From Flavobacteriales bacterium (lineage in GTDB: Bacteria; Bacteroidota; Bacteroidia; Flavobacteriales_D; Crocinitomicaceae): a DNA stretch of 64,000 nt. The notes beneath the pieces are model-generated. The model saw only the letters and a list, made by a program, of their open reading frames with translations. It made no database searches and had not been told where the DNA came from. Where the stretch lies: positions 1 to 64,000 of the forward strand of contig VEQH01000015.1 of assembly GCA_018883325.1 (NCBI GenBank), written 5' to 3'. Shown in pieces: positions 1 to 64,000 of the stretch; the stretch's first letter is position 1; each line of letters begins with the position of its first letter. A program made the position numbers and the translations under genes.

Positions 1-185
1 CAGCAAATGGTGGGATTGAATTATTGAAAGGGGTTAGAAAATATATTGATTTTTACAACAATGAAAGAAGACATGATTCATTAGGTCAAATTGCCCCAAA
101 TGATTTTTATAAAACCAATCTTATGGTGTCTTGAAATATCTTAATTTTGACAAATAGCTGTCCAGTTAATTGGTGCCATTATACA
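1..185 (+). mobile_element. Right end of an IS3-family insertion sequence (transposase C-terminus)
   Basis: Positions 3-134 read as an open frame entering from outside the window and ending at TGA. It contains YIDFYNNERRHDSLG and PNDFYKTN, the hallmark C-terminal end of IS3-family (OrfB, rve/DDE) transposases. After the stop, about 50 noncoding bases end in CCATTATACA. Read inwards on the other strand the end is TGTATAATGGCACC, matching the TG...CA termini usual for IS3 elements, so I place the element boundary at 185. Only the last 43 residues of the transposase are visible. The left end lies outside the window, so whether the element is intact cannot be judged. Confidence 0.8.
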
Positions 186-427
186 GTTTTTTCCAAAATT
201 TTCAGGTAATGAATTGCTGAATCTCTATTTTCATACAGATATCGCTCTGTAATCTCGAATTGTAAATTTATTCGAACTGCTTGATTATTTGTTTTTATAA
301 AGCTATTCTTCAGTTCATCTAATTTCGTTGAAGTCGAATATTGACCAAATATTAATGTTGGAAAAAAGATTATCCCTAACCATTTTCCGATTTTTTTAAG
401 AAAATTAGTGATTAAAAAGCTGTACAT
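179..427 (-). pseudogene. 5' fragment of a secreted, TPR-like (sensor-type) protein, cut by the IS element
   Basis: The frame starts with a good signal peptide (hydrophobic segment ending IFFPTLIFGQ) and continues with a helical stretch, ERYLYENRDSAIHYLKILEK, that looks like the first TPR unit of the periplasmic part of a Bacteroidota two-component or LuxR-type regulator. It stops after 82 residues. The final codon and the stop lie inside the presumed IS terminus (boundary about 185), so the open frame ends because of the insertion. The rest of the gene should lie beyond the other end of the IS, outside the window. The TPR assignment is weak because only one repeat is visible. Confidence 0.6.
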
Positions 428-992
428 TTTCTAGGTGTTGGATTTAACATAGTGTTAAATAAATTAATTAAAAATAAACTTTAAGACTAGTTTATTTAGC
501 AGAAATTAATTAATTTGTGAAACAAAAAAAAACATATAATATTGAAAACAAAGTATTTAAACAAACTATTTTGTTTAAATTTGATATTATTTGTTAATTC
601 ATTAGTTAATTAAATAAAATTACAAGTGTTAAACTATGTAGCAAAAATAAAAAAGCTTTCTAATCAAAATACATTTAACATTCTTGAAAAAAAATAACAA
701 AATGTTTAACATTTTAAAAAAATTAGATTTTCAGCATTAATCATGAATTTGAAATTGAATTTGAATAACATGAAATAGGATGGAAAAGAAAAACAAAAAG
801 AATCTTTGTCTCTGTAAACTAAACTATTGGGGGTTCTGATTTCAGAAAAAAATAATCAAAACAACCTTTTTTAACTTGAATTAGATTTTAAAATTACTTG
901 CAACTCATTCTTCATCGCCGTATTAAAATTAATATTTAGAAAATGAAAATTAAGGGATTACCCCTAAATAGTGGGTATGAATGAATTAGTAA
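428..992. other. AT-rich non-coding stretch
   Basis: This is very AT-rich intergenic DNA between the truncated TPR gene and the decayed ATPase gene. I see no open frame of convincing length, no RNA gene and no clear repeat. The upstream part of the ATPase gene may once have been here but is not recognisable. Confidence 0.5.
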
Positions 993-1660
993 ATTAGGGT
1001 TTGTTTAAAACACATCCAACAACTGAAAAAAGCGCTTCGGATTGATGCTATTTAGGGTCTGCTGATAAAGTCAGACCTCGAAGAAGAGGCAAAGCCAAAT
1101 GAGCCAGTCCCGATAACTATCGGGACTAGACGCAGTCAATGAAGCTGTATATTAATACTTCGATTTACCTTCGGTGCTACTCCGTGGTGACTGCAACGAA
1201 GAAGATGGTTTATTTGCTTTCAGCTCTACTTCGTGGTCTGTCTAACAAAATAATATCATCTTTGATGCAAGAAAATTTCTAAAAACAACTCAAAAACCTT
1301 GCATCTAAGAGAATATTTATCACCTAAACATAAGATAAAATAAAGGTTTTGTGTTTTTCAGCAGACCCTATTTATTCGAAAAACAGCAGTTGGTTCAATG
1401 CCGAAACACAAATTGATTTACTAATTGATAGAGATGATAATGTGATGAATTTGTGCGAAATTAAATTTTAAAATGCACCTTTCTCACTAGACAAAAAGTA
1501 CTATTTGAATCTTAAAAATAAAATCTAGCAACATCAAAACCAAACTAAAACAAGAAAAAATATTTTCGTCACATTCATTACAACTTATGGCGTTATAAAA
1601 AATGAATACAGCACTGAAATAATTCATAATGAATTAGATATGAGCTTTTTGTTTATTTAA
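993..1660 (+). pseudogene. Decayed 3' end of an AAA-ATPase (archaeal-type ATPase with PDDEXK tail), interrupted by a MITE
   Basis: Joining 1008-1048 to 1369-1660 (MITE and one target duplication removed) gives a continuous frame: KHIQQLKKALRIDAIYS, then SSWFNAETQIDLLIDRDD, then NLCEIKF. This matches the C-terminal nuclease-like part of the AAA/DUF234 ATPases common in Bacteroidota (ID-x-LIDR and CEIKF are the PDDEXK core). The frame has in-frame stops TAA at 1469-1471 (after CEIKF) and TAG at 1526-1528, yet the family-like tail (NAPFSLDKKYY, TRKNIFVTFITTYG, NEYSTEIIHNELDM) continues in frame to 1660. The N-terminal ATPase part is gone. A dead gene with at least three lesions. Confidence 0.75.
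1049..1374. mobile_element. 314-bp MITE with 15-bp inverted ends and 6-bp target duplication
   Basis: The element spans 1055-1368. Its left end GGGTCTGCTGATAAA and the reverse complement of its right end, GGGTCTGCTGAAAAA, agree at 14 of 15 bases. It is flanked by the direct repeat TATTTA (1049-1054 and 1369-1374), as expected for a target-site duplication. Inside is a 9-bp stem (AGTCCCGAT at 1106-1114, ATCGGGACT at 1119-1127). No transposase frame is present, so it is non-autonomous. The parent transposon family is unknown to me; the ends may belong to an IS1182- or IS5-like element, but that is a guess. Confidence 0.85.
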
Positions 1661-1670
1661 ATAAAAAGCC

Positions 1671-1715
1671 ATACTTCGCCAAAACTTATAAAAAATAGCA
1701 GTTTTGGCGAAGTAT
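1671..1715. terminator. Perfect 16-bp hairpin after the dead ATPase gene
   Basis: ATACTTCGCCAAAACT at 1671-1686 pairs perfectly with AGTTTTGGCGAAGTAT at 1700-1715 around a 13-base AT-rich loop. It lies 10 bp after the old stop codon of the ATPase remnant. There is no long T-run, but the arms are AT-rich at the base. It is most simply the ancestral terminator. Confidence 0.6.
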
Positions 1716-2079
1716 AATACAAAAAAAATAATTGGTCAAAACAGCGCAATTTAAGTTCTGAATCAATGAAAAAACTTCATTCTTCAAATAGTGGTAAAAG
1801 AAATTTAAAATTTGAAAAAAGAGAAGAAAGTTGATTTGACTTGACGCTTGAGAACTAAAACATCAATTGGAAACAACACTTTAAATGATTCAACCTTTTG
1901 ATTGATTTTTTCTTAATTATTAAATATCAATACTTTACAAATCAAAATTTAACAAAGTAATTGGCAATCTAATGAAACTATTAAACAGCTACAAAAGAAA
2001 ATTTAATTTTAAGTTGATGGATTTCTATGAATTTTCAATCTAATTTAGAAAGCTGTTACTAAGCATAAAATTTAATTAG

Positions 2080-2117
2080 TGTCATAATGACATTTATTAG
2101 CTAAAAAACTATATTTG
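2080..2117 (+). promoter_or_regulatory. Candidate promoter with palindromic operator upstream of the glucan operon
   Basis: TATATTTG at 2110-2117 matches the Bacteroidota -7 element TAnnTTTG. Seventeen bases upstream is a perfect 6+1+6 dyad, TGTCATAATGACA (2080-2092), placed where the -33 element would sit, as expected of an operator or activator site. No good TTTG -33 box is seen. The distance to the first gene (2316) is long because a MITE starts 6 bp after the -7 element. That this promoter drives glgE is inference. Confidence 0.45.
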
Positions 2118-2122
2118 TAGTA

Positions 2123-2286
2123 AGAGCCTGTTTAAATTTTATAAAACGAATTTGTTATAGTTTATTTTTGAGTGAGAAAAGGCGGATTTTGCAGTCATAA
2201 TGGAATAGTTCTGACGAAAAAATCCAACGAATTCGAAACCAAAAAGAAGCATAACAAAGTGATTAGATAAATTTTAAACAGGCTCT
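2123..2286. mobile_element. 164-bp MITE with 20-bp inverted ends
   Basis: The left end AGAGCCTGTTTAAATTTTAT (2123-2142) and the reverse complement of the right end (2267-2286) agree at 19 of 20 bases. If the element is taken as GAGCCTG...CAGGCTC it is flanked by the trinucleotide TAA on both sides, a possible 3-bp target duplication. Inner parts also pair (GGATTTT with AAAATCC), so the whole unit can fold into a long hairpin. It has no coding capacity. It lies between the TATATTTG box and the glgE start. Confidence 0.75.
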
Positions 2287-2315
2287 AACATCCTGCCAAT
2301 AAATTTCTTTTGACT

Positions 2316-4262
2316 ATGAAAATTCAAAATCAAGAACGCGTCATCATTGAAAACATAAGTCCGTGCATTGAAAACGGTAACTTTTCCTTAAAAACAATTG
2401 CAAATCAACCTGTATTTGTCGAAGCAGATATTCTCGCTGATGGTCACGATCACCTTCGTGCCGTGTTGCAATTCAAAGCGAAATCCGATAAAAAATGGCA
2501 GGAAGTTCCGCTTTCTCCTTTGGGAAATGACCGCTGGGGTACGACAATGATTTCGGAAAATGAAGGCACACACGAATATTTCCTCGAAGCTTGGGTGGAT
2601 TGGCCTTTGAATTGGTTGTTTGGTACGCGCAAAAAAATCGACGCAGGACAACACGTCAAAAGTGAATTATTAGAAGGTGCGGAATACATTAAAGACATTC
2701 TTAAAAAAATTAAAGGAAAAGCTAAAACAGCTGCGGAATCTTGGATTGCAACATTGGAAAATGAAGCGACTTACAACGAAGCACTTGAATTAGTGAAAAG
2801 CGATAGTTTGCAACAATTGTTTTTTGATTTTCCTACAAAACATTTAGCTGCCAAATCACCACTTTTACCTTGGAAAGTTGAACGCAAAAAAGCATTATTT
2901 TCTACTTGGTACGAGTTTTTTCCACGCTCAGCTTCTGAAACAGCAGGCAAGCATGGTACTTTTAAAGATTGTGAGAAACTACTTCCTCGCGTGGCTGCAA
3001 TGGGATTTGATACCTTGTACTTCCCTCCTGTTCATCCAATTGGTGAAGTGAATCGCAAAGGAAAAAACAATGCTACTGATGCACAACCCGGCGATGTTGG
3101 AAGTCCGTGGGGAATCGGTTCCAAGCTCGGTGGACACATGAGTTTACATCCCGAATTGGGAAATGAAGCGGATTTTAAATCGATGGTGGACACTGCAAAA
3201 TCATTGGGAATTGAAATCGCAATGGATTTCGCTTTGCAAGCTGCGCCTGATCATCCGTGGGTAAAATCCAATCCGCAATGGTTCAAATGGCGACCTGATG
3301 GAACGGCACAATATGCTGAAAATCCACCTAAAAAATACCAAGATATTCTTCCTATTTACTTTGAAACAGCCGATTGGAAAAACCTTTGGGACGAATTACT
3401 TCGCATTGCGCTTTATTGGGTAGAAGAATTTGGAATTTCAGTTTTCAGAGTTGATAATCCACACACAAAGCCTTTCCATTTTTGGGGTTGGTTGATGGCT
3501 AAAGTGCAAGAGAAACATCCGCACGTTTTGTTCCTTGCTGAAGCTTTCACTCGTCCGAAAATCATGGAACAATTAGCGAAACAAGGCTTTACACAAAGTT
3601 ATTCGTACTTCACGTGGAGAACAAACAAACACGAGTTGACGGAATACGTGAACGAATTGACAAAAACAGAACGCAAACATTATTTTCGCGCGAATTTCTG
3701 GCCAAATACGCCTGACATCAATCCATTTCATTTACAAAGTGGAAACGAAAGCATTCATTTGCAACGATATGCCTTAGCTGCAACATTGAGCTCAAACACA
3801 GGTGTTTACGGCCCTGTTTACGAGCATTTAGTGAGCGATGCCATTCCTGGGAAAGAAGAATACCACGACAGCGAAAAATACGAATTCCGTCATTGGGATT
3901 GGAAAAAAGAGACCAATTTATCGCGCATCATGGCAGCAATTAACCACGCTAGAAGAGAAATGCCATCCTTGCAACAAACGAATAACATTGAATTTTTAGA
4001 AATCAACAACCAACATTTGCTAGCGTTCCATAAATGGGATTTTGAAGCAAAAGATAGAAGTTTAATCGTGGTGAATTTAGACCCACATTATGCACAAAAT
4101 GGTTGGGTGAAAGTTCCGTTGGCGCATTGGGGAATTCAGGCAGGACATACAGTTCGCGTGTACGACGTGGTGACCAAAGATTCCTATGTTTGGAACGAAG
4201 AACATTGCTACATCGAATTGCATCCCGTGTTGCCATTTCATATTTTCAAAGTTGAATTTTAA
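2316..4262 (+). CDS. glgE: Alpha-1,4-glucan:maltose-1-phosphate maltosyltransferase (GlgE)
   Basis: GlgE transfers maltosyl units from alpha-maltose-1-phosphate to the non-reducing end of alpha-1,4-glucans (GH13_3). The 648-aa protein has the family's N-terminal beta-domain (residues 1-110), a helical insert, the WYEFFPRS entry to the catalytic barrel (about 198), and the GlgE signatures PPVHPIGEVNRKGKNN and GSPWGIGSKLGGH. The nucleophile is D380 (FRVDNPHTKP) and the acid/base E409 (FLAEAFTRP). Length is normal for the family. I chose the ATG at 2316; a TTG two codons upstream would also be in frame. It is first of four genes separated by 9-12 bp, so surely one operon with maltokinase and branching enzyme. 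No trehalose synthase is next to it. Confidence 0.95.
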   Translation: MKIQNQERVIIENISPCIENGNFSLKTIANQPVFVEADILADGHDHLRAVLQFKAKSDKKWQEVPLSPLGNDRWGTTMISENEGTHEYFLEAWVDWPLNWLFGTRKKIDAGQHVKSELLEGAEYIKDILKKIKGKAKTAAESWIATLENEATYNEALELVKSDSLQQLFFDFPTKHLAAKSPLLPWKVERKKALFSTWYEFFPRSASETAGKHGTFKDCEKLLPRVAAMGFDTLYFPPVHPIGEVNRKGKNNATDAQPGDVGSPWGIGSKLGGHMSLHPELGNEADFKSMVDTAKSLGIEIAMDFALQAAPDHPWVKSNPQWFKWRPDGTAQYAENPPKKYQDILPIYFETADWKNLWDELLRIALYWVEEFGISVFRVDNPHTKPFHFWGWLMAKVQEKHPHVLFLAEAFTRPKIMEQLAKQGFTQSYSYFTWRTNKHELTEYVNELTKTERKHYFRANFWPNTPDINPFHLQSGNESIHLQRYALAATLSSNTGVYGPVYEHLVSDAIPGKEEYHDSEKYEFRHWDWKKETNLSRIMAAINHARREMPSLQQTNNIEFLEINNQHLLAFHKWDFEAKDRSLIVVNLDPHYAQNGWVKVPLAHWGIQAGHTVRVYDVVTKDSYVWNEEHCYIELHPVLPFHIFKVEF

Positions 4263-4271
4263 GCTCTGATT

Positions 4272-5909
4272 ATGGCGAAAAAAACTACTACCCCAACTGT
4301 TTCAGCACGTCCGGTTTATACCTGTGACTGGCGCAATTCACTCGATTCAAACGATTTCAAGGAACGATTTCCGAAAGAGATTTTTCAAGATTACATCGTC
4401 ACAAAAAGATGGTACGGTGGAAAAGTTTCAACGATTAAGAATCTGGAAATCATTGATTTTGTAAAACTTTCGAGCGAGCAACACAATTATTTCGGTGTTT
4501 TGATTGAAATCAATTACGAAGAATCCTTTTTCCAAAATTACTTCATCACTTTAGCGTTCATGCTCGAACATGAATTGGATGAAACGTCGAACATCATTGG
4601 TGCTGCAACTTTCAACGAAGGCCCAGGATATTTAGTTGATGCACTTTTCATCGAGGATTTTAGAAAATTATGGTTCGAATTGACAGTTGGCACAAAACCA
4701 AGTCCGAATGTGAATTTGACGCTAAATTGTGAGCAATCGATTAAAAATGAAGCGTATGTTTCCTCCAAATTTATGGGCGGTGAACAAAGCAATACCAGCA
4801 TCATTTACAACGAAAAATATGTAATGAAATTCTTCCGACGCATCTTTATCGGAGTGAATCCAGATTACGAAATCAATAAATTTTTAACGGAGCAACAAGG
4901 TTTTACGGGAACGCCGCCATATCGTGGAAGTGCGAACATGGCGCATTACAAAGACGCAATCACCTTGGCTTTGATGCAAGAATTGGTTCCGAATAAATGC
5001 GACGCTTGGACCTATTTCAACGATTTATTGTTGCAAGCCTACCAAAATTTAGAACGCAAAAAAGTGGACATCAGTCGCTTGCCGTCCGTTCCGTTGTTTA
5101 CCCATTTGCCGATTCATAAAGTGCCTCACGAATACATTGATTTCGTTGGTTTAGAGTTCTTTATGAAAGTAAAACTCATTGCAGAACGCACAGCCGACCT
5201 GCATATCGCGATGGGTAGCAACAAAACCGATACGCATTTCACCTCGACGACCTTCAACGGAGATTACGGCGTTTGGTTGAAAAATCGTTTGATTTACCAA
5301 GTTCAAAATCGCTTGAATGCCATTGAAAACAATTTGGATTCTTTGAGTGGTGAAGCCTTGGAATTAGCAACTTATTTCCTTCAAAATAAAAAAGCAATTC
5401 GTAAATATTTCTTAGATTTCGATTGGGAAATTTTGAAAGGAGAGCGCATCCGCATTCATGGAGATTACCATTTGGGACAAGTTTTAGTAACCGAAGATGA
5501 CTTTATCATTCTCGATTTTGAAGGCGAACCAGAAAGCACAATTCGCGACCGTAAAATCAAACAACCGCCGTTGAAAGATGTGGCAGGATTGTTCCGAAGT
5601 TTTCACTACGCATTGTTTGCCTCGATTTTGAATAACTCGGATAAATTGACCTACAAACAAGAACATTTATTCGAAGCGGGAGAGAAATTATTCACCTATG
5701 TTGTGGCAGTTTGTATGGACGCTTATATGCAACGGATTTACTCCTTTGGCGAATTGAATATTGGTTACAAAAAAGAGCAAGAATTCATTTTGATGTATCA
5801 CATGACCGAAAAAGCGGTGTATGAATTGGGATATGAATTGAACTCCCGACCTGATTGGGCAATCATTCCATTAAAAGGAATTGCCAGTATTTTAAAATCT
5901 CAAATCTAA
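4272..5909 (+). CDS. mak: Maltokinase (Mak/Pep2)
   Basis: Maltokinase phosphorylates maltose with ATP to give alpha-maltose-1-phosphate, the GlgE donor. The 545-aa protein has the N-terminal cap typical of the family (IVTKRWYGGK near residues 43-52). In the C-lobe it has the kinase catalytic loop HGDYHLGQ (about 396-403) followed by the metal-binding IILDFEGEP (about 411-419), the aminoglycoside-phosphotransferase-like motifs of Mak. In actinobacteria Mak is often fused or adjacent to TreS, which makes its maltose; no TreS part is fused here. Position between glgE and glgB (9- and 10-bp gaps) supports the role. Confidence 0.9.
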   Translation: MAKKTTTPTVSARPVYTCDWRNSLDSNDFKERFPKEIFQDYIVTKRWYGGKVSTIKNLEIIDFVKLSSEQHNYFGVLIEINYEESFFQNYFITLAFMLEHELDETSNIIGAATFNEGPGYLVDALFIEDFRKLWFELTVGTKPSPNVNLTLNCEQSIKNEAYVSSKFMGGEQSNTSIIYNEKYVMKFFRRIFIGVNPDYEINKFLTEQQGFTGTPPYRGSANMAHYKDAITLALMQELVPNKCDAWTYFNDLLLQAYQNLERKKVDISRLPSVPLFTHLPIHKVPHEYIDFVGLEFFMKVKLIAERTADLHIAMGSNKTDTHFTSTTFNGDYGVWLKNRLIYQVQNRLNAIENNLDSLSGEALELATYFLQNKKAIRKYFLDFDWEILKGERIRIHGDYHLGQVLVTEDDFIILDFEGEPESTIRDRKIKQPPLKDVAGLFRSFHYALFASILNNSDKLTYKQEHLFEAGEKLFTYVVAVCMDAYMQRIYSFGELNIGYKKEQEFILMYHMTEKAVYELGYELNSRPDWAIIPLKGIASILKSQI

Positions 5910-5919
5910 AGAAACAAAT

Positions 5920-7824
5920 ATGAACCCAGTTAAACCCCACAGCCTTTTCTCGGGCTTCGACATTGATTTGTTTCGAGCAGGAAAACACACGCGTTTGTAT
6001 GAAAAATTGGGTGCTCACCCGATGACTTTGAACGGAGAAGAAGGAACGTATTTCGCAGTTTGGGCGCCATCCGCAAAGACTGTTTTTGTGGTTGGAAATT
6101 TCAATCATTTTACTGAAAGTCATGAGTTATACGTTCGTTGGGACGGCTCCGGAATTTGGGAAGGATTCATTCCAAATGTCGGTCATGGCGAAATCTATAA
6201 ATATAAAATTCACAGTCACTACAACGGAATTGTGACCGAAAAAGCAGATCCTTTTGCACGCTATTGCGAACACCCACCAATGACAGCTTCCATTATTTGG
6301 GACTCAAAATTCGATTGGGAAGACAGCAATTGGATGCAAAAAAGAGCTGAACACAATGCTTTGGATAAACCATTTTCCGTTTACGAAATTCACGCAGGTT
6401 CGTGGCGTAGAAATACCATCGAAAACCGTTCGTTGACGTACCGAGAAATGGCAGATGAATTGGTAAATTATGTTTCTGAAATGGAATTTACACACGTGGA
6501 ATTCATGCCAATTATGGAATATCCTTATGATCCATCTTGGGGTTATCAGTTAGTTGGCTATTTCGCTCCGACGAGCCGTTTTGGTGCACCAGAAGATTTT
6601 AAATACCTCATAAATGCTTTCCACCAAAAAGGAATTGGTGTCATTTTAGATTGGGTTCCTTCCCATTTCCCAAGTGACGCTCATGGTTTAGGAAATTTTG
6701 ACGGAACACATTTATACGAGCATCCCGACATTCGCAAAGGCTATCATCCCGACTGGAAATCATTGATTTTCAATTATGAACGTCCAGAAGTGCGCTCGTT
6801 TTTAATGAGTAATGCCATTTTCTGGTTGGATCAATTTCATGCAGATGGTTTACGCGTGGATGCTGTGGCTTCGATGTTGTATTTGGACTATAGCCGCAAA
6901 GACGGTGAATGGGAACCAAATAAATACGGAGGGCGTGAAAACCTTGCCGTTATTGATTTCTTGAAAGACTTGAACAAACATATCTATCATGATTTTCCTG
7001 ATGTTCAAACCATAGCTGAAGAAAGTACGAGTTTCCCAATGGTGAGTCGTCCAACTTCAATCGGCGGTTTAGGCTTCGGAATGAAATGGATGATGGGCTG
7101 GATGCACGACACCTTAGAATATTTCAAAAAAGAACCGATTTACAGAAAACACCACCACAACGATATTAGTTTTTCGCTGACCTATGCTTTTACAGAAAAC
7201 TTCATGTTGCCTTTGAGTCACGATGAAGTGGTTTATGGAAAACACAGTATCATGGGAAGAATGCCGGGTGATAATTGGCAACGACGCGCGAATTTGCGTT
7301 TATTATACGGTTGTATGTTTACGCATCCTGGAACGAATTTATTATTCATGGGTGCAGAATTTGGACAAGAAGCGGAATGGAATTTTGAAACATCACTTGA
7401 TTGGCATTTGCTCGATAATCCAGATTACAAAGGCATTCAATCGTGGGTAAAATCCTTGAATCAATTGTACAAAAATCGTCCTGCTTTGTATGAACTGCAA
7501 TTCAACGCGAGTGGTTTTCAATGGATAAGTTACAACGACCACGAAAACAGCATTTTAGTTTACTTAAGAAAAGGAAAAAATCCAAAAGACGACTTGTTGA
7601 TTGTGGCAAATTTCACACCTGTTGTAAGAGACAATTACCGTTTTGGAGTTCCTGTTCAAGGTCCTTGGAAAGAAATTTTATGCAGTGACGATACCGCATT
7701 TGGAGGATCGGGAGTGATGAATCATTCCGAAATCCTTGCCGATACAGAAGGAATGCACCAACTTCCTTATTCCATTAGTTTAACCTTGCCTCCTTTGGCA
7801 ATCTCAATTTATGCACTTAAATAA
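5920..7824 (+). CDS. glgB: 1,4-alpha-glucan branching enzyme (GlgB)
   Basis: GlgB cuts alpha-1,4 chains and reattaches them by alpha-1,6 links. The 634-aa protein has a CBM48 domain (about residues 35-135, with FAVWAPSAKTVFVVGNFN) followed by a GH13_8/9 barrel: EYPYDPSWGYQ, WVPSHFPSDAHGL, nucleophile D314 in GLRVDAVASMLYLDYSRK, acid/base E367 in TIAEEST, and LPLSHDEVVYGK. The first CBM48/N1 domain of long bacterial GlgBs is missing, so it is the short type. It is third gene of the operon. Together with GlgE it can build a branched glucan from maltose-1-phosphate. Confidence 0.95.
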   Translation: MNPVKPHSLFSGFDIDLFRAGKHTRLYEKLGAHPMTLNGEEGTYFAVWAPSAKTVFVVGNFNHFTESHELYVRWDGSGIWEGFIPNVGHGEIYKYKIHSHYNGIVTEKADPFARYCEHPPMTASIIWDSKFDWEDSNWMQKRAEHNALDKPFSVYEIHAGSWRRNTIENRSLTYREMADELVNYVSEMEFTHVEFMPIMEYPYDPSWGYQLVGYFAPTSRFGAPEDFKYLINAFHQKGIGVILDWVPSHFPSDAHGLGNFDGTHLYEHPDIRKGYHPDWKSLIFNYERPEVRSFLMSNAIFWLDQFHADGLRVDAVASMLYLDYSRKDGEWEPNKYGGRENLAVIDFLKDLNKHIYHDFPDVQTIAEESTSFPMVSRPTSIGGLGFGMKWMMGWMHDTLEYFKKEPIYRKHHHNDISFSLTYAFTENFMLPLSHDEVVYGKHSIMGRMPGDNWQRRANLRLLYGCMFTHPGTNLLFMGAEFGQEAEWNFETSLDWHLLDNPDYKGIQSWVKSLNQLYKNRPALYELQFNASGFQWISYNDHENSILVYLRKGKNPKDDLLIVANFTPVVRDNYRFGVPVQGPWKEILCSDDTAFGGSGVMNHSEILADTEGMHQLPYSISLTLPPLAISIYALK

Positions 7825-7836
7825 TTCGATAATACA

Positions 7837-10233
7837 ATGATAATCAATACCTCTTTGGAGTACAAGGGAAATTTGTTCCCGCAATCAATCGTTAGTTTTG
7901 AGAAAAATGTAGATACTTACACGTTTCGAGCAAAAAATAATATCCTACTACGACTTACGATTTTACGGGATAGTGTAGTACGTTTTCGCTATGCAACGGA
8001 TAATGCCTTTGAAAAAGATTTTTCTTACGCTTTGGCCGATAATTATCCCAAAGGTTACAACGACCTCAATTTCTTAGAAGATGCTGATTATTATATTCTT
8101 ACAACGGCAAAAATCAAAATTTACGTTTCGAAAGAAAACATGCGCATCGGGATTTACACCTTGGAAGGAACACCTATTTTAGAAGACGAATTAGGATTTC
8201 ATTACGAGGAAAATCTTGAATTTGGAGGAAACATTGTGAAGATGTCGAAGCACAGTGCGAAAGGCGAAAGTTTTTACGGATTGGGTGACAAACCTAGTCA
8301 CATGAACCTAAAAGGAATGCGTTTTACCAACTGGAATACAGATGAATACGCGTTCGCTAAAGACAAAGATCCCATTTATAAAACCATCCCATTTTACATC
8401 GGATTGAATCAAAATACAGCTTACGGAATTTTCTTCGACAATACCTTCCGAACGCACTTTGATTTTGCGCATGAACGCCACGGAATCACATCTTTTTGGG
8501 CAGATGGTGGAGAAATGAATTATTACTTTTTTTACGGTCCTTCGAGCAAAGAAGTGATTAAAAATTACACACAATTAACGGGTGTTCCAGAAATGCCGCC
8601 GATGTGGACTTTAGGTTTTCATCAAAGTAAATGGAGCTATTATCCTGAAAGTAATTTCCGTGCTTTGGCGCAAAAATTCCGCGATTTACAAATTCCATGC
8701 GATGCCATTTATTTAGATATTGACTACATGGAAGGCTTCCGTTGTTTTACTTGGAGCAAAGAATATTTCCCAAATCCAAAACAAATGGTGGACGATTTGA
8801 AAGCTGACGGATTCAAAGTTGTGGTGATTATCGATCCGGGAATTAAAATTGACAAGGAATATTCGGTTTACAACGAGGCGATGGAAAAAGGGTATTTCTG
8901 TAAACGCTCAGACGGTCCATTGATGAAAGGAAAAGTGTGGCCAGGCGACTGTTATTTCCCCGATTTCACCAATCCAGAAGTGCGAACTTGGTGGGCAGGA
9001 TTGTACAAAGAATTGATCGAAGACATTGGTGTTCGCGGAGTTTGGAACGACATGAACGAGCCCGCAGTAATGGAAATTCCAGGTAAAACCTTTCCTTTAG
9101 ATGTGCGCCATAATTACGATGGAAACACCTGCTCGCACCGAAAAGCACACAATGTTTATGGAATGCAAATGGCTCGTGCAACTTATGAAGGGGTGAAACA
9201 ATTTGCTTACCCAAAACGACCGTTTATCATTACACGTGCGGCTTACAGTGGCACTCAACGCTACACTTCCTCTTGGACGGGCGACAATGTAGCTTCGTGG
9301 GAACATTTATGGGTGGCGAATATTCAAGTGCAACGAATGAACATCAGTGGCGCTGGATTTACAGGAACCGACATCGGTGGATTTGCCGAACAACCTACCG
9401 CAGAATTATTCACACGTTGGGTACAATTGGGCGTATTTCATCCATTTTGTCGCGTGCACAGCTCTGGGCATCATGGCGAGCAAGAACCATGGTCATTTGG
9501 AAAAGACGTAACGGACATCGTGCGAAATTTCATCGAGTTGCGATACCAACTTTTACCGTATTTATACACGATGTTCTGGGAATATATCCAGCACGGAACG
9601 CCGATGATTAAACCGTTGTTCTATTATGATCAAGAGGACATGCAGACGCATTTCAGAACCGACGAATTTATTTTCGGAAACCACATTTTGGTTTGTCCAA
9701 TTTTAGAACCGAACACACAAGGACGCAGAATGTACATTCCTCGTGGAACATGGATTAATTGGTGGACTGGCGAGCGCGTTGTTGGAGGTGAAGAAGTTTG
9801 GGTGGACGCAACAATGGAAACCATTCCAATTTTTGTGCGCGAAGGAGCTTGTATTCCGAAATATCCAGTGCAACAATACGTGGGCGAAAAGAAAATCGAA
9901 GAATTACAAATCGACGTTTATTTCTCCGAAGAAAAAACAAAATCACGTATTTACGCTGATGGTGGCGATGGTTACGACTACAAAAAAGGACGATTTTCAT
10001 TACGCACTTTGGAAGTTGTCGGCAGACCAGATTCATTAATCATCAACCAACACAAAGAAGGCGATTATGATGCGGAATACCAAAAATTCAAATTGGTAAT
10101 GCATAATTTACCGTTCGACGTGAAGAGCATTTATGTCGATGACAAACGCGCAGAATATGTCGCAACAAAAGTTGGAAACGCTTACGAATTAGTGGTGGAT
10201 AAGAACTTTAGTCAGTTGCATATTACGGGGTAA
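7837..10233 (+). CDS. GH31 family alpha-glucosidase
   Basis: GH31 enzymes release alpha-linked glucose (or xylose, or transfer glucosyl units) from non-reducing ends. The 798-aa protein has the N-terminal galactose-mutarotase-like domain, then the barrel with YLDIDYMEGFRCFTW, the nucleophile D405 in GVWNDMNEPAVM, and the acid/base D483 in SSWTGDNVASWEHL. GTDIGGFAEQPTAELFTRW and FCRVHSSGHHGEQEPW follow. No signal peptide is seen, so it is probably cytoplasmic. It is the last gene of the glucan operon (12-bp gap), so a role in glucan turnover or in supplying or recycling maltose and glucose is likely. The exact linkage specificity cannot be read from sequence. Confidence 0.9.
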   Translation: MIINTSLEYKGNLFPQSIVSFEKNVDTYTFRAKNNILLRLTILRDSVVRFRYATDNAFEKDFSYALADNYPKGYNDLNFLEDADYYILTTAKIKIYVSKENMRIGIYTLEGTPILEDELGFHYEENLEFGGNIVKMSKHSAKGESFYGLGDKPSHMNLKGMRFTNWNTDEYAFAKDKDPIYKTIPFYIGLNQNTAYGIFFDNTFRTHFDFAHERHGITSFWADGGEMNYYFFYGPSSKEVIKNYTQLTGVPEMPPMWTLGFHQSKWSYYPESNFRALAQKFRDLQIPCDAIYLDIDYMEGFRCFTWSKEYFPNPKQMVDDLKADGFKVVVIIDPGIKIDKEYSVYNEAMEKGYFCKRSDGPLMKGKVWPGDCYFPDFTNPEVRTWWAGLYKELIEDIGVRGVWNDMNEPAVMEIPGKTFPLDVRHNYDGNTCSHRKAHNVYGMQMARATYEGVKQFAYPKRPFIITRAAYSGTQRYTSSWTGDNVASWEHLWVANIQVQRMNISGAGFTGTDIGGFAEQPTAELFTRWVQLGVFHPFCRVHSSGHHGEQEPWSFGKDVTDIVRNFIELRYQLLPYLYTMFWEYIQHGTPMIKPLFYYDQEDMQTHFRTDEFIFGNHILVCPILEPNTQGRRMYIPRGTWINWWTGERVVGGEEVWVDATMETIPIFVREGACIPKYPVQQYVGEKKIEELQIDVYFSEEKTKSRIYADGGDGYDYKKGRFSLRTLEVVGRPDSLIINQHKEGDYDAEYQKFKLVMHNLPFDVKSIYVDDKRAEYVATKVGNAYELVVDKNFSQLHITG

Positions 10234-10240
10234 TTGAATT

Positions 10241-10267
10241 TGAAAAAGGAGGACCTCCTGCGTTTTT
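10241..10267 (+). terminator. Weak terminator-like hairpin after the glucan operon
   Basis: AGGAGG and CCTCCT face each other around a single base just after the GH31 stop, followed within a few bases by TTTTT. The stem is short, so this is tentative. The 157-bp gap to the convergent gene holds nothing else I can name. Confidence 0.35.
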
Positions 10268-10390
10268 GCGAGCGGAAGTGGATTGCGAATTATTAATACT
10301 CAGAAATTACATAGAATCCTTTAAAACTTCCTAAAATTGCAAGTCCAATATTTTTCTGCCACTTATAATCTTGATATTCTCAAACTTACA

Positions 10391-11644
10391 TCATCGGTTC
10401 TTAGAGAGTAATTGTAAGACCCAACTATTTTCAGAATTCGCGGTGAATTTTTCCAAATTTTTCACCATTACCTTCCGTAATTCTGGTTTGCAGTACAAGG
10501 CAGCCGTTGCACTTTCTAGTGTTAAGCGTGCTTTGTCTTCGTTGAAAGTGCGCAATTGTACTTTCATCGGTGGCTGTTCAGCATATTGTTGTAATGGTTT
10601 AGAGGAGTGAATAAGGAATTGCAAAACCAAATCACCTACGTTGTATCTTCGATTTCCAGCATCTTGTATAATACCTTGAAGTGAATTGTGCAAAGCTTGA
10701 TGATGTTTCACGAAATAATCAAAATGTCCAGTAAAAACCAAAGCTTTCAAGGCACGAGAAAGTGTGGCTGATCGGTTTTGCCACGGTTCTCGAGCCAAAC
10801 GAGGCAATAATTCATTCAAAATTTGCTCCATTTTTGATCGACGATTGAGGCCAACAAATTCTTGAAAAATTCGCATTTCAATTAGACGCGAAACCTGGTG
10901 ATAATGCAATTCGTTGAAATCCAAACTGGAATCGTTGATGAATTGTAGTGATTTCCAATCCACTTTTTTGCCGCAATAAAGTTGCTTACTGCTTAAATAG
11001 GTATTATAGAAAATTTGATCACCGATTACATTTACTTTGGGCGCATAAAACTTTCTAAGGGCATCGGAGTAATAATTATCAGGATCATCTTCATCCACAA
11101 AGCCTTCATAAAAATATTTCCTTCCTATTTCTGTGTCTGCCAACAAAGCTAAAAACCCATCTTTCTTTTTCAAACTCCGCATTTGAGTACCAAGAAACCA
11201 AACAAATTCAGTGGTGTTTGACAAATTTGGATCAAATGATTCCAAAATGAGCCGAGTTGTTGCCCAATCTTCTGTTTGAATAGCAAGTTCAAGAGCAGTG
11301 TAAGCAAAATCACCTTGTTCAAATTTCAAATCAGGATGAGTAAGTGACCAGCGAACACGATCGTTGTTTTCACTAGTAAAATGATTAAACGAACGAAAGC
11401 CCAAGTAGACCGAAAGTAAATTAAGTGTAGATACAAAAGGTCGATGTTCCGATTTAGAAAAACCAAAACACCTCGACAATGTAAGCGCTGAAATGGCAGT
11501 TCCTGCTTGATCCAACACTTCCGAAAGTCTTTTACAGTCACTGAAGCTATTCAATTGAATACCAGCACGTTTTTCAAGATGTCGTTTCAACTCTTGAAGT
11601 ACCAAATCGTTTGGGAGAACCGTGTAATGTCGTGCCATGCTCAA
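10391..11644 (-). CDS. Hypothetical protein with N-terminal HTH-like segment
   Basis: This 417-aa protein has no signal peptide. Its first 100 residues (SDCKRLSEVLDQAGTAISAL, LSRCFGF, STLNLLSVYLGFRSFNHF) look like the small DNA-binding-like module found at the start of many uncharacterised Bacteroidota proteins, where conserved TLxRxFGF and TLNLLxxYLGF phrases recur. The remaining 300 residues are helical, rich in Leu, Arg and Tyr, with no motif I recognise. It is a single gene, convergent with the glucan operon and divergent from 11805. A sensory or regulatory role is possible but is only inference. Confidence 0.8.
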   Translation of the reverse strand: MSMARHYTVLPNDLVLQELKRHLEKRAGIQLNSFSDCKRLSEVLDQAGTAISALTLSRCFGFSKSEHRPFVSTLNLLSVYLGFRSFNHFTSENNDRVRWSLTHPDLKFEQGDFAYTALELAIQTEDWATTRLILESFDPNLSNTTEFVWFLGTQMRSLKKKDGFLALLADTEIGRKYFYEGFVDEDDPDNYYSDALRKFYAPKVNVIGDQIFYNTYLSSKQLYCGKKVDWKSLQFINDSSLDFNELHYHQVSRLIEMRIFQEFVGLNRRSKMEQILNELLPRLAREPWQNRSATLSRALKALVFTGHFDYFVKHHQALHNSLQGIIQDAGNRRYNVGDLVLQFLIHSSKPLQQYAEQPPMKVQLRTFNEDKARLTLESATAALYCKPELRKVMVKNLEKFTANSENSWVLQLLSKNR

Positions 11645-11804
11645 AGAAACAGACTTTAAAAATACAAAATTAAGTTCACTTCAACTTGAAACAACTTGAT
11701 ACTACTTTTTCGGATGGGTGAGGGTAAATTTGGCAGAGTGAATTTTTGAATTTAACGCGGTAACTGAAAAGCGAAAAGAGTAGGTTTTATTTAATAACTA
11801 TCAA

Positions 11805-12719
11805 ATGGGAAAAGTTATTCAATTTTTTCACCCAGGAACTGAGCACAATGAAGATTCTGGGGCAAAGTGGCACACAGGTGAACATCGAAGAAAGTTTATG
11901 AAAACAAAAGGTTCGTACGTAAATGAATCAAAAGTGTTGAATTCTGGGGATATTTATTTTTGGGGTGAATGGGAAGCGCAGTCTAAACTTTTAGAAAGAT
12001 TTGTGAAATCTGGAAAAGAAATGCCGCATTTTTTATTCGAACCCTATTATGCAAAAGAGAATATAGGTGACTGCAACACAGACCCTTTCGTTTTTGGTAA
12101 TCAATATTATTATTGTGTTTGTAAACAAGGACATTACAAATCAATGAGGGAGTTGGAAAAAATGGATATTATTTTATTTGGCTCACACAGAGCAAATGAG
12201 TTTGTTTTAGATGCCTTATTTGTTGTAAAAGATTTTACATATTATAATGAAAGTAATTTCATTAATTTAAAAGAACATACAAATGAAACATATTTTGATG
12301 TTTCGATAGCACCAATCTTTACTAAAAAACCAATTGATAGTATTGAATTAGAGGTAAGTAAAGATGGCTGTATTACGCCAAAAGATAAAAAAATTGACGA
12401 AAGTGATAATTGCATGTATTCTAAGACCAAACAAGTAGATAAATACAGGAATTATAGGGCTGTAATGTATAATGAAAAAGATAAACACGACGGAATATTC
12501 TCTTTTGTACCTTGTGAAACTGATGGAGCTTTTTCTCGTCCCTCGATTAATTTTGAAAACATTATTAATCTGAATCAAACACAAGGAATAAAAATTTCCG
12601 AAGTACAAAATATGAGTAAATTTTGGAGTGAAATAACAAAACAAGTCTTTAATCAAGGATTGTCCTTAATGGTCGAAAGTGAATTACCTAAAAAAAGAAG
12701 TTATGAAACAGAATTATAG
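11805..12719 (+). CDS. Uncharacterised 304-aa protein
   Basis: I cannot name the family with certainty. The protein is soluble, with no signal or membrane segment. It starts with a compact conserved-looking block (GKVIQFFHPGTEH, WHTGEHRRKFMKTKG, SGDIYFWGEWEAQS) and has further motifs NTDPFVFGNQYYY and DIILFGSH. Proteins opening with this HPGxEH...HRRKF...FWGEWE arrangement occur scattered in bacteria as standalone accessory genes of unknown function. It is alone on its strand with a 160-bp upstream gap. Its 3' end overlaps the next start by 17 bp, which ties their translation together although the next gene is a secreted surface protein. Confidence 0.8.
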   Translation: MGKVIQFFHPGTEHNEDSGAKWHTGEHRRKFMKTKGSYVNESKVLNSGDIYFWGEWEAQSKLLERFVKSGKEMPHFLFEPYYAKENIGDCNTDPFVFGNQYYYCVCKQGHYKSMRELEKMDIILFGSHRANEFVLDALFVVKDFTYYNESNFINLKEHTNETYFDVSIAPIFTKKPIDSIELEVSKDGCITPKDKKIDESDNCMYSKTKQVDKYRNYRAVMYNEKDKHDGIFSFVPCETDGAFSRPSINFENIINLNQTQGIKISEVQNMSKFWSEITKQVFNQGLSLMVESELPKKRSYETEL

Positions 12720-15700
12720 TATCCAATTTGCTTTATTTTCTTTACTAATTGTGTCTATTCAGTTTTGTTTTGCGCAGCCAGGCACAAATGATATAAGCTT
12801 TAACATCATCGATCAATGTGGAATTAATAGTACTGGAGCATTTGGTTTAGTCTATACTCAAGACATTCAACAAGATGGAAAAATAATTATTGGTGGTGAT
12901 TTCTCTTCTTTCAATGGATTGGATGTCAATAGATTGGTAAGGATCAATGCAAATGGAGATGTAGACCAGACGTTTAATATTGGATCTGGATTTAATGCAA
13001 TTGTTTATTCAGTGATAATCCTACCAAATGGGAAAATTTTAGTAGGTGGTGACTTTACAAGCTTTAATGGGCTTACTGTTAATCGTATTGTAAGACTCAA
13101 TTCTAATGGTTCAATAGATCCTACTTTTCAATCTTCAGCAGATGGAGCAGTAAGATGTATAAGTATTCAAAGCAATAAAATCTTAATCGGAGGGGATTTT
13201 TGGTCTATTAACAACGGTCCTAATGGATCTATAAGATGTATTGCTAGGTTAAATATGGATGGTTCAACTGATAATAGTTTTGATATTACAACTGGTTTTC
13301 CAAATGGCAGTGTTAATGTAATTAAGCAACAATATGATGGAAAAATAATTATAGGAGGTACTTTTACTTTGGTGACGTTAAACTCTACAGCATACACAGC
13401 CAGAAGGTTAGTTCGATTAAATGTAAATGGTGGTTTAGATACTTCTTTCAATATAGGCGCTAGTTTCGGTTTTAATGATGGCGCTGTAAATGCTATAGAT
13501 ATTCTACAAGACGGTACAATTGTAGTGGGGGGAAGCTTCACATCTAACCGTATAGCATTTTTATCTCAAGATGGATATAGTAATGGCACTACTTCAGTAG
13601 GAACAGGTTTTGATGCTGTTGTTAATGAAATTACTGTCCAGCCTGATAATAAAATTCTAATTGGGGGGAATTTTACTCAATATAATGGTAATACGAATCG
13701 TTTGAAAATTATCCGTTTAAATTCAAATGGCACTATTGATAATACCCTAGCGACTTACTCTGGATTTACTGGATCAGTAAATTCTATAAATGTACAGTTA
13801 GATGGAAAGATATTAGTAAGTGGGGGATTTTCACAGATCAATGGTTCTTTTGTAAGCAAAAATATAGCAAGACTTAACACTGATGGTACATTGGACGTGT
13901 CATTTAAAAGACCATTAGGTATTTTAGGTAGGGTTAGAGTAATTGAAAGCCAATCAGATGGTAAATTAATCGTTGGAGGTGAATTTTCGAATTATAATGG
14001 CGTATTAAAAAACAGTCTAGCACGCCTTCATCCAAATGGAGAGGTTGATAATTCTTTTAATACAGGAACTGGATTTTTTACTCCAAGTCAATCCCTATCT
14101 GGAATAATCTATGCAATTTCTTTACAGCAGGATGGTAAAATTTTAGTAGGTGGTGATTTTACTGCTTATAGTGGAACAAATGCAAATCGAATAATACGAT
14201 TAAATTCTGATGGCTCAATTGATAATTCATTCAATGTTGGTTCTGGTTTTCCAAATGGTAGTGTTAATGTAATTAAGCAACAAACAGATGGGAAAATATT
14301 AGTATCTGGAACTTTCACTCAATTTAATGGATTTACTGCAAATCGAATAATACGATTAAATACAGATGGTTCAGTGGATAATTCATTTAATATAGGTTCA
14401 GGTTTTAATAATTTTGTAAGTACAATTGTTGTTCAATCTGATGGGAAAATTTTGATTGGGGGGGCTTTTACTCAATTTAATGGTCTTACCAGAAATAGAA
14501 TTATTAGGTTAAATGCCAATGGCTCTGATGATGCAACCTTTAACATTGGAACTGGTTTCAATAATACAGTAAGTAAGATTGGAATTACTCAGGCTGGTAA
14601 AATAGTGGTTGCTGGTGGATTTACTTCATATAACAGTGTTACAGAAAATTCAATTTGTCAATTGAATAATAATGGGAGCTTAGATATTACTTTTTCAAGT
14701 GGGACTGGATTAATGACAGGTCAATATTTAGCTGCTTGTCAAGCTATGTATGTTCATCCTGATGGTAAAATTATTGTTGGTGGTAATTTTTCAACATATA
14801 ATGGAACTATATCAAAGAGAATAGTTCGATTAAATTCAACTGGTTCAATTGATAATACTTTCAATATTGGAAGTGGGTTTTACGGATTAGAAGCAACAAT
14901 TAACAACAATAGCAACTTAGATGATGTATTAGCAATACATTTCTTAAATGGACAGTATGTTGTTGGGGGGGACTTTGAATTTTATAATGGTTTTTGCAGA
15001 GATAGGATTGCAAGAATCAATGGTAATTGTCCTAGTTCTTATACTTATGACTCAATTCAATCTTGTGGAAGCTATACATGGATAAATGGATTAACTTACA
15101 ATTCAGATATTGATAATGTGGTTTATACATTACCGAACTCACTAGGATGCGATTCAATAGTAATACTTACTCTAAATGTAAATGATATACCACTAATGCC
15201 GAATGGAAATAATCAGCAAAGTTTTTGTTCAGGAACCCTAGGGGACTTATCAGTTGTAGGAACTCAATTAAAATGGTATTCAACCTCCTTTGGCGACATA
15301 GCATTGAATCAAACTACTACCTTGCAAAACAATACAACCTATTATGCTTCCCAAACAGTGAATGGTTGTGAGAGTACAGACCGATTAGCCGTAACAGTTA
15401 CAATTCTAGCTCCAATTTCGCCATCAGGAAATTCCTCACAAACGTTCTGTAATACAGTGACTGTGAATAGTTTATCTGCAACTGGAACAGGTATTCAATG
15501 GTACAATGTTGCTTCAGGTGGAACGGCTCTTGCGGCAAACACAGCTTTAGTAAATGGACAAATTTATTATGCTACACAAACAGTAAATAATTGTGAAAGT
15601 CAGCAAAGATTAGCTGTAACTGTAATTTTGAATAGTCCAGCTACTCCTACTGGACCTACAACGCAAAATTTCTGTAATGCTGCAACTGTTGGAAATTTGT

Positions 15701-16326
15701 CTGCAACTGGAACAAATGTTAATTGGTACACTACAGCTACTGGGGGAAATCCGTTAATTACATCAACCGCTTTAAGCAACGGTATGTATTATGCTTCTCA
15801 AACCATTAATAATTGTGAAAGTATGAATAGATTAGCAGTTAATGTTTCTCTTTCCTCTCCTCCAAATACAAATGTGACTTTGAACGGAAATACACTCACA
15901 GCCAACCAACAAGGGGCAACGTACCAATGGTTAAATTGTGATAATAATTTGAGTCCAATCACAGGAGCAAATCAAATATCATTTACGCCATTAGTTTCTG
16001 GAAATTATGCAGTTCGTATTACGAAAAATGGATGTACAGACACCTCAGTTTGTAATTATGTTCAAATTTTAACCGGTTCAATTGATGAAAACGATGGATC
16101 TTTGATTATTAATCTATATCCAAATCCAAATAGTGGAACTTTTATTTTTGAAACTACACAAACAGGAAAATATTTGGTTATGAATAATTTAGGTCAAATC
16201 ATTACTGAGTTTAATGTTGATTATCCTTCTCAAAAAGAAGTTAACTTGAATAATCCTGCAAAAGGTATTTACTACATCAAACACATTACAAATCAAACTC
16301 GTCCAATACAATTAATTATTAACTAA
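12703..16326 (+). CDS. Secreted delta-60-repeat beta-propeller protein with T9SS sorting domain
   Basis: I take the ATG at 12703 (MKQNYSIQFALF...), preceded by AAAAAAGAAG, since a signal peptide ending FCFAQPG follows directly. Residues about 25-790 are a dozen or so delta-60 repeats of the form GKILVGGDFTxFNG...RIVRLNxNGSID. Next comes a Cys-containing SYTWINGLTYNS unit, three near-identical Ig-like modules (SFC...TGTxxQWY...YYAxQTVNxCES), and a type A T9SS tail starting NLYPNPNSGTF and ending IQLIIN. It should be exported by Sec and then anchored or released by the type IX system. Some repeats are almost identical at DNA level (13302-13331 and 14253-14282), a sign of recent internal duplication. 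Confidence 0.9.
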   Translation: MKQNYSIQFALFSLLIVSIQFCFAQPGTNDISFNIIDQCGINSTGAFGLVYTQDIQQDGKIIIGGDFSSFNGLDVNRLVRINANGDVDQTFNIGSGFNAIVYSVIILPNGKILVGGDFTSFNGLTVNRIVRLNSNGSIDPTFQSSADGAVRCISIQSNKILIGGDFWSINNGPNGSIRCIARLNMDGSTDNSFDITTGFPNGSVNVIKQQYDGKIIIGGTFTLVTLNSTAYTARRLVRLNVNGGLDTSFNIGASFGFNDGAVNAIDILQDGTIVVGGSFTSNRIAFLSQDGYSNGTTSVGTGFDAVVNEITVQPDNKILIGGNFTQYNGNTNRLKIIRLNSNGTIDNTLATYSGFTGSVNSINVQLDGKILVSGGFSQINGSFVSKNIARLNTDGTLDVSFKRPLGILGRVRVIESQSDGKLIVGGEFSNYNGVLKNSLARLHPNGEVDNSFNTGTGFFTPSQSLSGIIYAISLQQDGKILVGGDFTAYSGTNANRIIRLNSDGSIDNSFNVGSGFPNGSVNVIKQQTDGKILVSGTFTQFNGFTANRIIRLNTDGSVDNSFNIGSGFNNFVSTIVVQSDGKILIGGAFTQFNGLTRNRIIRLNANGSDDATFNIGTGFNNTVSKIGITQAGKIVVAGGFTSYNSVTENSICQLNNNGSLDITFSSGTGLMTGQYLAACQAMYVHPDGKIIVGGNFSTYNGTISKRIVRLNSTGSIDNTFNIGSGFYGLEATINNNSNLDDVLAIHFLNGQYVVGGDFEFYNGFCRDRIARINGNCPSSYTYDSIQSCGSYTWINGLTYNSDIDNVVYTLPNSLGCDSIVILTLNVNDIPLMPNGNNQQSFCSGTLGDLSVVGTQLKWYSTSFGDIALNQTTTLQNNTTYYASQTVNGCESTDRLAVTVTILAPISPSGNSSQTFCNTVTVNSLSATGTGIQWYNVASGGTALAANTALVNGQIYYATQTVNNCESQQRLAVTVILNSPATPTGPTTQNFCNAATVGNLSATGTNVNWYTTATGGNPLITSTALSNGMYYASQTINNCESMNRLAVNVSLSSPPNTNVTLNGNTLTANQQGATYQWLNCDNNLSPITGANQISFTPLVSGNYAVRITKNGCTDTSVCNYVQILTGSIDENDGSLIINLYPNPNSGTFIFETTQTGKYLVMNNLGQIITEFNVDYPSQKEVNLNNPAKGIYYIKHITNQTRPIQLIIN

Positions 16327-16350
16327 AAAGTTAAACAACGCAATTAAAAT

Positions 16351-16383
16351 GGTTGGATCAAGTACGATTCAACCTTTTTTTTT
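16351..16383 (+). terminator. Rho-independent terminator
   Basis: GGTTGGATC (16351-16359) pairs with GATTCAACC (16366-16374) with one G-T wobble and a 6-base loop. It is followed by nine T residues. It closes the delta-60-repeat gene. Confidence 0.8.
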
Positions 16384-16455
16384 ACTTTAAGATTTTTTTT
16401 CAACCCTTAACCACTTTAGTCACAAGTCAAATTTTATTCGATATTAACTTTAAAT

Positions 16456-17991
16456 TTAGAGCAAAATCTGCGACCAAATTAAAGCAACAATTACTAGAAA
16501 TAATACACCTAAGCTTAAAGCAAGTGCAAAACGTTTAACGAAAGAAACTCTACTTTCCAGAATAGGCATCATTTTCAAACGGACTTCTGCGCTTTGATTG
16601 GGTGTAAGAAACGTAACGAGGAGCCAAACTATTGTTGTAAAAATGGTAACAAATACCACTCTGGACTCTGATAAAGGATAATCATGAAATGGTAAATACG
16701 AATGAACACTCGGATAAAGCAATGTTAAAACAGCCGATCCTATCATTGCGCTCAATTGTGACCAAGCATTGATTCGAAAGCAAATCCAGCGTAATATATA
16801 CACAGGCGCAACCCCTGCTGAAATTGAAAAAGTTAGTTTAATTAAACTTTGTAAATCATCAATAAAGAATGCAAATATTACAGAAAGAGAACTTAACAAA
16901 AACATGGAGGCATATGAAATTGTTTTCAGTTGTTTTTCTTTAATAGCTGGAAATAAATTTCCTTTTACTACATCTACGGTTAAAAAAGAGGCTCCCCAAT
17001 TCATCAAGGATTCAGCAGTGGTAATAAACATTCCAAAAAAACCTAGAAATACAATTGGCTTCAAAGTGTCGGGTATTATTTGCATAACACTTTCCACATA
17101 ATGAATTTCAGGACTTAATTGATTACTTTTCATTCCAAGTATCAAGAGTATATGCCCGACCATTGCAAAACTGGCAATAAAGGAAAGTGCAATTGGAAAC
17201 AACCCAGTTAAAATAGCACTTTTAGAATCTTTAACAGCAGTAAAACGAGCCATTTCAGGACCTCCACCATCAAACAAATTACAACTCCACCATTGAATAC
17301 CTAAGAAGACTAATACTGTGAACCAAGAAGATGAGTCAACTGGGAAAATATTTTTCTTTTCTGGATGTAATTTAAAAAATGTAAAACCTTCTTTATTTCC
17401 ATCATATTTCAAAAGAAAAAACACAATTATTGACAGGCTTACAAAATAGAGAATACCATGAATAAAATCCGTTTTTAACTTTATGTCAAAAATATTTTTC
17501 AAGGCAAATAGACAAAGAATTACTCCAGTTAACAAAAGGGATTTTTCTTTCGATAGAGAGAAATAGATTTCCATGATTCTTGAAAAACCAATTACGTGAA
17601 AACAAAGTGCAAGTGAAACAACCAAAGCACCCACATAAATTGCTCGAAATTGATGGAGAAATCTTCCGTTTTTTCCAGGATAACGAAATAATAAAAATTG
17701 ATTATCTGTTATAAAATCTAATTTTCTCCAAAGTGGAGCAAAAACAATGGGAATAACAAATACACCTAGCCAACCTGACCAAAATAACCACATCCCAGAC
17801 ATTCCGTGAGAAGCAATAATTCCAGTTATTAATTGTCCTTGATCGACAGAAAGATAATACATGTAAAGCGAAAGACCTGACAGCCACCAAGTAACTTTTC
17901 TATTTGCTTTAAATACATTGTGCTTCCATTCTTTCTTTTGGAGAAAAGTGAACCCAATGATAATTAAAAGATAAAAAAGTAAAATAATCAA
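16456..17991 (-). CDS. Sodium:solute symporter family (SSS) transporter
   Basis: This 511-aa polytopic membrane protein has roughly 13 hydrophobic segments. It has the general layout of the SSS (SLC5-like) family: an N-terminal segment followed by WWLSGLSLYMYYLSVDQ, then GMWLFWSGWLGVFVIPIVFAPLWRKL and DNQFLLFRYPG, where the FLxxRYP phrase is common in the family. Substrate cannot be told. It is on the minus strand, convergent with the T9SS gene, 46 bp from the next minus-strand gene. That gene is an outer-membrane protein and may or may not be co-transcribed. Confidence 0.8.
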   Translation of the reverse strand: MIILLFYLLIIIGFTFLQKKEWKHNVFKANRKVTWWLSGLSLYMYYLSVDQGQLITGIIASHGMSGMWLFWSGWLGVFVIPIVFAPLWRKLDFITDNQFLLFRYPGKNGRFLHQFRAIYVGALVVSLALCFHVIGFSRIMEIYFSLSKEKSLLLTGVILCLFALKNIFDIKLKTDFIHGILYFVSLSIIVFFLLKYDGNKEGFTFFKLHPEKKNIFPVDSSSWFTVLVFLGIQWWSCNLFDGGGPEMARFTAVKDSKSAILTGLFPIALSFIASFAMVGHILLILGMKSNQLSPEIHYVESVMQIIPDTLKPIVFLGFFGMFITTAESLMNWGASFLTVDVVKGNLFPAIKEKQLKTISYASMFLLSSLSVIFAFFIDDLQSLIKLTFSISAGVAPVYILRWICFRINAWSQLSAMIGSAVLTLLYPSVHSYLPFHDYPLSESRVVFVTIFTTIVWLLVTFLTPNQSAEVRLKMMPILESRVSFVKRFALALSLGVLFLVIVALIWSQILL

Positions 17992-18037
17992 ATGCTATTT
18001 TTTGTAGTTATTGATTCGCACCGTCCTATTCAACTTT

Positions 18038-18697
18038 TCAATCATCGGCACTTTTAGTACTTTTCTTTCCGTTGAAATAGAAGGTGTATCCAAATCCTAC
18101 GGTTAGAAAAGAATTGGACTTTGCAAGTTCAGCTTGTGTGTAGCCGATATTTGAATCAATTCCGATCATTTCTGGTGTGAAGGAATAGCCATAAAACGGA
18201 TACGAAATGATGAAACGATACGAGGCATTTACATCTGAAGCTAACACAAAAGCGATAGTTGGTTCAATAACTAATGCTTGCTTGCGTTCAAATCTAATTC
18301 CTTTTGCGCGCAATAAATCCGTGTTGGCATAGCTTTCTAAGTAACCTACTTTTATTCCAATGTCTGTTCCAATTAAATCTGTCCAAAATTTCTCGTGACT
18401 TATTTTTAAATATCCTGCGCCTGAATGTATACCGCCAAAAACTTTCTGAGAAACGCGAAATTCATTAATGTTAAAATAGGTGTAATGCAATCCAACTCCG
18501 AAAGCTAAACCAAATTTTGTAGCAAATTGATATTGAGGTGCAACACAAACCAATCCTTGCATAATATCCTTGTTTGCCTTGTTGGTAAAAGCATTCGGTA
18601 AGCCAATTTCGAAAGTGAAAGAGTCATCGAATTCAATTTGTGCAAAGCTCGTTTGAACAAAAAAGAAAAGGAATAAAATCTGAACTACTGCTTTCAT
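18038..18697 (-). CDS. Small outer-membrane beta-barrel-like protein
   Basis: The 219-aa protein has a signal peptide (MKAVVQILFLFFFVQTSFAQ) and then alternating hydrophobic and aromatic strands with many Gly-Tyr-Phe turns, ending FLTVGFGYTFYFNGKK. This fits a small (8-10-strand) porin or OmpA-barrel-like protein. No sequence motif identifies a function. The flippase gene lies 21 bp upstream on the same strand (its stop is at 18719), so the two are probably co-transcribed. Confidence 0.75.
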   Translation of the reverse strand: MKAVVQILFLFFFVQTSFAQIEFDDSFTFEIGLPNAFTNKANKDIMQGLVCVAPQYQFATKFGLAFGVGLHYTYFNINEFRVSQKVFGGIHSGAGYLKISHEKFWTDLIGTDIGIKVGYLESYANTDLLRAKGIRFERKQALVIEPTIAFVLASDVNASYRFIISYPFYGYSFTPEMIGIDSNIGYTQAELAKSNSFLTVGFGYTFYFNGKKSTKSADD

Positions 18698-18718
18698 GGA
18701 ATGATAACGTTTAAAAAT

Positions 18719-20221
18719 TTACTTTCTTATGCGAGCAGACCATTTACGATAGCTATTTTTTGTAAAATTGACAATCTCAGGTTCTAAATTAAAAAGCCAA
18801 ATTGGAACAATAAAGCCAATTAAAACAACAATTTCCTTCCCTCCTATCGCTAACCAAACGTTCCAATCTTTAAACAATTCGTAATAATTAAAAGTTACAG
18901 CCAACAACACATTCAGGGCAAATAAACCAATTAATTTAATCTGTTTGAAATTAAAAGGTTGCAATCCAAATAAATAATAGACAAATCCACAGCGCAAAAT
19001 ATTATAAGCCACATAAGCAAAACTCGTTGAAATCGCAGCACCATCAATGCCGTACTTTGGAATCAATAATTTATTTAAACCATAAACCAAAGAACATAAA
19101 ATGAATGTGAAGATCAAATCGTATCTAAAACTTTTTGATGTGGAAAAAATCGTTCCGTTCAATCCGCTGTACATGTCGAATATTTTTCCAACCATCAAAA
19201 TCACAAACACATTGATTCCTGATTTATAGGCAGGTATGAAAGAAAACAGTTCGTTAATTGGCATATAAATCACCAAAAATCCAAGTAAACCAATGATTAA
19301 ACCAATGGAAGAAGATTTTTGATAAATATCTTTCATTCCAACCATGTCTTTTGTTTGCCAATATTTTGCTACCAAAGTTGAACTCACCCGAACAATCGAA
19401 CGATAGGGAACCATGAGCGCACTGGTCAAATAAATAATGGTTGTGTAAACACCTGTTGCCTCCAAACCTATGTATGAGGCAATCATCATTGCGTCCATTG
19501 AAATCACAAGTAATGTTGCCAAACTATTCATGTAACTCATCAAGCTGAACGAAATCAATATTTTTCTAAATCTTCTTGGAACAGTAATCGATTGCATTGA
19601 AAATTTCAATTCTTTCAATCGAATTAAATAAACCAACAACACCAAGCATGGAATAAAATACGCCAAAGTATGGGCGATAAAAAATTGGTTAAAATCAATG
19701 ACTTTTCCTGCTAATAACAAGAGTAGGATAAAAATCAAAACTCTCAAAAATATTTCTTGTAAGAAAACTGGCAACACATTTTTGTACAAGCCACGCAAAT
19801 AACTTTCAAAAAGCATAAAGAAAATATTGGCGATTCCAAGTGGAATAACCCAAAGGTAATAATGCGTGAAAAGCTTCGATTTTTCTGAATAATAATCAAT
19901 AATTGATTCATTGAAAAACAGAATTAAGAGTGTGAAAATCGTGATTCCAACAAGAACAATGAGCATGTTCAATAATAGAAATCCATAATGATTTTTGGCT
20001 TCATTTCTGAAAAATGGGAAAAAACGCCAAGTAGAATAAATTGAACCAAGGTTTGAAAGTTGAGCAAAAAGCAAACCTACAGTGATAATCAAGTTCATCA
20101 ATCCAACTTGCTCCACCGTCAGCAAAGCAATAAACAAAATCGCCTTGTTCACATATCCCAAGGACAAACCTATAAAAGATAAAACGGTTGTTTTTATTGC
20201 GTCTTTTTGAACTACTCCCAT
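18719..20221 (-). CDS. Oligosaccharide flippase, MOP/Wzx-like
   Basis: About 500 residues with 13-14 membrane segments and the N-terminal signature of polysaccharide-biosynthesis flippases in Bacteroidota (MGVVQKDAIKTTVLSFIG, LGYVNKAILF, LTVEQVGLMNLI). I use the ATG at 20221, because the family begins at this MGxVQKD phrase; a longer frame begins at 20248 and adds nine residues. Members move undecaprenyl-linked sugars across the inner membrane. There are no glycosyltransferase neighbours, so the substrate is unknown. Downstream the outer-membrane protein gene follows closely. Confidence 0.85.
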   Translation of the reverse strand: MGVVQKDAIKTTVLSFIGLSLGYVNKAILFIALLTVEQVGLMNLIITVGLLFAQLSNLGSIYSTWRFFPFFRNEAKNHYGFLLLNMLIVLVGITIFTLLILFFNESIIDYYSEKSKLFTHYYLWVIPLGIANIFFMLFESYLRGLYKNVLPVFLQEIFLRVLIFILLLLLAGKVIDFNQFFIAHTLAYFIPCLVLLVYLIRLKELKFSMQSITVPRRFRKILISFSLMSYMNSLATLLVISMDAMMIASYIGLEATGVYTTIIYLTSALMVPYRSIVRVSSTLVAKYWQTKDMVGMKDIYQKSSSIGLIIGLLGFLVIYMPINELFSFIPAYKSGINVFVILMVGKIFDMYSGLNGTIFSTSKSFRYDLIFTFILCSLVYGLNKLLIPKYGIDGAAISTSFAYVAYNILRCGFVYYLFGLQPFNFKQIKLIGLFALNVLLAVTFNYYELFKDWNVWLAIGGKEIVVLIGFIVPIWLFNLEPEIVNFTKNSYRKWSARIRK

Positions 20222-20417
20222 GCGATGGTAAAAATAGTCAATATCCAATTACTTATGCCTTTGGCTTTACAGTTAAAATCAGAACTTCAAATCGAGATGC
20301 TTGCGAAAAACTGTTTTTTTTAAATGTAATGCTGAATAAGTAAATCGCATATTCAGCATTACGAATTAGCTTTCATACCAAAAGTCATCTCTCTCCTATT
20401 GAAATGACATACAACAA

Positions 20418-21041
20418 GATTCCTCCCTTCGGAAGGACTCTTGAATTGAGTAGAGAATGCGAAAATGAGTAACATTTTCGCCACCAACTCTAACAGCGGA
20501 GTCATTCCGAAATGAAATGAGGAATCTTATGCAAATAAAATGGTCATAATTAGTCTTAATCAATTCTTTATCAATGAATTAATAGATTCCTCCCTTCGGT
20601 CGGAAGGACTCATGAACTTGGAGAGAATGCGAAAATGAGAAACATTTTCGCAACCAACTTTAACAGCAGAGTCATTCCGAAATGAAATGAGGAATCTTAT
20701 GCAAATAAAAGGGTCATAATTAGTCTTAATCAATTCTTTATCAATGAATTAATAGATTCCTCCCTTCGGTCGGAAGGACTCATGAACTTGGAGAAAATGC
20801 GAAAATGAGAAACATTTTCGCCACCAACTTTAACAGCAGAGTCATTCCGAAATGAAATGAGGAATCTTGTGCAAATAAAAGGGTCATAATTAGTATTAAT
20901 CAATTCTTTATCAATGGATTAATAGATTCCTCCCTTCGGTCGGAAGGACTAATGAACTTGGAGAAAATGCGAAAATGAGAAACATTTTCGCCACCAACTT
21001 TAACAGCAGAGTCATTCCGAAATGAAATGAGGAATCTTATG
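20418..21041. repeat. Four tandem copies of a 170-bp hairpin-rich repeat
   Basis: GATTCCTCCCTTCGG recurs at 20418, 20585, 20755 and 20925; the last three starts are exactly 170 bp apart. Each unit begins AGATTCCTCCCTTCGG, ends GAAATGAGGAATCTT (inverted to its start) and holds two inner hairpins (CCTTCGGTCGGAAGG and GCGAAAATGAGAAACATTTTCGC-like). An AT-rich linker ending TCAATTCTTTATCAATGAAT follows. Unit 1 lacks four bases of the CTTCGGTCGG loop and unit 4 is cut before its linker. No open frame. The same family appears inverted at 53077-53498. Confidence 0.9.
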
Positions 21042-21073
21042 GGAAACCAAGGAGATTACATCCTTATGTCTTC

Positions 21074-23122
21074 TCACTCGTCATTCAACTTTTTAACCAT
21101 CGTTAAAATTGTAGCTAATGCAACCGTTTCTCCTGTTTCGTCATAAACATCAACCAAGAATTTCACAATTCCTTTAGCAATGTCGTCTTCTGAACGTTTT
21201 TCTTGATCAATTTTTTCTTTCACTGTGAAACGCACGCCAATTGTCGCTCCTGGATAAACTGGTTTCACAAAACGTGCTTCTTCCAAACCATAATTTAAAA
21301 GAACTGGACCTTTTTTCGGGTCAACGAATAAACCAGCTGCTTTAGAGAGAATGAAATAACCATGCGCCACACGACGTTCAAAGATTGTTCCTTCCAATGA
21401 AGTTGCGTCCATGTGTGCATAGAAATTGTCTCCCGAAACATTCGCAAAATTGACAATGTCTGCATCAGTAACCGTGTGCTTGTGTGTGAAAACAGTTTCA
21501 CCAATCACTAATTCCTCAAAATGCTTGCGGAAAACATGTGGATTTGCTTCAGGCATCGCAGCACCAACTTGAAATTGTTGCGTGATTTCTGTAATTGTTG
21601 TTGGATGTCCTTGAATGGCTGTGCGTTGTAAATAATGTAAAATACCACGTTTTCCACCCATTTCTTCTCCACCTCCTGCTCTACCTGGACCACCGTGTGT
21701 TAACAATGGCATTGGCGAACCGTGACCTGTACTTTCTTTCGCACACTCTTTATTCAAAACCAAAATACGACCGTGCATTGATGCTGCGCCAACAACATAT
21801 TCACGCGCTTCTTTGTTACAAGGTGTAACGATAGAAGAAACCAATGAACCTTTACCCATTTTAGCTAATTCAATAGCATCGTCTAGGTTTTTATAAGGCA
21901 TTACCGTCGCAACTGGACCAAAAGCTTCGATGTTGTGAACGTCAGTTTTATTAAATGGATCGCTGTTTCTAAATAATATCGGAGAGAAAAATGCACCCAC
22001 ATTTTTGTCAGCACCTAAGACATTGAAATTATCTAAATCTCCGAAAACAATTTCCTGAGACTTTGCAAGTTCTTCAACACTTGCACGAACGCTTTCAACT
22101 TGTCCTCTTGTTGCCAAAGACCCCATGCGAACACCTTCCACACTTGGATCACCAATAACTGTTGAAGCCAAACGTGCAGCAATTGCTTTTTCAACTTCTT
22201 CCGTTAAGTTTTCCGGAACGATGATACGACGAACAGCTGTACATTTTTGTCCTGCTTTCACTGTCATTTCTTTTACTGTTTCTTTAATAAACAGCGCAAA
22301 CTCTTCCGTATCTGGAGTTGCTTTTTCTCCAAGAATTGTTGCATTCAATGAATCAGCTTCTAAGTTGAAAAGGATGTTATGTTGAGCAATTCTTGGAGCT
22401 GATTTTAACATTAATCCTGTAGATGCGCTACCTGTAAAAGTTACAACATCTTCGGAAGTTACGTGATCCGTGATTCCACGACCAGCACCACAAACCAATT
22501 GCAAAGCACCTTCAGGAATTATTTTTGAATCGATGATGTCATGCACCATGATTTCAGTTAAGTAACACGTTGCACCTGATGGTTTTACAATCGCAGGAAC
22601 GCCCGCCATCATGTTTACTGCGATTTTCTCTAACATTCCCCAAATTGGAAAATTGAAGGCATTGATATGCACCGCAACTCCCTCTTTTGGAACCATAATA
22701 TGGTGACCGATGAACGAGCCATTTTTTGATAATGGAGCTGCCACACCATCAACATAATAAGGTAAATCAGGAAATTGTTTACGCAAAGATGCATTGGCAA
22801 ATAAGTTACCAATTCCACCTTCGATATCGATCCAAGAATCAACACGCGTTGCGCCTGTCCAAGCTGATGCTTGATAATATTTTTCTTTTTTTGAAATTAG
22901 ATGTAAAGCCAATGCTTTGAGCATACGTCCACGCTCTTGGAACGTCATTTTTCGAAGCATGCGACCACCCGTTTTACGACCGTATTCGAGCATCGCAGCA
23001 TAATCCAATCCTGCACTTGAAGCTTCTCCAATTTTCTCTCCAGTGATTGCATTATAAAGATTTGTTTCAACGCCATCGCCATCGAACCATTTACCTAAAG
23101 CATAACTTTTATATCGTTGCAT
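21074..23122 (-). CDS. paaZ: PaaZ: oxepin-CoA hydrolase / 3-oxo-5,6-dehydrosuberyl-CoA semialdehyde dehydrogenase
   Basis: PaaZ opens the oxepin-CoA ring and oxidises the resulting semialdehyde in aerobic phenylacetate breakdown. The 682-aa protein has an aldehyde dehydrogenase part (residues 1 to about 515, with E255 in FNLEAD and catalytic C294 in KAGQKCTAVRRI) and a C-terminal MaoC-type hydratase part (FANVSGDNFYAHMD, the Asp/His dyad). It is full length. It stands alone on the minus strand between the repeat cluster and a divergent peptidase gene. Other paa genes in this window (paaC, paaD) are at the right end, 40 kb away, so the pathway is split. Confidence 0.93.
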   Translation of the reverse strand: MQRYKSYALGKWFDGDGVETNLYNAITGEKIGEASSAGLDYAAMLEYGRKTGGRMLRKMTFQERGRMLKALALHLISKKEKYYQASAWTGATRVDSWIDIEGGIGNLFANASLRKQFPDLPYYVDGVAAPLSKNGSFIGHHIMVPKEGVAVHINAFNFPIWGMLEKIAVNMMAGVPAIVKPSGATCYLTEIMVHDIIDSKIIPEGALQLVCGAGRGITDHVTSEDVVTFTGSASTGLMLKSAPRIAQHNILFNLEADSLNATILGEKATPDTEEFALFIKETVKEMTVKAGQKCTAVRRIIVPENLTEEVEKAIAARLASTVIGDPSVEGVRMGSLATRGQVESVRASVEELAKSQEIVFGDLDNFNVLGADKNVGAFFSPILFRNSDPFNKTDVHNIEAFGPVATVMPYKNLDDAIELAKMGKGSLVSSIVTPCNKEAREYVVGAASMHGRILVLNKECAKESTGHGSPMPLLTHGGPGRAGGGEEMGGKRGILHYLQRTAIQGHPTTITEITQQFQVGAAMPEANPHVFRKHFEELVIGETVFTHKHTVTDADIVNFANVSGDNFYAHMDATSLEGTIFERRVAHGYFILSKAAGLFVDPKKGPVLLNYGLEEARFVKPVYPGATIGVRFTVKEKIDQEKRSEDDIAKGIVKFLVDVYDETGETVALATILTMVKKLNDE

Positions 23123-23315
23123 AATGTTAATTTTTTACTTTGGTAAAGATAAGATAGAAAAAGATAATGCTCGATTTTAAGCAAAAAAATAAAAGAAATT
23201 AGTTTGCTTTTAAAGAAATAAACCTGTTTGAAATTTATAAATCAACAACTTAAAACAATTTCAAACTTTGATTGTCAATTCTTTTTATTTAATTTGTATT
23301 GCTAAAATTCAAACT

Positions 23316-26135
23316 ATGAAATCCTTAATTCTCCTTTTTACGCTTGTTTTTTCTTCCTTTATTTTTGCACAAGATTACTCTCGTGTGAAGGTCTTTGGCA
23401 ATGCTGAAGATTTGTACCAACTTAGTCAACTTGGTGTGGCTGTTGATCATGGAATTAGAAAAGAAGGCACATTTTTTATCTCAGATTTCTCAAAAGAAGA
23501 AATTCAAATCATGCAAGATTATGAATTTGATTATGAAATTTTAATTCCTGACGTTCAAGCCTATTATGTAAATATTCTCAATAATCCCGAAGCAGCACAC
23601 ACGACAAAAAATACAACTTGTTCAAGCACAGGAGGAGGTTCAACTGGGTTTTCTCCAACTACTCCATCCAATTTCAATCTTGGAACAATGGGTGGTTATT
23701 TAAAATACAACGAAATGTTGGCAGAATTGGATGATATGTTTGCGCAATATCCAAATTTAATCACGCAAAAAGCACCAATCTCAACATTTTTAACGGCTAA
23801 TAATCGCCCGATTTACCACGTAAAAATTTCAGATAATCCGAATGTAAACGAAACGGAACCTAAAGTTTTATACACTGCCATTCACCACGCTCGCGAACCA
23901 ATGTCTTTAATGGAAACGATCTTCTTTATGTGGTATGTACTTGAAAATTATGGTACTAACGAAGAAATAACATATTTAGTAAATAACACACAACTGTTTT
24001 TTGTTCCATGTATAAATCCTGATGGTTACTTATACAACGAATCAACTAATGCAAATGGCGGTGGAATGTGGCGTAAAAACAGAAGATTGAATAGCGGAGG
24101 TTCTTACGGCGTTGATTTGAATAGAAATTACGCTTATGGTTGGGGAACAACTGGCACAAGTACTACTCAAAGTAATGAAACGTATTGTGGAACTGCTCCA
24201 TTTTCTGAGCCAGAAACACAAGCAATGCGCTGGTTAGTTCAAAATCACAATTTCATTTCTGCTTTCAATGCACACACTTATGCTGAGGATATTCTTTTCC
24301 CGATTGGTACAACAACTGCGGAATTTGCACCACACCATGATTATTTTCAAGATTATACCAATCACATGGTACAATTCAACGGATACACAGCAATGAAAAG
24401 TTCTGGTTTATATCCTGCATCGGGTGATTCAGATGATTACATGTATAAATTGGATATTGGTGTGGGGGTAAAAGACACGATTTTTGTTCATACACCTGAG
24501 GTTGGTACTGCGTTTTGGCAACCACAAGCTGAAATAATTCCTACCTGCGCTGAAATGGTTTTTCCTAACTTGGTATTGGCGCATATTGCAAGAAATTATA
24601 ATGTTGTAAGTGACACAGACCCTAGCAATATTGCTACTTTAAGTGGAAATTTTAACCATTCAATCAAAAGATTAGGTAGAGAAGCGGGAACTGTAACGGT
24701 TTCAATTGAACCTTTGTTGAATATCGCAACTGTTGGAAATTCAGTTGTTTATAATTTGAATTTGCAACAAACTGCAAACGGAACAATTTCATATACCTTG
24801 AATCCATCCATTCAATTTGGAGATCAAATCAAGTATATCTTAAAAACAGACAATGGTATTTGGGTTAAAAAAGACACAATCATCAAAACGTATGGTTCAA
24901 TTGGTTTGCAAATTTTAGAAGATGCAACCGCGACAACAAATTGGACAGGAAATTGGGGAACAACAACCTCAACTTATGTTTCTGCGACAAAATCATTTAC
25001 TGACACTCCAACTGGAAATTATGCCAGCAATGCCAACAGAACTTTTACGTATGTGCCTGTTGTTGATTTAACGAACGCGGCCGCTGCAATGGTTTCTTTT
25101 TACGCGAAATGGAACTTGGAAGCAGATTATGATTTTGTTCAGTTTCAAGTGTCAACAGACAATGGAACGACATGGATTGGACAATGTGGAAATTACACAG
25201 TTCCTGGAACTAGTGCGAATGGAAGTGTGCAACCCAATAATCAACCTGTTTATGAAGGAGTTCAGTCGGCTTGGGTTTTGGAAGAAATTAATTTAAGTGA
25301 TTATTTAGGTCAACAAATAAAATTGCGCTTCCAACTTAGAGCGGATGGAGGAACAAATGCAGATGGTTTTTACTTCGATGATTTCAAAATTTTCTACAAC
25401 GAAGCTGGAGCACCTGTTTTACCCGTTGCCTCTTTCCAACCATCAACAAGCACTACTTGTATCGGAAATTCAATAGCATTTACTGATTTTTCATCTAATA
25501 TTCCAACAAGTTGGGACTGGACATTTGGCGATGGATACACTTCTAACCAACAAAACCCAACACATTCTTACTCAGTAGCTGGAACTTACACCGTTCAACT
25601 TACCGTAACAAATAGCGCAGGTAGCAATACCGTTTCTCAACTGATTGAAGTAAATCCAAACCCAACTGTAAACTTGTCTTCAAACGATAGCGACAATGTT
25701 GTATGTGACAATCAAGGTTTGGTTCAACTTTCTGTAAGTCCAGCAAATGCAACTGTTTCTGGATTGGGAGTAAACAATTTAACTTTTGACCCATCAATTG
25801 CTCAAATTGGTGTAAATGAAATTTCAGCTAATTACATTGACGGAAATGGATGTGGCGCTGCTACTTCGATTAATCTTATTGTTGAACAATGTTCTGGATT
25901 AAATGAAAATGCAGCTCAAAACCTACAAGTATTTCCAAATCCATCAGAAGGAATAATTACGTTGAAAAACGCAACTATTGGAAGTGAATTTTTCATTTTT
26001 GATTTCAAAGGTCAATTAGTTAAAACAGGGCTAGTAAGTTCTGAAAATCAAGAGATTTCATTAGAAAAAGTTGCATCTGGTGTTTACACAATTCAAGTGG
26101 AAGCGAAAAGAGTTAAACTAGTTTTGAAAAAATAA
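23316..26135 (+). CDS. Secreted M14 zinc carboxypeptidase with PKD and T9SS domains
   Basis: I choose the ATG at 23316 because a signal peptide (MKSLILLFTLVFSSFIFAQ) starts there. The M14 domain (about residues 115-430) has the zinc motif HAREPMSLME (H191, E194), the substrate arginines in WRKNRRLNSGGSYGVDLNRN, the third ligand His in FNAHTYAED and the catalytic Glu in HTPEVGTAF. Then come a jelly-roll-like module, a PKD domain (WDWTFGDGYTSNQQNPTHSY) and a T9SS type A tail (VFPNPSEG to VKLVLKK). It should be an extracellular carboxypeptidase released or anchored by type IX secretion. It is monocistronic, divergent from paaZ. Confidence 0.92.
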   Translation: MKSLILLFTLVFSSFIFAQDYSRVKVFGNAEDLYQLSQLGVAVDHGIRKEGTFFISDFSKEEIQIMQDYEFDYEILIPDVQAYYVNILNNPEAAHTTKNTTCSSTGGGSTGFSPTTPSNFNLGTMGGYLKYNEMLAELDDMFAQYPNLITQKAPISTFLTANNRPIYHVKISDNPNVNETEPKVLYTAIHHAREPMSLMETIFFMWYVLENYGTNEEITYLVNNTQLFFVPCINPDGYLYNESTNANGGGMWRKNRRLNSGGSYGVDLNRNYAYGWGTTGTSTTQSNETYCGTAPFSEPETQAMRWLVQNHNFISAFNAHTYAEDILFPIGTTTAEFAPHHDYFQDYTNHMVQFNGYTAMKSSGLYPASGDSDDYMYKLDIGVGVKDTIFVHTPEVGTAFWQPQAEIIPTCAEMVFPNLVLAHIARNYNVVSDTDPSNIATLSGNFNHSIKRLGREAGTVTVSIEPLLNIATVGNSVVYNLNLQQTANGTISYTLNPSIQFGDQIKYILKTDNGIWVKKDTIIKTYGSIGLQILEDATATTNWTGNWGTTTSTYVSATKSFTDTPTGNYASNANRTFTYVPVVDLTNAAAAMVSFYAKWNLEADYDFVQFQVSTDNGTTWIGQCGNYTVPGTSANGSVQPNNQPVYEGVQSAWVLEEINLSDYLGQQIKLRFQLRADGGTNADGFYFDDFKIFYNEAGAPVLPVASFQPSTSTTCIGNSIAFTDFSSNIPTSWDWTFGDGYTSNQQNPTHSYSVAGTYTVQLTVTNSAGSNTVSQLIEVNPNPTVNLSSNDSDNVVCDNQGLVQLSVSPANATVSGLGVNNLTFDPSIAQIGVNEISANYIDGNGCGAATSINLIVEQCSGLNENAAQNLQVFPNPSEGIITLKNATIGSEFFIFDFKGQLVKTGLVSSENQEISLEKVASGVYTIQVEAKRVKLVLKK

Positions 26136-26215
26136 ACTAGTTGGTTTAACTTACTTTTAGAACAAACCAAAATTGATTAAACTCAAGTTAAAACTCAATT
26201 TGACTTGTTTTAACG

Positions 26216-26244
26216 TTTGTTCAATGGGTTTCTTGTTAATTTTG
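26216..26244 (+). promoter_or_regulatory. Consensus Bacteroidota promoter of the carotenoid operon
   Basis: TTTG (26216-26219), a 17-base spacer and TAATTTTG (26237-26244) match the -33/-7 consensus. The start codon at 26249 follows only four bases after the -7 box, so transcription would begin at or next to the ATG, giving a leaderless message. Confidence 0.65.
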
Positions 26245-26248
26245 TGCC

Positions 26249-27253
26249 ATGATTTTAGTCACAGGTGCAACAGGACTTTTAGGCAGTCATCTACTTTACG
26301 AGTTAATTTCAAATGGTGAAAGTTGCGTGGCGCTTTGTCATTCTAAAAGTAAAATCTTACAAGTTACGGATCTTTTCAAGTTTTACAATCCAACAAAAGC
26401 GGATGAATACTTGAAAAAAATCACTTGGAAAGAAGGCGATTTATTAGATATTTTCTTTCTCAAAGAATTGTTTAATGGTATCACTCACGTTTATCATTGT
26501 GCTGCAAAAGTTTCCTTTTTCAAGGCTGATTTTTCAGAATGTATGCGCCAAAACAGAGAAGCGACCGCCAATGTGGTTAATTTCTGTTTGAAGTATAAGG
26601 TAGAAAAATTGTGCTATGTCAGTTCAACTGCGGCGATTGGCAACAATCCAAAAGGTTTAACAACAGAAAGTGATAAATGGGAAATTGAAGATAATAATAG
26701 CGGTTACTCCATTTCAAAATTTTCTGCTGAAAAGGAAGTTTGGCGCGGAATTGAAGAAGGTTTAAGTGCTGTTATCATTAATCCTTGTGTGATTCTCGGC
26801 CCTGGAAATTGGGAAAGCGGATCATTATCTATTTTCAAAACAGGAAAAAAAGGTTTACTTTTTTATCCAAGCGGAAGTAATGCTACTGTAGATGCCCGCG
26901 ATGTTGCTTTTTGTATGCGACACCTGATGAACAGTAACATTCAATCCGAACGTTTTTTATGTGTTGGTACGAACCAATCCTTTAAGGATTTATTTACAAA
27001 TGTCTGCTCCATAATGAAAAGCAGCATACCAAAATATCAAGCACCTAAATCGATTGCGCTTTTCTTTGCCACTATTTTAGAATTTTTTAGTCGTTTTAGC
27101 GGTAAAAAAAGTGGCTTATCAGTAGAAACAGTGCATTCAGCTTACAAAAACATCTCCTACGATGTTTCAAAAATTAAAGTAGCTGTTCCAGTAAAATTTA
27201 AAACGTTACAAGAAACAGTAGAAAATGTTTTAAAAGCACGAACAAATCAATAA
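26249..27253 (+). CDS. NAD-dependent epimerase/dehydratase (extended SDR)
   Basis: The 334-aa protein has the extended-SDR fold: the nucleotide-binding GATGLLG at residues 6-12 and the catalytic Y153xxxK157 (SGYSISK) with the upstream VSSTAA serine. The start is fixed because the first beta-strand (ILVTGATG) begins at residue 2. Substrate is not clear; relatives act on sugar nucleotides, dihydroflavonol-like compounds or sterols. It is followed 20 bp later by three carotenoid genes on the same strand and may be part of that operon, for example a step in carotenoid tailoring, but it could also be an unrelated housekeeping gene. Confidence 0.85.
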   Translation: MILVTGATGLLGSHLLYELISNGESCVALCHSKSKILQVTDLFKFYNPTKADEYLKKITWKEGDLLDIFFLKELFNGITHVYHCAAKVSFFKADFSECMRQNREATANVVNFCLKYKVEKLCYVSSTAAIGNNPKGLTTESDKWEIEDNNSGYSISKFSAEKEVWRGIEEGLSAVIINPCVILGPGNWESGSLSIFKTGKKGLLFYPSGSNATVDARDVAFCMRHLMNSNIQSERFLCVGTNQSFKDLFTNVCSIMKSSIPKYQAPKSIALFFATILEFFSRFSGKKSGLSVETVHSAYKNISYDVSKIKVAVPVKFKTLQETVENVLKARTNQ

Positions 27254-27273
27254 TCACAAACGTTTTATTAGCA

Positions 27274-27900
27274 ATGTCACTAAAAAGTAAGATACTTATT
27301 TCTATTCTCGTTATTCTATACACAGTAGGTTTGTTTGGAATATCAATGCCTCAATATAGAAATATGTTTTTGGCCTTATCAGACATAAATCTATTTGTTT
27401 CCTTTTTGATTCTTGTTATTGCTAGAAAACGAAAAATTGGATTGTGGTATTTATTCCTAGCATTTACATTTCTTGTTGGAATGACTGTAGAATGGATTGG
27501 AGTGCATACAGGTTTTTTGTTTGGTAATTACGAATACGGGCAAAATTTAGGTCGTAAGTTTGATGGTATTCCTTATGTGATTGGTATCAATTGGGCGTTG
27601 ATTGTTGTAAGTTCGGCAACCTTATCTAAGCATTTTTTCCGCCACAGTTATTTAACTCCCTTTTTAGGAGCACTAATTATGGTTGGTTTCGATATTTTAA
27701 TGGAACCTGTTGCTATTGCAAGTGATTTTTGGAGTTGGAAAGATGGATATATTCCGATTTTCAATTACGTTTGTTGGTTTATCGTTGGTTTACTTTTACA
27801 GCTTATTTATCACTTTTTTAAACTAAATGAGTCAAACAAAGTCAACGATTCCTTGTTTGTAATAATGACGATGTTTTTTATCATTTTAAATATTCTATAA
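27274..27900 (+). CDS. cruF: Carotenoid biosynthesis protein, CruF-like (carotenoid 1,2-hydratase family)
   Basis: The 208-aa membrane protein has about six hydrophobic segments with the conserved DUF422/CruF phrases VEWIGVHTGFLFGNYEYG, GIPYVIGINWALI and DILMEPVAIASDFWSW. CruF-type enzymes hydrate the open psi end of monocyclic carotenoids. It lies directly before crtZ (1-bp gap) and crtYcd, which supports a monocyclic-carotenoid pathway of the saproxanthin/myxol kind known in marine flavobacteria. The precise hydratase activity is inferred from family and context. Confidence 0.8.
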   Translation: MSLKSKILISILVILYTVGLFGISMPQYRNMFLALSDINLFVSFLILVIARKRKIGLWYLFLAFTFLVGMTVEWIGVHTGFLFGNYEYGQNLGRKFDGIPYVIGINWALIVVSSATLSKHFFRHSYLTPFLGALIMVGFDILMEPVAIASDFWSWKDGYIPIFNYVCWFIVGLLLQLIYHFFKLNESNKVNDSLFVIMTMFFIILNIL

Positions 27901-27901
27901 T

Positions 27902-28381
27902 ATGTATTGGTGGGGTCCTATTCTTTTGATTTTAACTTTTTTCGGAATGGAATTTATGGCTTGGGCAACTCACAAATTTGTGATGCACGGCACGATGTGG
28001 TATTTCCATAAAGATCACCATCAAGAGGAGCCTGGCTTTTTCGAGCGAAACGATGTGTTTTTCTTGATTTATGCAATTCCTTCTTGGCTTTGCATTATGC
28101 TCGGAATGATGAACAATAATTACATTGCCGTTTGGATAGGATACGGAATTGCAGCGTATGGATTTGCTTATTTTTTAATTCATGATGTGTATATTCACAG
28201 ACGTTTCAAATGGTTAAGAGACATTGACCATCCTTATTTTTATGCAATTCGCAAGGCGCACAAAATTCACCACAAACACCAAGGAAAGGAACACGGAGAA
28301 TGTTTTGGAATGTTGATTGTGCCACCAAAATTCTACAAAGAAGCTAAACGAACTTATCAGCGTAAAACCGCAACAAAATGA
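27902..28381 (+). CDS. crtZ: Beta-carotene hydroxylase CrtZ
   Basis: CrtZ is a diiron membrane hydroxylase that adds 3-OH to beta-ionone rings. The 159-aa protein has the fatty-acid-hydroxylase histidine clusters: H24xxxxH29 and H36xxHH40 near the N-terminus (HKFVMHG, HKDHH), then H94/H99 (HDVYIHRRF) and H120xxHH124 (HKIHHKH). Four membrane segments are evident. Its stop overlaps the next start (ATGA), so it is translationally coupled to crtYcd. Confidence 0.92.
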   Translation: MYWWGPILLILTFFGMEFMAWATHKFVMHGTMWYFHKDHHQEEPGFFERNDVFFLIYAIPSWLCIMLGMMNNNYIAVWIGYGIAAYGFAYFLIHDVYIHRRFKWLRDIDHPYFYAIRKAHKIHHKHQGKEHGECFGMLIVPPKFYKEAKRTYQRKTATK

Positions 28382-29055
28382 GTTTATATCTTTGGGTGAT
28401 TCTCTTAGCTTTTGCTGGTCCCTTTGCATTGAGTTTTGATAAAAAAGTACATTTCTTCACGCACTGGAAATCTGTTTTTATCGGGATTTTTGTGGTCGCG
28501 AGTGTATTTATTGCAGGCGATGAATTGTTTACGCAATGGAAAGTTTGGGGATTCAATCCTGATTACATTTTAAAAATCTACTTTGGTAATTTACCACTTG
28601 AAGAAGTGTTGTTTTTCATCATTGTACCTTACAACTGTGTGTTTATTCACGAAGTACAAAAAGCGTATTTCCCCAATCTTAAACTAGAAACGTTAAGCAA
28701 CTATTTCCTTCCTTTATTCGGGTTGATTTGTTTGCTTCTTATCATCTTAAATTGGGGGAATTATTACACAGTAACCTATTGCACAAGCTCTCTTCTTTTC
28801 AGTTTCTTTTTCTATTTCAAGAAAACGAGTTGGTTTCCACGTTTTGTGTTAACCTATTTGATTTCAATCTTGCCTTTTTTAATTGTGAATGGAATTCTAA
28901 CAGGAATGTTCACTCCTGCGCCAGTTGTTTGGTACAATGAGGCTCACATCGTTGGGTGGAGAATTGTTAGCATTCCGATTGAAGATTTATTCTACAATTT
29001 CAGTATGCTGCTTCCTGTGATTTGGATACATGAAAGTTTGTTAAAGCGCAATTAG
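28378..29055 (+). CDS. crtYcd: Lycopene cyclase, fused CrtYc-CrtYd type
   Basis: This 225-aa membrane protein carries two copies of the heterodimeric-cyclase domain in one chain: the first with PLEE (residues 73-76, NLPLEEVLFF), the second with PIED (200-203, SIPIEDLFYNF). This is the fused form of the actinobacterial CrtYc/CrtYd pair, also found in flavobacteria and archaea. It cyclises lycopene ends to beta-ionone rings. It overlaps crtZ by 4 bp and is the last gene of the operon, followed by a strong hairpin. Phytoene synthase and desaturase are not in this window. Confidence 0.9.
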   Translation: MSLYLWVILLAFAGPFALSFDKKVHFFTHWKSVFIGIFVVASVFIAGDELFTQWKVWGFNPDYILKIYFGNLPLEEVLFFIIVPYNCVFIHEVQKAYFPNLKLETLSNYFLPLFGLICLLLIILNWGNYYTVTYCTSSLLFSFFFYFKKTSWFPRFVLTYLISILPFLIVNGILTGMFTPAPVVWYNEAHIVGWRIVSIPIEDLFYNFSMLLPVIWIHESLLKRN

Positions 29056-29067
29056 TCAAAATTACAT

Positions 29068-29108
29068 AAATCATTAAAACTTGCAATAATTACAAGTTTT
29101 AATGATTT
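29068..29108. terminator. Strong 16-bp hairpin between convergent genes
   Basis: AAATCATTAAAACTTG (29068-29083) and CAAGTTTTAATGATTT (29093-29108) are perfectly complementary with a 9-base loop. It lies between the crtYcd stop and the stop of the converging PspC gene, so it probably serves as a bidirectional terminator. Confidence 0.75.
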
Positions 29109-29130
29109 AAAAATAAATCTCATCTTTTTC

Positions 29131-30657
29131 TCACCAACTATCGTATTCGCCATCGCCGTGAACATAAGCGTGAGAATTTTCTTCCACCTTTGTGTCTAGT
29201 TCATCTTCAAGGAAAGGATAAACGATTTTTCCATTCACTTTTACTTGTCCATTTTGTGGAACCTCAACGATTAATTTCACCTTTTGATCTCTCAATTTAT
29301 CTTGGATTGGAAAAGTGTAAAAAGTACTAGCATGAACAGTTTTTCCAATTAAATCCGTTTTAAAGTCGATGTGTTTTGCTTTCAAAATTGCTTTTTGATG
29401 ATCGCGTCCGTTCGCTGTGAAATATTGCTTCACGTGGAAAATAGAATCCATAGATTTTCTGTATTCAATTTTAACTCCGTGCAAATAAATTCGATCATTG
29501 GCAACTTTTATAACACCTCTATCACCTCTGCTTACCGTTTTAAAACCTTGTTTATCCACTCCTGTTGCTTGCTCAAATTTCAAGTTTAAAACAGTTGTAT
29601 CAATCGTAAATAAATCCCTTTCTATTTCGCCGTTTATTGCGAAAGCTCTACCCGTTTTTGCTCCTGTCAACGATAACAGAATAATTCCTACAACCATCAT
29701 AAATATCAAACTCAATGAAGAATAACGGATGATTGAGGATTTAAAGGAGAAAATTGCTCGAATTCCTGTCAACCAAAGTAAACCGATAACTGAAGAGGCT
29801 GTAAAAATAATTCCCCACATCAAATAATCTGAATCGGTTGGTGATTCGAGAATTAAAGTTCCAAAATCTCCTAAAGACATAAATTCACCATTGATTTGTG
29901 CCGGAATAAAATCTGGGTCTCCGAATAAAAATACAATTGCCGTAATGAAAAAAGTTGTTCCAAGTAACAAAGCGCCCAGACCAAAAAACACAGAAAAAAC
30001 ACGAATGATTTTTTTGATACCTGTTTGAATTCCTTGTTCCTCTTGAAGTTTACTTGACCAAGCTTTTGATTTTTTCTGAATTCTGTCGGCTGCATTTTCG
30101 ATTTCAGACTTCATCGATTCTAAATTGACAGGTTTTCCCTTCATCTGCAATTTTTCAAAACTTGTTTTTGCTTTTGGTGTAATTATCCAAAGAACAATGT
30201 ATAAAGGAAAACCAAAACCTCCAAAAATAATTAGCAACACATAAATCGCACGAATGAAAGTAACGTCCCAATTCATATAATTTGCAAATCCAGCACAAAC
30301 ACCTCCTAAAATGGCATTTTCTTCATCGCGAAATAGTCGCTTTTCAATCGTTGCTTCTGGGCTTGAATAGCTTTCTTTTTCCGTAGTTGCTTCATCATCA
30401 CCGAAAATTTCAGGATTTCCTAGAATTGCCAACACTTCTTCCACCATAGCTTGTTCAATCACTTTTTTAGAAGGTTGCAATTGTTTTGTGAAAAGTTCTG
30501 CCATTCGAAGCTCAACATCTTGCACTATTTCTTCAGATCCTTTTTGATTGTGAAGAACCCTTTTTAGTCTGTCTAAGTAATTTCTTAAAATTTCGTAAGC
30601 GCCTTCTTCGATTTGAAATGGCGTACCTTGTAAATGAATGGATATTGTTTTATACAT
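29131..30657 (-). CDS. PspC-domain membrane protein
   Basis: The 508-aa protein begins with a cytoplasmic helical part (YKTISIHLQGTPFQI, NYLDRLKRVL). Then comes a PspC domain at about residues 105-165 (RLFRDEENAILGGVCAGFAN, NWDVTFIRAIYVLL, YIVLWIITPK), three or more further membrane segments, and a C-terminal periplasmic-type region related to putative auto-transporter adhesin folds. PspC proteins sense or respond to inner-membrane stress. Fusion of PspC to a large C-terminal domain next to a PadR gene is a standard arrangement in Bacteroidota. The 6-bp gap to the upstream PadR gene makes an operon certain. Confidence 0.88.
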   Translation of the reverse strand: MYKTISIHLQGTPFQIEEGAYEILRNYLDRLKRVLHNQKGSEEIVQDVELRMAELFTKQLQPSKKVIEQAMVEEVLAILGNPEIFGDDEATTEKESYSSPEATIEKRLFRDEENAILGGVCAGFANYMNWDVTFIRAIYVLLIIFGGFGFPLYIVLWIITPKAKTSFEKLQMKGKPVNLESMKSEIENAADRIQKKSKAWSSKLQEEQGIQTGIKKIIRVFSVFFGLGALLLGTTFFITAIVFLFGDPDFIPAQINGEFMSLGDFGTLILESPTDSDYLMWGIIFTASSVIGLLWLTGIRAIFSFKSSIIRYSSLSLIFMMVVGIILLSLTGAKTGRAFAINGEIERDLFTIDTTVLNLKFEQATGVDKQGFKTVSRGDRGVIKVANDRIYLHGVKIEYRKSMDSIFHVKQYFTANGRDHQKAILKAKHIDFKTDLIGKTVHASTFYTFPIQDKLRDQKVKLIVEVPQNGQVKVNGKIVYPFLEDELDTKVEENSHAYVHGDGEYDSW

Positions 30658-30663
30658 GATTTC

Positions 30664-30990
30664 TTATTTTTTGGTTAGTGATTCAACGGCATCTTTCAAT
30701 TCCGCCCAGGTTTTATCTAATTCGCTCAAAAATAATTTGCCACTTTCCGTAATGTGGTAATATTTTCTAGGCGGTCCTGAATTGGATTCTTCCCAACGAT
30801 AGGAAAGTAATTCGTCATTTTTTAGTCTCGTTAACAGTGGATATAAAGTTCCCTCTACGACCAATAGTTTCGCATTTTTCAATGCTTCGAGAATCTCGGA
30901 CGGGTAGGCTTCCCCTCTTGCGAGAATACTTAGAATACAATATTCCAAGATTCCTTTTCGCATTTGTGCCTGTGTGTTCTCTAAACTCAT
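30664..30990 (-). CDS. PadR family transcriptional regulator
   Basis: PadR proteins are winged-helix repressors. The protein of about 108 residues has the classic sequence MRKGILEYCILSILARGEAY, then VVEGTLYPLLTRLKNDELL, GPPRKYYHIT and a C-terminal dimer helix. I choose the ATG at 30990, since MSLENTQAQMRKG is the usual family start; a longer frame begins at 31008. A promoter (TATCTTTG at 31006-31013, minus strand) and a palindrome at 31021-31041 sit just upstream, so autoregulation of this gene and the PspC gene is likely. Confidence 0.92.
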   Translation of the reverse strand: MSLENTQAQMRKGILEYCILSILARGEAYPSEILEALKNAKLLVVEGTLYPLLTRLKNDELLSYRWEESNSGPPRKYYHITESGKLFLSELDKTWAELKDAVESLTKK

Positions 30991-31005
30991 AGTACTAATT
31001 TTATA

Positions 31006-31041
31006 CAAAGATATATGTTTTGTATTGTATTATGCAATACA
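31006..31041 (-). promoter_or_regulatory. Promoter and likely PadR operator
   Basis: On the minus strand TATCTTTG (31006-31013) fits the -7 consensus, with a TTG 21 bases upstream (31035-31037). Overlapping that -33 region is the inverted repeat TGTATTG-N7-CAATACA (31021-31027 and 31035-31041). A PadR dimer there would block the promoter. The 11-bp sequence CATAGTACTAA also occurs twice, at 30988 (covering the start codon) and 31040. Confidence 0.6.
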
Positions 31042-31319
31042 TAGTACTAAAATAATTTGAAAATAAAAGTGAAAATTCACTCAAAGTCTTATTCTAACTA
31101 AGAAAAAAAGAATACATTTTTTTTGTTTAAAAGTGAGAAAATACAAGGTAGAATAGAAAAAAATCGTAAAATCGAAATTTACAGACTCTAAAAACTGCTT
31201 TTAAAAACACCAAATACTTACCCATTTTTCAGAAAAAATAAAATGTTTGTGTTCTTGCTTTCACACAATTATTCCTCATTGATACGTTATTTGATTCACA
31301 GCTTGTATCTTCGTATAGA
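31042..31319. other. AT-rich intergenic region
   Basis: This is 278 bp between the PadR operator and the outer-membrane protein gene. Just before the gene is TATCTTCG (31306-31313), one base off the -7 consensus and six bases from the ATG, without a well-spaced -33 box. Nothing else is recognisable. Confidence 0.4.
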
Positions 31320-34300
31320 ATGACTTTTGGAATTAAATTATTTTTTACTTTTTTTATTTGCCTTTTGCCTATTTTGTCAACTGCGCAATTTTCAAGTAAA
31401 CGACAATTTCAAAGGATTGCAAGTAAAGATGCTTTTCAAATCGATACATTAACGATTTATCCGAACTCCTTGCTTGTTTTAGCGGGGAAAGATACACTTC
31501 CGAGAAATGAATACGATTTTAATTATTCCAATAACTTCTTTAGACTCATCAAATACAAATCGGATACCTTGACTTTTATTTATCAAGTTCTTCCATTTGA
31601 ATTTAATAAAACCATAAAGAAACGCGACACAACCATCATTTACCTAGAAAACAAAGGTGATCGAGATAAATTTAAAATTGAAAACACCTACACGGTAAAT
31701 GATATTTTTGGTGGTTCAGATTTAACAAAAAACGGAAGTATTTCGCGCGGCGTTTCTTTTGGTAACAATCAAGATTTGGGGGTAAATTCATCGTTAAACT
31801 TAGAATTAACTGGAAACATAGCGCCAAATTTAAAAGTAATTGCTTCGGTTTCAGATGCTAATTTACCCATTCAACCTGACGGAAACACGAACAAATTACA
31901 AGAATTTGACCAAGTGTTTATTCAAGTTTACAATGATAATCTTAAGGTCGTTGCAGGGGATTTTTGGCTTTCTAAACCAACGGGCTATTTTCTCACTTAT
32001 AAAAAACGAGCTCAAGGATTAACCGGAGAATACACGTGGTTGACACCTAAAGGAAACAAACTACAAACGCAAATCAGTGGAGCACTTTCAAAGGGGAAAT
32101 TCAACCGACAAATCATTCAAGGAATTGAAGCTAACCAAGGTCCATATCGATTGGTTGGTAGCGAAAATGAGCCTTTTATTCTCATTCTTGCCGGTACAGA
32201 ACGTGTTTATATTGACGGGAAATTGTTAGTTCGAGGTCAAGAATTTGATTATGTGATTGATTATAATTCTTCTGAGTTAACATTTACTTCACGCAATCAA
32301 ATCACGAAAGACACGCGCATCGTTGTTGAATTTCAATATTCAGATCAAAATTACGCAAGGTCTTTGGTGCAAAATTCTACAACATTTACGAGTAAAAAAG
32401 TTGATTTATGGTTTAATATTTACAGTGAACAAGATGCGAAAAATCAATCGTTACAGCAAAATTTAAGTCCTTCACAAAAATTCTACTTGGGACAAATTGG
32501 CGACGATTTAAGTCAAGCGCAAATAAACAGTATCGACTCTGTTGGGTTTATTGAAAACCAGATTTTATACCGACTTACAGATTCTTTAGGTTATGATTCC
32601 GTCTTGGTTTACAGCGTTTTACCGAGCGAAGCAAAATACCGAGCGAGTTTCCAATTGGTGGGCGAAAATAATGGTGATTACATTCTCGATTCATACAATG
32701 CGCTCGGAAAAGTCTATAAATGGATTGCGCCGGTGAACGGTATTTCTCAAGGAAATTACGTGCCTGCTCGATTGATAATTACGCCAAAACAAAAGCAGGT
32801 AGTCAATGCGGGTGCTCGTTTTAAACTCTCAAATTCATTGAGTATTGAAACAGAAAGTGCGCTTTCCAACAACGATGTCAACACTTTTTCTAAAATCCAA
32901 AAAGAAAACGATCAAGGTTTTGCTCAACTGGCACGCTTGCAACATAAATTGAATTTCGGAAAAGATTCCATTCCTAAATGGCAACTCAAAAGCAAAGCAG
33001 AAATTGAATACTTAAGTTCAAACTTTAGTCCAATTGAACAGTATCGAAAAGTTGAGTTTGACAGAGATTGGAACACACGAAACAAAGGTTTTACTGGTCA
33101 ACAATTAAGCGCAAACGTTGGTACAACACTTGAAAACAAAGACTTTGGAAGAATAAACTTGGAAGGTCAACGCTACTCAATTAGCAATCAATATCAAGGA
33201 AATCGAATTGCTACGGAAGGAAATTGGAATCAAAAAGGTTGGATTTTAAAATGGGATGGTAGCGCTTTGAAATCGAATGAAAATAAAGCATTTTTGAACC
33301 AAAGCAATCAATTCATAAGACATCGGGCAACTGTTTCAAAAGATTTTAAACTCTTCAAAATTGGATTTATTGACGACCACGAATACAACCTTTTCCGAGG
33401 AACAAATGCTGCAATTCAAAGCACAAGTTATCAATTTTACGACCAGCAATTTTTTATTTCTAAAGGCGATTCTAGCGGAAATTCATATAAGATTTTCTAC
33501 CGTGAACGCTACGACCAAAAAGCAGATTCAGTTGTTTTAGTTGGTGTTGCAAAAGCCACAACAGCGGGTGGAGAAATCAATCTATTATCATTGAAAAATC
33601 AAAAACTAAACATTGTTACCGCTTATCGTTCCTTGAAAATCAAAGATTCCCTTTTACTTCAACAAACTCCAGAAAATTCGTTAGTTGGACGTTTTGACTA
33701 CGAAGCACGGTGGTGGAAATCCGCCTTGACAATAACGACTTTTTATGAAGTTGGCTCAGGATTGGAACAAAAAAGAACCTTTCAATATTTAAAGGTGAAC
33801 GATGGTCAAGGAATTTATACGTGGGTGGATTACAACAGCGATGGAATCAAAGATTTAAACGAATTTGAAATCGCGCAATACGTCGATCAAGCAAGCTATA
33901 TTCGCATTTTTACACCAAGCAATGAATATGTAAAAACATATTCCAATGAGTTTAATCAAAGTGTTTTTTGGCGACCAGAAAAATTATGGAGTTCTAAAAA
34001 AGGTGTTTTAAAAGTGCTTTCCCTTTTCTCCAATCAAGCGCGATTGCGCATTAATCGAAAATTAAATGCTTTTGATATCAATACTGCCTTTAACCCTTTC
34101 GCAACTGATGTTGAGGATATTCGCCTTGTAAGTGCAGGTTCAACCGTTCGAAATACTTTGTTTTTCAACCGAACATCAAGTGTAATTACCGCCGAATATA
34201 CATTTCAAGATTCGCGCACCAAAAATTTATTGGCAAGTGGTTTCGACTCCCGAAAAAACGCCTCTCACGATATTTCAGTTCGTTGGAATTTGACACCTAA

Positions 34301-34781
34301 ATTTTCAATTGAAACAAAAGCTCAAAGTGGCGAAAAACTTTCTGCGGCTGATTACACCGTTGGAAGAAATTATAATTATCGCTTTCAAATCATTCAGCCA
34401 AGTTTGATTTACCAACCTTCCACCAATTTCAGAATCGGAATTGACAGTAGAATTGGCAACAAAGTGAACGCTGAAAATCTAGGTGGAGAAACCTGTTCTA
34501 TATTAGAAATAGGAAGCAACTTGAAATTTAATCAAACAGAAAAAGGTAGTTTGCAAGGAGAATTTAAAACCATTCAATTGAATTTTGTTGGAAATCCAAA
34601 CTCCGCAATTGGATTTGAATTATTGGAATCGCTTCGTCCGGGTGTGAATTACACTTGGAATCTAGGCTATCAAAGAACAATTTCCAAAAACTTGCAAATG
34701 ACCATTCAATATTTAGGTCGCAAATCAGAAAACACACGAACAATTCACAGTGGTGGAATGGAAGTTAGAGCGTTTTTCTAA
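31320..34781 (+). CDS. Large outer-membrane protein conserved in Bacteroidota, function unknown
   Basis: The 1153-aa protein has a signal peptide (FFICLLPILSTAQ) and belongs to the set of huge Bacteroidota envelope proteins with the phrase SISRGVSFGNNQDLGVNSSL. Further motifs are IASVSDANLPIQPDGNT, EFDQVFIQVY and VVAGDFWL. The rest is long alternating beta-sheet sequence up to a C-terminal strand ending in MEVRAFF (aromatic last residue), as in outer-membrane barrels. Part of the motif set is reminiscent of the SprA-type translocon proteins, but the protein is half the length of SprA, so I do not call it that. It is monocistronic; the next gene is convergent. Confidence 0.75.
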   Translation: MTFGIKLFFTFFICLLPILSTAQFSSKRQFQRIASKDAFQIDTLTIYPNSLLVLAGKDTLPRNEYDFNYSNNFFRLIKYKSDTLTFIYQVLPFEFNKTIKKRDTTIIYLENKGDRDKFKIENTYTVNDIFGGSDLTKNGSISRGVSFGNNQDLGVNSSLNLELTGNIAPNLKVIASVSDANLPIQPDGNTNKLQEFDQVFIQVYNDNLKVVAGDFWLSKPTGYFLTYKKRAQGLTGEYTWLTPKGNKLQTQISGALSKGKFNRQIIQGIEANQGPYRLVGSENEPFILILAGTERVYIDGKLLVRGQEFDYVIDYNSSELTFTSRNQITKDTRIVVEFQYSDQNYARSLVQNSTTFTSKKVDLWFNIYSEQDAKNQSLQQNLSPSQKFYLGQIGDDLSQAQINSIDSVGFIENQILYRLTDSLGYDSVLVYSVLPSEAKYRASFQLVGENNGDYILDSYNALGKVYKWIAPVNGISQGNYVPARLIITPKQKQVVNAGARFKLSNSLSIETESALSNNDVNTFSKIQKENDQGFAQLARLQHKLNFGKDSIPKWQLKSKAEIEYLSSNFSPIEQYRKVEFDRDWNTRNKGFTGQQLSANVGTTLENKDFGRINLEGQRYSISNQYQGNRIATEGNWNQKGWILKWDGSALKSNENKAFLNQSNQFIRHRATVSKDFKLFKIGFIDDHEYNLFRGTNAAIQSTSYQFYDQQFFISKGDSSGNSYKIFYRERYDQKADSVVLVGVAKATTAGGEINLLSLKNQKLNIVTAYRSLKIKDSLLLQQTPENSLVGRFDYEARWWKSALTITTFYEVGSGLEQKRTFQYLKVNDGQGIYTWVDYNSDGIKDLNEFEIAQYVDQASYIRIFTPSNEYVKTYSNEFNQSVFWRPEKLWSSKKGVLKVLSLFSNQARLRINRKLNAFDINTAFNPFATDVEDIRLVSAGSTVRNTLFFNRTSSVITAEYTFQDSRTKNLLASGFDSRKNASHDISVRWNLTPKFSIETKAQSGEKLSAADYTVGRNYNYRFQIIQPSLIYQPSTNFRIGIDSRIGNKVNAENLGGETCSILEIGSNLKFNQTEKGSLQGEFKTIQLNFVGNPNSAIGFELLESLRPGVNYTWNLGYQRTISKNLQMTIQYLGRKSENTRTIHSGGMEVRAFF

Positions 34782-34805
34782 ATCCAAACAGCAAAATAAA
34801 GTCTT

Positions 34806-35312
34806 TTACTTCGAAAGAATTGAAGTTGTCGAATAACCTTCAACAAATGAAATTGTCTCGATTCTACCACCATTTGCTTTCACTACATCAGAACCAACAA
34901 TGTATTTCGGGTGATTTTTATCCGTTTCATTTGCATCGTAATCTGCACCTTTGATTAGCACATCAGGCAACAATTCACTTATTAATTCCAAAGGAGTTTG
35001 TTCGTTAAAAAGAACCACTAAATCAACACAGCCCAAAGCTGCAACAACCATCATTCTTGCTTGCTCATTATTTATCGGGCGATTTGGTGCTTTGTTTAAA
35101 AGTCGAACGGAATCATCGCTATTAACCGCAACAATTAAGCGCTTGCCCAAAGAAGCTGCTTTTGCTAAATACGTTATGTGTCCCAAGTGCAAAATATCGA
35201 AACAGCCGTTTGTAAAGCAAACAACATCGTTTTTCATGTGCCACATAGAAATTCTTCTTTTTGCTTCTTCTACGGAAACAATTTTCTCGGTGATATAATC
35301 TAGTCTATCCAT
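34806..35312 (-). CDS. D-glycero-beta-D-manno-heptose-1-phosphate adenylyltransferase (HldE C-terminal type)
   Basis: The 168-aa protein has the nucleotidyltransferase signature TNGCFDILHLGHITYLA, with the HxGH motif at residues 42-45. It also has NSDDSVRLLNK and the downstream IKGADYD. It corresponds to the C-terminal half of HldE (RfaE2), which makes ADP-heptose for LPS; a separate kinase (HldA/RfaE1) would be needed and is not here. It overlaps the upstream membrane-protein gene by 8 bp and is last in the panC-panD operon. A related cytidylyltransferase role cannot be fully excluded. Confidence 0.85.
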   Translation of the reverse strand: MDRLDYITEKIVSVEEAKRRISMWHMKNDVVCFTNGCFDILHLGHITYLAKAASLGKRLIVAVNSDDSVRLLNKAPNRPINNEQARMMVVAALGCVDLVVLFNEQTPLELISELLPDVLIKGADYDANETDKNHPKYIVGSDVVKANGGRIETISFVEGYSTTSILSK

Positions 35313-36315
35313 GTTTCTTTATTTTTCTTGGTAAAACGTACAATGAAATCAATCCTAAAACAATCATTAAAACTGTTTGCGACATCCAAATCAACATTCC
35401 TAAAGCATTTGCAATCGCTTCAGGGTGATCAATTCCTTCTTTTTTTAAATAAAATCCACTTACGATTCCAACTAATAATGGGTAAGTTCCAATTCCTCCA
35501 TTTGTAAAGGAAATTCCTCCTGCTCCTAAAACGAAAGCAAGTAAAATTCCACGAATGGGAACATTTTCAGTGTCGTTTAAAGCATAAAATGGAATTATAA
35601 ACATTACGATATAACTTGCCCAAATTAAGAAAGTAAAAAACAAATATTTTCCTGGCTCTTGAATTTTAAAAATCGAAAAAACACCTTCCTTTAACGATAA
35701 AACGAAATCAATAATTTTTTTTCTAATCGATTTTACGAAGAAAACGATTACCAAGCCAAGTAATGCTAAAGCAATTAAAATCCATTTAATAACCGAAAAA
35801 ATAGAATTTGAAGAATCCTTAACTCCCAGTTTTTCAATGATTTCATTTTTGATTTCCCAAAAATCTGCACCTACCAAATAGATTGTAAAAAGAGAAATAA
35901 TTCCTAAAAGCAACAAATCCACAAGTCGTTCCATGATAATTGTACCAAAGGATTTAACAAACGGCACTCCATCCGCTTGTTGCAACATTACTGCGCGAGA
36001 AGCTTCACCCGCTCTTGGAATTGTCATATTTACCACATAACCAATCATCAACGCATGGTAACGATTCCAAGCATCAGTTTTGTAGCCTAAAGGTTCTAGA
36101 GTATATTGCCATCTTTTCGCTCGTGCATAATCAGCAAATCCAGCCAAAATAAGCGAAAGAAAAACGAGTAGATAATCAGCTTCTCTGAGTGATTTATAGA
36201 AAAAATATAAAGCTTTTTCCGACATGGAATGAAAGATATACCATGTGAGATAAACACCTAAAAGCAGAGGTAAAACAGTCTTTAATAAATTAAACAACTG
36301 TTTTTTTGACATCAA
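35305..36315 (-). CDS. Flippase-like membrane protein (LPG synthase TM region / UPF0104)
   Basis: The 336-aa protein has eight or nine membrane segments with the family phrases [42 protein letters not shown] and [16 protein letters not shown]. This is the lysylphosphatidylglycerol-synthase transmembrane domain without the catalytic GNAT part. Such stand-alone proteins are thought to move lipids or lipid-linked sugars. It overlaps panD by 4 bp and the hldE-like gene by 8 bp, so expression is coupled. Confidence 0.85.
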
Positions 36316-36662
36316 TCTAAAAGATTAGTTTCTTCATTTGGGAAAACCAATGAAGGTTTATAGGTTTTTGCTTCTTCAAAATCCATATAACCGTAACCGA
36401 TAATGATAATTACATCGTTGAGTGCCACGCGACGAGCCGCAGGGCCATTCAAACAAATCATACCAGAATTGCGATCGCCTTTGATAACATAAGTTTCAAA
36501 ACGCTCCCCATTGTTGATATTAACAATTTGAACTTTTTCACCTTCGATTAGGTTGGAAGCTTCCATTAGCGCTTCATCGATAGTAATGCTACCGATGTAA
36601 TTTAGGTCAGCTTGAGTGACTCTAACACGGTGAATTTTGGACTTTAAAACTTGAATTAACAT
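36312..36662 (-). CDS. panD: Aspartate 1-decarboxylase (PanD)
   Basis: PanD makes beta-alanine for pantothenate. The 116-aa proenzyme shows the self-cleavage site at G24-S25 ([10 protein letters not shown]), which yields the pyruvoyl group. The family motifs [11 protein letters not shown] and [14 protein letters not shown] then IIIGYG follow. Length is normal. It lies 40 bp downstream of panC, the next pathway enzyme, and overlaps the membrane-protein gene after it. Confidence 0.96.
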
Positions 36663-36702
36663 AAATATAAAATGCGCGGCAAAAGTAATTCAAATAAACG
36701 GA

Positions 36703-37545
36703 TTACAACAACAAATTATCAATCAAACGCACCTTTCCGCAATAAGCAGCTATGCAACAAACACTTTGTGAATTCCAATCCTCACTATTTTGTAAACTTT
36801 CAACGTCAACAATTTCAAGGTATTCGAGGACTAATTTTCCTGTCTCAAAATAGGATAGCGCTTTGCGTACTAAATCTTGAGGTGAATAAATTGCTTTATT
36901 CTTTTTTACAAATTGAAGCGTGTCCCAGATAATCAAAGCATCCTTTTTTTCTTGTTCACTTAAGCGCATATTTCTGCTGCTCATGGCAAGTCCCGATGCT
37001 TCACGCAAGGTTTCACAAGCAATAATCTCAATAGGAAACTCGTAATGCGCATTCATTTTTCGAATTACGGCTAATTGTTGAAAGTCTTTTTGTCCAAAAT
37101 AAGCTTTTGTTGGTTCGACGATTTCAAATAAGTTATGAACTACATGAACAACCCCATCAAAATGCCCAGGACGGTGCTTTCCTTCCATAACTTTGTCCAA
37201 AATTCCGAGATCAAATGGCTTAAAACTAGTCTTTTCGGGATAAATATCTTGCACATTTGGAACAAATACAATTCCATTTTCAATCGTTTGAAGCAATGCT
37301 AAATCAGCGTCTAAAGTTCTGGGGTATAGCGCTAAATCTTCTTTATTATTGAATTGAGTTGGGTTCACAAAAATGCTAACAACAACTAAGTCATTTTCAC
37401 TGGATGCCTTATCTACCAAAGCTTTGTGACCTTTATGCAAGGCTCCCATCGTTGGAACAAACCCAATCGTTTTGCCTTTCGATTTTAAAGCACTTAATAT
37501 CGATTTAAGCTCGTCTTTTTTATGAATCAATTGTAAAGTTGACAT
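36703..37545 (-). CDS. panC: Pantothenate synthetase (PanC)
   Basis: PanC joins pantoate and beta-alanine with ATP. I use the ATG at 37545 (MSTLQLIHKKDEL), giving 280 residues; a longer frame from 37629 would add a non-family N-terminus that runs through the divergent promoter region. Motifs seen: the HIGH-like FVPTMGALHKGH (about 29-40), FVNPTQF, FGQKDFQQL and SSRNMRLS. It is first of the panC-panD-flippase-hldE(C) operon. Confidence 0.96.
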   Translation of the reverse strand: MSTLQLIHKKDELKSILSALKSKGKTIGFVPTMGALHKGHKALVDKASSENDLVVVSIFVNPTQFNNKEDLALYPRTLDADLALLQTIENGIVFVPNVQDIYPEKTSFKPFDLGILDKVMEGKHRPGHFDGVVHVVHNLFEIVEPTKAYFGQKDFQQLAVIRKMNAHYEFPIEIIACETLREASGLAMSSRNMRLSEQEKKDALIIWDTLQFVKKNKAIYSPQDLVRKALSYFETGKLVLEYLEIVDVESLQNSEDWNSQSVCCIAAYCGKVRLIDNLLL

Positions 37546-37582
37546 CCTATTTGCGTAATAATAAGGGACAAAGCTATTGCTT

Positions 37583-37614
37583 TTTGTGTAAGTTGAATAA
37601 AAATTGTACTTTTG
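37583..37614 (+). promoter_or_regulatory. Consensus Bacteroidota promoter
   Basis: TTTG (37583-37586), a 20-base spacer and TACTTTTG (37607-37614) give a full -33/-7 match. The ATG at 37635 lies about 15 bases after the expected start of transcription. It drives the GT5-like gene, probably with the DUF4270 gene and glmS. Confidence 0.75.
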
Positions 37615-37634
37615 CACCCTTACAAACAAAATTA

Positions 37635-38456
37635 ATGGAGAAGAAAAAAGTCCTTTTTATATCTCAAGAAATTTTTCCTTTTTTACCAAAATCAGAAATT
37701 TCATCCACTTCAAGAAGATTACCACAGGTAGTTCAAGAGGCGGGAAAAGAAATACGTGTTTTTACTCCACGTTTCGGAGCAATCAATGAACGTAGACATC
37801 AATTACACGAAGTAATTCGATTATCAGGTTTGAATATAAGTATTGACGATCAGGATCATCCTTTAATTATTAAGGTTGCTTCTGTTTCTTCAGCTAGAAT
37901 GCAAGTATACTTCATTGATAACGACGATTACTTTAAAAGAAAAACAACTGTTCAAGACGAAAAGGGAAACTACTTTGCTGACAATGATGAAAGAGCAATG
38001 TTCTTCTGTCATGGCGTTTTAGAAACCGTAAAAAAACTTGGATGGCAACCAGATGTTATTCATTGTCACGGTTGGTTGACTGGAATTATGGCTTTGTACA
38101 TCAAACATGTATTCAATAAAGATCCGCATTTCAAAGACACGAAAGTTGTTTACAGTTTTTACAATGACAGTTTCGATGTGCCGTGGAATGAACGTTTTTT
38201 CGAAAAGTTAAAACATGACAACATGCCTGCGGAAATTGTTGAACAACTTAAAGACACAAGCTTTTTAAATATTACAAAGGTGATAGCAGAAAACTGTGAT
38301 GGTGTAAATATTGCCGTAGAAAACTTAAATCCTGAGTTGCGTACAATATTTGACCAAGTTGATTGTTTAAAGCAAGAGTATATTTCTGAAGAACATCAAG
38401 GTAAAGAGTTATCTGCCTTTTTTGACAAAGTAATTGAAGCAAGTATATTAGCTTAG
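37635..38456 (+). CDS. Glycogen/starch-synthase-like N-terminal (GT5) domain protein, degenerate
   Basis: The 273-aa protein resembles only the first Rossmann half of glycogen synthase: KVLFISQEIFPFLPKSE, RVFTPRFGAINERRH, PDVIHCHGWLTGIMALYIK. The ADP-glucose-binding KxGGL motif after the first strand is absent (KSEISSTSRRLP in its place), and the C-terminal GT1 half is missing altogether. It is therefore unlikely to make glycogen. The ATG at 37635 lies just behind a consensus promoter; the longer frame from 37539 covers the promoter and is rejected. A DUF4270 lipoprotein gene and glmS follow (11- and 3-bp gaps), an arrangement I associate with Bacteroidota generally. Confidence 0.85.
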   Translation: MEKKKVLFISQEIFPFLPKSEISSTSRRLPQVVQEAGKEIRVFTPRFGAINERRHQLHEVIRLSGLNISIDDQDHPLIIKVASVSSARMQVYFIDNDDYFKRKTTVQDEKGNYFADNDERAMFFCHGVLETVKKLGWQPDVIHCHGWLTGIMALYIKHVFNKDPHFKDTKVVYSFYNDSFDVPWNERFFEKLKHDNMPAEIVEQLKDTSFLNITKVIAENCDGVNIAVENLNPELRTIFDQVDCLKQEYISEEHQGKELSAFFDKVIEASILA

Positions 38457-38467
38457 TCTATCCAAGA

Positions 38468-39751
38468 ATGAAAATATTGTATCCTTTTTTTGTAACGGTT
38501 TTTGTAAGTGCGTTCTTATTTTCCTGCACTAAAAATAAAACTTTAGGCAAAGACGTAATCGACCCTTCCTCGTATTTAAACGGGGTAACAGTCGACACCT
38601 TTGATTTAATAACCTATACAATTGCGGAGGATAGTAGCATTACAGATAATGCATCAAATGTTGTTCTTGGAAGTTACATCGACCCAAAATTTGGCGAATT
38701 TGACGCTTCATTTTATTCCCAAGTTCGATTAGGAGGTTTAAGCCCAGACTTTGGAAATCCTTCCTCAATAAAAATTGACTCGTTCGTTTTAGCATTGAAA
38801 TACGTTGGATATTACGGTGATTTATCTGCACAAACATTTGAAGTTTATGAGTTGGATGATACCTTGAATTTGAATTCAACCTATTATTCATTCACGACCA
38901 AAAATGTTAAAAGCACGAATTGGGTACCGTCAGGAAAAGGAACTATTTCACCGAAACCTTTAACAAAAACAGTTATTGGTGACGACACAGTGGATGCACA
39001 ATTGAGAATTCCATTAGATACGAATATTGCACGCAATTTCATAGAGGAAGCGACGAGTGGAAGTTCAACTTTCACTTCAAACGACGACTTTTTAAACTAT
39101 TTTAAAGGAATAAAAGTTAAAACAAACAATCTAAGTCAATCAACAGGTCAAGGTGCGATATTCTATTTCAACATCACCGACGCAGCTTCAAAAATGACCA
39201 TTTATTTTACGCAAGGAAACGCTCAAAAAACATTTGACTTTGTAATAAACTCTGATTGTGCTGACTTTACAAATGTTCAAATTTCTAATAGTGGTAAGCC
39301 AATTGATTTAGTGTTACAAGATAGCACAAAAGGTTTAACCGAATTTTATGCACAAGCGTTTAAACATCGTGCAATTGTAAAAATTAAAAACATAGAAAAC
39401 CTTCCAAAAAATTTAGTGATTCATAGAGCAGATTTAACTTTACCTGTCCAATACCAAACAGGTTATCGTTACAAACCTGGTTCAAGTGTATCAATCGCAA
39501 CAAAATTAAAATCAACAGATGTGAATTATACAAGTCTTGGCATACTTGGAGAATTTAATGAGGCTAAAAAATATTTCTCAATAAATCTTCGAACTTATGT
39601 TCAAGCACTTGTTAATAAAGAGATAGAAAATAATGGTGTTGTTGTATCTCCACGTTTTTTTATAAATTCGTCGGAGCGAATTATTTTTAACGGAAAAAAT
39701 ACAACAAATAAGACCAAACCTAAATTAATATTAACGTATACAACCTACTAA
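38468..39751 (+). CDS. DUF4270 family lipoprotein
   Basis: The 427-aa protein has a lipoprotein signal with Cys20 in FLFSC and then the DUF4270 layout: LGKDVIDPSSYLNG, a threonine/serine-rich stretch, VVLGSYIDPKFGEFDASFYSQ, and a C-terminal part with FINSSERIIFNG, KPKLILTYTTY. Function is unknown; members are exported envelope proteins confined to Bacteroidota. It lies between the GT5-like gene and glmS with gaps of 11 and 3 bp, so all three are one transcript. Confidence 0.9.
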   Translation: MKILYPFFVTVFVSAFLFSCTKNKTLGKDVIDPSSYLNGVTVDTFDLITYTIAEDSSITDNASNVVLGSYIDPKFGEFDASFYSQVRLGGLSPDFGNPSSIKIDSFVLALKYVGYYGDLSAQTFEVYELDDTLNLNSTYYSFTTKNVKSTNWVPSGKGTISPKPLTKTVIGDDTVDAQLRIPLDTNIARNFIEEATSGSSTFTSNDDFLNYFKGIKVKTNNLSQSTGQGAIFYFNITDAASKMTIYFTQGNAQKTFDFVINSDCADFTNVQISNSGKPIDLVLQDSTKGLTEFYAQAFKHRAIVKIKNIENLPKNLVIHRADLTLPVQYQTGYRYKPGSSVSIATKLKSTDVNYTSLGILGEFNEAKKYFSINLRTYVQALVNKEIENNGVVVSPRFFINSSERIIFNGKNTTNKTKPKLILTYTTY

Positions 39752-39754
39752 ATT

Positions 39755-41599
39755 ATGTGTGGAATAGTAGCTTACATTGGTAAAAAACAAGCTTTTCCTA
39801 TTGTTTTGAAAGGACTTAAAAGATTAGAATACAGAGGTTATGATAGTGCAGGTATTGCAGTATTGAATGGCGGAGCATTGAATATGTTCAAACGTTCGGG
39901 CAAAGTTGCGAATTTAGAAGCTTATGCTATGGAGCATAACACAGAGGGTCATGCAGCAATTGGTCATACACGTTGGGCAACTCACGGACTTCCAAACGAT
40001 ATCAATGCGCATCCTCATTTTTCAAATGACGAGTCAATTGCGGTAATTCACAATGGAATTATTGAGAATTATGATACACTTAAAAAAGAATTAATTGCTC
40101 ATGGTTATGTTTTCAAAAGTGAAACTGACACTGAGGTTTTAGTTCATTTGATTGATGATATTCGTAAAAATGAAAACCTATCAATTGCTGAAGCAGTTAG
40201 AAGAGCACTTCACCATGTTGAAGGAGCTTATGCGATTGTTGTGATTTCAAAAGACAATCCCAATCAATTAGTTGCAGCAAGAAAAAGTAGTCCATTAGTT
40301 GTTGGAATTGGAAATGAAGGAGATTTCTTCTTGGCTTCTGATGCAACTCCAATTATTGAATATACAAAACGTGTTGTTTACTTAAACGACGAAGAAATAG
40401 CTGTTGTAGATTTGAATGAAGGTTTACGTATTTTCAATATTGGAAATCAAGAAAAAACTCCATTTATTCAAAAACTAGAAATGGAATTAGAAGCCTTAGA
40501 AAAAGGTGGATATGAGCATTTTATGTTGAAAGAAATTCACGAACAACCGCGTTCAATTCAAGATTGCTTACGTGGGCGAGTTAATACCAATGAAGGTTGG
40601 GTTGCTTTACGCGGACTATTAGATTACGAAAAGAAAATGATTCAAGCAAAACGTTTAATCATTGTGGCTTGTGGTACTTCTTGGCACGCAGCTTTAGTAG
40701 GAGAATATTTAATTGAAGACTTAGCTCGCATCAATGTTGAGGTTGAATACGCAAGTGAATTCAGGTATAGAAATCCAATTATTGATGAAAATGATGTGGT
40801 GATTGCTATTTCACAATCGGGTGAAACTGCTGATACACTTGCTGCATTGGAATTAGCAAAATCAAAAGGTGCAACCATTTTAGGTATTTGTAACGTTGTA
40901 GGTTCATCAATCTCACGTGTTACAGATGCAGGTTGTTACACACACGCTGGACCAGAAATTGGTGTTGCTTCAACAAAAGCATTTACGGCGCAAGTAACAG
41001 TACTAACGTTAATGGCATTGTCATTAGCTCACAAAAAAGGAACAATCAGCGAATCAGCATTTCATTCTTTGTTAACAGAAATTGAAAGTGTTCCAGATAA
41101 AGTTAAAGAAGTTTTAAAAACAAATTCAATCATTGAAAAAATTGCAGCTGAATATGCAGAGGCACCAAACGCTTTATATTTAGGTCGTGGTAGTTCTTTC
41201 CCTGTTGCTTTAGAAGGTGCATTGAAATTGAAAGAAATTTCCTACATACACGCTGAGGGTTATCCTGCTGCGGAAATGAAACACGGACCAATCGCATTGA
41301 TTGATGAAAACATGCCTGTTTTTGTTATTGCAACACAAGGTAACTCTTACGAAAAAGTGGTTTCAAACATTCAAGAGGTGAAAGCTAGAAAAGGTAAAAT
41401 CATTGCAATCGTAACTGAAGGCGATGTGAATGTGAAAGAAATGGCTGATCACGTAATTGAAATTCCAGAAACTCACGAATACCTTGTTCCTTTATTGGCA
41501 ACAATTCCTTTACAATTACTTTCTTATCACATTGCGTTAATGAGAGGTTGTAACGTTGACCAACCAAGAAACTTGGCGAAATCTGTAACTGTTGAATAA
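39755..41599 (+). CDS. glmS: Glutamine-fructose-6-phosphate aminotransferase (GlmS)
   Basis: GlmS makes glucosamine-6-phosphate for peptidoglycan and LPS. The 614-aa protein has the N-terminal nucleophile Cys2 (MCGIVAYIGKKQA), GHTRWATHG, HNGIIENY, and two SIS domains (CGTSWHAALVGEY, ISQSGETADTL, LGRGSSFPVALEGALKLKE). The C-terminus ends LAKSVTVE as in the family. No glmS ribozyme can fit, as the gap to the previous gene is 3 bp. A strong terminator follows. Confidence 0.98.
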   Translation: MCGIVAYIGKKQAFPIVLKGLKRLEYRGYDSAGIAVLNGGALNMFKRSGKVANLEAYAMEHNTEGHAAIGHTRWATHGLPNDINAHPHFSNDESIAVIHNGIIENYDTLKKELIAHGYVFKSETDTEVLVHLIDDIRKNENLSIAEAVRRALHHVEGAYAIVVISKDNPNQLVAARKSSPLVVGIGNEGDFFLASDATPIIEYTKRVVYLNDEEIAVVDLNEGLRIFNIGNQEKTPFIQKLEMELEALEKGGYEHFMLKEIHEQPRSIQDCLRGRVNTNEGWVALRGLLDYEKKMIQAKRLIIVACGTSWHAALVGEYLIEDLARINVEVEYASEFRYRNPIIDENDVVIAISQSGETADTLAALELAKSKGATILGICNVVGSSISRVTDAGCYTHAGPEIGVASTKAFTAQVTVLTLMALSLAHKKGTISESAFHSLLTEIESVPDKVKEVLKTNSIIEKIAAEYAEAPNALYLGRGSSFPVALEGALKLKEISYIHAEGYPAAEMKHGPIALIDENMPVFVIATQGNSYEKVVSNIQEVKARKGKIIAIVTEGDVNVKEMADHVIEIPETHEYLVPLLATIPLQLLSYHIALMRGCNVDQPRNLAKSVTVE

Positions 41600-41621
41600 G
41601 CTTAGTTTTATTATAGAATTG

Positions 41622-41653
41622 AAAAATCACCACTATTTGTTGGTGATTTTTTT
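41622..41653 (+). terminator. Rho-independent terminator of the glmS operon
   Basis: AAAAATCACCA (41622-41632) and TGGTGATTTTT (41641-41651) form an 11-bp perfect stem with an 8-base loop and run into T residues. Confidence 0.9.
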
Positions 41654-41820
41654 GTTTAAAAGAGTTTAAATAAAATCATATTTAAGAATAATCATATTCT
41701 GGCAATAAGTAAAACATCAAGTTTTTTGGTTTAAGATAAAATAGAAAACTATCATTTTTATAGGAATCAATATTAAGTGTTAAAAGCAACTTTGATTACA
41801 TTCACAAAATAGATATACCC

Positions 41821-41828
41821 TACATTTG
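41821..41828 (+). promoter_or_regulatory. -7 element before cydA
   Basis: TACATTTG matches TAnnTTTG and lies 14 bp before the cydA ATG. No -33 box at the usual distance is convincing, which could mean an activator-dependent promoter. I looked for a clear FNR-type palindrome in the 190 bp upstream and did not find one. Confidence 0.45.
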
Positions 41829-41842
41829 ACAAAATTAATAAA

Positions 41843-43204
41843 ATGGAAACTGAAATTTTAGCCCGAATACAATTTGCTTTTACTGTTGGGTTTCATTACA
41901 TCTATCCACCTTTGAGTATAGGTTTGGGTTTAATCTTGGTATTATTCGAAAGTTTATACCTTAAAACAAAAAATGAAGATTACCATCAATTAGCAAGGTT
42001 TTGGACTAAAATATTTGCTATAACATTTGGAATAGGCGTTGCAACAGGAATTGTTATGGAATTTGAATTCGGTACAAATTGGGCAACTTATTCTAGATTT
42101 GTTGGAGACATTTTTGGAAGTGCATTAGCAGCAGAGGGAATTTTTGCTTTTGCTTTAGAAAGTGGGTTTTTAGGAATTTTGCTTTTTGGATGGAATCGTG
42201 TTCCTAAATGGGTACATTTAGTTTCAACAATCGGAGTGTTTTTAGGTTCAATGTTTTCTGCTGTTTGGATTGTGGTAGCAAATAGTTGGCAACAAACACC
42301 CGCTGGATTTCATATTGTTGGAAAAGGATTTTCTGCAAGAGCAGAAATAACTGATTTTTGGCAAATGGTTTTTAATCCTTCTAGTGTTGATAGATTAACT
42401 CACACTTGGATTGGCGCATTTTTAGCGGGTTCATTCTTGGTTTTAAGTGTTCATGCCTATTATATTTTAAAAGGTAAACATCTCGATATTTCTAAGAAAG
42501 CATTTAAAATTGCGCTCTTTGTTGCAACATTTTTTTCCTTAGCTCAACTTTTCACTGGTCACAAATCAGCAGATGGGGTTGCCAAAAATCAACCAGCAAA
42601 ATTAGCAGCAATGGAAGGACATTATGTTAAAAATGCTCCCGCTGATTTGTATTTGTTTGGATGGGTTAATCAAAACACACAAAAAGTTAATGGACTTAGA
42701 ATAAAGGGTGGATTGTCGTTTTTAGTTCATCAAGATTTTAATAAGAAAATTATCGGATTAAATCATTTTCCTAAAGACGAACAACCATCACAAGTAAATG
42801 CTGTTTTTCAATTTTATCACTTAATGGTACTCATAGGAATGACATTAATTGGTTTGACTGTATTATCCTTATTCTATCTTGTTAAAGGAAATCTCTATGA
42901 AAAAAAATGGTTGTTAAGGATTTTTGTTTTTTCAGCAATTCTTCCTCAATTAGCAAATCAATTTGGATGGTTTACAGCAGAAATGGGTCGACAACCTTGG
43001 GTCGTTTACGGACTTTTGAGAACAGATCAGGCCTTCTCACAAGCTGTTTCAGCGAATCAAATATTGTTTTCGTTAATCTTGTTTTTCTTTGTTTATCTTT
43101 TATTGTTTTTATTGTTTATTTATATGTTGAACAAAAAGATTAAACATGGAATTTCAGATTTAGAAGATAAATCAAAATTGAGTCTAAACGCAAAATATGA
43201 ATAG
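41843..43204 (+). CDS. cydA: Cytochrome bd oxidase subunit I (CydA)
   Basis: CydA binds the haems of a quinol oxidase that reduces oxygen at low concentration. The 453-aa protein has haem ligand H18 (FAFTVGFHYIYPPLSIGLG), the THTWIGAF segment, HKSADGVAKNQPAKLAAMEGH before the Q-loop, and the diagnostic GRQPWVVYGLLRT. It is of the short Q-loop type. cydB follows after 3 bp. No CydX-like small frame is seen after cydB. Confidence 0.95.
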   Translation: METEILARIQFAFTVGFHYIYPPLSIGLGLILVLFESLYLKTKNEDYHQLARFWTKIFAITFGIGVATGIVMEFEFGTNWATYSRFVGDIFGSALAAEGIFAFALESGFLGILLFGWNRVPKWVHLVSTIGVFLGSMFSAVWIVVANSWQQTPAGFHIVGKGFSARAEITDFWQMVFNPSSVDRLTHTWIGAFLAGSFLVLSVHAYYILKGKHLDISKKAFKIALFVATFFSLAQLFTGHKSADGVAKNQPAKLAAMEGHYVKNAPADLYLFGWVNQNTQKVNGLRIKGGLSFLVHQDFNKKIIGLNHFPKDEQPSQVNAVFQFYHLMVLIGMTLIGLTVLSLFYLVKGNLYEKKWLLRIFVFSAILPQLANQFGWFTAEMGRQPWVVYGLLRTDQAFSQAVSANQILFSLILFFFVYLLLFLLFIYMLNKKIKHGISDLEDKSKLSLNAKYE

Positions 43205-43207
43205 TTT

Positions 43208-44245
43208 ATGGAAACTTTATTAGGATTAGATTACCCAACTTTGTGGTTTTTAGTTGTAGGTGGATTATTTGCTGGATATGCAATTTTAGATGGTTTTGAC
43301 TTTGGGGCTGGTGCTTGGCATTTGTTTTTAAAAAAAGAAGAAAGTAGAAGAATTGCCTTAAATGCGATTGGTCCAGTTTGGGATGGAAATGAAGTTTGGT
43401 TAGTAATTGGTGGAGGAGCTTTATTTGCAGGTTTTCCAATTATGTATGCAACATTCTTTTCTTCAATGTATATTCCATTTATGCTTTTTTTGGTTTTTAT
43501 TATTTTTAGAGCTATTTCAATCGAATTTAGAAGTAAAGAAAAAATGCTTTGGTGGAGAAAAATGTGGGATATATCTTATAGTGTTTCCAGTATAGCGCTT
43601 GCATTTCTTCTGGGAGTTGTTTTAGGAAATGTCCTACAAGGAATTGCAATTGGCGAAAAATTAACGTATTCCGGAAGTGGTTTCTTTGAATTTTTAAACC
43701 CCTTTGCTCTTTTAGTTGGTTTCACATCATTGTTCTTATTTATGACACATGGAGCTATTTATCTTATTTTAAAAACGGAGGGTAGATTATTTGCTAAAAT
43801 GACAAAGCTATTAAAGAAAAGTTATTTCTTATTTCTACTTTTTTTTATACTAATGTCTGTTTACACTTTTGTTTTTATACCTCACTTAGCAGCAATTTTT
43901 AAATCTAAACTCTATTTGATAATTGTTCCAATTTTGACAATCTTAAGTATTGCAAACGTACCAAGACTTACGAATAAACATGCTTATGGGTGGGCTTTTT
44001 TCTTTTCTTCTCTGACCATCGCACTTTTAATGGTTCTTGTTGCTTTTGGTTTATATCCTAATTTATTGTATTCAACAATAGACCAAAAATATTCATTGAC
44101 AATTTACAATTCTGCAGCTTCAATTAAATCCCTAAAAATAATGATGATTATTGTTGCAATTGGTACACCTTTAGTTTTGGGATATACCATATTTGTTTAC
44201 AAAACGTTTAGTGGTAAGGTTAAATTAGATGAAACGAGTTATTAA
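43208..44245 (+). CDS. cydB: Cytochrome bd oxidase subunit II (CydB)
   Basis: The 345-aa membrane protein has the CydB N-terminus (YAILDGFDFGAGAWHLF, NAIGPVWDGNEVWLV, GGALFAGFPIMYA) and eight or nine hydrophobic segments. It pairs with CydA, encoded 3 bp upstream. Length is typical. Confidence 0.95.
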   Translation: METLLGLDYPTLWFLVVGGLFAGYAILDGFDFGAGAWHLFLKKEESRRIALNAIGPVWDGNEVWLVIGGGALFAGFPIMYATFFSSMYIPFMLFLVFIIFRAISIEFRSKEKMLWWRKMWDISYSVSSIALAFLLGVVLGNVLQGIAIGEKLTYSGSGFFEFLNPFALLVGFTSLFLFMTHGAIYLILKTEGRLFAKMTKLLKKSYFLFLLFFILMSVYTFVFIPHLAAIFKSKLYLIIVPILTILSIANVPRLTNKHAYGWAFFFSSLTIALLMVLVAFGLYPNLLYSTIDQKYSLTIYNSAASIKSLKIMMIIVAIGTPLVLGYTIFVYKTFSGKVKLDETSY

Positions 44246-44359
44246 TAATTTCTAATTTCAATTTTGCAGTCGTCAAAAAAGTACCCTTTAATTTTTCTCT
44301 TATGAAACTTATGTGACTTTTAGTTTTTTATTTAAACCATACTTTTAATAAAAAAAGTA

Positions 44360-45817
44360 ATGTCAAAAGTCGTAGTTTTAGGAGCAGGTATTTCAGGTCA
44401 TGTTGCAGCTTCACATCTTAGAAGAAAATTAGGAAAAAATCATGAAGTACTTGTTGTTTCTCCTAATTCTAATTATCAATGGGTACCTTCTAATATTTGG
44501 GTTGGTATAGGAAGAATGAAATCTTCATCGGTTTTATTTCCATTAAAACCTTTATATCAAAGAAAAAATATTGGCTATTTACAGTCTAAAGTAATTCAAT
44601 TTCATCCAGAAGGAGATTTGGAAATAAATAAACCTTTTGTCCTTGTTGAAAGTGTAGAAGAATCATCTAAAGGAAAACTGGAGAAAATTACATACGATTA
44701 TTTGATTAATGCAACGGGGCCAAAATTAAATTTTGAAGCTACAGAAGGTTTATATCCAGGAAAAAATAAAACATTTTCAGTTTGCACTTACAATCATGCA
44801 GATCATGCTTGGGAAAATCTTTTGAAGTTAATTGGTGAAATGAAAAATGGTAAAAATGTATCAATTCTTATTGGTACAGGTCATTCAAAAGCAACTTGTC
44901 AAGGTGCAGCATTTGAATATATTTTAAATGTTGAACAGGAACTTAGAAGACACAAAGTCAGAGATAAAGCAACAATAACTTGGATTTCAAATGAAAATGA
45001 ATTAGGAGATTTTGGTATGGATGGAATGTTGTTAAGTTATGGCGGAAAACAAATAAGATCTAGTGAAATGGTCGAAATGGTTTTTTCTGAGCGTTCAATT
45101 AAATGGATTGTTGGAGCTGGTGTTTATAAAATTGAAGATGGAGTTGCCTATTATGAAAATTTAGCTGGTGAATACAAAACAGAATTTTTTGATTTTGCAA
45201 TGTTAATACCTTCCTTTTCTGGACATGGATTTAAAGCTTACAATAAACTTAATATTGAAATAACCGAACAACTTTTTAATGGTTTTATGCTGGTTGATGC
45301 AGATTACACTTCTAAACCTTACGAACAATGGAAAGTAACAGATTGGCCTGAAACATATCAAAACCCAAATTTCTCAAATATTTTTGCTCCAGGAATTGCT
45401 TTTGCACCTCCTCATTCTATTTCAAAACCTAGAATAAGCCCAAATGGAAGAGAAATTTTTCCAACACCACCACGAACTGGAATGCCTTCAGGAATTAGTG
45501 CAAAACTTGTTGCTGATAACATAATCGATTTGATAAATGATCCTAAAACAACCTTAAAACATAAGGGCTCTCTCGGTAACATGGGAGCTGCATGTATTGC
45601 CTCAGCTGGATATGGTTTGATGGAAGGAAGTGGAATAAGTATCACAACTTTTCCTATTGTGCCCGATTTTGAAAAATATCCAACAACCCATGGAAGATCT
45701 ATCAAGAAAACATTTGGTGAGATTGGTCTTGCGGGGCATTGGTTAAAATTAGCACTTCACCATGCCTTTTTATATAAAGCTAAAATGCGTCCATTTTGGT
45801 GGTTAATTCCTGAATAA
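44360..45817 (+). CDS. Sulfide:quinone oxidoreductase-like flavoprotein
   Basis: The 485-aa protein is an FAD-dependent pyridine-nucleotide-disulfide-type enzyme (VVLGAGISGHVAA at the start, YLINATGP). It has three well-placed cysteines like those of sulfide:quinone oxidoreductase: C142 (FSVCTYNHADHAW), C180 (GTGHSKATCQGAAFEY) and C412 (NMGAACIASAGYG). The C-terminal helices (LKLALHHAFLYKAKMRPFWW) suit membrane attachment at the quinone site. Sulfide oxidation feeding electrons to quinone is the expected role. The position behind cydAB fits, because bd oxidases tolerate sulfide. Substrate is inferred from the cysteine pattern and family. Confidence 0.82.
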   Translation: MSKVVVLGAGISGHVAASHLRRKLGKNHEVLVVSPNSNYQWVPSNIWVGIGRMKSSSVLFPLKPLYQRKNIGYLQSKVIQFHPEGDLEINKPFVLVESVEESSKGKLEKITYDYLINATGPKLNFEATEGLYPGKNKTFSVCTYNHADHAWENLLKLIGEMKNGKNVSILIGTGHSKATCQGAAFEYILNVEQELRRHKVRDKATITWISNENELGDFGMDGMLLSYGGKQIRSSEMVEMVFSERSIKWIVGAGVYKIEDGVAYYENLAGEYKTEFFDFAMLIPSFSGHGFKAYNKLNIEITEQLFNGFMLVDADYTSKPYEQWKVTDWPETYQNPNFSNIFAPGIAFAPPHSISKPRISPNGREIFPTPPRTGMPSGISAKLVADNIIDLINDPKTTLKHKGSLGNMGAACIASAGYGLMEGSGISITTFPIVPDFEKYPTTHGRSIKKTFGEIGLAGHWLKLALHHAFLYKAKMRPFWWLIPE

Positions 45818-45837
45818 ATCTTTTTAAATCAACTTCT

Positions 45838-45972
45838 ATGCAAACTAAATTCTCTCGTACCCAAAAATTCTTTATGATGAATCCGTTTATTCAATTTGTT
45901 AGATTCATTATTCTGAGTATAAAAATTCTAATCATCGTTGCTGGAGGTCATGGTGGAACTAGAAGGGTTTAA
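45838..45972 (+). CDS. Small membrane protein ending in an AGGHGGTR motif
   Basis: A 44-codon frame starts 20 bp after the SQR-like gene. It has a positively charged start, one membrane segment (FVRFIILSIKILIIV) and the striking end AGGHGGTRRV. The bases around the ATG and the downstream lipoprotein spacing fit a real gene. The frame of the following gene would have to start inside it if its longer version were used, which also argues that this ORF occupies 45838-45972. Function unknown; an accessory subunit of the upstream quinone-linked enzyme is one idea. Confidence 0.55.
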   Translation: MQTKFSRTQKFFMMNPFIQFVRFIILSIKILIIVAGGHGGTRRV

Positions 45973-45991
45973 AATAACAAAAACTTTTATC

Positions 45992-46522
45992 ATGAAAACT
46001 TTAATCTACTTTCTGTTCTTTTCAATATTCTTTTCTTCATGTTCCAAAATGGATAGTTTGACTAAATTTCATTTGAAAATCACGGAATCTACTTCCATTC
46101 CAGCGATGCTTAACATAAATCTCCCATTTGAAATTTACACACCTAACATTGAAACAAATATTGTAAAAGAGTTAGAAGTAAGAAACAGTCACAAAGACAG
46201 AGTAGAAAGTATTCATCTCAGCATTTTGGAGCTAACAATTACAAATCCTTCTAACGGTACTTTTGATTTTTTGAAATCGATTGAAATCGTTTTAACTGCC
46301 GATGGAATGAGCGATATTCTGATTGCTCACAAAGAAAATATTAAAGACAATATCGGATCTAAAATAACCTTAGATGTAGAGGATGTAGAATTGAAAAATT
46401 ATATTCTAAAGGATTTTGTTAAGATAAAAATTAAAGTAGTAACTGATAAAATTACTACTCAAAAATACGACGTTGAACTATTTACTGATTTTTTTGTAGA
46501 TGCTAAAATACTTGGAGTTTAA
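45992..46522 (+). CDS. Small lipoprotein, LEA/DUF-like, function unknown
   Basis: I choose the ATG at 45992, where a lipoprotein signal starts (MKTLIYFLFFSIFFSSC, Cys17). The mature part, about 160 residues, is beta-rich: FHLKITESTSIPAML, EIYTPNIETN, LELTITNPSNGTFDFLKSIE. This pattern recalls the immunoglobulin-like fold of small Bacteroidota lipoproteins, but no family is certain. It lies 19 bp after the small membrane-protein gene and is followed by another tiny frame. Confidence 0.75.
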   Translation: MKTLIYFLFFSIFFSSCSKMDSLTKFHLKITESTSIPAMLNINLPFEIYTPNIETNIVKELEVRNSHKDRVESIHLSILELTITNPSNGTFDFLKSIEIVLTADGMSDILIAHKENIKDNIGSKITLDVEDVELKNYILKDFVKIKIKVVTDKITTQKYDVELFTDFFVDAKILGV

Positions 46523-46537
46523 CCATAATTCAATCTT

Positions 46538-46654
46538 ATGAACACTGTCATTTTCACCATTGTCATGCTCCACCTTTTAGTAGGGTTTGGTTATTTTATT
46601 TACAAAATTGAATTTCAAAAAAAAGATAAAAACAAAAAAAATGATTCAAAGTAA
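46538..46654 (+). CDS. 38-aa single-pass membrane protein
   Basis: The frame begins 15 bp after the lipoprotein stop. It has one hydrophobic segment (VIFTIVMLHLLVGFGYFIY) and a very basic tail (KKDKNKKNDSK). The clean N-out/C-in charge distribution and tight spacing make a real small gene plausible. Function is unknown. Confidence 0.5.
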   Translation: MNTVIFTIVMLHLLVGFGYFIYKIEFQKKDKNKKNDSK

Positions 46655-46719
46655 ATCTCTAAAATTTAAGTTGTTTTTTGTTTTTAAATCAAATTAAACT
46701 TTTCATTAACTTTCATCAG

Positions 46720-46753
46720 TTTGATGTTCCGATTCATATTTTTTCTAATTTTG
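46720..46753 (+). promoter_or_regulatory. Promoter of the superoxide dismutase gene
   Basis: TTTG (46720-46723), a 22-base spacer and TAATTTTG (46746-46753) fit the -33/-7 consensus. This leaves a leader of about 30 bases before the ATG at 46790. Confidence 0.6.
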
Positions 46754-46789
46754 AATCATTACAAATAATAATCTTAAAAATCATAAATT

Positions 46790-47389
46790 ATGTCATTTGA
46801 ATTACCAAAATTAGCTTACGCTTACGATGCTTTAGAGCCTCATATCGATGCAAGAACAATGGAAATCCACCATTCAAAACACCACCAAGCTTATACAACT
46901 AACCTGAATAATGCAATCGCAGGAACTGAGTTAGAAGGCAAAACAATCGAAGAAATTTTGCTTGCATGTAAAGATAAACCAGCTGTTCGCAACAACGGTG
47001 GAGGATTCTGGAATCACAATTTATTCTGGGAAATTATGGCGCCAAACGCTGGTGGTGCTCCAACAGGTGACTTAGCTACTGCAATTGATGCCACATTTGG
47101 TTCTTTTGAAGCGTTCAAAGATGAATTTGCAAAAGCTGCTACAACTCGCTTTGGTTCAGGATGGGCATGGTTGTGTGTTACAAACGGAAAGTTAGAAATT
47201 TGTTCAACAGCAAATCAAGATAATCCGTTGATGGGTGAAGGATGCACAGGTACTCCAATTTTAGGTTTAGATGTTTGGGAACATGCATACTACTTAAACT
47301 ACCAAAACCGTCGTCCTGATTACATCAATGCATTTTTCAATGTAATTAATTGGGAAGTTGTTGCTGCTAAATATGCTGCTGCACTTTAA
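46790..47389 (+). CDS. Superoxide dismutase, Fe/Mn type
   Basis: The 199-aa protein converts superoxide to peroxide and oxygen. All four metal ligands are seen: H27 ([12 protein letters not shown]), H76 ([11 protein letters not shown]), D161 and H165 ([17 protein letters not shown]). There is no signal peptide, so it is cytoplasmic. Whether it uses Fe or Mn cannot be settled from sequence. It is monocistronic with its own promoter and terminator. Confidence 0.97.
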
Positions 47390-47404
47390 TCAAATTTAAA
47401 TAGG

Positions 47405-47437
47405 AAAGGGTTGTTTCTTTGAGGCAACCCTTTTTTT
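47405..47437 (+). terminator. Rho-independent terminator of the SOD gene
   Basis: AAAGGGTTG (47405-47413) pairs with CAACCCTTT (47425-47433) and continues into T residues. Confidence 0.9.
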
Positions 47438-47486
47438 GTGCTTGGTAACCTGAGAAATGAATATTTTTACAAGTTCAATCTTTTCC

Positions 47487-49928
47487 ATGAAATACATTCA
47501 TTTCTTAATTTCTATTTTACTTTTTTGTCAACTTGCAAAAGCTCAACAATTCCAAATACTTGATGCTTATTCAAAAGAAGTTGTTCCGTTTGCGAAAATC
47601 ATTCCTTCTGTTGATAAACCTTTATTGACAGACATGGACGGGAAATTTCAGTTAAGTATTTTGGAGCAAGAAATCACCATCAAAGCAAGTACTTACCGCG
47701 ATACAACTTTAAAAATTTATTCGTGGTCAGACGCTCAAATCCTACTTCGACCTGCTGTTCAAAACATACAAGAAGTAACTGTATTGCCGGGAGAAAATCC
47801 TGCAAATCAAATCATTAAAAAAGCAATTGAGTATCGAAAAAACAACCATCCACTTGAAAATGATGGATTTATCAGTCATCAGTACAGCAAGTTTATATTT
47901 GACATTGACCCTGAAACGCGCAAACGTTTGATGGATTCGTCGGTGTTAAAAAAAGGAGACACGACACTTTTGAAAATGCGTAATTTCTTCGGAAAACAAT
48001 ATCTTTTTATGATTGAAAATGCTTCACGTCACTATTTTGAACCTCCTTACAAAGAAAAAGAAATCATTGAAGCCTACAAAGTCTCTGGATTCACCGATCC
48101 AATTTTTTCAACTTTTGCGCAAGAAATGCAATCCTTTCATTTTTATGATAATCAAGTTGCAGTTCTTGGAAAACAATACATTAATCCCATTGCTTTTGGT
48201 TCATTGAACCGCTACCTTTTCATTCTTGAAGATTCAACAATTAATGCAAATGACACCACTTACACTGTCTTTTACCGACCTAAAAAAGGCAAAAGTTTTG
48301 AAGGTTTAACAGGTCGCTTGTATATCAACACCAATGGTTATGCGATTGAAAAAGTTACTGCAAAACCTTATGTGATGGACACTTCAGGAATGGCTTTAGA
48401 AATCGTTCAAGAATATGCTTTCACTGAAAACACGAAATGGTTTCCTTCCAAACTTTCAACTTCAATTGAGATTTATTCTGCAATTGCCGATGTGGAATCA
48501 GAAACAGTTTCCGTTGGCAATAGTGGTGAAAAATCGACGAAACCCAAAAGTTACATCATAGGAAGAGGTTCAACTTACATCGACAAAGTTCGGTTTAATC
48601 CCAAAGAGTTAGAAAAAGAGAAATTCAACAATGTGTCAACAGAAACTGCTGTAAATGCGGAAATAACCAATGATACCAAATGGAATGAACTACGAACCAA
48701 TCAACTTTCTGAGCGCGAGAAAAACACTTACACAAATCTCGATAGCATTGTTAAAACTCAAAAATTAGATCGCTTCTTAATCTTGGCAAAAGTGCTTGCC
48801 TCGGGAAAAATTCCTGTTAAAAAATTCAATTTGGATTTAAAACGAATCATCAATTACAATCCTTACGAAGGTTATCGTTTGGGCTTAGGAATTGAAACTT
48901 CGGAGCGGTTAATAAAACCATTAATTCTCGGAGCTTACTTTGGTTACGGGACCAAGGATGAAGCTTGGAAATATGGAGCTTATTCACATCTTTTTCTTAA
49001 TCGAAAAACGGGAACAAAATTGGAACTTTTTATTCAAAATGATGTTGCCGAAGTTGCTTCTGTGCGCTCCATTGCAAATCCTAATTTTTTAACCAATGAT
49101 TTGGCTCGCGAGTTTTTTATTAAAAATAAAGTAAATCAAGAAAAAATGGGTCTTGCCTTTCAAACCTATATTCGTTCAAATATGGGATTGCGTTTAGAGG
49201 TGAATACCCAACGGCTTTTTTACGGAAACACGTATCAATATGAAGATGAAAACTACTTTGTTGCGAATGAAACTTCGCTAATTTGGTCTTGGAATATTCG
49301 TGAAAAAGTAAATATTCTTGGAAATCAACGTGTACCAATGGGCACTAAATTCCCAAAATTACAACTCCAATTAGACAAAGGTTGGCAATTGAATGCGGGG
49401 AAATTTTCAAGTAATTTAGAATACTATCGACTAATTTTTCAAGTACAACAAACCGTTCCGATAATTGGAGTTGGAAAGTTAGCTTGGTCACTCAAAACAG
49501 GAATTAGCGATGGGAATGCACCACTTTTTTTTCATCAATTGGTTTCAGCTACGCGAGCAAATTGGTCGATTTCAGTACCAAATACATTTGAAACAGTTGG
49601 CGCAAATGAGTTTTATCATAAGAAAGCTGCTGCAATTTTCACGCGATTTATTTTCAATTCTAAACACACAAAAGCTAAATGGAATGAACCACAATTAGGT
49701 TTTCATTACGCTTATGGAATTGGCGAATTTCAAAATAAAGAAGCACATAGTTTAGCTTTTCGCTCGATGGACAAAGGTCTGCACGAAGCAGGATTGTTTT
49801 TAAACGGAATTATAGTTTCTGGAAATACAAGCCTTGGGTTGGGAGCTTTTTCTCGTTTTGGCTATTATGCAAATCCAGATTGGAAAAGTAACATTGTTCC
49901 GAAGATTGTGGTTGGGATTGTTTTTTAA
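47487..49928 (+). CDS. DUF5686 / carboxypeptidase-regulatory-like outer-membrane protein
   Basis: I start at the ATG 47487, giving a signal peptide (MKYIHFLISILLFCQLAKAQ). A short CarboxypepD_reg-like domain follows (FQILDAYSKEVVPFAKI, LLTDMDGKFQLSI), as in TonB-dependent receptors. Next is the DUF5686 body with VTVLPGENPANQIIKKAIE and RKNNHPLENDGFI, and a C-terminal beta-barrel (GLGAFSRFGYYANPDW) ending in KIVVGIVF. The barrel's last residue is Phe, as for BAM substrates. Function unknown; widespread in Bacteroidota. Confidence 0.85.
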   Translation: MKYIHFLISILLFCQLAKAQQFQILDAYSKEVVPFAKIIPSVDKPLLTDMDGKFQLSILEQEITIKASTYRDTTLKIYSWSDAQILLRPAVQNIQEVTVLPGENPANQIIKKAIEYRKNNHPLENDGFISHQYSKFIFDIDPETRKRLMDSSVLKKGDTTLLKMRNFFGKQYLFMIENASRHYFEPPYKEKEIIEAYKVSGFTDPIFSTFAQEMQSFHFYDNQVAVLGKQYINPIAFGSLNRYLFILEDSTINANDTTYTVFYRPKKGKSFEGLTGRLYINTNGYAIEKVTAKPYVMDTSGMALEIVQEYAFTENTKWFPSKLSTSIEIYSAIADVESETVSVGNSGEKSTKPKSYIIGRGSTYIDKVRFNPKELEKEKFNNVSTETAVNAEITNDTKWNELRTNQLSEREKNTYTNLDSIVKTQKLDRFLILAKVLASGKIPVKKFNLDLKRIINYNPYEGYRLGLGIETSERLIKPLILGAYFGYGTKDEAWKYGAYSHLFLNRKTGTKLELFIQNDVAEVASVRSIANPNFLTNDLAREFFIKNKVNQEKMGLAFQTYIRSNMGLRLEVNTQRLFYGNTYQYEDENYFVANETSLIWSWNIREKVNILGNQRVPMGTKFPKLQLQLDKGWQLNAGKFSSNLEYYRLIFQVQQTVPIIGVGKLAWSLKTGISDGNAPLFFHQLVSATRANWSISVPNTFETVGANEFYHKKAAAIFTRFIFNSKHTKAKWNEPQLGFHYAYGIGEFQNKEAHSLAFRSMDKGLHEAGLFLNGIIVSGNTSLGLGAFSRFGYYANPDWKSNIVPKIVVGIVF

Positions 49929-49931
49929 ATT

Positions 49932-50040
49932 AATGTGCTAATTTGCTAATGTGCTAATTTGCTAATGTGTTAATTATTCAATTGAACCATTAGCACATTA
50001 TTCAATTAGCATATTGATTAAATAGCACATTGATTAATTA
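49932..50040. repeat. Short AT-rich repeat with inverted copies
   Basis: TAATGTGCTAATTTGC is repeated in tandem just after the DUF5686 stop. Inverted relatives (TTAGCACATTA, TTAGCATATTGA, TAGCACATTGA) follow within 60 bp, so the segment can fold back. It lies upstream of the MarR gene, whose expression it may influence. Confidence 0.55.
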
Positions 50041-50100
50041 TCATATTTTCAAAAAACGTATGCACGCATAATTATTTTTTATTACTTTTAGTGTGAAAAA

Positions 50101-50562
50101 ATGAATAGCACTAAATCCGATTTAATAGATTTTACCATTCGTCATTCTTGGCACCGAATTTCGCGAATGTATAATCAGATGGCGGCTGTTGAAGGCATGA
50201 CGATGTCTTATGGTTTTATCTTGATGATGGTGGAAAAACAAGGAACACCAAGCACGCAATTAGGTCCAAAAATGGGAATGGAAGCAACCTCGCTTTCACG
50301 AACAATCAATGCAATGGAATTAGATGGCCTTATTCGTCGTTCAAGTTCAGAAAAGGACAAGCGAATTACCTTGGTTTTTTTAACAGAATTAGGTGTTCAA
50401 AAGCGAAAAATGGTAAAAAAATTCATTTTAGAATTTAATGAAAAACTTACCACCAAGCTAAAAAAGAAAGATTTAGAAGGATTTTTCACAGTGATGAATG
50501 CCTTGGATGAATCAATAGATGAAATTGTAGATAATAAAAAAGTGATTAACGAAAAATTATAA
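50101..50562 (+). CDS. MarR family transcriptional regulator
   Basis: The 153-aa protein has the MarR winged helix: LGPKMGMEATSLSRTINAME, then DGLIRRSSSEKDKRITLVFLTELG (recognition helix and wing). It lies 4 bp before the large 3-hydroxyacyl-CoA dehydrogenase gene. In Bacteroidota such MarR genes head fatty-acid-oxidation operons, so it probably represses this operon and responds to an acyl-CoA; that ligand is inference. Confidence 0.92.
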   Translation: MNSTKSDLIDFTIRHSWHRISRMYNQMAAVEGMTMSYGFILMMVEKQGTPSTQLGPKMGMEATSLSRTINAMELDGLIRRSSSEKDKRITLVFLTELGVQKRKMVKKFILEFNEKLTTKLKKKDLEGFFTVMNALDESIDEIVDNKKVINEKL

Positions 50563-50566
50563 AAAA

Positions 50567-52972
50567 ATGAATAGACACATTCGAAAAGTAGCCGTTTTGG
50601 GCTCTGGAGTTATGGGATCAAGAATTGCTTGCCATTTTGCAAACATTGGATGCGAGGTTCTTTTGTTGGATATCGTTCCAAGAGAAGTGACACCGCAAGA
50701 GGAAGCAAAAGGTTTAAGTTTAGAATCGAAAGTGATTCGCAATAAAATCGTCGATGGAGCATTGGCTTTTGCATTGAAATCAAATCCTTCTCCGATTTAT
50801 AGAAAATCATTTGCAAAAAGAATCGTTACTGGAAATTTCGATGATGATTTAGCTAAAATCGCTGAATGTGATTGGGTTATCGAGGTTGTTATCGAACGTT
50901 TAGATATCAAACAATCACTTTTCGAGAAAGTAGAAAAATATAGAAAACCAGGTACAATTATTTCTTCAAACACATCTGGTATTCCAATTCATATGATGTT
51001 GGAAGGAAGAAGCGAAGATTTCCAAGCGAATTTTGTAGGAACACATTTCTTCAATCCACCGCGTTATTTGCAATTGCTCGAAATTATCCCAACGCCTAAA
51101 ACAAACCAAGATGTTGTCGATTTCTTGATGGATTACGGTATGCGAATGTTGGGTAAGAAAACAGTTCTTTGTAAAGATACACCTGCATTTATTGCAAACA
51201 GAGTCGGAGTTTACTCAATCATGGCTTTGTTCCACGCAGTGAATGAAATGGGTTTCACAATTGACGAAGTAGATAAATTATCGGGTCCTGTTTTAGGTCG
51301 TCCGAAATCTGCAACGTTCAGAACTTGTGACGTAGTTGGTTTAGATACTTTGGTGCACGTTGCGAATGGATTAAAAGCAAATTGCCCTGACGACGAGGAA
51401 AAACACTTATTTGATTTGCCAGATTACATCGCTAAAATGGTTGAAAATAATTGGTTAGGTTCTAAATCTGGACAAGGTTTCTACAAAAAATCGAAAGATG
51501 AAAACGGCAAAAAACAAATTCTTTCTTTGGATTTAAAAACCTTGGAATACAAAGTTGCTGAAAAAGTGAAATTTCCAACTTTAGAAATGACCAAACCTAT
51601 CGATGATTTACGTCAACGCACGAAAATGTTGGTAATGGGAATGGATAAAGCCGGACAATTCTACCGTCAAATTTTTGGAGGATTGTTTGCGTATGTTTCA
51701 AACCGTATTCCTGAAATTTCTGATGATTTATTCAAAATCGACGATGCATTAAAAGCTGGTTTCGGTTGGGAATTAGGTCCATTTGAAACATGGGATACAA
51801 TTGGTTTTGAGCAAGGATTGAAATTAATCAATGACAATAACAAAAAAGCAGCTTCTTGGATTGAAGAAATGAAAGCTGCAGGTTGCACTTCGTTCTATAA
51901 AACAGAACAAGGAAAACGTATGTATTACGACATTGCAACAAAAGGCTACAAAGTAATTCCTGGAACAGAAAACATCGTTCATTTGGATTCTTTGCGTTCA
52001 GAAAATAAAATCTGGGGCAATTCAGATGTAACTCTTGTTAATTTAGGTGATGGTGTTTTAAATTTAGAATTCCACACAAAAATGAATACAATCGGTGGTG
52101 GTGTAATCGAAGGAATCAATAAAGCTATTGACATTGCTGAGAAAGACCACAAAGGTTTAGTAATTTCAAATACTGGTCAAAATTTCTCTGCTGGAGCGAA
52201 TGTTGGAATGATTTTCATGATGGCTGCCGAACAAGATTTTGACGAATTGAATTTTGCTGTGAAGGCATTTCAAGATACAATGATGCGCATTCGTTACTCA
52301 AATATTCCTGTGATTGTTGCGCCGCACAATATGGCTTTAGGCGGTGGATGCGAAATGTCAATGCACGCGGATAAAGTGGTAGCACATGCTGAATTATACA
52401 TGGGCTTAGTTGAGTTTGGTGTTGGTTTAATCCCTGGTGGTGGAGGATCGAAAGAATTTGCAAAAAGACTTTCGGAAGAATTACACGCAGGAGATATTAA
52501 AATCAACCGTTTGAGAGATCGCTTCTTGACAGTTGGACAAGCAAAAGTTTCAATGTCGGCGTATGAAGCCTTTGATTTAGGTTATTTGCGTGAAGGAATT
52601 GACGAAGTGGTTGTGAGCAGAGATTACCAATTGACACGTGCGAAAGCTGCATGTTTAGAAATGGCATATAAAGGTTACGTTGCACCGAAACGCGAGAAAA
52701 ACATCACCGTTGTTGGTCAAGAAGGATTGGGAATTGTGTATGTTGGTGCGCATTCGATGCTTTCAGGAAATTATATGTCAGAGCACGACAGAGTAATTTC
52801 TGAGAAATTGGGTTATGTACTTTGCGGTGGCGATTTATCTGAAAACACAGTTGTTTCTGAACAATACTTACTTGACTTAGAGCGCAAAGCATTTGTTGAG
52901 TTATGTGCAGAAAGAAAAACGCTTGAGCGACTTGAAAGCCTTGTTAACAAAGGGAAAATTTTAAGAAATTAA
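50567..52972 (+). CDS. 3-hydroxyacyl-CoA dehydrogenase / enoyl-CoA hydratase (FadN-type)
   Basis: The 801-aa protein performs two steps of beta-oxidation. Domains are in the FadN order: NAD-binding 3-hydroxyacyl-CoA dehydrogenase first (VAVLGSGVMGSRIACHFAN, GTHFFNPPRYLQLLE, DTPAFIANRVG), enoyl-CoA hydratase last (NFSAGANVGMIFMM, ALGGGCEMSMHADKVV, EFGVGLIPGGGGSKEF). FadB/FadJ have the reverse order. It follows the MarR gene. The thiolase and acyl-CoA dehydrogenase genes usually found next to it are absent: a terminator and a repeat cluster follow instead. Confidence 0.93.
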   Translation: MNRHIRKVAVLGSGVMGSRIACHFANIGCEVLLLDIVPREVTPQEEAKGLSLESKVIRNKIVDGALAFALKSNPSPIYRKSFAKRIVTGNFDDDLAKIAECDWVIEVVIERLDIKQSLFEKVEKYRKPGTIISSNTSGIPIHMMLEGRSEDFQANFVGTHFFNPPRYLQLLEIIPTPKTNQDVVDFLMDYGMRMLGKKTVLCKDTPAFIANRVGVYSIMALFHAVNEMGFTIDEVDKLSGPVLGRPKSATFRTCDVVGLDTLVHVANGLKANCPDDEEKHLFDLPDYIAKMVENNWLGSKSGQGFYKKSKDENGKKQILSLDLKTLEYKVAEKVKFPTLEMTKPIDDLRQRTKMLVMGMDKAGQFYRQIFGGLFAYVSNRIPEISDDLFKIDDALKAGFGWELGPFETWDTIGFEQGLKLINDNNKKAASWIEEMKAAGCTSFYKTEQGKRMYYDIATKGYKVIPGTENIVHLDSLRSENKIWGNSDVTLVNLGDGVLNLEFHTKMNTIGGGVIEGINKAIDIAEKDHKGLVISNTGQNFSAGANVGMIFMMAAEQDFDELNFAVKAFQDTMMRIRYSNIPVIVAPHNMALGGGCEMSMHADKVVAHAELYMGLVEFGVGLIPGGGGSKEFAKRLSEELHAGDIKINRLRDRFLTVGQAKVSMSAYEAFDLGYLREGIDEVVVSRDYQLTRAKAACLEMAYKGYVAPKREKNITVVGQEGLGIVYVGAHSMLSGNYMSEHDRVISEKLGYVLCGGDLSENTVVSEQYLLDLERKAFVELCAERKTLERLESLVNKGKILRN

Positions 52973-52988
52973 AATTACAATACGAATT

Positions 52989-53019
52989 AAACCGCATCAG
53001 TTTTGGTGCGGTTTTTTTT
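52989..53019 (+). terminator. Rho-independent terminator of the MarR-fadN operon
   Basis: AAACCGCA (52989-52996) and TGCGGTTT (53007-53014) form an 8-bp stem followed by a run of T. Confidence 0.88.
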
Positions 53020-53076
53020 GCTTCATAATTTTTGGTAATGAGGATTTATATAACCAATGAAACTTTGGTTTATAAG

Positions 53077-53498
53077 AGAATCCTCATTTCATTTCGGAAT
53101 GACTTTTCACTGAGGGGCTGTGGCGAAAATACTTCGCATTTTCGCATTCTTTACTCAATTCAAGAGTCCTTCCGATCGAAGGGAGGAATCTTAAAACTCT
53201 TGAAAAAGAATTTTCTTTGTAAAATGATGACAATTTTATTCCCAAAAGATTCCTCATTTCATTTCAGAATGACTTTTCGCATTCTCACTTAGTTCAAGAG
53301 TCCATTCCAATCTTTGGTAGAAATCACAAAACGATTGAAAAAGAATTGATTTAGATTGATATTTTCTTCTTGATTTTCAATAAGATTCCTCATTTCATTT
53401 CGGAATGACTGTTCGCTAAGTGGCAATGGCGAAAATGCTTCGCATTTTCGCATTCTTTACTCAATTCAAGAGTCCTTCCGGACAAAGGGAGAAATCTT
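53077..53498. repeat. Three diverged copies of the 170-bp repeat family, inverted
   Basis: Copies lie at about 53077-53192, 53246-53327 (shortened) and 53382-53498. Each starts AAGATTCCTCATTTCATTTC (first copy slightly altered), contains GCGAAAATnCTTCGCATTTTCGC and TCAAGAGTCCTTCC, and ends GGGAGGAATCTT or similar. Linkers begin AAAACTCTTGAAAAAGAATT. This is the reverse complement of the unit at 20418-21041, including part of its linker. No coding frame is convincing. The stretch 53500-53685 before the next gene shows nothing further. Confidence 0.85.
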
Positions 53499-53685
53499 AA
53501 AACTCTTGAAAAAGAATTGATTTGGACTAATTATTTCTCATTGGTTTTTGAACTAAATTCATCCTTACATTCAAAGAATAAGCAATGAATTCGTTAGAGA
53601 ATGTGAAGATGCAATTTAATTTAATGTTCTTCTGGTTCAATCCTTGAATTTTGTTTTATTTTAGCACTTCCATTGAATTAAAATT

Positions 53686-56600
53686 ATGAGAAAAATATTC
53701 CTTTTTGCATTGCTAGTGTCTTCTTTTGCACAAGCACAAAAAACAACCAAAACCACTTCAAGTCCTTCAACGCCAAAACCAATTTTTGACGCAGGAACAG
53801 TTTCAAGTCTTTCTTTCCGAATGGTTGGTCCTGCCCTAACCTCTGGCCGTGTTGCGGATATTGCTGTTCACCCGAAAAATAAAGACGTATGGTATGTTGC
53901 GGCTGCCTCCGGTGGTGTTTGGTTTACAGCAAATCATGGAATCACTTTCTCTCCCATTTTTGATAATTATGGATCTTATTCCATTGCTTGTGTTGAATTG
54001 GCACCTTCAAATCCAAATACCGTTTGGGTAGGAACAGGCGAAAACAACAATCAACGTTCGGTGGCTTATGGCGATGGCGTTTACAAATCCTTAGACGGTG
54101 GAAAATCTTTCACAAACATGGGTTTGAAATTAAGTGAACACATTGGAAATATTATCATTCACCCTACAAATGAAGACATTGTGTGGGTTGCAGCTTATGG
54201 TCCTGTTTGGAGCGCAGGTGGCGAACGTGGCGTTTACAAAACAATTGATGGCGGCAAAACCTGGGAACGCACGCTTTTTGTTTCCAATGAAACTGGTATT
54301 TCTGAAATCGCAATCGATCCAACAAACCCTGATATTTTATACGCCGCAGCACATCAACGTCGAAGAACAGAAGCAACTTATATCGGCGGCGGTCCAGAGT
54401 CAACACTTTATAAATCAACTGATGGCGGAAAAACGTGGAAGGAAATTGCAGCTGGATTACCTAAATCTGATATGGGAAGAATTGGAATCGCTGTTTCACC
54501 CGTTGATGCAGATTATATCTACGCAATCGTTGAAGGACGTTATGGAAAAGGTGGTTTGTACCGTTCTACCAATAAAGGAGAAAATTGGTCGAAACAAGGC
54601 GATTTTAGCACTAGCGGAAATTACTACCAAGAAATCATTTGCGACCCAAAAGACAAAAACAAAATCTTCGCAATGGACACCTATTTGCATCACAGTGAAG
54701 ACGGTGGGAAAACGTTTAAACAAACAGGAGAATCAAACAAACACGTTGATAATCATTGCATTTGGATTGACCCAAGCAATACCGACCATTGGATAGTTGG
54801 CTGTGATGGTGGCGTTTATGAAACGTATTCTCACGCAAAAGAATGGTTTTACTATGCCAATTTACCAATTATTCAATTCTACAAAGTTGCAACAGACAAC
54901 GCTACTCCATTTTATAACATTTACGGTGGAACACAAGACAATAACAGTATGGGTGGGCCAGCTGCAACAAACAACGTAGCAGGAATTTTAAATTCAGATT
55001 GGTTCATCACGAATGGTGGAGATGGTTTTGAATCAGCAACAGATTGGTCAAATCCGAATATTGCTTACGCGCAAGCGCAATACGGTTGGTTGGTTCGCTA
55101 TGACAAAGTTTCAGGAGAAAAAGTGCCAATTCAGCCAATGCCTGGAAAAGGTGAAGCTGCTTACCGTTGGAATTGGGACGCACCTCTAATTGTTTCTTCT
55201 CACGATGCCTCAACCTTGTATTTTGCAGCCAATAAATTATTCAAATCAACAAATCGTGGCGATGATTGGCAAACAATTTCTCCCGATTTAACGCAACAAC
55301 TTGACCGTAATAAGGAAAAAGTTATGGGGCAAGTTTGGACAATTGATGCCGTAATGAAAAATGCTTCAACAACAATTTATGGCAATATCGTTGCGTTGGA
55401 CGAGTCGTCGAAGAAAAAAGGATTATTGTACGTTGGAACCGATGATGGATTGATTCAAGTTTCTGAAAACGATGGTCAAAATTGGAGTAAATATGCTGTT
55501 TTCCCAAGTGTTCCAACCAATACAAGAGTAAATATGTTGACTGCATCTGTTCACGATGAAAATGTGGTTTTTGCAGCGTTTAATTCACAACGTCAAGGCG
55601 ACTTTAAACCGTATTTACTAAAATCAACGGACAAAGGAAAAACGTGGACATCTATCGTTGGGAACTTGCCAACGCGCGGCAATGTTTACTGCATCAAACA
55701 AGATCACGTTGACCCTAATTTATTGTTTGCAGGAACTGAATTTGGCGCATTTTTCTCAAATGATGGAGGTATAAATTGGACGAAATTAGCTGGTTTACCA
55801 ACAATCGCAGTTTACGATTTAGACATTCAAAAACGCGAAAATGATTTAGTTGCAGCAACTTTTGGACGTGGTTTTTATGTGCTTGACAATTATGCACCTC
55901 TACGCGAATTGAAAAAAGAGAACTTGGATAAAAAAGCTCATTTATTTGGGATAAAACCAGCTTTACTTTACGTTCCTGCTGATCCACTTGGATTGGAAGG
56001 CACAGGTTTTCAAGGGCATAATATGTGGTCGGCGAAAAACCCAGAATTTGGAGCAACTTTTTATTTACACCTAAAAGATGAATTTAAATCCTTGAAAGAA
56101 ATTCGCCAAGACAAAGAAAAAGCTTTGGAGAAAGACAAAAAAGATGTGGTTTACCCAAGTTTTGAAGAATTAAGAAAAGAAGAACAAGATCAAGCAGCGC
56201 AGTTAATTTGGTTGATTTACGATGCCAACGGTAAAGAAATCAAACGCATGACTTCCAAACCTTCCAAAGGAATCAATAAGCTAAATTGGAACTTGAGAAC
56301 AAATTCTACGAATCCAATTAGTAGCGGAGGAAATGGCTTTTTGGTGACACCTGGAAATTACAGTTTATCGGTGACTTTAGTTAAAAACGAGCAAGTTGAA
56401 ACCTTAGTTGAGAAGCAAGCATTTGTTGTTAAAGGATTTAATAACCAAACTTTGATTGCCAAAAATCCTGTTGAACTTTCAACTTTCAGAAGTGAAGTGG
56501 CAGAATTGAACAGAAAAGTAAGCGGTGTTGGTCGTGTAATGCGTGAAAGCAATGAAATTTTGAACCTACTTCAAGAGGCAATTACCAATTATCCAAATGC

Positions 56601-56937
56601 GGATTTAAGTCTATTGAAAGAAGTGAAAGCATTGAAAAACACGTATGACGAATGTTCGCTTTTGCTTTGGGGAGATCGTCTTCGTTCAAAACACGAATTT
56701 GAAACTGCACCGAGTTTGAACGACCGCTTGAACATGATTGAATATCAATTGTACGAAAATACGACAGGCGTTTCGAACACACACAAAGCCAACAAAGCTA
56801 TTGCAGAAGAGGAATATGCAGCTTTGCGAGTGAAATTAAACGATATGATTCAACGCATGGAAGCTTTGGAAGCCAAACTTGCCACGATTCTAATTCCATA
56901 CACAAAATCTCGTGGCTTAGACTGGAAGAAGGATTAG
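53686..56937 (+). CDS. Secreted BNR/VPS10-type beta-propeller protein
   Basis: The 1083-aa protein has a signal peptide (MRKIFLFALLVSSFAQAQ) and at least nine BNR/Asp-box units of the SxDGGKTW type (for example KSLDGGKSF, KTIDGGKTW, KSTDGGKTW, HSEDGGKTF, KSTDKGKTW, SNDGGINW). They form sortilin/VPS10-like propellers in roughly the first 720 residues. The last 250 residues are helical and charged. Members are annotated as glycosyl hydrolases, but no sialidase active-site Arg/Tyr set is evident, so catalysis is doubtful. It is probably periplasmic or outer-membrane facing. It has no operon partner. Confidence 0.88.
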   Translation: MRKIFLFALLVSSFAQAQKTTKTTSSPSTPKPIFDAGTVSSLSFRMVGPALTSGRVADIAVHPKNKDVWYVAAASGGVWFTANHGITFSPIFDNYGSYSIACVELAPSNPNTVWVGTGENNNQRSVAYGDGVYKSLDGGKSFTNMGLKLSEHIGNIIIHPTNEDIVWVAAYGPVWSAGGERGVYKTIDGGKTWERTLFVSNETGISEIAIDPTNPDILYAAAHQRRRTEATYIGGGPESTLYKSTDGGKTWKEIAAGLPKSDMGRIGIAVSPVDADYIYAIVEGRYGKGGLYRSTNKGENWSKQGDFSTSGNYYQEIICDPKDKNKIFAMDTYLHHSEDGGKTFKQTGESNKHVDNHCIWIDPSNTDHWIVGCDGGVYETYSHAKEWFYYANLPIIQFYKVATDNATPFYNIYGGTQDNNSMGGPAATNNVAGILNSDWFITNGGDGFESATDWSNPNIAYAQAQYGWLVRYDKVSGEKVPIQPMPGKGEAAYRWNWDAPLIVSSHDASTLYFAANKLFKSTNRGDDWQTISPDLTQQLDRNKEKVMGQVWTIDAVMKNASTTIYGNIVALDESSKKKGLLYVGTDDGLIQVSENDGQNWSKYAVFPSVPTNTRVNMLTASVHDENVVFAAFNSQRQGDFKPYLLKSTDKGKTWTSIVGNLPTRGNVYCIKQDHVDPNLLFAGTEFGAFFSNDGGINWTKLAGLPTIAVYDLDIQKRENDLVAATFGRGFYVLDNYAPLRELKKENLDKKAHLFGIKPALLYVPADPLGLEGTGFQGHNMWSAKNPEFGATFYLHLKDEFKSLKEIRQDKEKALEKDKKDVVYPSFEELRKEEQDQAAQLIWLIYDANGKEIKRMTSKPSKGINKLNWNLRTNSTNPISSGGNGFLVTPGNYSLSVTLVKNEQVETLVEKQAFVVKGFNNQTLIAKNPVELSTFRSEVAELNRKVSGVGRVMRESNEILNLLQEAITNYPNADLSLLKEVKALKNTYDECSLLLWGDRLRSKHEFETAPSLNDRLNMIEYQLYENTTGVSNTHKANKAIAEEEYAALRVKLNDMIQRMEALEAKLATILIPYTKSRGLDWKKD

Positions 56938-57168
56938 TTGGGGTTAGAGAATGCTGTGATTGAATGGAGGTTTGGGGTTGTTTATTCTTATAGCTCTGTT
57001 TCGTTTTGAATATAAAATAGGGTTTTTAGGATTTTATCCATTACGTTAGGACATGAATCCAATTTAAAACCTCAAATAAAGATTTTCTTATAGTTAAAAT
57101 AGAGATTTTGGTGGGTGGAAAATTTATTTACTTCCAGGTTTTTATCGTTTTAATTCTACATTAGTAAT

Positions 57169-57561
57169 ATGAAACATATTGAAGTTGTTGCAGCAGTAAT
57201 AAAATTTGAAAACAAAATACTTTGCGTTCAAAGAAATAAAAATAAGTATGAATACATTTCATATAAATATGAGTTTCCTGGTGGCAAAGTTGAAGAAAAT
57301 GAAACCAATGAGATTGCCTTAAAACGAGAAATACAAGAAGAATTAAATCTTGATATTAAAATTGAAAGTCCGTTTATGGTTGTTGAACATTCATACCCTG
57401 ATTTCGATATTACAATGAATACTTATTTATGTTCTTGTACAACAAAAGACATTAAACTGAATGAACATATCGATTTAAAATGGTTATCTATTAACGAGTT
57501 AGGTAGTTTGGATTGGGCAGAGGCTGATTTGCCAATCGTAGAAAAACTAATAAATTACTAG
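57169..57561 (+). CDS. NUDIX hydrolase, MutT-like
   Basis: The 130-aa protein has a full Nudix box at residues 39-61: G39x5E45x7R53E54xxE57E58, with Asn60 in place of the usual Gly. The N-terminus VVAAVIKFENKILCVQRNK and the insert YKYEFPGG match the (d)NTP pyrophosphohydrolase (8-oxo-dGTP/CTP) branch. It lies 3 bp before the helicase gene, so the two are co-expressed. It could clean an altered nucleotide, or act in a defence or repair system with the helicase. The pair seems AT-richer than the neighbouring BNR gene. Confidence 0.9.
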   Translation: MKHIEVVAAVIKFENKILCVQRNKNKYEYISYKYEFPGGKVEENETNEIALKREIQEELNLDIKIESPFMVVEHSYPDFDITMNTYLCSCTTKDIKLNEHIDLKWLSINELGSLDWAEADLPIVEKLINY

Positions 57562-57564
57562 TCA

Positions 57565-60483
57565 ATGGAAGCTCTAAAACTCGCCATTCAAAATTCCGTA
57601 ACAACTGGATTTGTTGATGATAAATTTGATTCACTTTTAGATTATCGCCCGAGTATTCTAACCAATGAACCTATTATTAATGAAAAAGTACTTTCAACAA
57701 TTTTAGATGAACTTAGAACATGTGAATCTTTTTTTTTATCAGTTGCTTTTATTACTTCAGGAGGAATATCTTCTTTGTTTGGGACTCTTTTAGACTTACA
57801 AATTAAAGGTGTAAAAGGTAAAATTCTTGTTTCTGAGTATTTGAATTTTACGGAGCCCGAAGCGCTAAGAAAAATTCTACAACTCTCAAACGTAGAACTT
57901 AAAATTGCTAGAAACACAGATTTTCACTCAAAAGGTTTTTTATTTACTCATAAATCTTATTACACAATCATCATTGGAAGTAGTAATATTACGCATGGTG
58001 CATTAACCAAAAATAAGGAGTGGAATTTAAAAGTTACAGCACATAAGGACAGTGAACTTTTCAAAAACACAATTAAGGAATTTGAAAATGTTTTTGATAA
58101 ATCTCATGAAGTAAATGAGGAATATCTAGAACGTTATGCTTTTGTATATAATTCAGAAAGAAAATTACGACAAGGGCTTAGAAAAGCTTTACTAGATGTT
58201 GATGATAAAAAAATTCTACCTAATGAAATGCAAATTAAAGCACTTCAAAATCTTAAAAATTTAAGAAGTTTAGGAAAAAATAAAGCACTTTTAGTTTCAG
58301 CAACAGGAACGGGAAAAACATTTTTGTCAGCTTTTGATGTAGCTCAAGTAAACCCGAATAGAATGCTTTTTCTAGTGCATCGAAAAAATATAGCACAAAA
58401 AGCGCTAGAAAGCTATCAATTGATATTGAATAATAAAAAGACATTAGGTTTATATTCTGGAAATACTAAAAACAGTAATGCGAATTATCTTTTTTCTACA
58501 GTGCAAACATTCAGTAGAGATGAACATTTAACCAATTTTTCACCCGATAGCTTCGATTATATTGTCATTGATGAAACACACAGAGCAAGTGCTTCGAGTT
58601 ATCAAAAAATAATGAATTATTTTAAGCCAAAGTTTCTTCTCGGAATGACTGCAACACCAGAAAGAACTGACGGTTTAGATATTTTTGCTTTATTTGATTA
58701 CAACATTGCTTCAGAAATTAGACTGCATGATGCTTTAGCGAATGATATGTTAGTTCCATTTCATTATTTCGGTATCGCAGATATTGAAGTTAATGGAAAG
58801 CTTCTAGATGAATCTGCCTCTATTCATGATTTAAATAAAATTGATAGAGTAAATCACATTATTGAAAATTTGATATTATTTGGTACGGATGATGGAATAA
58901 ACAGAGGTTTAGTATTTTGTTCGAGACAGGAAGAATGTATATTTCTTTCAAATGAATTCAACAATAAAGGATTTAAGTCAATTGCTTTAACTGGTAATTC
59001 TTCAGAGGAAGAAAGATCAAGAGCTATTGACTTACTTGAAACAGATGATTTTGAAATCAAGTTGGATTATATTTTTACTGTTGATATTTTCAATGAAGGA
59101 ATTGATATCCCAAGAGTGAATCAAATTGTGATGTTGAGGCCAACTCAATCAGCAATAATTTTTGTTCAGCAATTAGGGAGAGGACTCCGGAAAAGAGAAG
59201 GTAAATCATACGTAACAGTAATTGATTTTATTGGAAATTATCAAAATAATTTTTTAGTTCCAATTGCTTTATTCGGTGATAAAACATTTGTAAAAGATAA
59301 CCTTCGAAAGTTAGTTCATCGACCTGAAAAATCAATAATTGGCGCTTCAACAATTTATTTTGACAGAATAGTTAAAGAGAAAATTTTTCATTCAATCGAT
59401 ACCGGAAAACTCCAAGAGAAAAGAAGATTAGTTGAGGATTATAAAATTTTAAAAGGAAAATTAGGGAGAATTCCAACCATGATGGATTTTGTAAATCATG
59501 GAGAAAGAGATCCATATCAGTATATTTCAAATTATAATTCTTATTATTCCTTTTTGCTCGGAATGAAGGAGGATATTGCATCAATTGATGAATATACTTT
59601 ACAACTACTTGGTTTTCTATCAAAAGAAGTATTAAATCCCATTCGATTTTTAGATATATATTTATTTAAGACCATTATTGAATGCGGTAAAATTTCTTTC
59701 GAAGATTTTAAAGATCAATATGAAAAGAGTACTCAAATAGAATTTGACAATTCAACTTTTAACCATGCAATTACTCTTATTAATGGTCATTTCAATACGG
59801 TGATGGTAAATAAGAAAATGGTAAAAGTGGGAATTCATAATAACTATGAATTAATTCTATTTAAAGATGGTATTTTGAAAGCTGGTTATACGCTACAAAA
59901 TTTATTAACAAACAGACACATTAAATCTTATCTACTTGACTTGTGTCAATATTCAATTGAAACAATTTCATTAGACAATTTAGAATATATAAACAATGAT
60001 TTTATTAGCAATAAACGTTATTCGCGAAAAGATGTATTTCGAATTTTGAAATGGAATGAAAACCCAAATCCACAAAGCGTTGGCGGATATATGATTGAAA
60101 AAAATAAAAAGGATTGTGCGATTTTTGTTAATTATCACAAAGAAGATAAAATTGCGGCTTCAACAAAATATCACGATAGATTTATTTCAAGAAGTGAGTT
60201 TGTTTGGATGTCAAAAAACAAGAGATATTTAAAATCAACTGATGTGAATACGATATTATCACAAGAAGAATTGAAAATGCGTATTCCCTTATTCGTGAAA
60301 AAAAATAATTCAGAAGGTTTAGAATTTTATTATTTAGGTAATATGATAGTAAAAAAGGAAACTGCGATTGAAAAATTAATACCAGATGATAAAGGTAATA
60401 AGGTTTCTGTTGTTGAAATGTTTTTTTTATTGGATAATCCAGTTGAAAAATCACTCTACGATTATCTCGTAAATTCTGATTAG
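57565..60483 (+). CDS. PLD-nuclease / DEAD-type helicase / DUF3427 protein
   Basis: The 972-aa protein combines three parts. First is an N-terminal phospholipase-D-like domain (residues about 35-200) with H121xK123 (HSKGFLF) and GSSNITHGAL. Next is a ResIII-type SF2 helicase (about 215-570): Walker A SATGTGKT with K251, DETH at 336-339, GMTATPERTDG, and motif VI QQLGRGLRKRE (535-545). Last is a DUF3427-like C-terminal region (about 640-960). Such proteins probably act on DNA or RNA ends by coupling unwinding to phosphodiester cleavage. No methylase or specificity subunit is near, so it is not a type I R-M enzyme. Its tight linkage to the NUDIX gene suggests a functional pair. Confidence 0.9.
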   Translation: MEALKLAIQNSVTTGFVDDKFDSLLDYRPSILTNEPIINEKVLSTILDELRTCESFFLSVAFITSGGISSLFGTLLDLQIKGVKGKILVSEYLNFTEPEALRKILQLSNVELKIARNTDFHSKGFLFTHKSYYTIIIGSSNITHGALTKNKEWNLKVTAHKDSELFKNTIKEFENVFDKSHEVNEEYLERYAFVYNSERKLRQGLRKALLDVDDKKILPNEMQIKALQNLKNLRSLGKNKALLVSATGTGKTFLSAFDVAQVNPNRMLFLVHRKNIAQKALESYQLILNNKKTLGLYSGNTKNSNANYLFSTVQTFSRDEHLTNFSPDSFDYIVIDETHRASASSYQKIMNYFKPKFLLGMTATPERTDGLDIFALFDYNIASEIRLHDALANDMLVPFHYFGIADIEVNGKLLDESASIHDLNKIDRVNHIIENLILFGTDDGINRGLVFCSRQEECIFLSNEFNNKGFKSIALTGNSSEEERSRAIDLLETDDFEIKLDYIFTVDIFNEGIDIPRVNQIVMLRPTQSAIIFVQQLGRGLRKREGKSYVTVIDFIGNYQNNFLVPIALFGDKTFVKDNLRKLVHRPEKSIIGASTIYFDRIVKEKIFHSIDTGKLQEKRRLVEDYKILKGKLGRIPTMMDFVNHGERDPYQYISNYNSYYSFLLGMKEDIASIDEYTLQLLGFLSKEVLNPIRFLDIYLFKTIIECGKISFEDFKDQYEKSTQIEFDNSTFNHAITLINGHFNTVMVNKKMVKVGIHNNYELILFKDGILKAGYTLQNLLTNRHIKSYLLDLCQYSIETISLDNLEYINNDFISNKRYSRKDVFRILKWNENPNPQSVGGYMIEKNKKDCAIFVNYHKEDKIAASTKYHDRFISRSEFVWMSKNKRYLKSTDVNTILSQEELKMRIPLFVKKNNSEGLEFYYLGNMIVKKETAIEKLIPDDKGNKVSVVEMFFLLDNPVEKSLYDYLVNSD

Positions 60484-60511
60484 CATTATTAAAAATTCTA
60501 ATTTCTTCCCC

Positions 60512-60784
60512 ATGCTCACCCTCTCCCAAAAAATAATCTTCCTTAAAGAAATCCTGAATGCTCCGCATGAAAATTATGCGGAAAGTTTTAAGACGGAAAT
60601 TGGTTTTTTCTTTGAAGATTTAGAGGAGGATCACATATTGTTTCATTTTTTGAATCCACTCAATACAAAAGAGGAGATTGAAGCTTGGGTAGAAAAATTA
60701 TGTTCGCGTATCGTCCTAAAACACGACCCACCCCAAGAATCTTTAAATGATTTTATTATTGATTTTTTGGAGTTTGGTTATTAA
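60512..60784 (+). CDS. Small hypothetical acidic protein
   Basis: A 90-aa frame 28 bp after the helicase stop. It is soluble and acidic (FKTEIGFFFEDLEEDHILFH, LNDFIIDFLEFGY) with no motif that I know. The spacing allows co-transcription with the NUDIX-helicase pair. No overlapping better gene exists on either strand over most of its length, so I keep it, with caution. Confidence 0.55.
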   Translation: MLTLSQKIIFLKEILNAPHENYAESFKTEIGFFFEDLEEDHILFHFLNPLNTKEEIEAWVEKLCSRIVLKHDPPQESLNDFIIDFLEFGY

Positions 60785-60826
60785 CTAATTAGTTTGTAAA
60801 AAGTGATTTCACCTTTCCCAAAGTCT

Positions 60827-60933
60827 CCTAGCCCCGATTGCAGTGAAAATGCGTCAGTTGCCGCACACGTCCTCCAACAAAGTTTTCTTTTAAACTTGTT
60901 GGAGATTGAAACGAAAAGCGGGAAATAGCTCCA
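60827..60933 (+). ncRNA. Structured RNA element resembling the Flavo-1 motif
   Basis: The segment starts CCTAGCCCCGATTGCAGTG and ends AAAGCGGGAAATAGCTCC. These two phrases bracket a variable hairpin in a widespread non-coding element of Flavobacteria, which I believe corresponds to Flavo-1. Between them CTCCAACAA (60872-60880) pairs perfectly with TTGTTGGAG (60896-60904); CCCCG and CGGG can close the base. It lies in the 180-bp gap between convergent genes. The strand is taken from the consensus orientation. The Rfam match is from memory only. Confidence 0.5.
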
Positions 60934-60966
60934 AATTAGTACTTCAGTAGAGCCTATTAATCCCTT

Positions 60967-62055
60967 CTAAATCATTTTAAACTCGGAAGCTCCAGTGATG
61001 GATTTCTTTACGATTTTTGGATTTCCTTTGCATTTAATGTCACTTGCGCCGGATAGGTCGAGGTTGAGTTCATCTGTGACGAATAGCTTTAACTCGCTAG
61101 CACCTGAGCATTTGATTGTTGCTTTTTGAACCTCGTATTCAAGTGCTCTCAAATCGCTTGCACCCGATGCGTTGAGGTCGAACCTTGCGCAATTTCCTTT
61201 CAAATTTATTTCAGATGCTCCCGATGTAATCAGGTCTAAAGAAGTGCTTTCCAAATTCAAATTTAACTCAGAAGCTCCTGAAGTTTTGATTGTCAAATTG
61301 TTTTGTTTCAAGGTTCCTTCCGTTGAGATTTCAGAAGCTCCCGACACATCTAATTTTTCCAAATCATTCACTGTGATGAAGAAAGTTAGTTTGTACGTTT
61401 TGCCTTTGTTGCTTTTCGTTGAGATTAAAAGCGTTCCATTTGAGTATTCAATACTCGCCAAACTTTTTCCTAGTTCATCTCCCTCCAAACGCACATTACA
61501 TTCTTTTCCTTGAATCAACACCACTTCTGCTGCACCCGAAATTTTTAAAATGGTAAAAGCTTGTTTGTCATTTTTTGAATTGACAATGGGTGAAGAGCTG
61601 ATTAAATTCGCTTGAGGATTTGCAGGTGTTGGTATAGGCAATAATGGAATCAATTCTAATTTTGAATCAGTGTTTGTTTCCTCTTTTTCGTTTTGAATTT
61701 CCTTTGTTTTTACTTCTGTTTTTTGCGTGAAAGCTTTCACAGTAGGCTGTTTTTCTTTCTCCACTTGTTGCATTTTCTTTTCCGTTTTTAGTTGCGGTTC
61801 AGAAACGTAGTTTGTGTTTTTTTTCTCCGAATTGCTGATCGTAAGAATAGTTGCCACAGTAAGAGTAGCTGAGATAAAAGTTGTCATCATAATTCCAATT
61901 TTGTTAGTAAAAAACCATTTTAATTTTAGCAAAACCAGGGCAGATATCGAGAGCGATGTCCCGACACCAATCCAAGTATTGATTTCATTTATTGTTGTTT
62001 CAGGAGCTTGATTTCGTGCCTGTTTAAACAAGTTATTTAGCGTTTCTTCAGACAT
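60967..62055 (-). CDS. Membrane head-GIN (DUF2807) protein, possible sigma-factor partner
   Basis: The 362-aa protein begins with a short acidic cytoplasmic helix (SEETLNNLFKQARNQAPETT), then one or two membrane segments (IGVGTSLSISALVLLKLKWF, MMTTFISATLTVATILTI) and a Lys/Glu/Thr-rich linker. A beta-helical putative auto-transporter-adhesin domain follows (about 170-362), with eight SGASE/D-type turns spaced about 20 residues apart. The gene follows the sigma-factor gene by 2 bp. The topology (cytoplasmic N-terminus, membrane, envelope domain) and the linkage suggest an anti-sigma factor, although no classical zinc anti-sigma motif is present. Confidence 0.82.
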   Translation of the reverse strand: MSEETLNNLFKQARNQAPETTINEINTWIGVGTSLSISALVLLKLKWFFTNKIGIMMTTFISATLTVATILTISNSEKKNTNYVSEPQLKTEKKMQQVEKEKQPTVKAFTQKTEVKTKEIQNEKEETNTDSKLELIPLLPIPTPANPQANLISSSPIVNSKNDKQAFTILKISGAAEVVLIQGKECNVRLEGDELGKSLASIEYSNGTLLISTKSNKGKTYKLTFFITVNDLEKLDVSGASEISTEGTLKQNNLTIKTSGASELNLNLESTSLDLITSGASEINLKGNCARFDLNASGASDLRALEYEVQKATIKCSGASELKLFVTDELNLDLSGASDIKCKGNPKIVKKSITGASEFKMI

Positions 62056-62057
62056 AT

Positions 62058-62561
62058 CTATGCTTTATGTAATGAGTATTCAGTTAATTGCAGCGCTAAT
62101 TCTTGCCTACTTCTGACAAGTCTTTGTTTGACTGCGTCTTCACTGGAATTTTGAATTTTTGCAATTTCTTTGATTGAAAATCCGGATATTTCAAATAAGA
62201 TAATTGCTTCACGCTTCAATTCAGATAACAATGCGATTGCTTTGTATAAATCTTCAACTTCTAAGTTTCTTTCAGCTTTGTTGGTGTTTGAAGCATCATT
62301 AGAAACTAAATCAGGCCAGTGTTCTTCTTTTATTTTGCGCGCATTGTTAGCTAAAATACGAATACTGGTTCCGAATAGAAAATGAAGAAAAGCATCGTGG
62401 TTTTGTATTTTATCAAATTTTTCAAAAGCAAGAATGATCGTTTCTTGCATCAAATCTTTTGGTTCCATTTCACCATAAGCACGGGCCCTACAAAATCGTT
62501 CGAATTTGTTGTGCACAGGTTGGTACAAATCCATGAATATTCTCTTTTTTTCAGCGCTCAT
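62058..62561 (-). CDS. ECF-type sigma-70 family RNA polymerase sigma factor
   Basis: The 167-aa protein has region 2 (FCRARAYGEMEPKDLMQETIILAFEKF, with DLxQET) and region 4 (LLSELKREAIILFEISGFSI, KEIAKIQNSSEDAVKQRLVRSR). It is of ECF length. The downstream membrane protein gene starts 2 bp later and may encode its regulator. Target promoters are unknown. Confidence 0.93.
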   Translation of the reverse strand: MSAEKKRIFMDLYQPVHNKFERFCRARAYGEMEPKDLMQETIILAFEKFDKIQNHDAFLHFLFGTSIRILANNARKIKEEHWPDLVSNDASNTNKAERNLEVEDLYKAIALLSELKREAIILFEISGFSIKEIAKIQNSSEDAVKQRLVRSRQELALQLTEYSLHKA

Positions 62562-62770
62562 TCTTTCCTTTCACAAAAGGTTAGTGTAATGAAAGAAAAA
62601 AAAGTGACAAATGGGGGATTTTTTTTGTGGTTTTAACTCAATGAGAAAAAATAAAATTAGACTTCTGAGTAAATTGATATACATTTTTATGGAAAGGTCA
62701 ACAATTTAGGAATCACAGAAAATTTTAAAAGTATCCACCGTATCTATCGAAATAACTCAACAAAAGTCTT

Positions 62771-62799
62771 AACTCTCAAGTTTACTTTTCGTGAGAGTT
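62771..62799. terminator. Hairpin after paaD
   Basis: AACTCTCA (62771-62778) pairs with TGAGAGTT (62792-62799) around a 13-base loop, 29 bp beyond the paaD stop. On the minus strand it ends in AAGACTTTTG, so the T-run is weak. Positions 62562-62770 hold nothing else I can name. Confidence 0.5.
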
Positions 62800-62827
62800 G
62801 TACAAGTTTAAGTTTTTGGCAACGCGC

Positions 62828-63313
62828 CTATTTCAAACACTTAAAATAATCGTAAGGTTCTTGGCAATCGTTGCATTGATACAATGCTTTGCAAGCTGTG
62901 CTACCAAATTGACTGACCATTCTTGTGTTTCGCGAATGGCATTTTGGACAAGGCACAACTGTTGGTTCTGCAAAAAGCACACTTTTATCTACTTCGTGTT
63001 CAGGCGGTGCAATACCATACTCGCGTAATTTGATTCTTCCATTTTCAGAAAGCCAATCGGTACTCCAAGCTGGAGCTAAAACCAATTCCACGTGGGCAGA
63101 ATCAATTCCTTTTTCTTTTAATTTCGAAAGAATATCTTCTTCCATTGTTTTCATAGCTGGACAACCGCTATAAGTTGGAGTGATTGTAATTAACCATTCT
63201 CCTTCAATAAGTTGGGCGTCGCGAACAACGCCCAAATCTATTACTGATAATACCGGAATTTCCGGATCACTCACTTCTTCTAACCAATTATATACTTGCT
63301 CTTTGGTTACCAT
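62828..63313 (-). CDS. paaD: Phenylacetyl-CoA epoxidase maturation protein PaaD
   Basis: PaaD (MIP18/DUF59 family) is needed for assembly of the PaaABCE epoxidase iron centre. The 161-aa protein has the DUF59 core (PEIPVLSVIDLGVV, TPTYSGCPAMKTMEEDI) and a C-terminal zinc ribbon (CPKCHSRNT, then ACKALYQCNDC). It overlaps the paaC end by 7 bp, so the two are translationally coupled. It appears to be the last gene of its operon; paaE is not downstream. Confidence 0.95.
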   Translation of the reverse strand: MVTKEQVYNWLEEVSDPEIPVLSVIDLGVVRDAQLIEGEWLITITPTYSGCPAMKTMEEDILSKLKEKGIDSAHVELVLAPAWSTDWLSENGRIKLREYGIAPPEHEVDKSVLFAEPTVVPCPKCHSRNTRMVSQFGSTACKALYQCNDCQEPYDYFKCLK

Positions 63314-64000
63314 TGCAGATTTGGGTAAGCGCGTTGCATGTATTGTAATTCTGACAATAAATGTCCAAAATGCTCAGAATGACGGCCTTTTCGTCCACCT
63401 TCAAATTTCCAATTATTTGTTGGAATTTCAAGTGTAGCTTCTGCGAAAACACTTTTTACAGTCGATTCCCATTCTGCTCGAATACCAGATAAATCAGGTA
63501 AAATTCCACTTGCTGTCAATTCAGTTTCAACTGCATCTGTGTAAAACAATTCATCCGTATATCGCCACAAGGTATTCAATGAATTTTGAACTCTTTCGTG
63601 CGATTCTTCTGTTCCATCTCCTAAACGAATCACCCATTCAGACGAATGTTTTAAATGGTAACGTGTTTCTTTTAATGATTTATCTGCAATTGCTGCCAAT
63701 TGTTTATCAGAAGAATTAAGCAATCTTTCATACAAAGGTTTGCGGAACGCATCAAACAAGAATTGACGCATCATTGTATCACCAAAATCGCCATTTGGTT
63801 GCTCTACTAAAAGTACATTTACATATTCTTTTTCGTAGCGCAATAAACCTAATTTGTCACAATCTCTGCCCTCTCCTTCAATCGTTCCTGCATAATCCAA
63901 TAAACTCATCGCTTGACCGATTAAGTCCAACGAAATATTGGTCATTGCAATATCTTCTTCCAAAATTGGACCGTGACCACACCATTCTGCCAAACGTTGA
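63307..64000 (-). CDS. paaC: Phenylacetyl-CoA epoxidase subunit PaaC (partial, runs off window edge)
   Basis: PaaC is the structural subunit of the 1,2-phenylacetyl-CoA epoxidase. The visible 231 residues begin QRLAEWCGHGPILEEDIAMTN, which in the family lies about 20 residues after the start, so the true start lies beyond position 64000. Later features DLIGQAMSLLDYAG, LVEQPNGDFGDTMMRQFLFD, RYHLKHSSEWVIRLGDGTEE and HLLSELQYMQRAYPN are typical. Together with paaD and the distant paaZ it points to aerobic phenylacetate degradation. paaA and paaB are expected just outside the window. Confidence 0.95.
   Translation of the reverse strand, partial: QRLAEWCGHGPILEEDIAMTNISLDLIGQAMSLLDYAGTIEGEGRDCDKLGLLRYEKEYVNVLLVEQPNGDFGDTMMRQFLFDAFRKPLYERLLNSSDKQLAAIADKSLKETRYHLKHSSEWVIRLGDGTEESHERVQNSLNTLWRYTDELFYTDAVETELTASGILPDLSGIRAEWESTVKSVFAEATLEIPTNNWKFEGGRKGRHSEHFGHLLSELQYMQRAYPNLQW

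Follow-up and report, generated by a model that had tools for sequence, protein, structure and literature searches.

Within the window, by which we mean the whole 64,000-nucleotide stretch of contig VEQH01000015.1 that was analysed, a forward-strand gene encoding a 130-aa Nudix hydrolase (57169..57561), a predicted 5-methyl/5-hydroxymethyl-(d)CTP pyrophosphatase, is followed on the same strand by a gene encoding a 972-aa protein of the PLD-helicase-DUF3427 type (57565..60483, +). The stop codon of the former and the start codon of the latter are separated by 3 bp (57562..57564, +) and, given this gap, the two genes probably form an operon. GC content over both genes is 0.288, lower than in the 7 kb that precede them (0.374) and in the downstream DNA (0.363). 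A preliminary description of the locus had reported these ORFs, their spacing, domains and AT-rich character, all of which were confirmed. Scans for promoters and terminators gave no excess over shuffled sequences (22 vs 21.1 and 1 vs 1.6 hits, respectively).

The same description had counted a small acidic ORF of 90 aa, located downstream of the 972-aa gene (60512..60784), as part of the module. The ORF exists and is indeed acidic (18 D/E vs 7 K/R), but its membership did not hold. It had no match in Pfam or NCBIfam and only a weak one in PADLOC (E 0.02). Among loci L001-L060 it was found in the window's own stretch only, and among 61 genomes of the genus in two, the source genome and one weak match (E 5e-5). 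Furthermore, the ORF is missing next to the second copy in the source genome. A third component was therefore rejected. The full-length helicase itself is patchily distributed, being present in 6 of 25 same-genus genomes, source genome included, so the module does not show the presence in all close relatives that the preliminary description had named as speaking against a defence role. The gene upstream of the cassette (53686-56937) was matched at E<=1e-100 in 57/61 genus genomes. An empty insertion site could not be demonstrated in the five relatives compared, where nucleotide homology stops at or before the end of this upstream gene and none of whose stretches contains the window's downstream neighbours. 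A search of the host genome for a C5-methyltransferase returned a single partial match (70/324 positions, ~22 bits) at the cut-off.

Identity of the nuclease

The preliminary description could match the combination of genes to no named system. This proved incorrect or incomplete: in the PADLOC run that had been suggested, the 972-aa protein matched mREase_IV, the model for Type IV methyl-directed restriction enzymes, from end to end (1.8e-221, 736 bits), and its best match in PDB was SauUSI (7clg, E 5e-213, 713 bits), with residues 9-970 colinear with residues 9-953 of SauUSI and 397 of 943 aligned residues identical. SauUSI of Staphylococcus aureus is a Type IV restriction enzyme that cuts m5C and hm5C DNA, for which recognition by an SRA-like domain, translocation by an SF2 ATPase and cutting by a PLD domain have been demonstrated.

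The corresponding parts are found in the window protein. Pfam detects PLDc_2 (1.1e-9), ResIII, Helicase_C and DUF3427 (7e-65). The PLD-type nuclease domain (57775..58089, +; aa 71-175) is N-terminal and carries an HxK motif, its H121 and K123 corresponding to H119 and K121 of SauUSI. An SF2 ATPase lies in the same chain, with its first RecA domain (ResIII; 58213..58665, +; aa 217-367) bearing the Walker A K251 and the DETH box D336-H339 and its second RecA domain (Helicase_C) at 58873..59193 (+; aa 437-543). DUF3427 (59614..60468, +; aa 684-968) is predicted from the SauUSI alignment to comprise a coupler part and an SRA-like target-recognition domain. H121, K123, K251, D336, E337 and H339 are invariant in an alignment of eight members, and the residues singled out in the preliminary description, H121 and K251 here and E57/E58 of the Nudix protein, are all present and conserved. 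In the sequence alignment, the residues of the 5mC pocket pair with those of SauUSI as Y842/Y831, F854/F841, V855/I842, D871/D858 and W881/W868; M829 of SauUSI is replaced by Gly840 and the glutamate of its HxKx4E motif, E126, by Thr128. Judged by sequence, the cassette is best read as a Type IV restriction operon of the SauUSI type, with predicted cleavage of m5C and hm5C DNA.

Nudix genes beside SauUSI-type nucleases

The preliminary description had also called for a survey of the neighbourhoods of DUF3427 helicases. In the window's phylum (395 genomes), a Nudix gene was adjacent to full-length SauUSI-type genes at all 10 places found, and in a Bacillota phylum (398 genomes) at 14 of 16 places, or 24/26 in both phyla together (8/8, 13/15 and 21/23, respectively, with seed genomes left out). 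The linked Nudix gene occurs in three arrangements, upstream, downstream or tail-to-tail to the nuclease gene. At loci of other SF2 helicases a Nudix gene was linked in 0/15. Starting from the Nudix side, with a model built from SauUSI-linked Nudixes, 50 of 80 loci adjoined a SauUSI-type gene. An adjacent Nudix gene was missing from the remaining two Bacillota genes (2/16) and from one Fusobacterium gene; one of these three genomes has a strong Nudix match 14 kb away and the others weak matches only. Next to a truncated SauUSI-type gene (L236), the Nudix gene lies ~1.75 kb off. A related, partly matching PLD-helicase type was Nudix-linked in 10/21 cases in the window's phylum and 0/6 in Bacillota. 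Overall, the pairing of Nudix and SauUSI-type genes is widespread, in agreement with the earlier proposal of a defence-type, nucleic-acid-processing module whose Nudix belongs with the helicase.

It is highly improbable that the Nudix stands next to the restriction gene by chance or as a housekeeping gene, a MutT-type sanitiser of the ordinary sort. Related Nudix genes are admittedly common away from SauUSI. However, by raw count, adjacency was retained in two phylum samples with gene order rearranged in three ways, and strong matches to the Nudix model number only one or two per genome among genomes that have any.

Some further neighbourhoods were recorded. A few Nudix relatives without SauUSI adjoin other 5mC-type genes, and locus L099 encodes a fusion of a Schlafen-type helicase with a Nudix of the same family. 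Frames of ~1130 aa that looked like Nudix-helicase fusions were rejected as such, their extension being C-terminal and, in the nine tested, S24-peptidase-like.

The adjacency has already appeared in print in passing, for a Streptococcus MutT and, in S. suis, as "PDC-S07 with RM type IV". PMC12904381 and PMC9146914 proved to be false matches, and PMC5512222 contained nothing relevant. Among the matches listed from the openly licensed literature searched (CC0, CC BY, CC BY-SA), we found no explanation of the adjacency and no link drawn between S. aureus SauUSI and its Nudix; the original SauUSI paper lies outside that scope.

Predicted substrate and possible role of the Nudix protein

The 130-aa protein contains a NUDIX domain (Pfam, 1.3e-15) with an intact Nudix box (G39..E58), in which the GX5EX7REUXEE residues G39, E45, R53, E54, E57 and E58 are invariant in 13/13 sequences. 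Asp120 replaces the Asn of MutT; this Asp is present in 97/97 SauUSI-linked sequences and in all unlinked ones but MutT itself (52/53). An Asp at the MutT Asn position plays a role in cytosine choice.

Among solved structures, the closest is Bacteroides fragilis Q5LBB1 (3gwy; 53% identity, 67/127); identity to S. aureus 5x1x is 47%, to NudG 33% and to MutT 32%. In a published assay, Q5LBB1 hydrolysed 5-Me-dCTP (kcat/Km 4.8e6) and 5-MeOH-dCTP (4.4e6), as well as 5-Me-CTP (6.7e6) and 5-OH-dCTP (8.5e4). NudG, a more distant relative, is also credited with activity on 5-methyl-dCTP. The earlier suggestion that the Nudix may remove modified nucleotides is in line with the activity published for Q5LBB1, its closest assayed relative. 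In our tree, 3GWY and the window Nudix fall outside a clade (97/89) that contains NudG, the forks around the two being unresolved. The NudG clade also takes in SauUSI-linked Bacillota Nudixes, that of S. aureus among them, away from Q5LBB1 and the window Nudix. The nearest relative of Q5LBB1 in our sample (Parabacteroides, L147) has no SauUSI gene within the available stretch.

Since SauUSI cuts m5C and hm5C DNA and Q5LBB1 hydrolyses 5-Me- and 5-MeOH-dCTP, the target of the nuclease and the base of the Nudix substrate would be the same. Reasoning from homology, we lean towards a SauUSI-type nuclease coupled to a Nudix that clears modified dCTP, chiefly against self-restriction. By analogy with SauUSI, the 972-aa protein would recognise 5-methyl- or 5-hydroxymethyl-cytosine in incoming DNA via its C-terminal SRA-like domain, translocate by its SF2 ATPase and cut by its PLD domain. 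The Nudix would, like Q5LBB1, hydrolyse 5-methyl-dCTP and 5-hydroxymethyl-dCTP to monophosphates, its main job being to bar modified dCTP, for example from salvage of shredded methylated DNA, from host DNA, so that the nuclease would spare its own chromosome. The lone, partial C5-methyltransferase match in the host genome and the few Nudix relatives that adjoin other 5mC-type genes were counted in favour of this reading, along with the homology and linkage data. The Nudix appears dispensable for cutting, because SauUSI cloned in E. coli restricts without a partner; E. coli NudG may have masked a need for the Nudix in that setting.

Alternatively, the Nudix could be an offensive second layer that drains the 5-hydroxymethyl-dCTP or 5-methyl-dCTP which some phages produce for their modified genomes, leaving phage DNA starved or under-filled, while the nuclease cuts modified DNA. 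The same substrate logic and the activity of Q5LBB1 on modified dCTP fit this scenario too, hm5C enters phage DNA during replication from the hmdCTP pool, and the Nudix is itself on a list of phage-defence candidates (PDC-S07). We nevertheless regard it as rather unlikely: an emptied pool would remove the very mark that the nuclease needs, an argument by which the two activities are partly opposed on the same phage, and Nudix genes of the same family are also found without a SauUSI neighbour. It is improbable, too, that the Nudix acts on some other nucleotide tied to the response to infection or damage, be it CTP modified for use in RNA, a nucleotide oxidised once DNA has been shredded, or a signal. 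A role at the RNA level is conceivable because Q5LBB1 also takes 5-Me-CTP; its activity on 5-OH-dCTP, the Schlafen-type fusion and the fact that the window Nudix substrate is predicted from relatives point the same way. On the other hand, the assayed relative that matches the window Nudix best works efficiently on nucleotides of 5-methyl- and 5-hydroxymethyl-cytosine, which is the base recognised by the neighbour's family. Counted against the clearing of modified dCTP as protection from self-restriction were the position of the S. aureus Nudix in the NudG group, the Parabacteroides gene without SauUSI, the unlinked genes, the M829 and E126 substitutions, the linkage of the related PLD-helicase type (10/21 in the window's phylum, 0/6 in Bacillota), the distant Nudix of the truncated L236 gene, restriction by SauUSI alone in E. 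coli and the activity of Q5LBB1 on 5-Me-CTP.

So far SauUSI has been treated as a system of one protein; being modification-dependent, it has no methylase as antidote. Its near-constant Nudix neighbour, with that same modification as a free nucleotide for its likely substrate, suggests that hosts may need a defence against the mark entering via the dNTP pool, for instance from shredded DNA. We tentatively propose that SauUSI-type immunity might normally comprise two genes, a nuclease directed against modified-cytosine DNA and a nucleotide-pool guard that blocks acquisition of the mark by salvage. If true, a general route to avoid autoimmunity in modification-dependent defence would be to police the dNTP pool, and other 5mC-dependent systems would take it too. 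The proposal would also suggest an identity for PDC-S07 and a reason why, in S. suis, it is found together with RM type IV. Both members of the S. aureus pair have solved structures (7clg for SauUSI, 5x1x for the Nudix).

Comparison with known systems

The likeness to DISARM DrmC and Mokosh put forward in the preliminary description was not borne out. These share a PLD-type domain and a helicase with the window protein but differ in architecture; the best DrmC model scored 22 bits vs 736 for mREase_IV, no Mokosh model was among the PADLOC matches listed, and both were rejected on these scores. PDC-S07, a PADLOC phage-defence candidate, matches the window Nudix at 6.4e-50. Since hits of this model also include E. 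coli, frames as long as MutY-like ones and Nudix genes that are unlinked, such a match alone does not signify defence.

Q5LBB1 resembles the window Nudix in its intact Nudix box and in the same Asp within a DWAEAD motif, and differs from it in that its nearest relative in our sample (L147) lacks a SauUSI neighbour. The entry 5x1x ('Mutator mutT protein'), which we take to be from S. aureus, has a near-identical gene 1 nt upstream of SauUSI in an S. aureus locus (L195); like the window Nudix it is thus found beside a SauUSI-type gene, whereas in the tree it groups with NudG. Finally, the window nuclease departs from SauUSI in carrying Gly840 for M829 and Thr128 for the HxKx4E glutamate and in its Bacteroidota host, and agrees with it in length, in the order of the domains, in the catalytic residues and most of those of the pocket, and in having a Nudix gene directly upstream.

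Composition of the cassette and identity of its nuclease

The two genes lie exactly where the preliminary description had placed them, with the Nudix gene at 57169-57561 (+ strand, 130 aa) followed, after a 3-bp gap, by the nuclease gene at 57565-60483 (+ strand, 972 aa). The cassette has a GC content of 0.288; the corresponding values are 0.374 for the upstream 7 kb and 0.363 for the downstream side. A small downstream ORF (60512-60784, 90 aa), initially counted as a member, was excluded: it has no Pfam or NCBIfam match, is confined among retrieved loci L001-L060 to the window's own stretch and is matched in 2 of 61 genus genomes (the window's own and one weakly). A Flavo-1 RNA (RF01705; 44.5 bits, gathering threshold 42) is located just downstream of the cassette at 60826-60929 (+). 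Together with the named relatives, this RNA suggests a Bacteroidota host.

From N- to C-terminus, the 972-aa protein carries PLDc_2, ResIII, Helicase_C and DUF3427 domains. Although the combination of genes had been described as matching no named system, two results place the nuclease with SauUSI, the Type IV restriction enzyme of Staphylococcus aureus: PADLOC's Type IV methyl-directed restriction model spans residues 8-970 (1.8e-221), and the best solved-structure match is 7clg (residues 9-970 versus 9-953, E = 5e-213). SauUSI comprises a PLD nuclease, an SF2 ATPase, a coupler and an SRA recognition domain and acts on 5mC and 5hmC (available text of PMC7913695); DUF3427 is also predicted to bind modified DNA in PMC7159879. 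As alignment reference we used the SauUSI sequence of L195, a clone labelled Staphylococcus phage, which matches 7clg along its full length of 953 residues (2066 bits). Identity reaches 397 of 943 aligned residues; H119/K121 are kept as H121/K123, as are pocket residues Y831, F841, D858 and W868, whereas I842 is replaced by Val, M829 by Gly and E126 by Thr. Judged by sequence, the window locus belongs to the SauUSI family.

Full-length nucleases were found in 6 of 25 same-genus genomes and on plasmids as well, two examples measuring 143 kb and 54 kb. For the gene upstream of the cassette, 57 of the 61 genus genomes gave a match, but none of five stretches taken from relatives includes the downstream neighbours. 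A 323-aa HNH_2 endonuclease (L105:1983-2951, L107:3431-4399) lies upstream of the genome's second SauUSI-type copy and convergently beside a 77% copy in genome G015. Separately, a C-terminal Peptidase_S24 (LexA-like) domain lengthens a Bacteroidota group of SauUSI-type proteins to about 1124-1151 aa; all nine nucleases tested (L111, L116, L118, L119, L120, L124, L132, L138, L148) pass its Pfam cut-off, and self-cleaving control of the nuclease is possible.

Linkage of nuclease and Nudix genes

The nuclease family (E<=1e-60) is present in 40 of the 395 genomes surveyed from the window's phylum. The full-length type (over 700 bits) occupies 10 places in 9 genomes, with a Nudix directly upstream at 10/10, one of them (G097) having a TGA inside its Nudix match. 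Two of these places come from the window's own genome (8/8 linked without them), whose second copy, C65, is 90% identical to the cassette in the nuclease and 64% in the Nudix. Same-genus loci L012, L013, L014 and L016 likewise have the Nudix, and the L015 stretch begins inside one. The Bacillota sample comprised 398 genomes centred on that of Anaerotalea alkaliphila (L158), itself found via its Nudix. Here a Nudix adjoins 14 of 16 full-length or nearly full-length nucleases (over 500 bits; 13/15 without the centre genome), the Nudix lying upstream in 5 (the centre genome included), downstream in the same orientation in 3 and tail-to-tail in 6. Neither exception (L224, L229) has a Nudix within 1.5 kb of the nuclease; one of their genomes holds a strong Nudix 14 kb off and the other a weak match alone. 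No Nudix adjoins the Fusobacterium SauUSI-type place, and in L236, outside the count with its nuclease gene cut by the contig end, one lies about 1.75 kb downstream. The nuclease precedes its Nudix in L202 and L203 (both gut clones carrying a phage label) and in L226, L227 and L228. Loci of other SF2 helicases (L003-L005, L019-L030) had a Nudix in 0 of the 15 retrieved.

A second, related nuclease type matches the SauUSI model over about residues 40-660 alone; the two proteins tested (L044, L133) fit PADLOC's second model, PDLC03659. It is Nudix-linked in 10 of 21 retrieved loci of the window's phylum, with 12 further places outside the count, and in 0/6 in Bacillota (L216, L217, L233-L235, L237).

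The reverse scan used an alignment of SauUSI-linked Nudixes alone, and is biased toward linked ones. Among the best 80 of 577 candidate stretches, 49 had a same-strand downstream nuclease, 45 of SauUSI type and 4 of the second type (L133, L140, L141, L185). The nuclease was upstream in 1, elsewhere in the locus in 0 and absent in 30, in 6 of which the contig extends for less than 700 bases to one side; its frame is broken in L113 and L115. Positives within these best 80, assigned from record titles (many of metagenome bins) and tree labels, came from Bacteroidota, Pseudomonadota, Bacillota, Spirochaetota, Verrucomicrobia and Mycoplasmatota as well as methanogenic archaea and Bathyarchaeota. 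On well-supported branches of the Nudix tree (145 rows, few columns, bootstrap unsettled) the label "upstream of SauUSI" changes at least 9 times and the tail-to-tail label at least 3 times. Gain or loss of the link thus appears to have happened repeatedly.

Predicted substrate and proposed mechanism

The best solved match of the window Nudix is 3gwy, the Bacteroides fragilis protein Q5LBB1 (2.8e-40), with 67/127 residues identical; identity falls to 33% with E. coli NudG and to 32% with MutT. At the position of MutT's Asn, which presumably bears on base choice, Asp is found in 97/97 linked and 52/53 unlinked Nudixes, MutT being the sole exception. For Q5LBB1, reported kcat/Km values (per M per s, errors large) are 6.7e6 for 5-Me-CTP, 4.8e6 for 5-Me-dCTP, 4.4e6 for 5-MeOH-dCTP and 8.5e4 for 5-OH-dCTP, and 5-methyl-dCTP (1.3e6) is among the likely substrates of NudG (available text of PMC5158307). 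Given its likeness to Q5LBB1, the window Nudix likely acts on free nucleotides of the 5mC/5hmC type, which carry the base recognised in DNA by its neighbour's family.

SauUSI cuts m5C and hm5C DNA, a single polypeptide being sufficient in vitro as well as in E. coli carrying the cloned gene (according to PMC3874153). By analogy, the window nuclease would cut such DNA, and salvage of the shredded DNA could yield 5-methyl-dCTP, which, once incorporated, would leave the host's DNA marked. The Nudix, destroying 5-Me- and 5-HOMe-dCTP like Q5LBB1, would block such marking. This pairing of a nuclease with a pool-guarding Nudix is most likely how the cassette works. The host genome gave one partial C5 methyltransferase match, which spans 70 of 324 positions and scores about 22 bits, level with the cut-off; such a near-absence would suit a 5mC-restricting cell. 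An offensive Nudix, draining the modified dCTP of phages, is possible, but would strip the mark that its partner nuclease requires.

Beyond the guarding role proposed for the pair, unlinked Nudixes lie by other 5mC-type genes in 4 of 30 loci, a count with no baseline rate that offers a hint. In L142, a broken gene combines an SRA-like stretch (21.6 bits, below the cut-off) with an HNH part fitting a PADLOC Type IV model (3e-19); L172 has an HNH protein weakly similar to that stretch (3e-8); L123 has a C5 methylase along with a Type II enzyme that carries a MutH domain; and L187 has a MutH-domain protein on the opposite strand, with a C5 methylase by eye only.

Other neighbours were also observed. 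In lactobacilli, Lactiplantibacillus among them, the Nudix and SauUSI pair is followed by a second nucleotide-cleaning gene unrelated to the Nudix and annotated as a nucleotide pyrophosphohydrolase (L192:7877-8197, L197:5930-6241; MazG-like by Pfam in L192, the one checked). L099:3128-5497 (-) encodes a fusion of a Nudix of the window's family with a Schlafen-group helicase (PADLOC PDC-S41, 8.5e-287). In a clostridial genome, an ASCH-domain gene (L153:5587-5916) immediately precedes an unlinked Nudix of the family, and L128:5495-5836 resembles it by eye only.

Comparison with known systems

Adjacency of a Nudix and a SauUSI-type gene is already known in passing. A figure legend in PMC7641849 identifies the small "DNA repair" proteins that neighbour SauUSI homologues in Streptococcus as homologues of MutT. 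In S. suis, the PADLOC candidate model PDC-S07 and RM type IV co-localised in 23/23 occurrences, the one pair among 24 to do so; "nudix" is absent from the available text (PMC12813430). PDC-S07 is also reported in 99% of Enterobacter genomes (PMC12851794), as under-represented in Halobacteriota (PMC12988326) and for S. thermophilus, with no functional result seen in the available text (PMC11514479). Since the model also matches in E. coli, we infer that the Enterobacter matches are NudG. It further matches unlinked Nudix genes and frames of 350-420 aa (E 1e-35 or better) that appear MutY-like by length, and on these grounds PDC-S07 probably overcalls "defence" in surveys. Neither a substrate match of the pair nor a mechanism for it was found in the literature searched. 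What makes the locus interesting is the partner, an apparently unexplained, near-constant enzyme of the nucleotide pool that likely acts on the very mark of the enemy.

The same arrangement occurs with SauUSI itself. A Nudix lies just before SauUSI both in L194, from S. aureus strain 333 in a plasmid collection, and in L195, which despite its phage label is probably host DNA and has 1 nt between Nudix stop and SauUSI start. The terms "nudix", "pyrophosphohydrolase" and "operon" are absent from the available main text of PMC7913695. Both L195 proteins match solved structures, 5x1x for the Nudix (280 bits) and 7clg for SauUSI (2066 bits). In the Nudix tree, the S. aureus protein groups with NudG and not with Q5LBB1.
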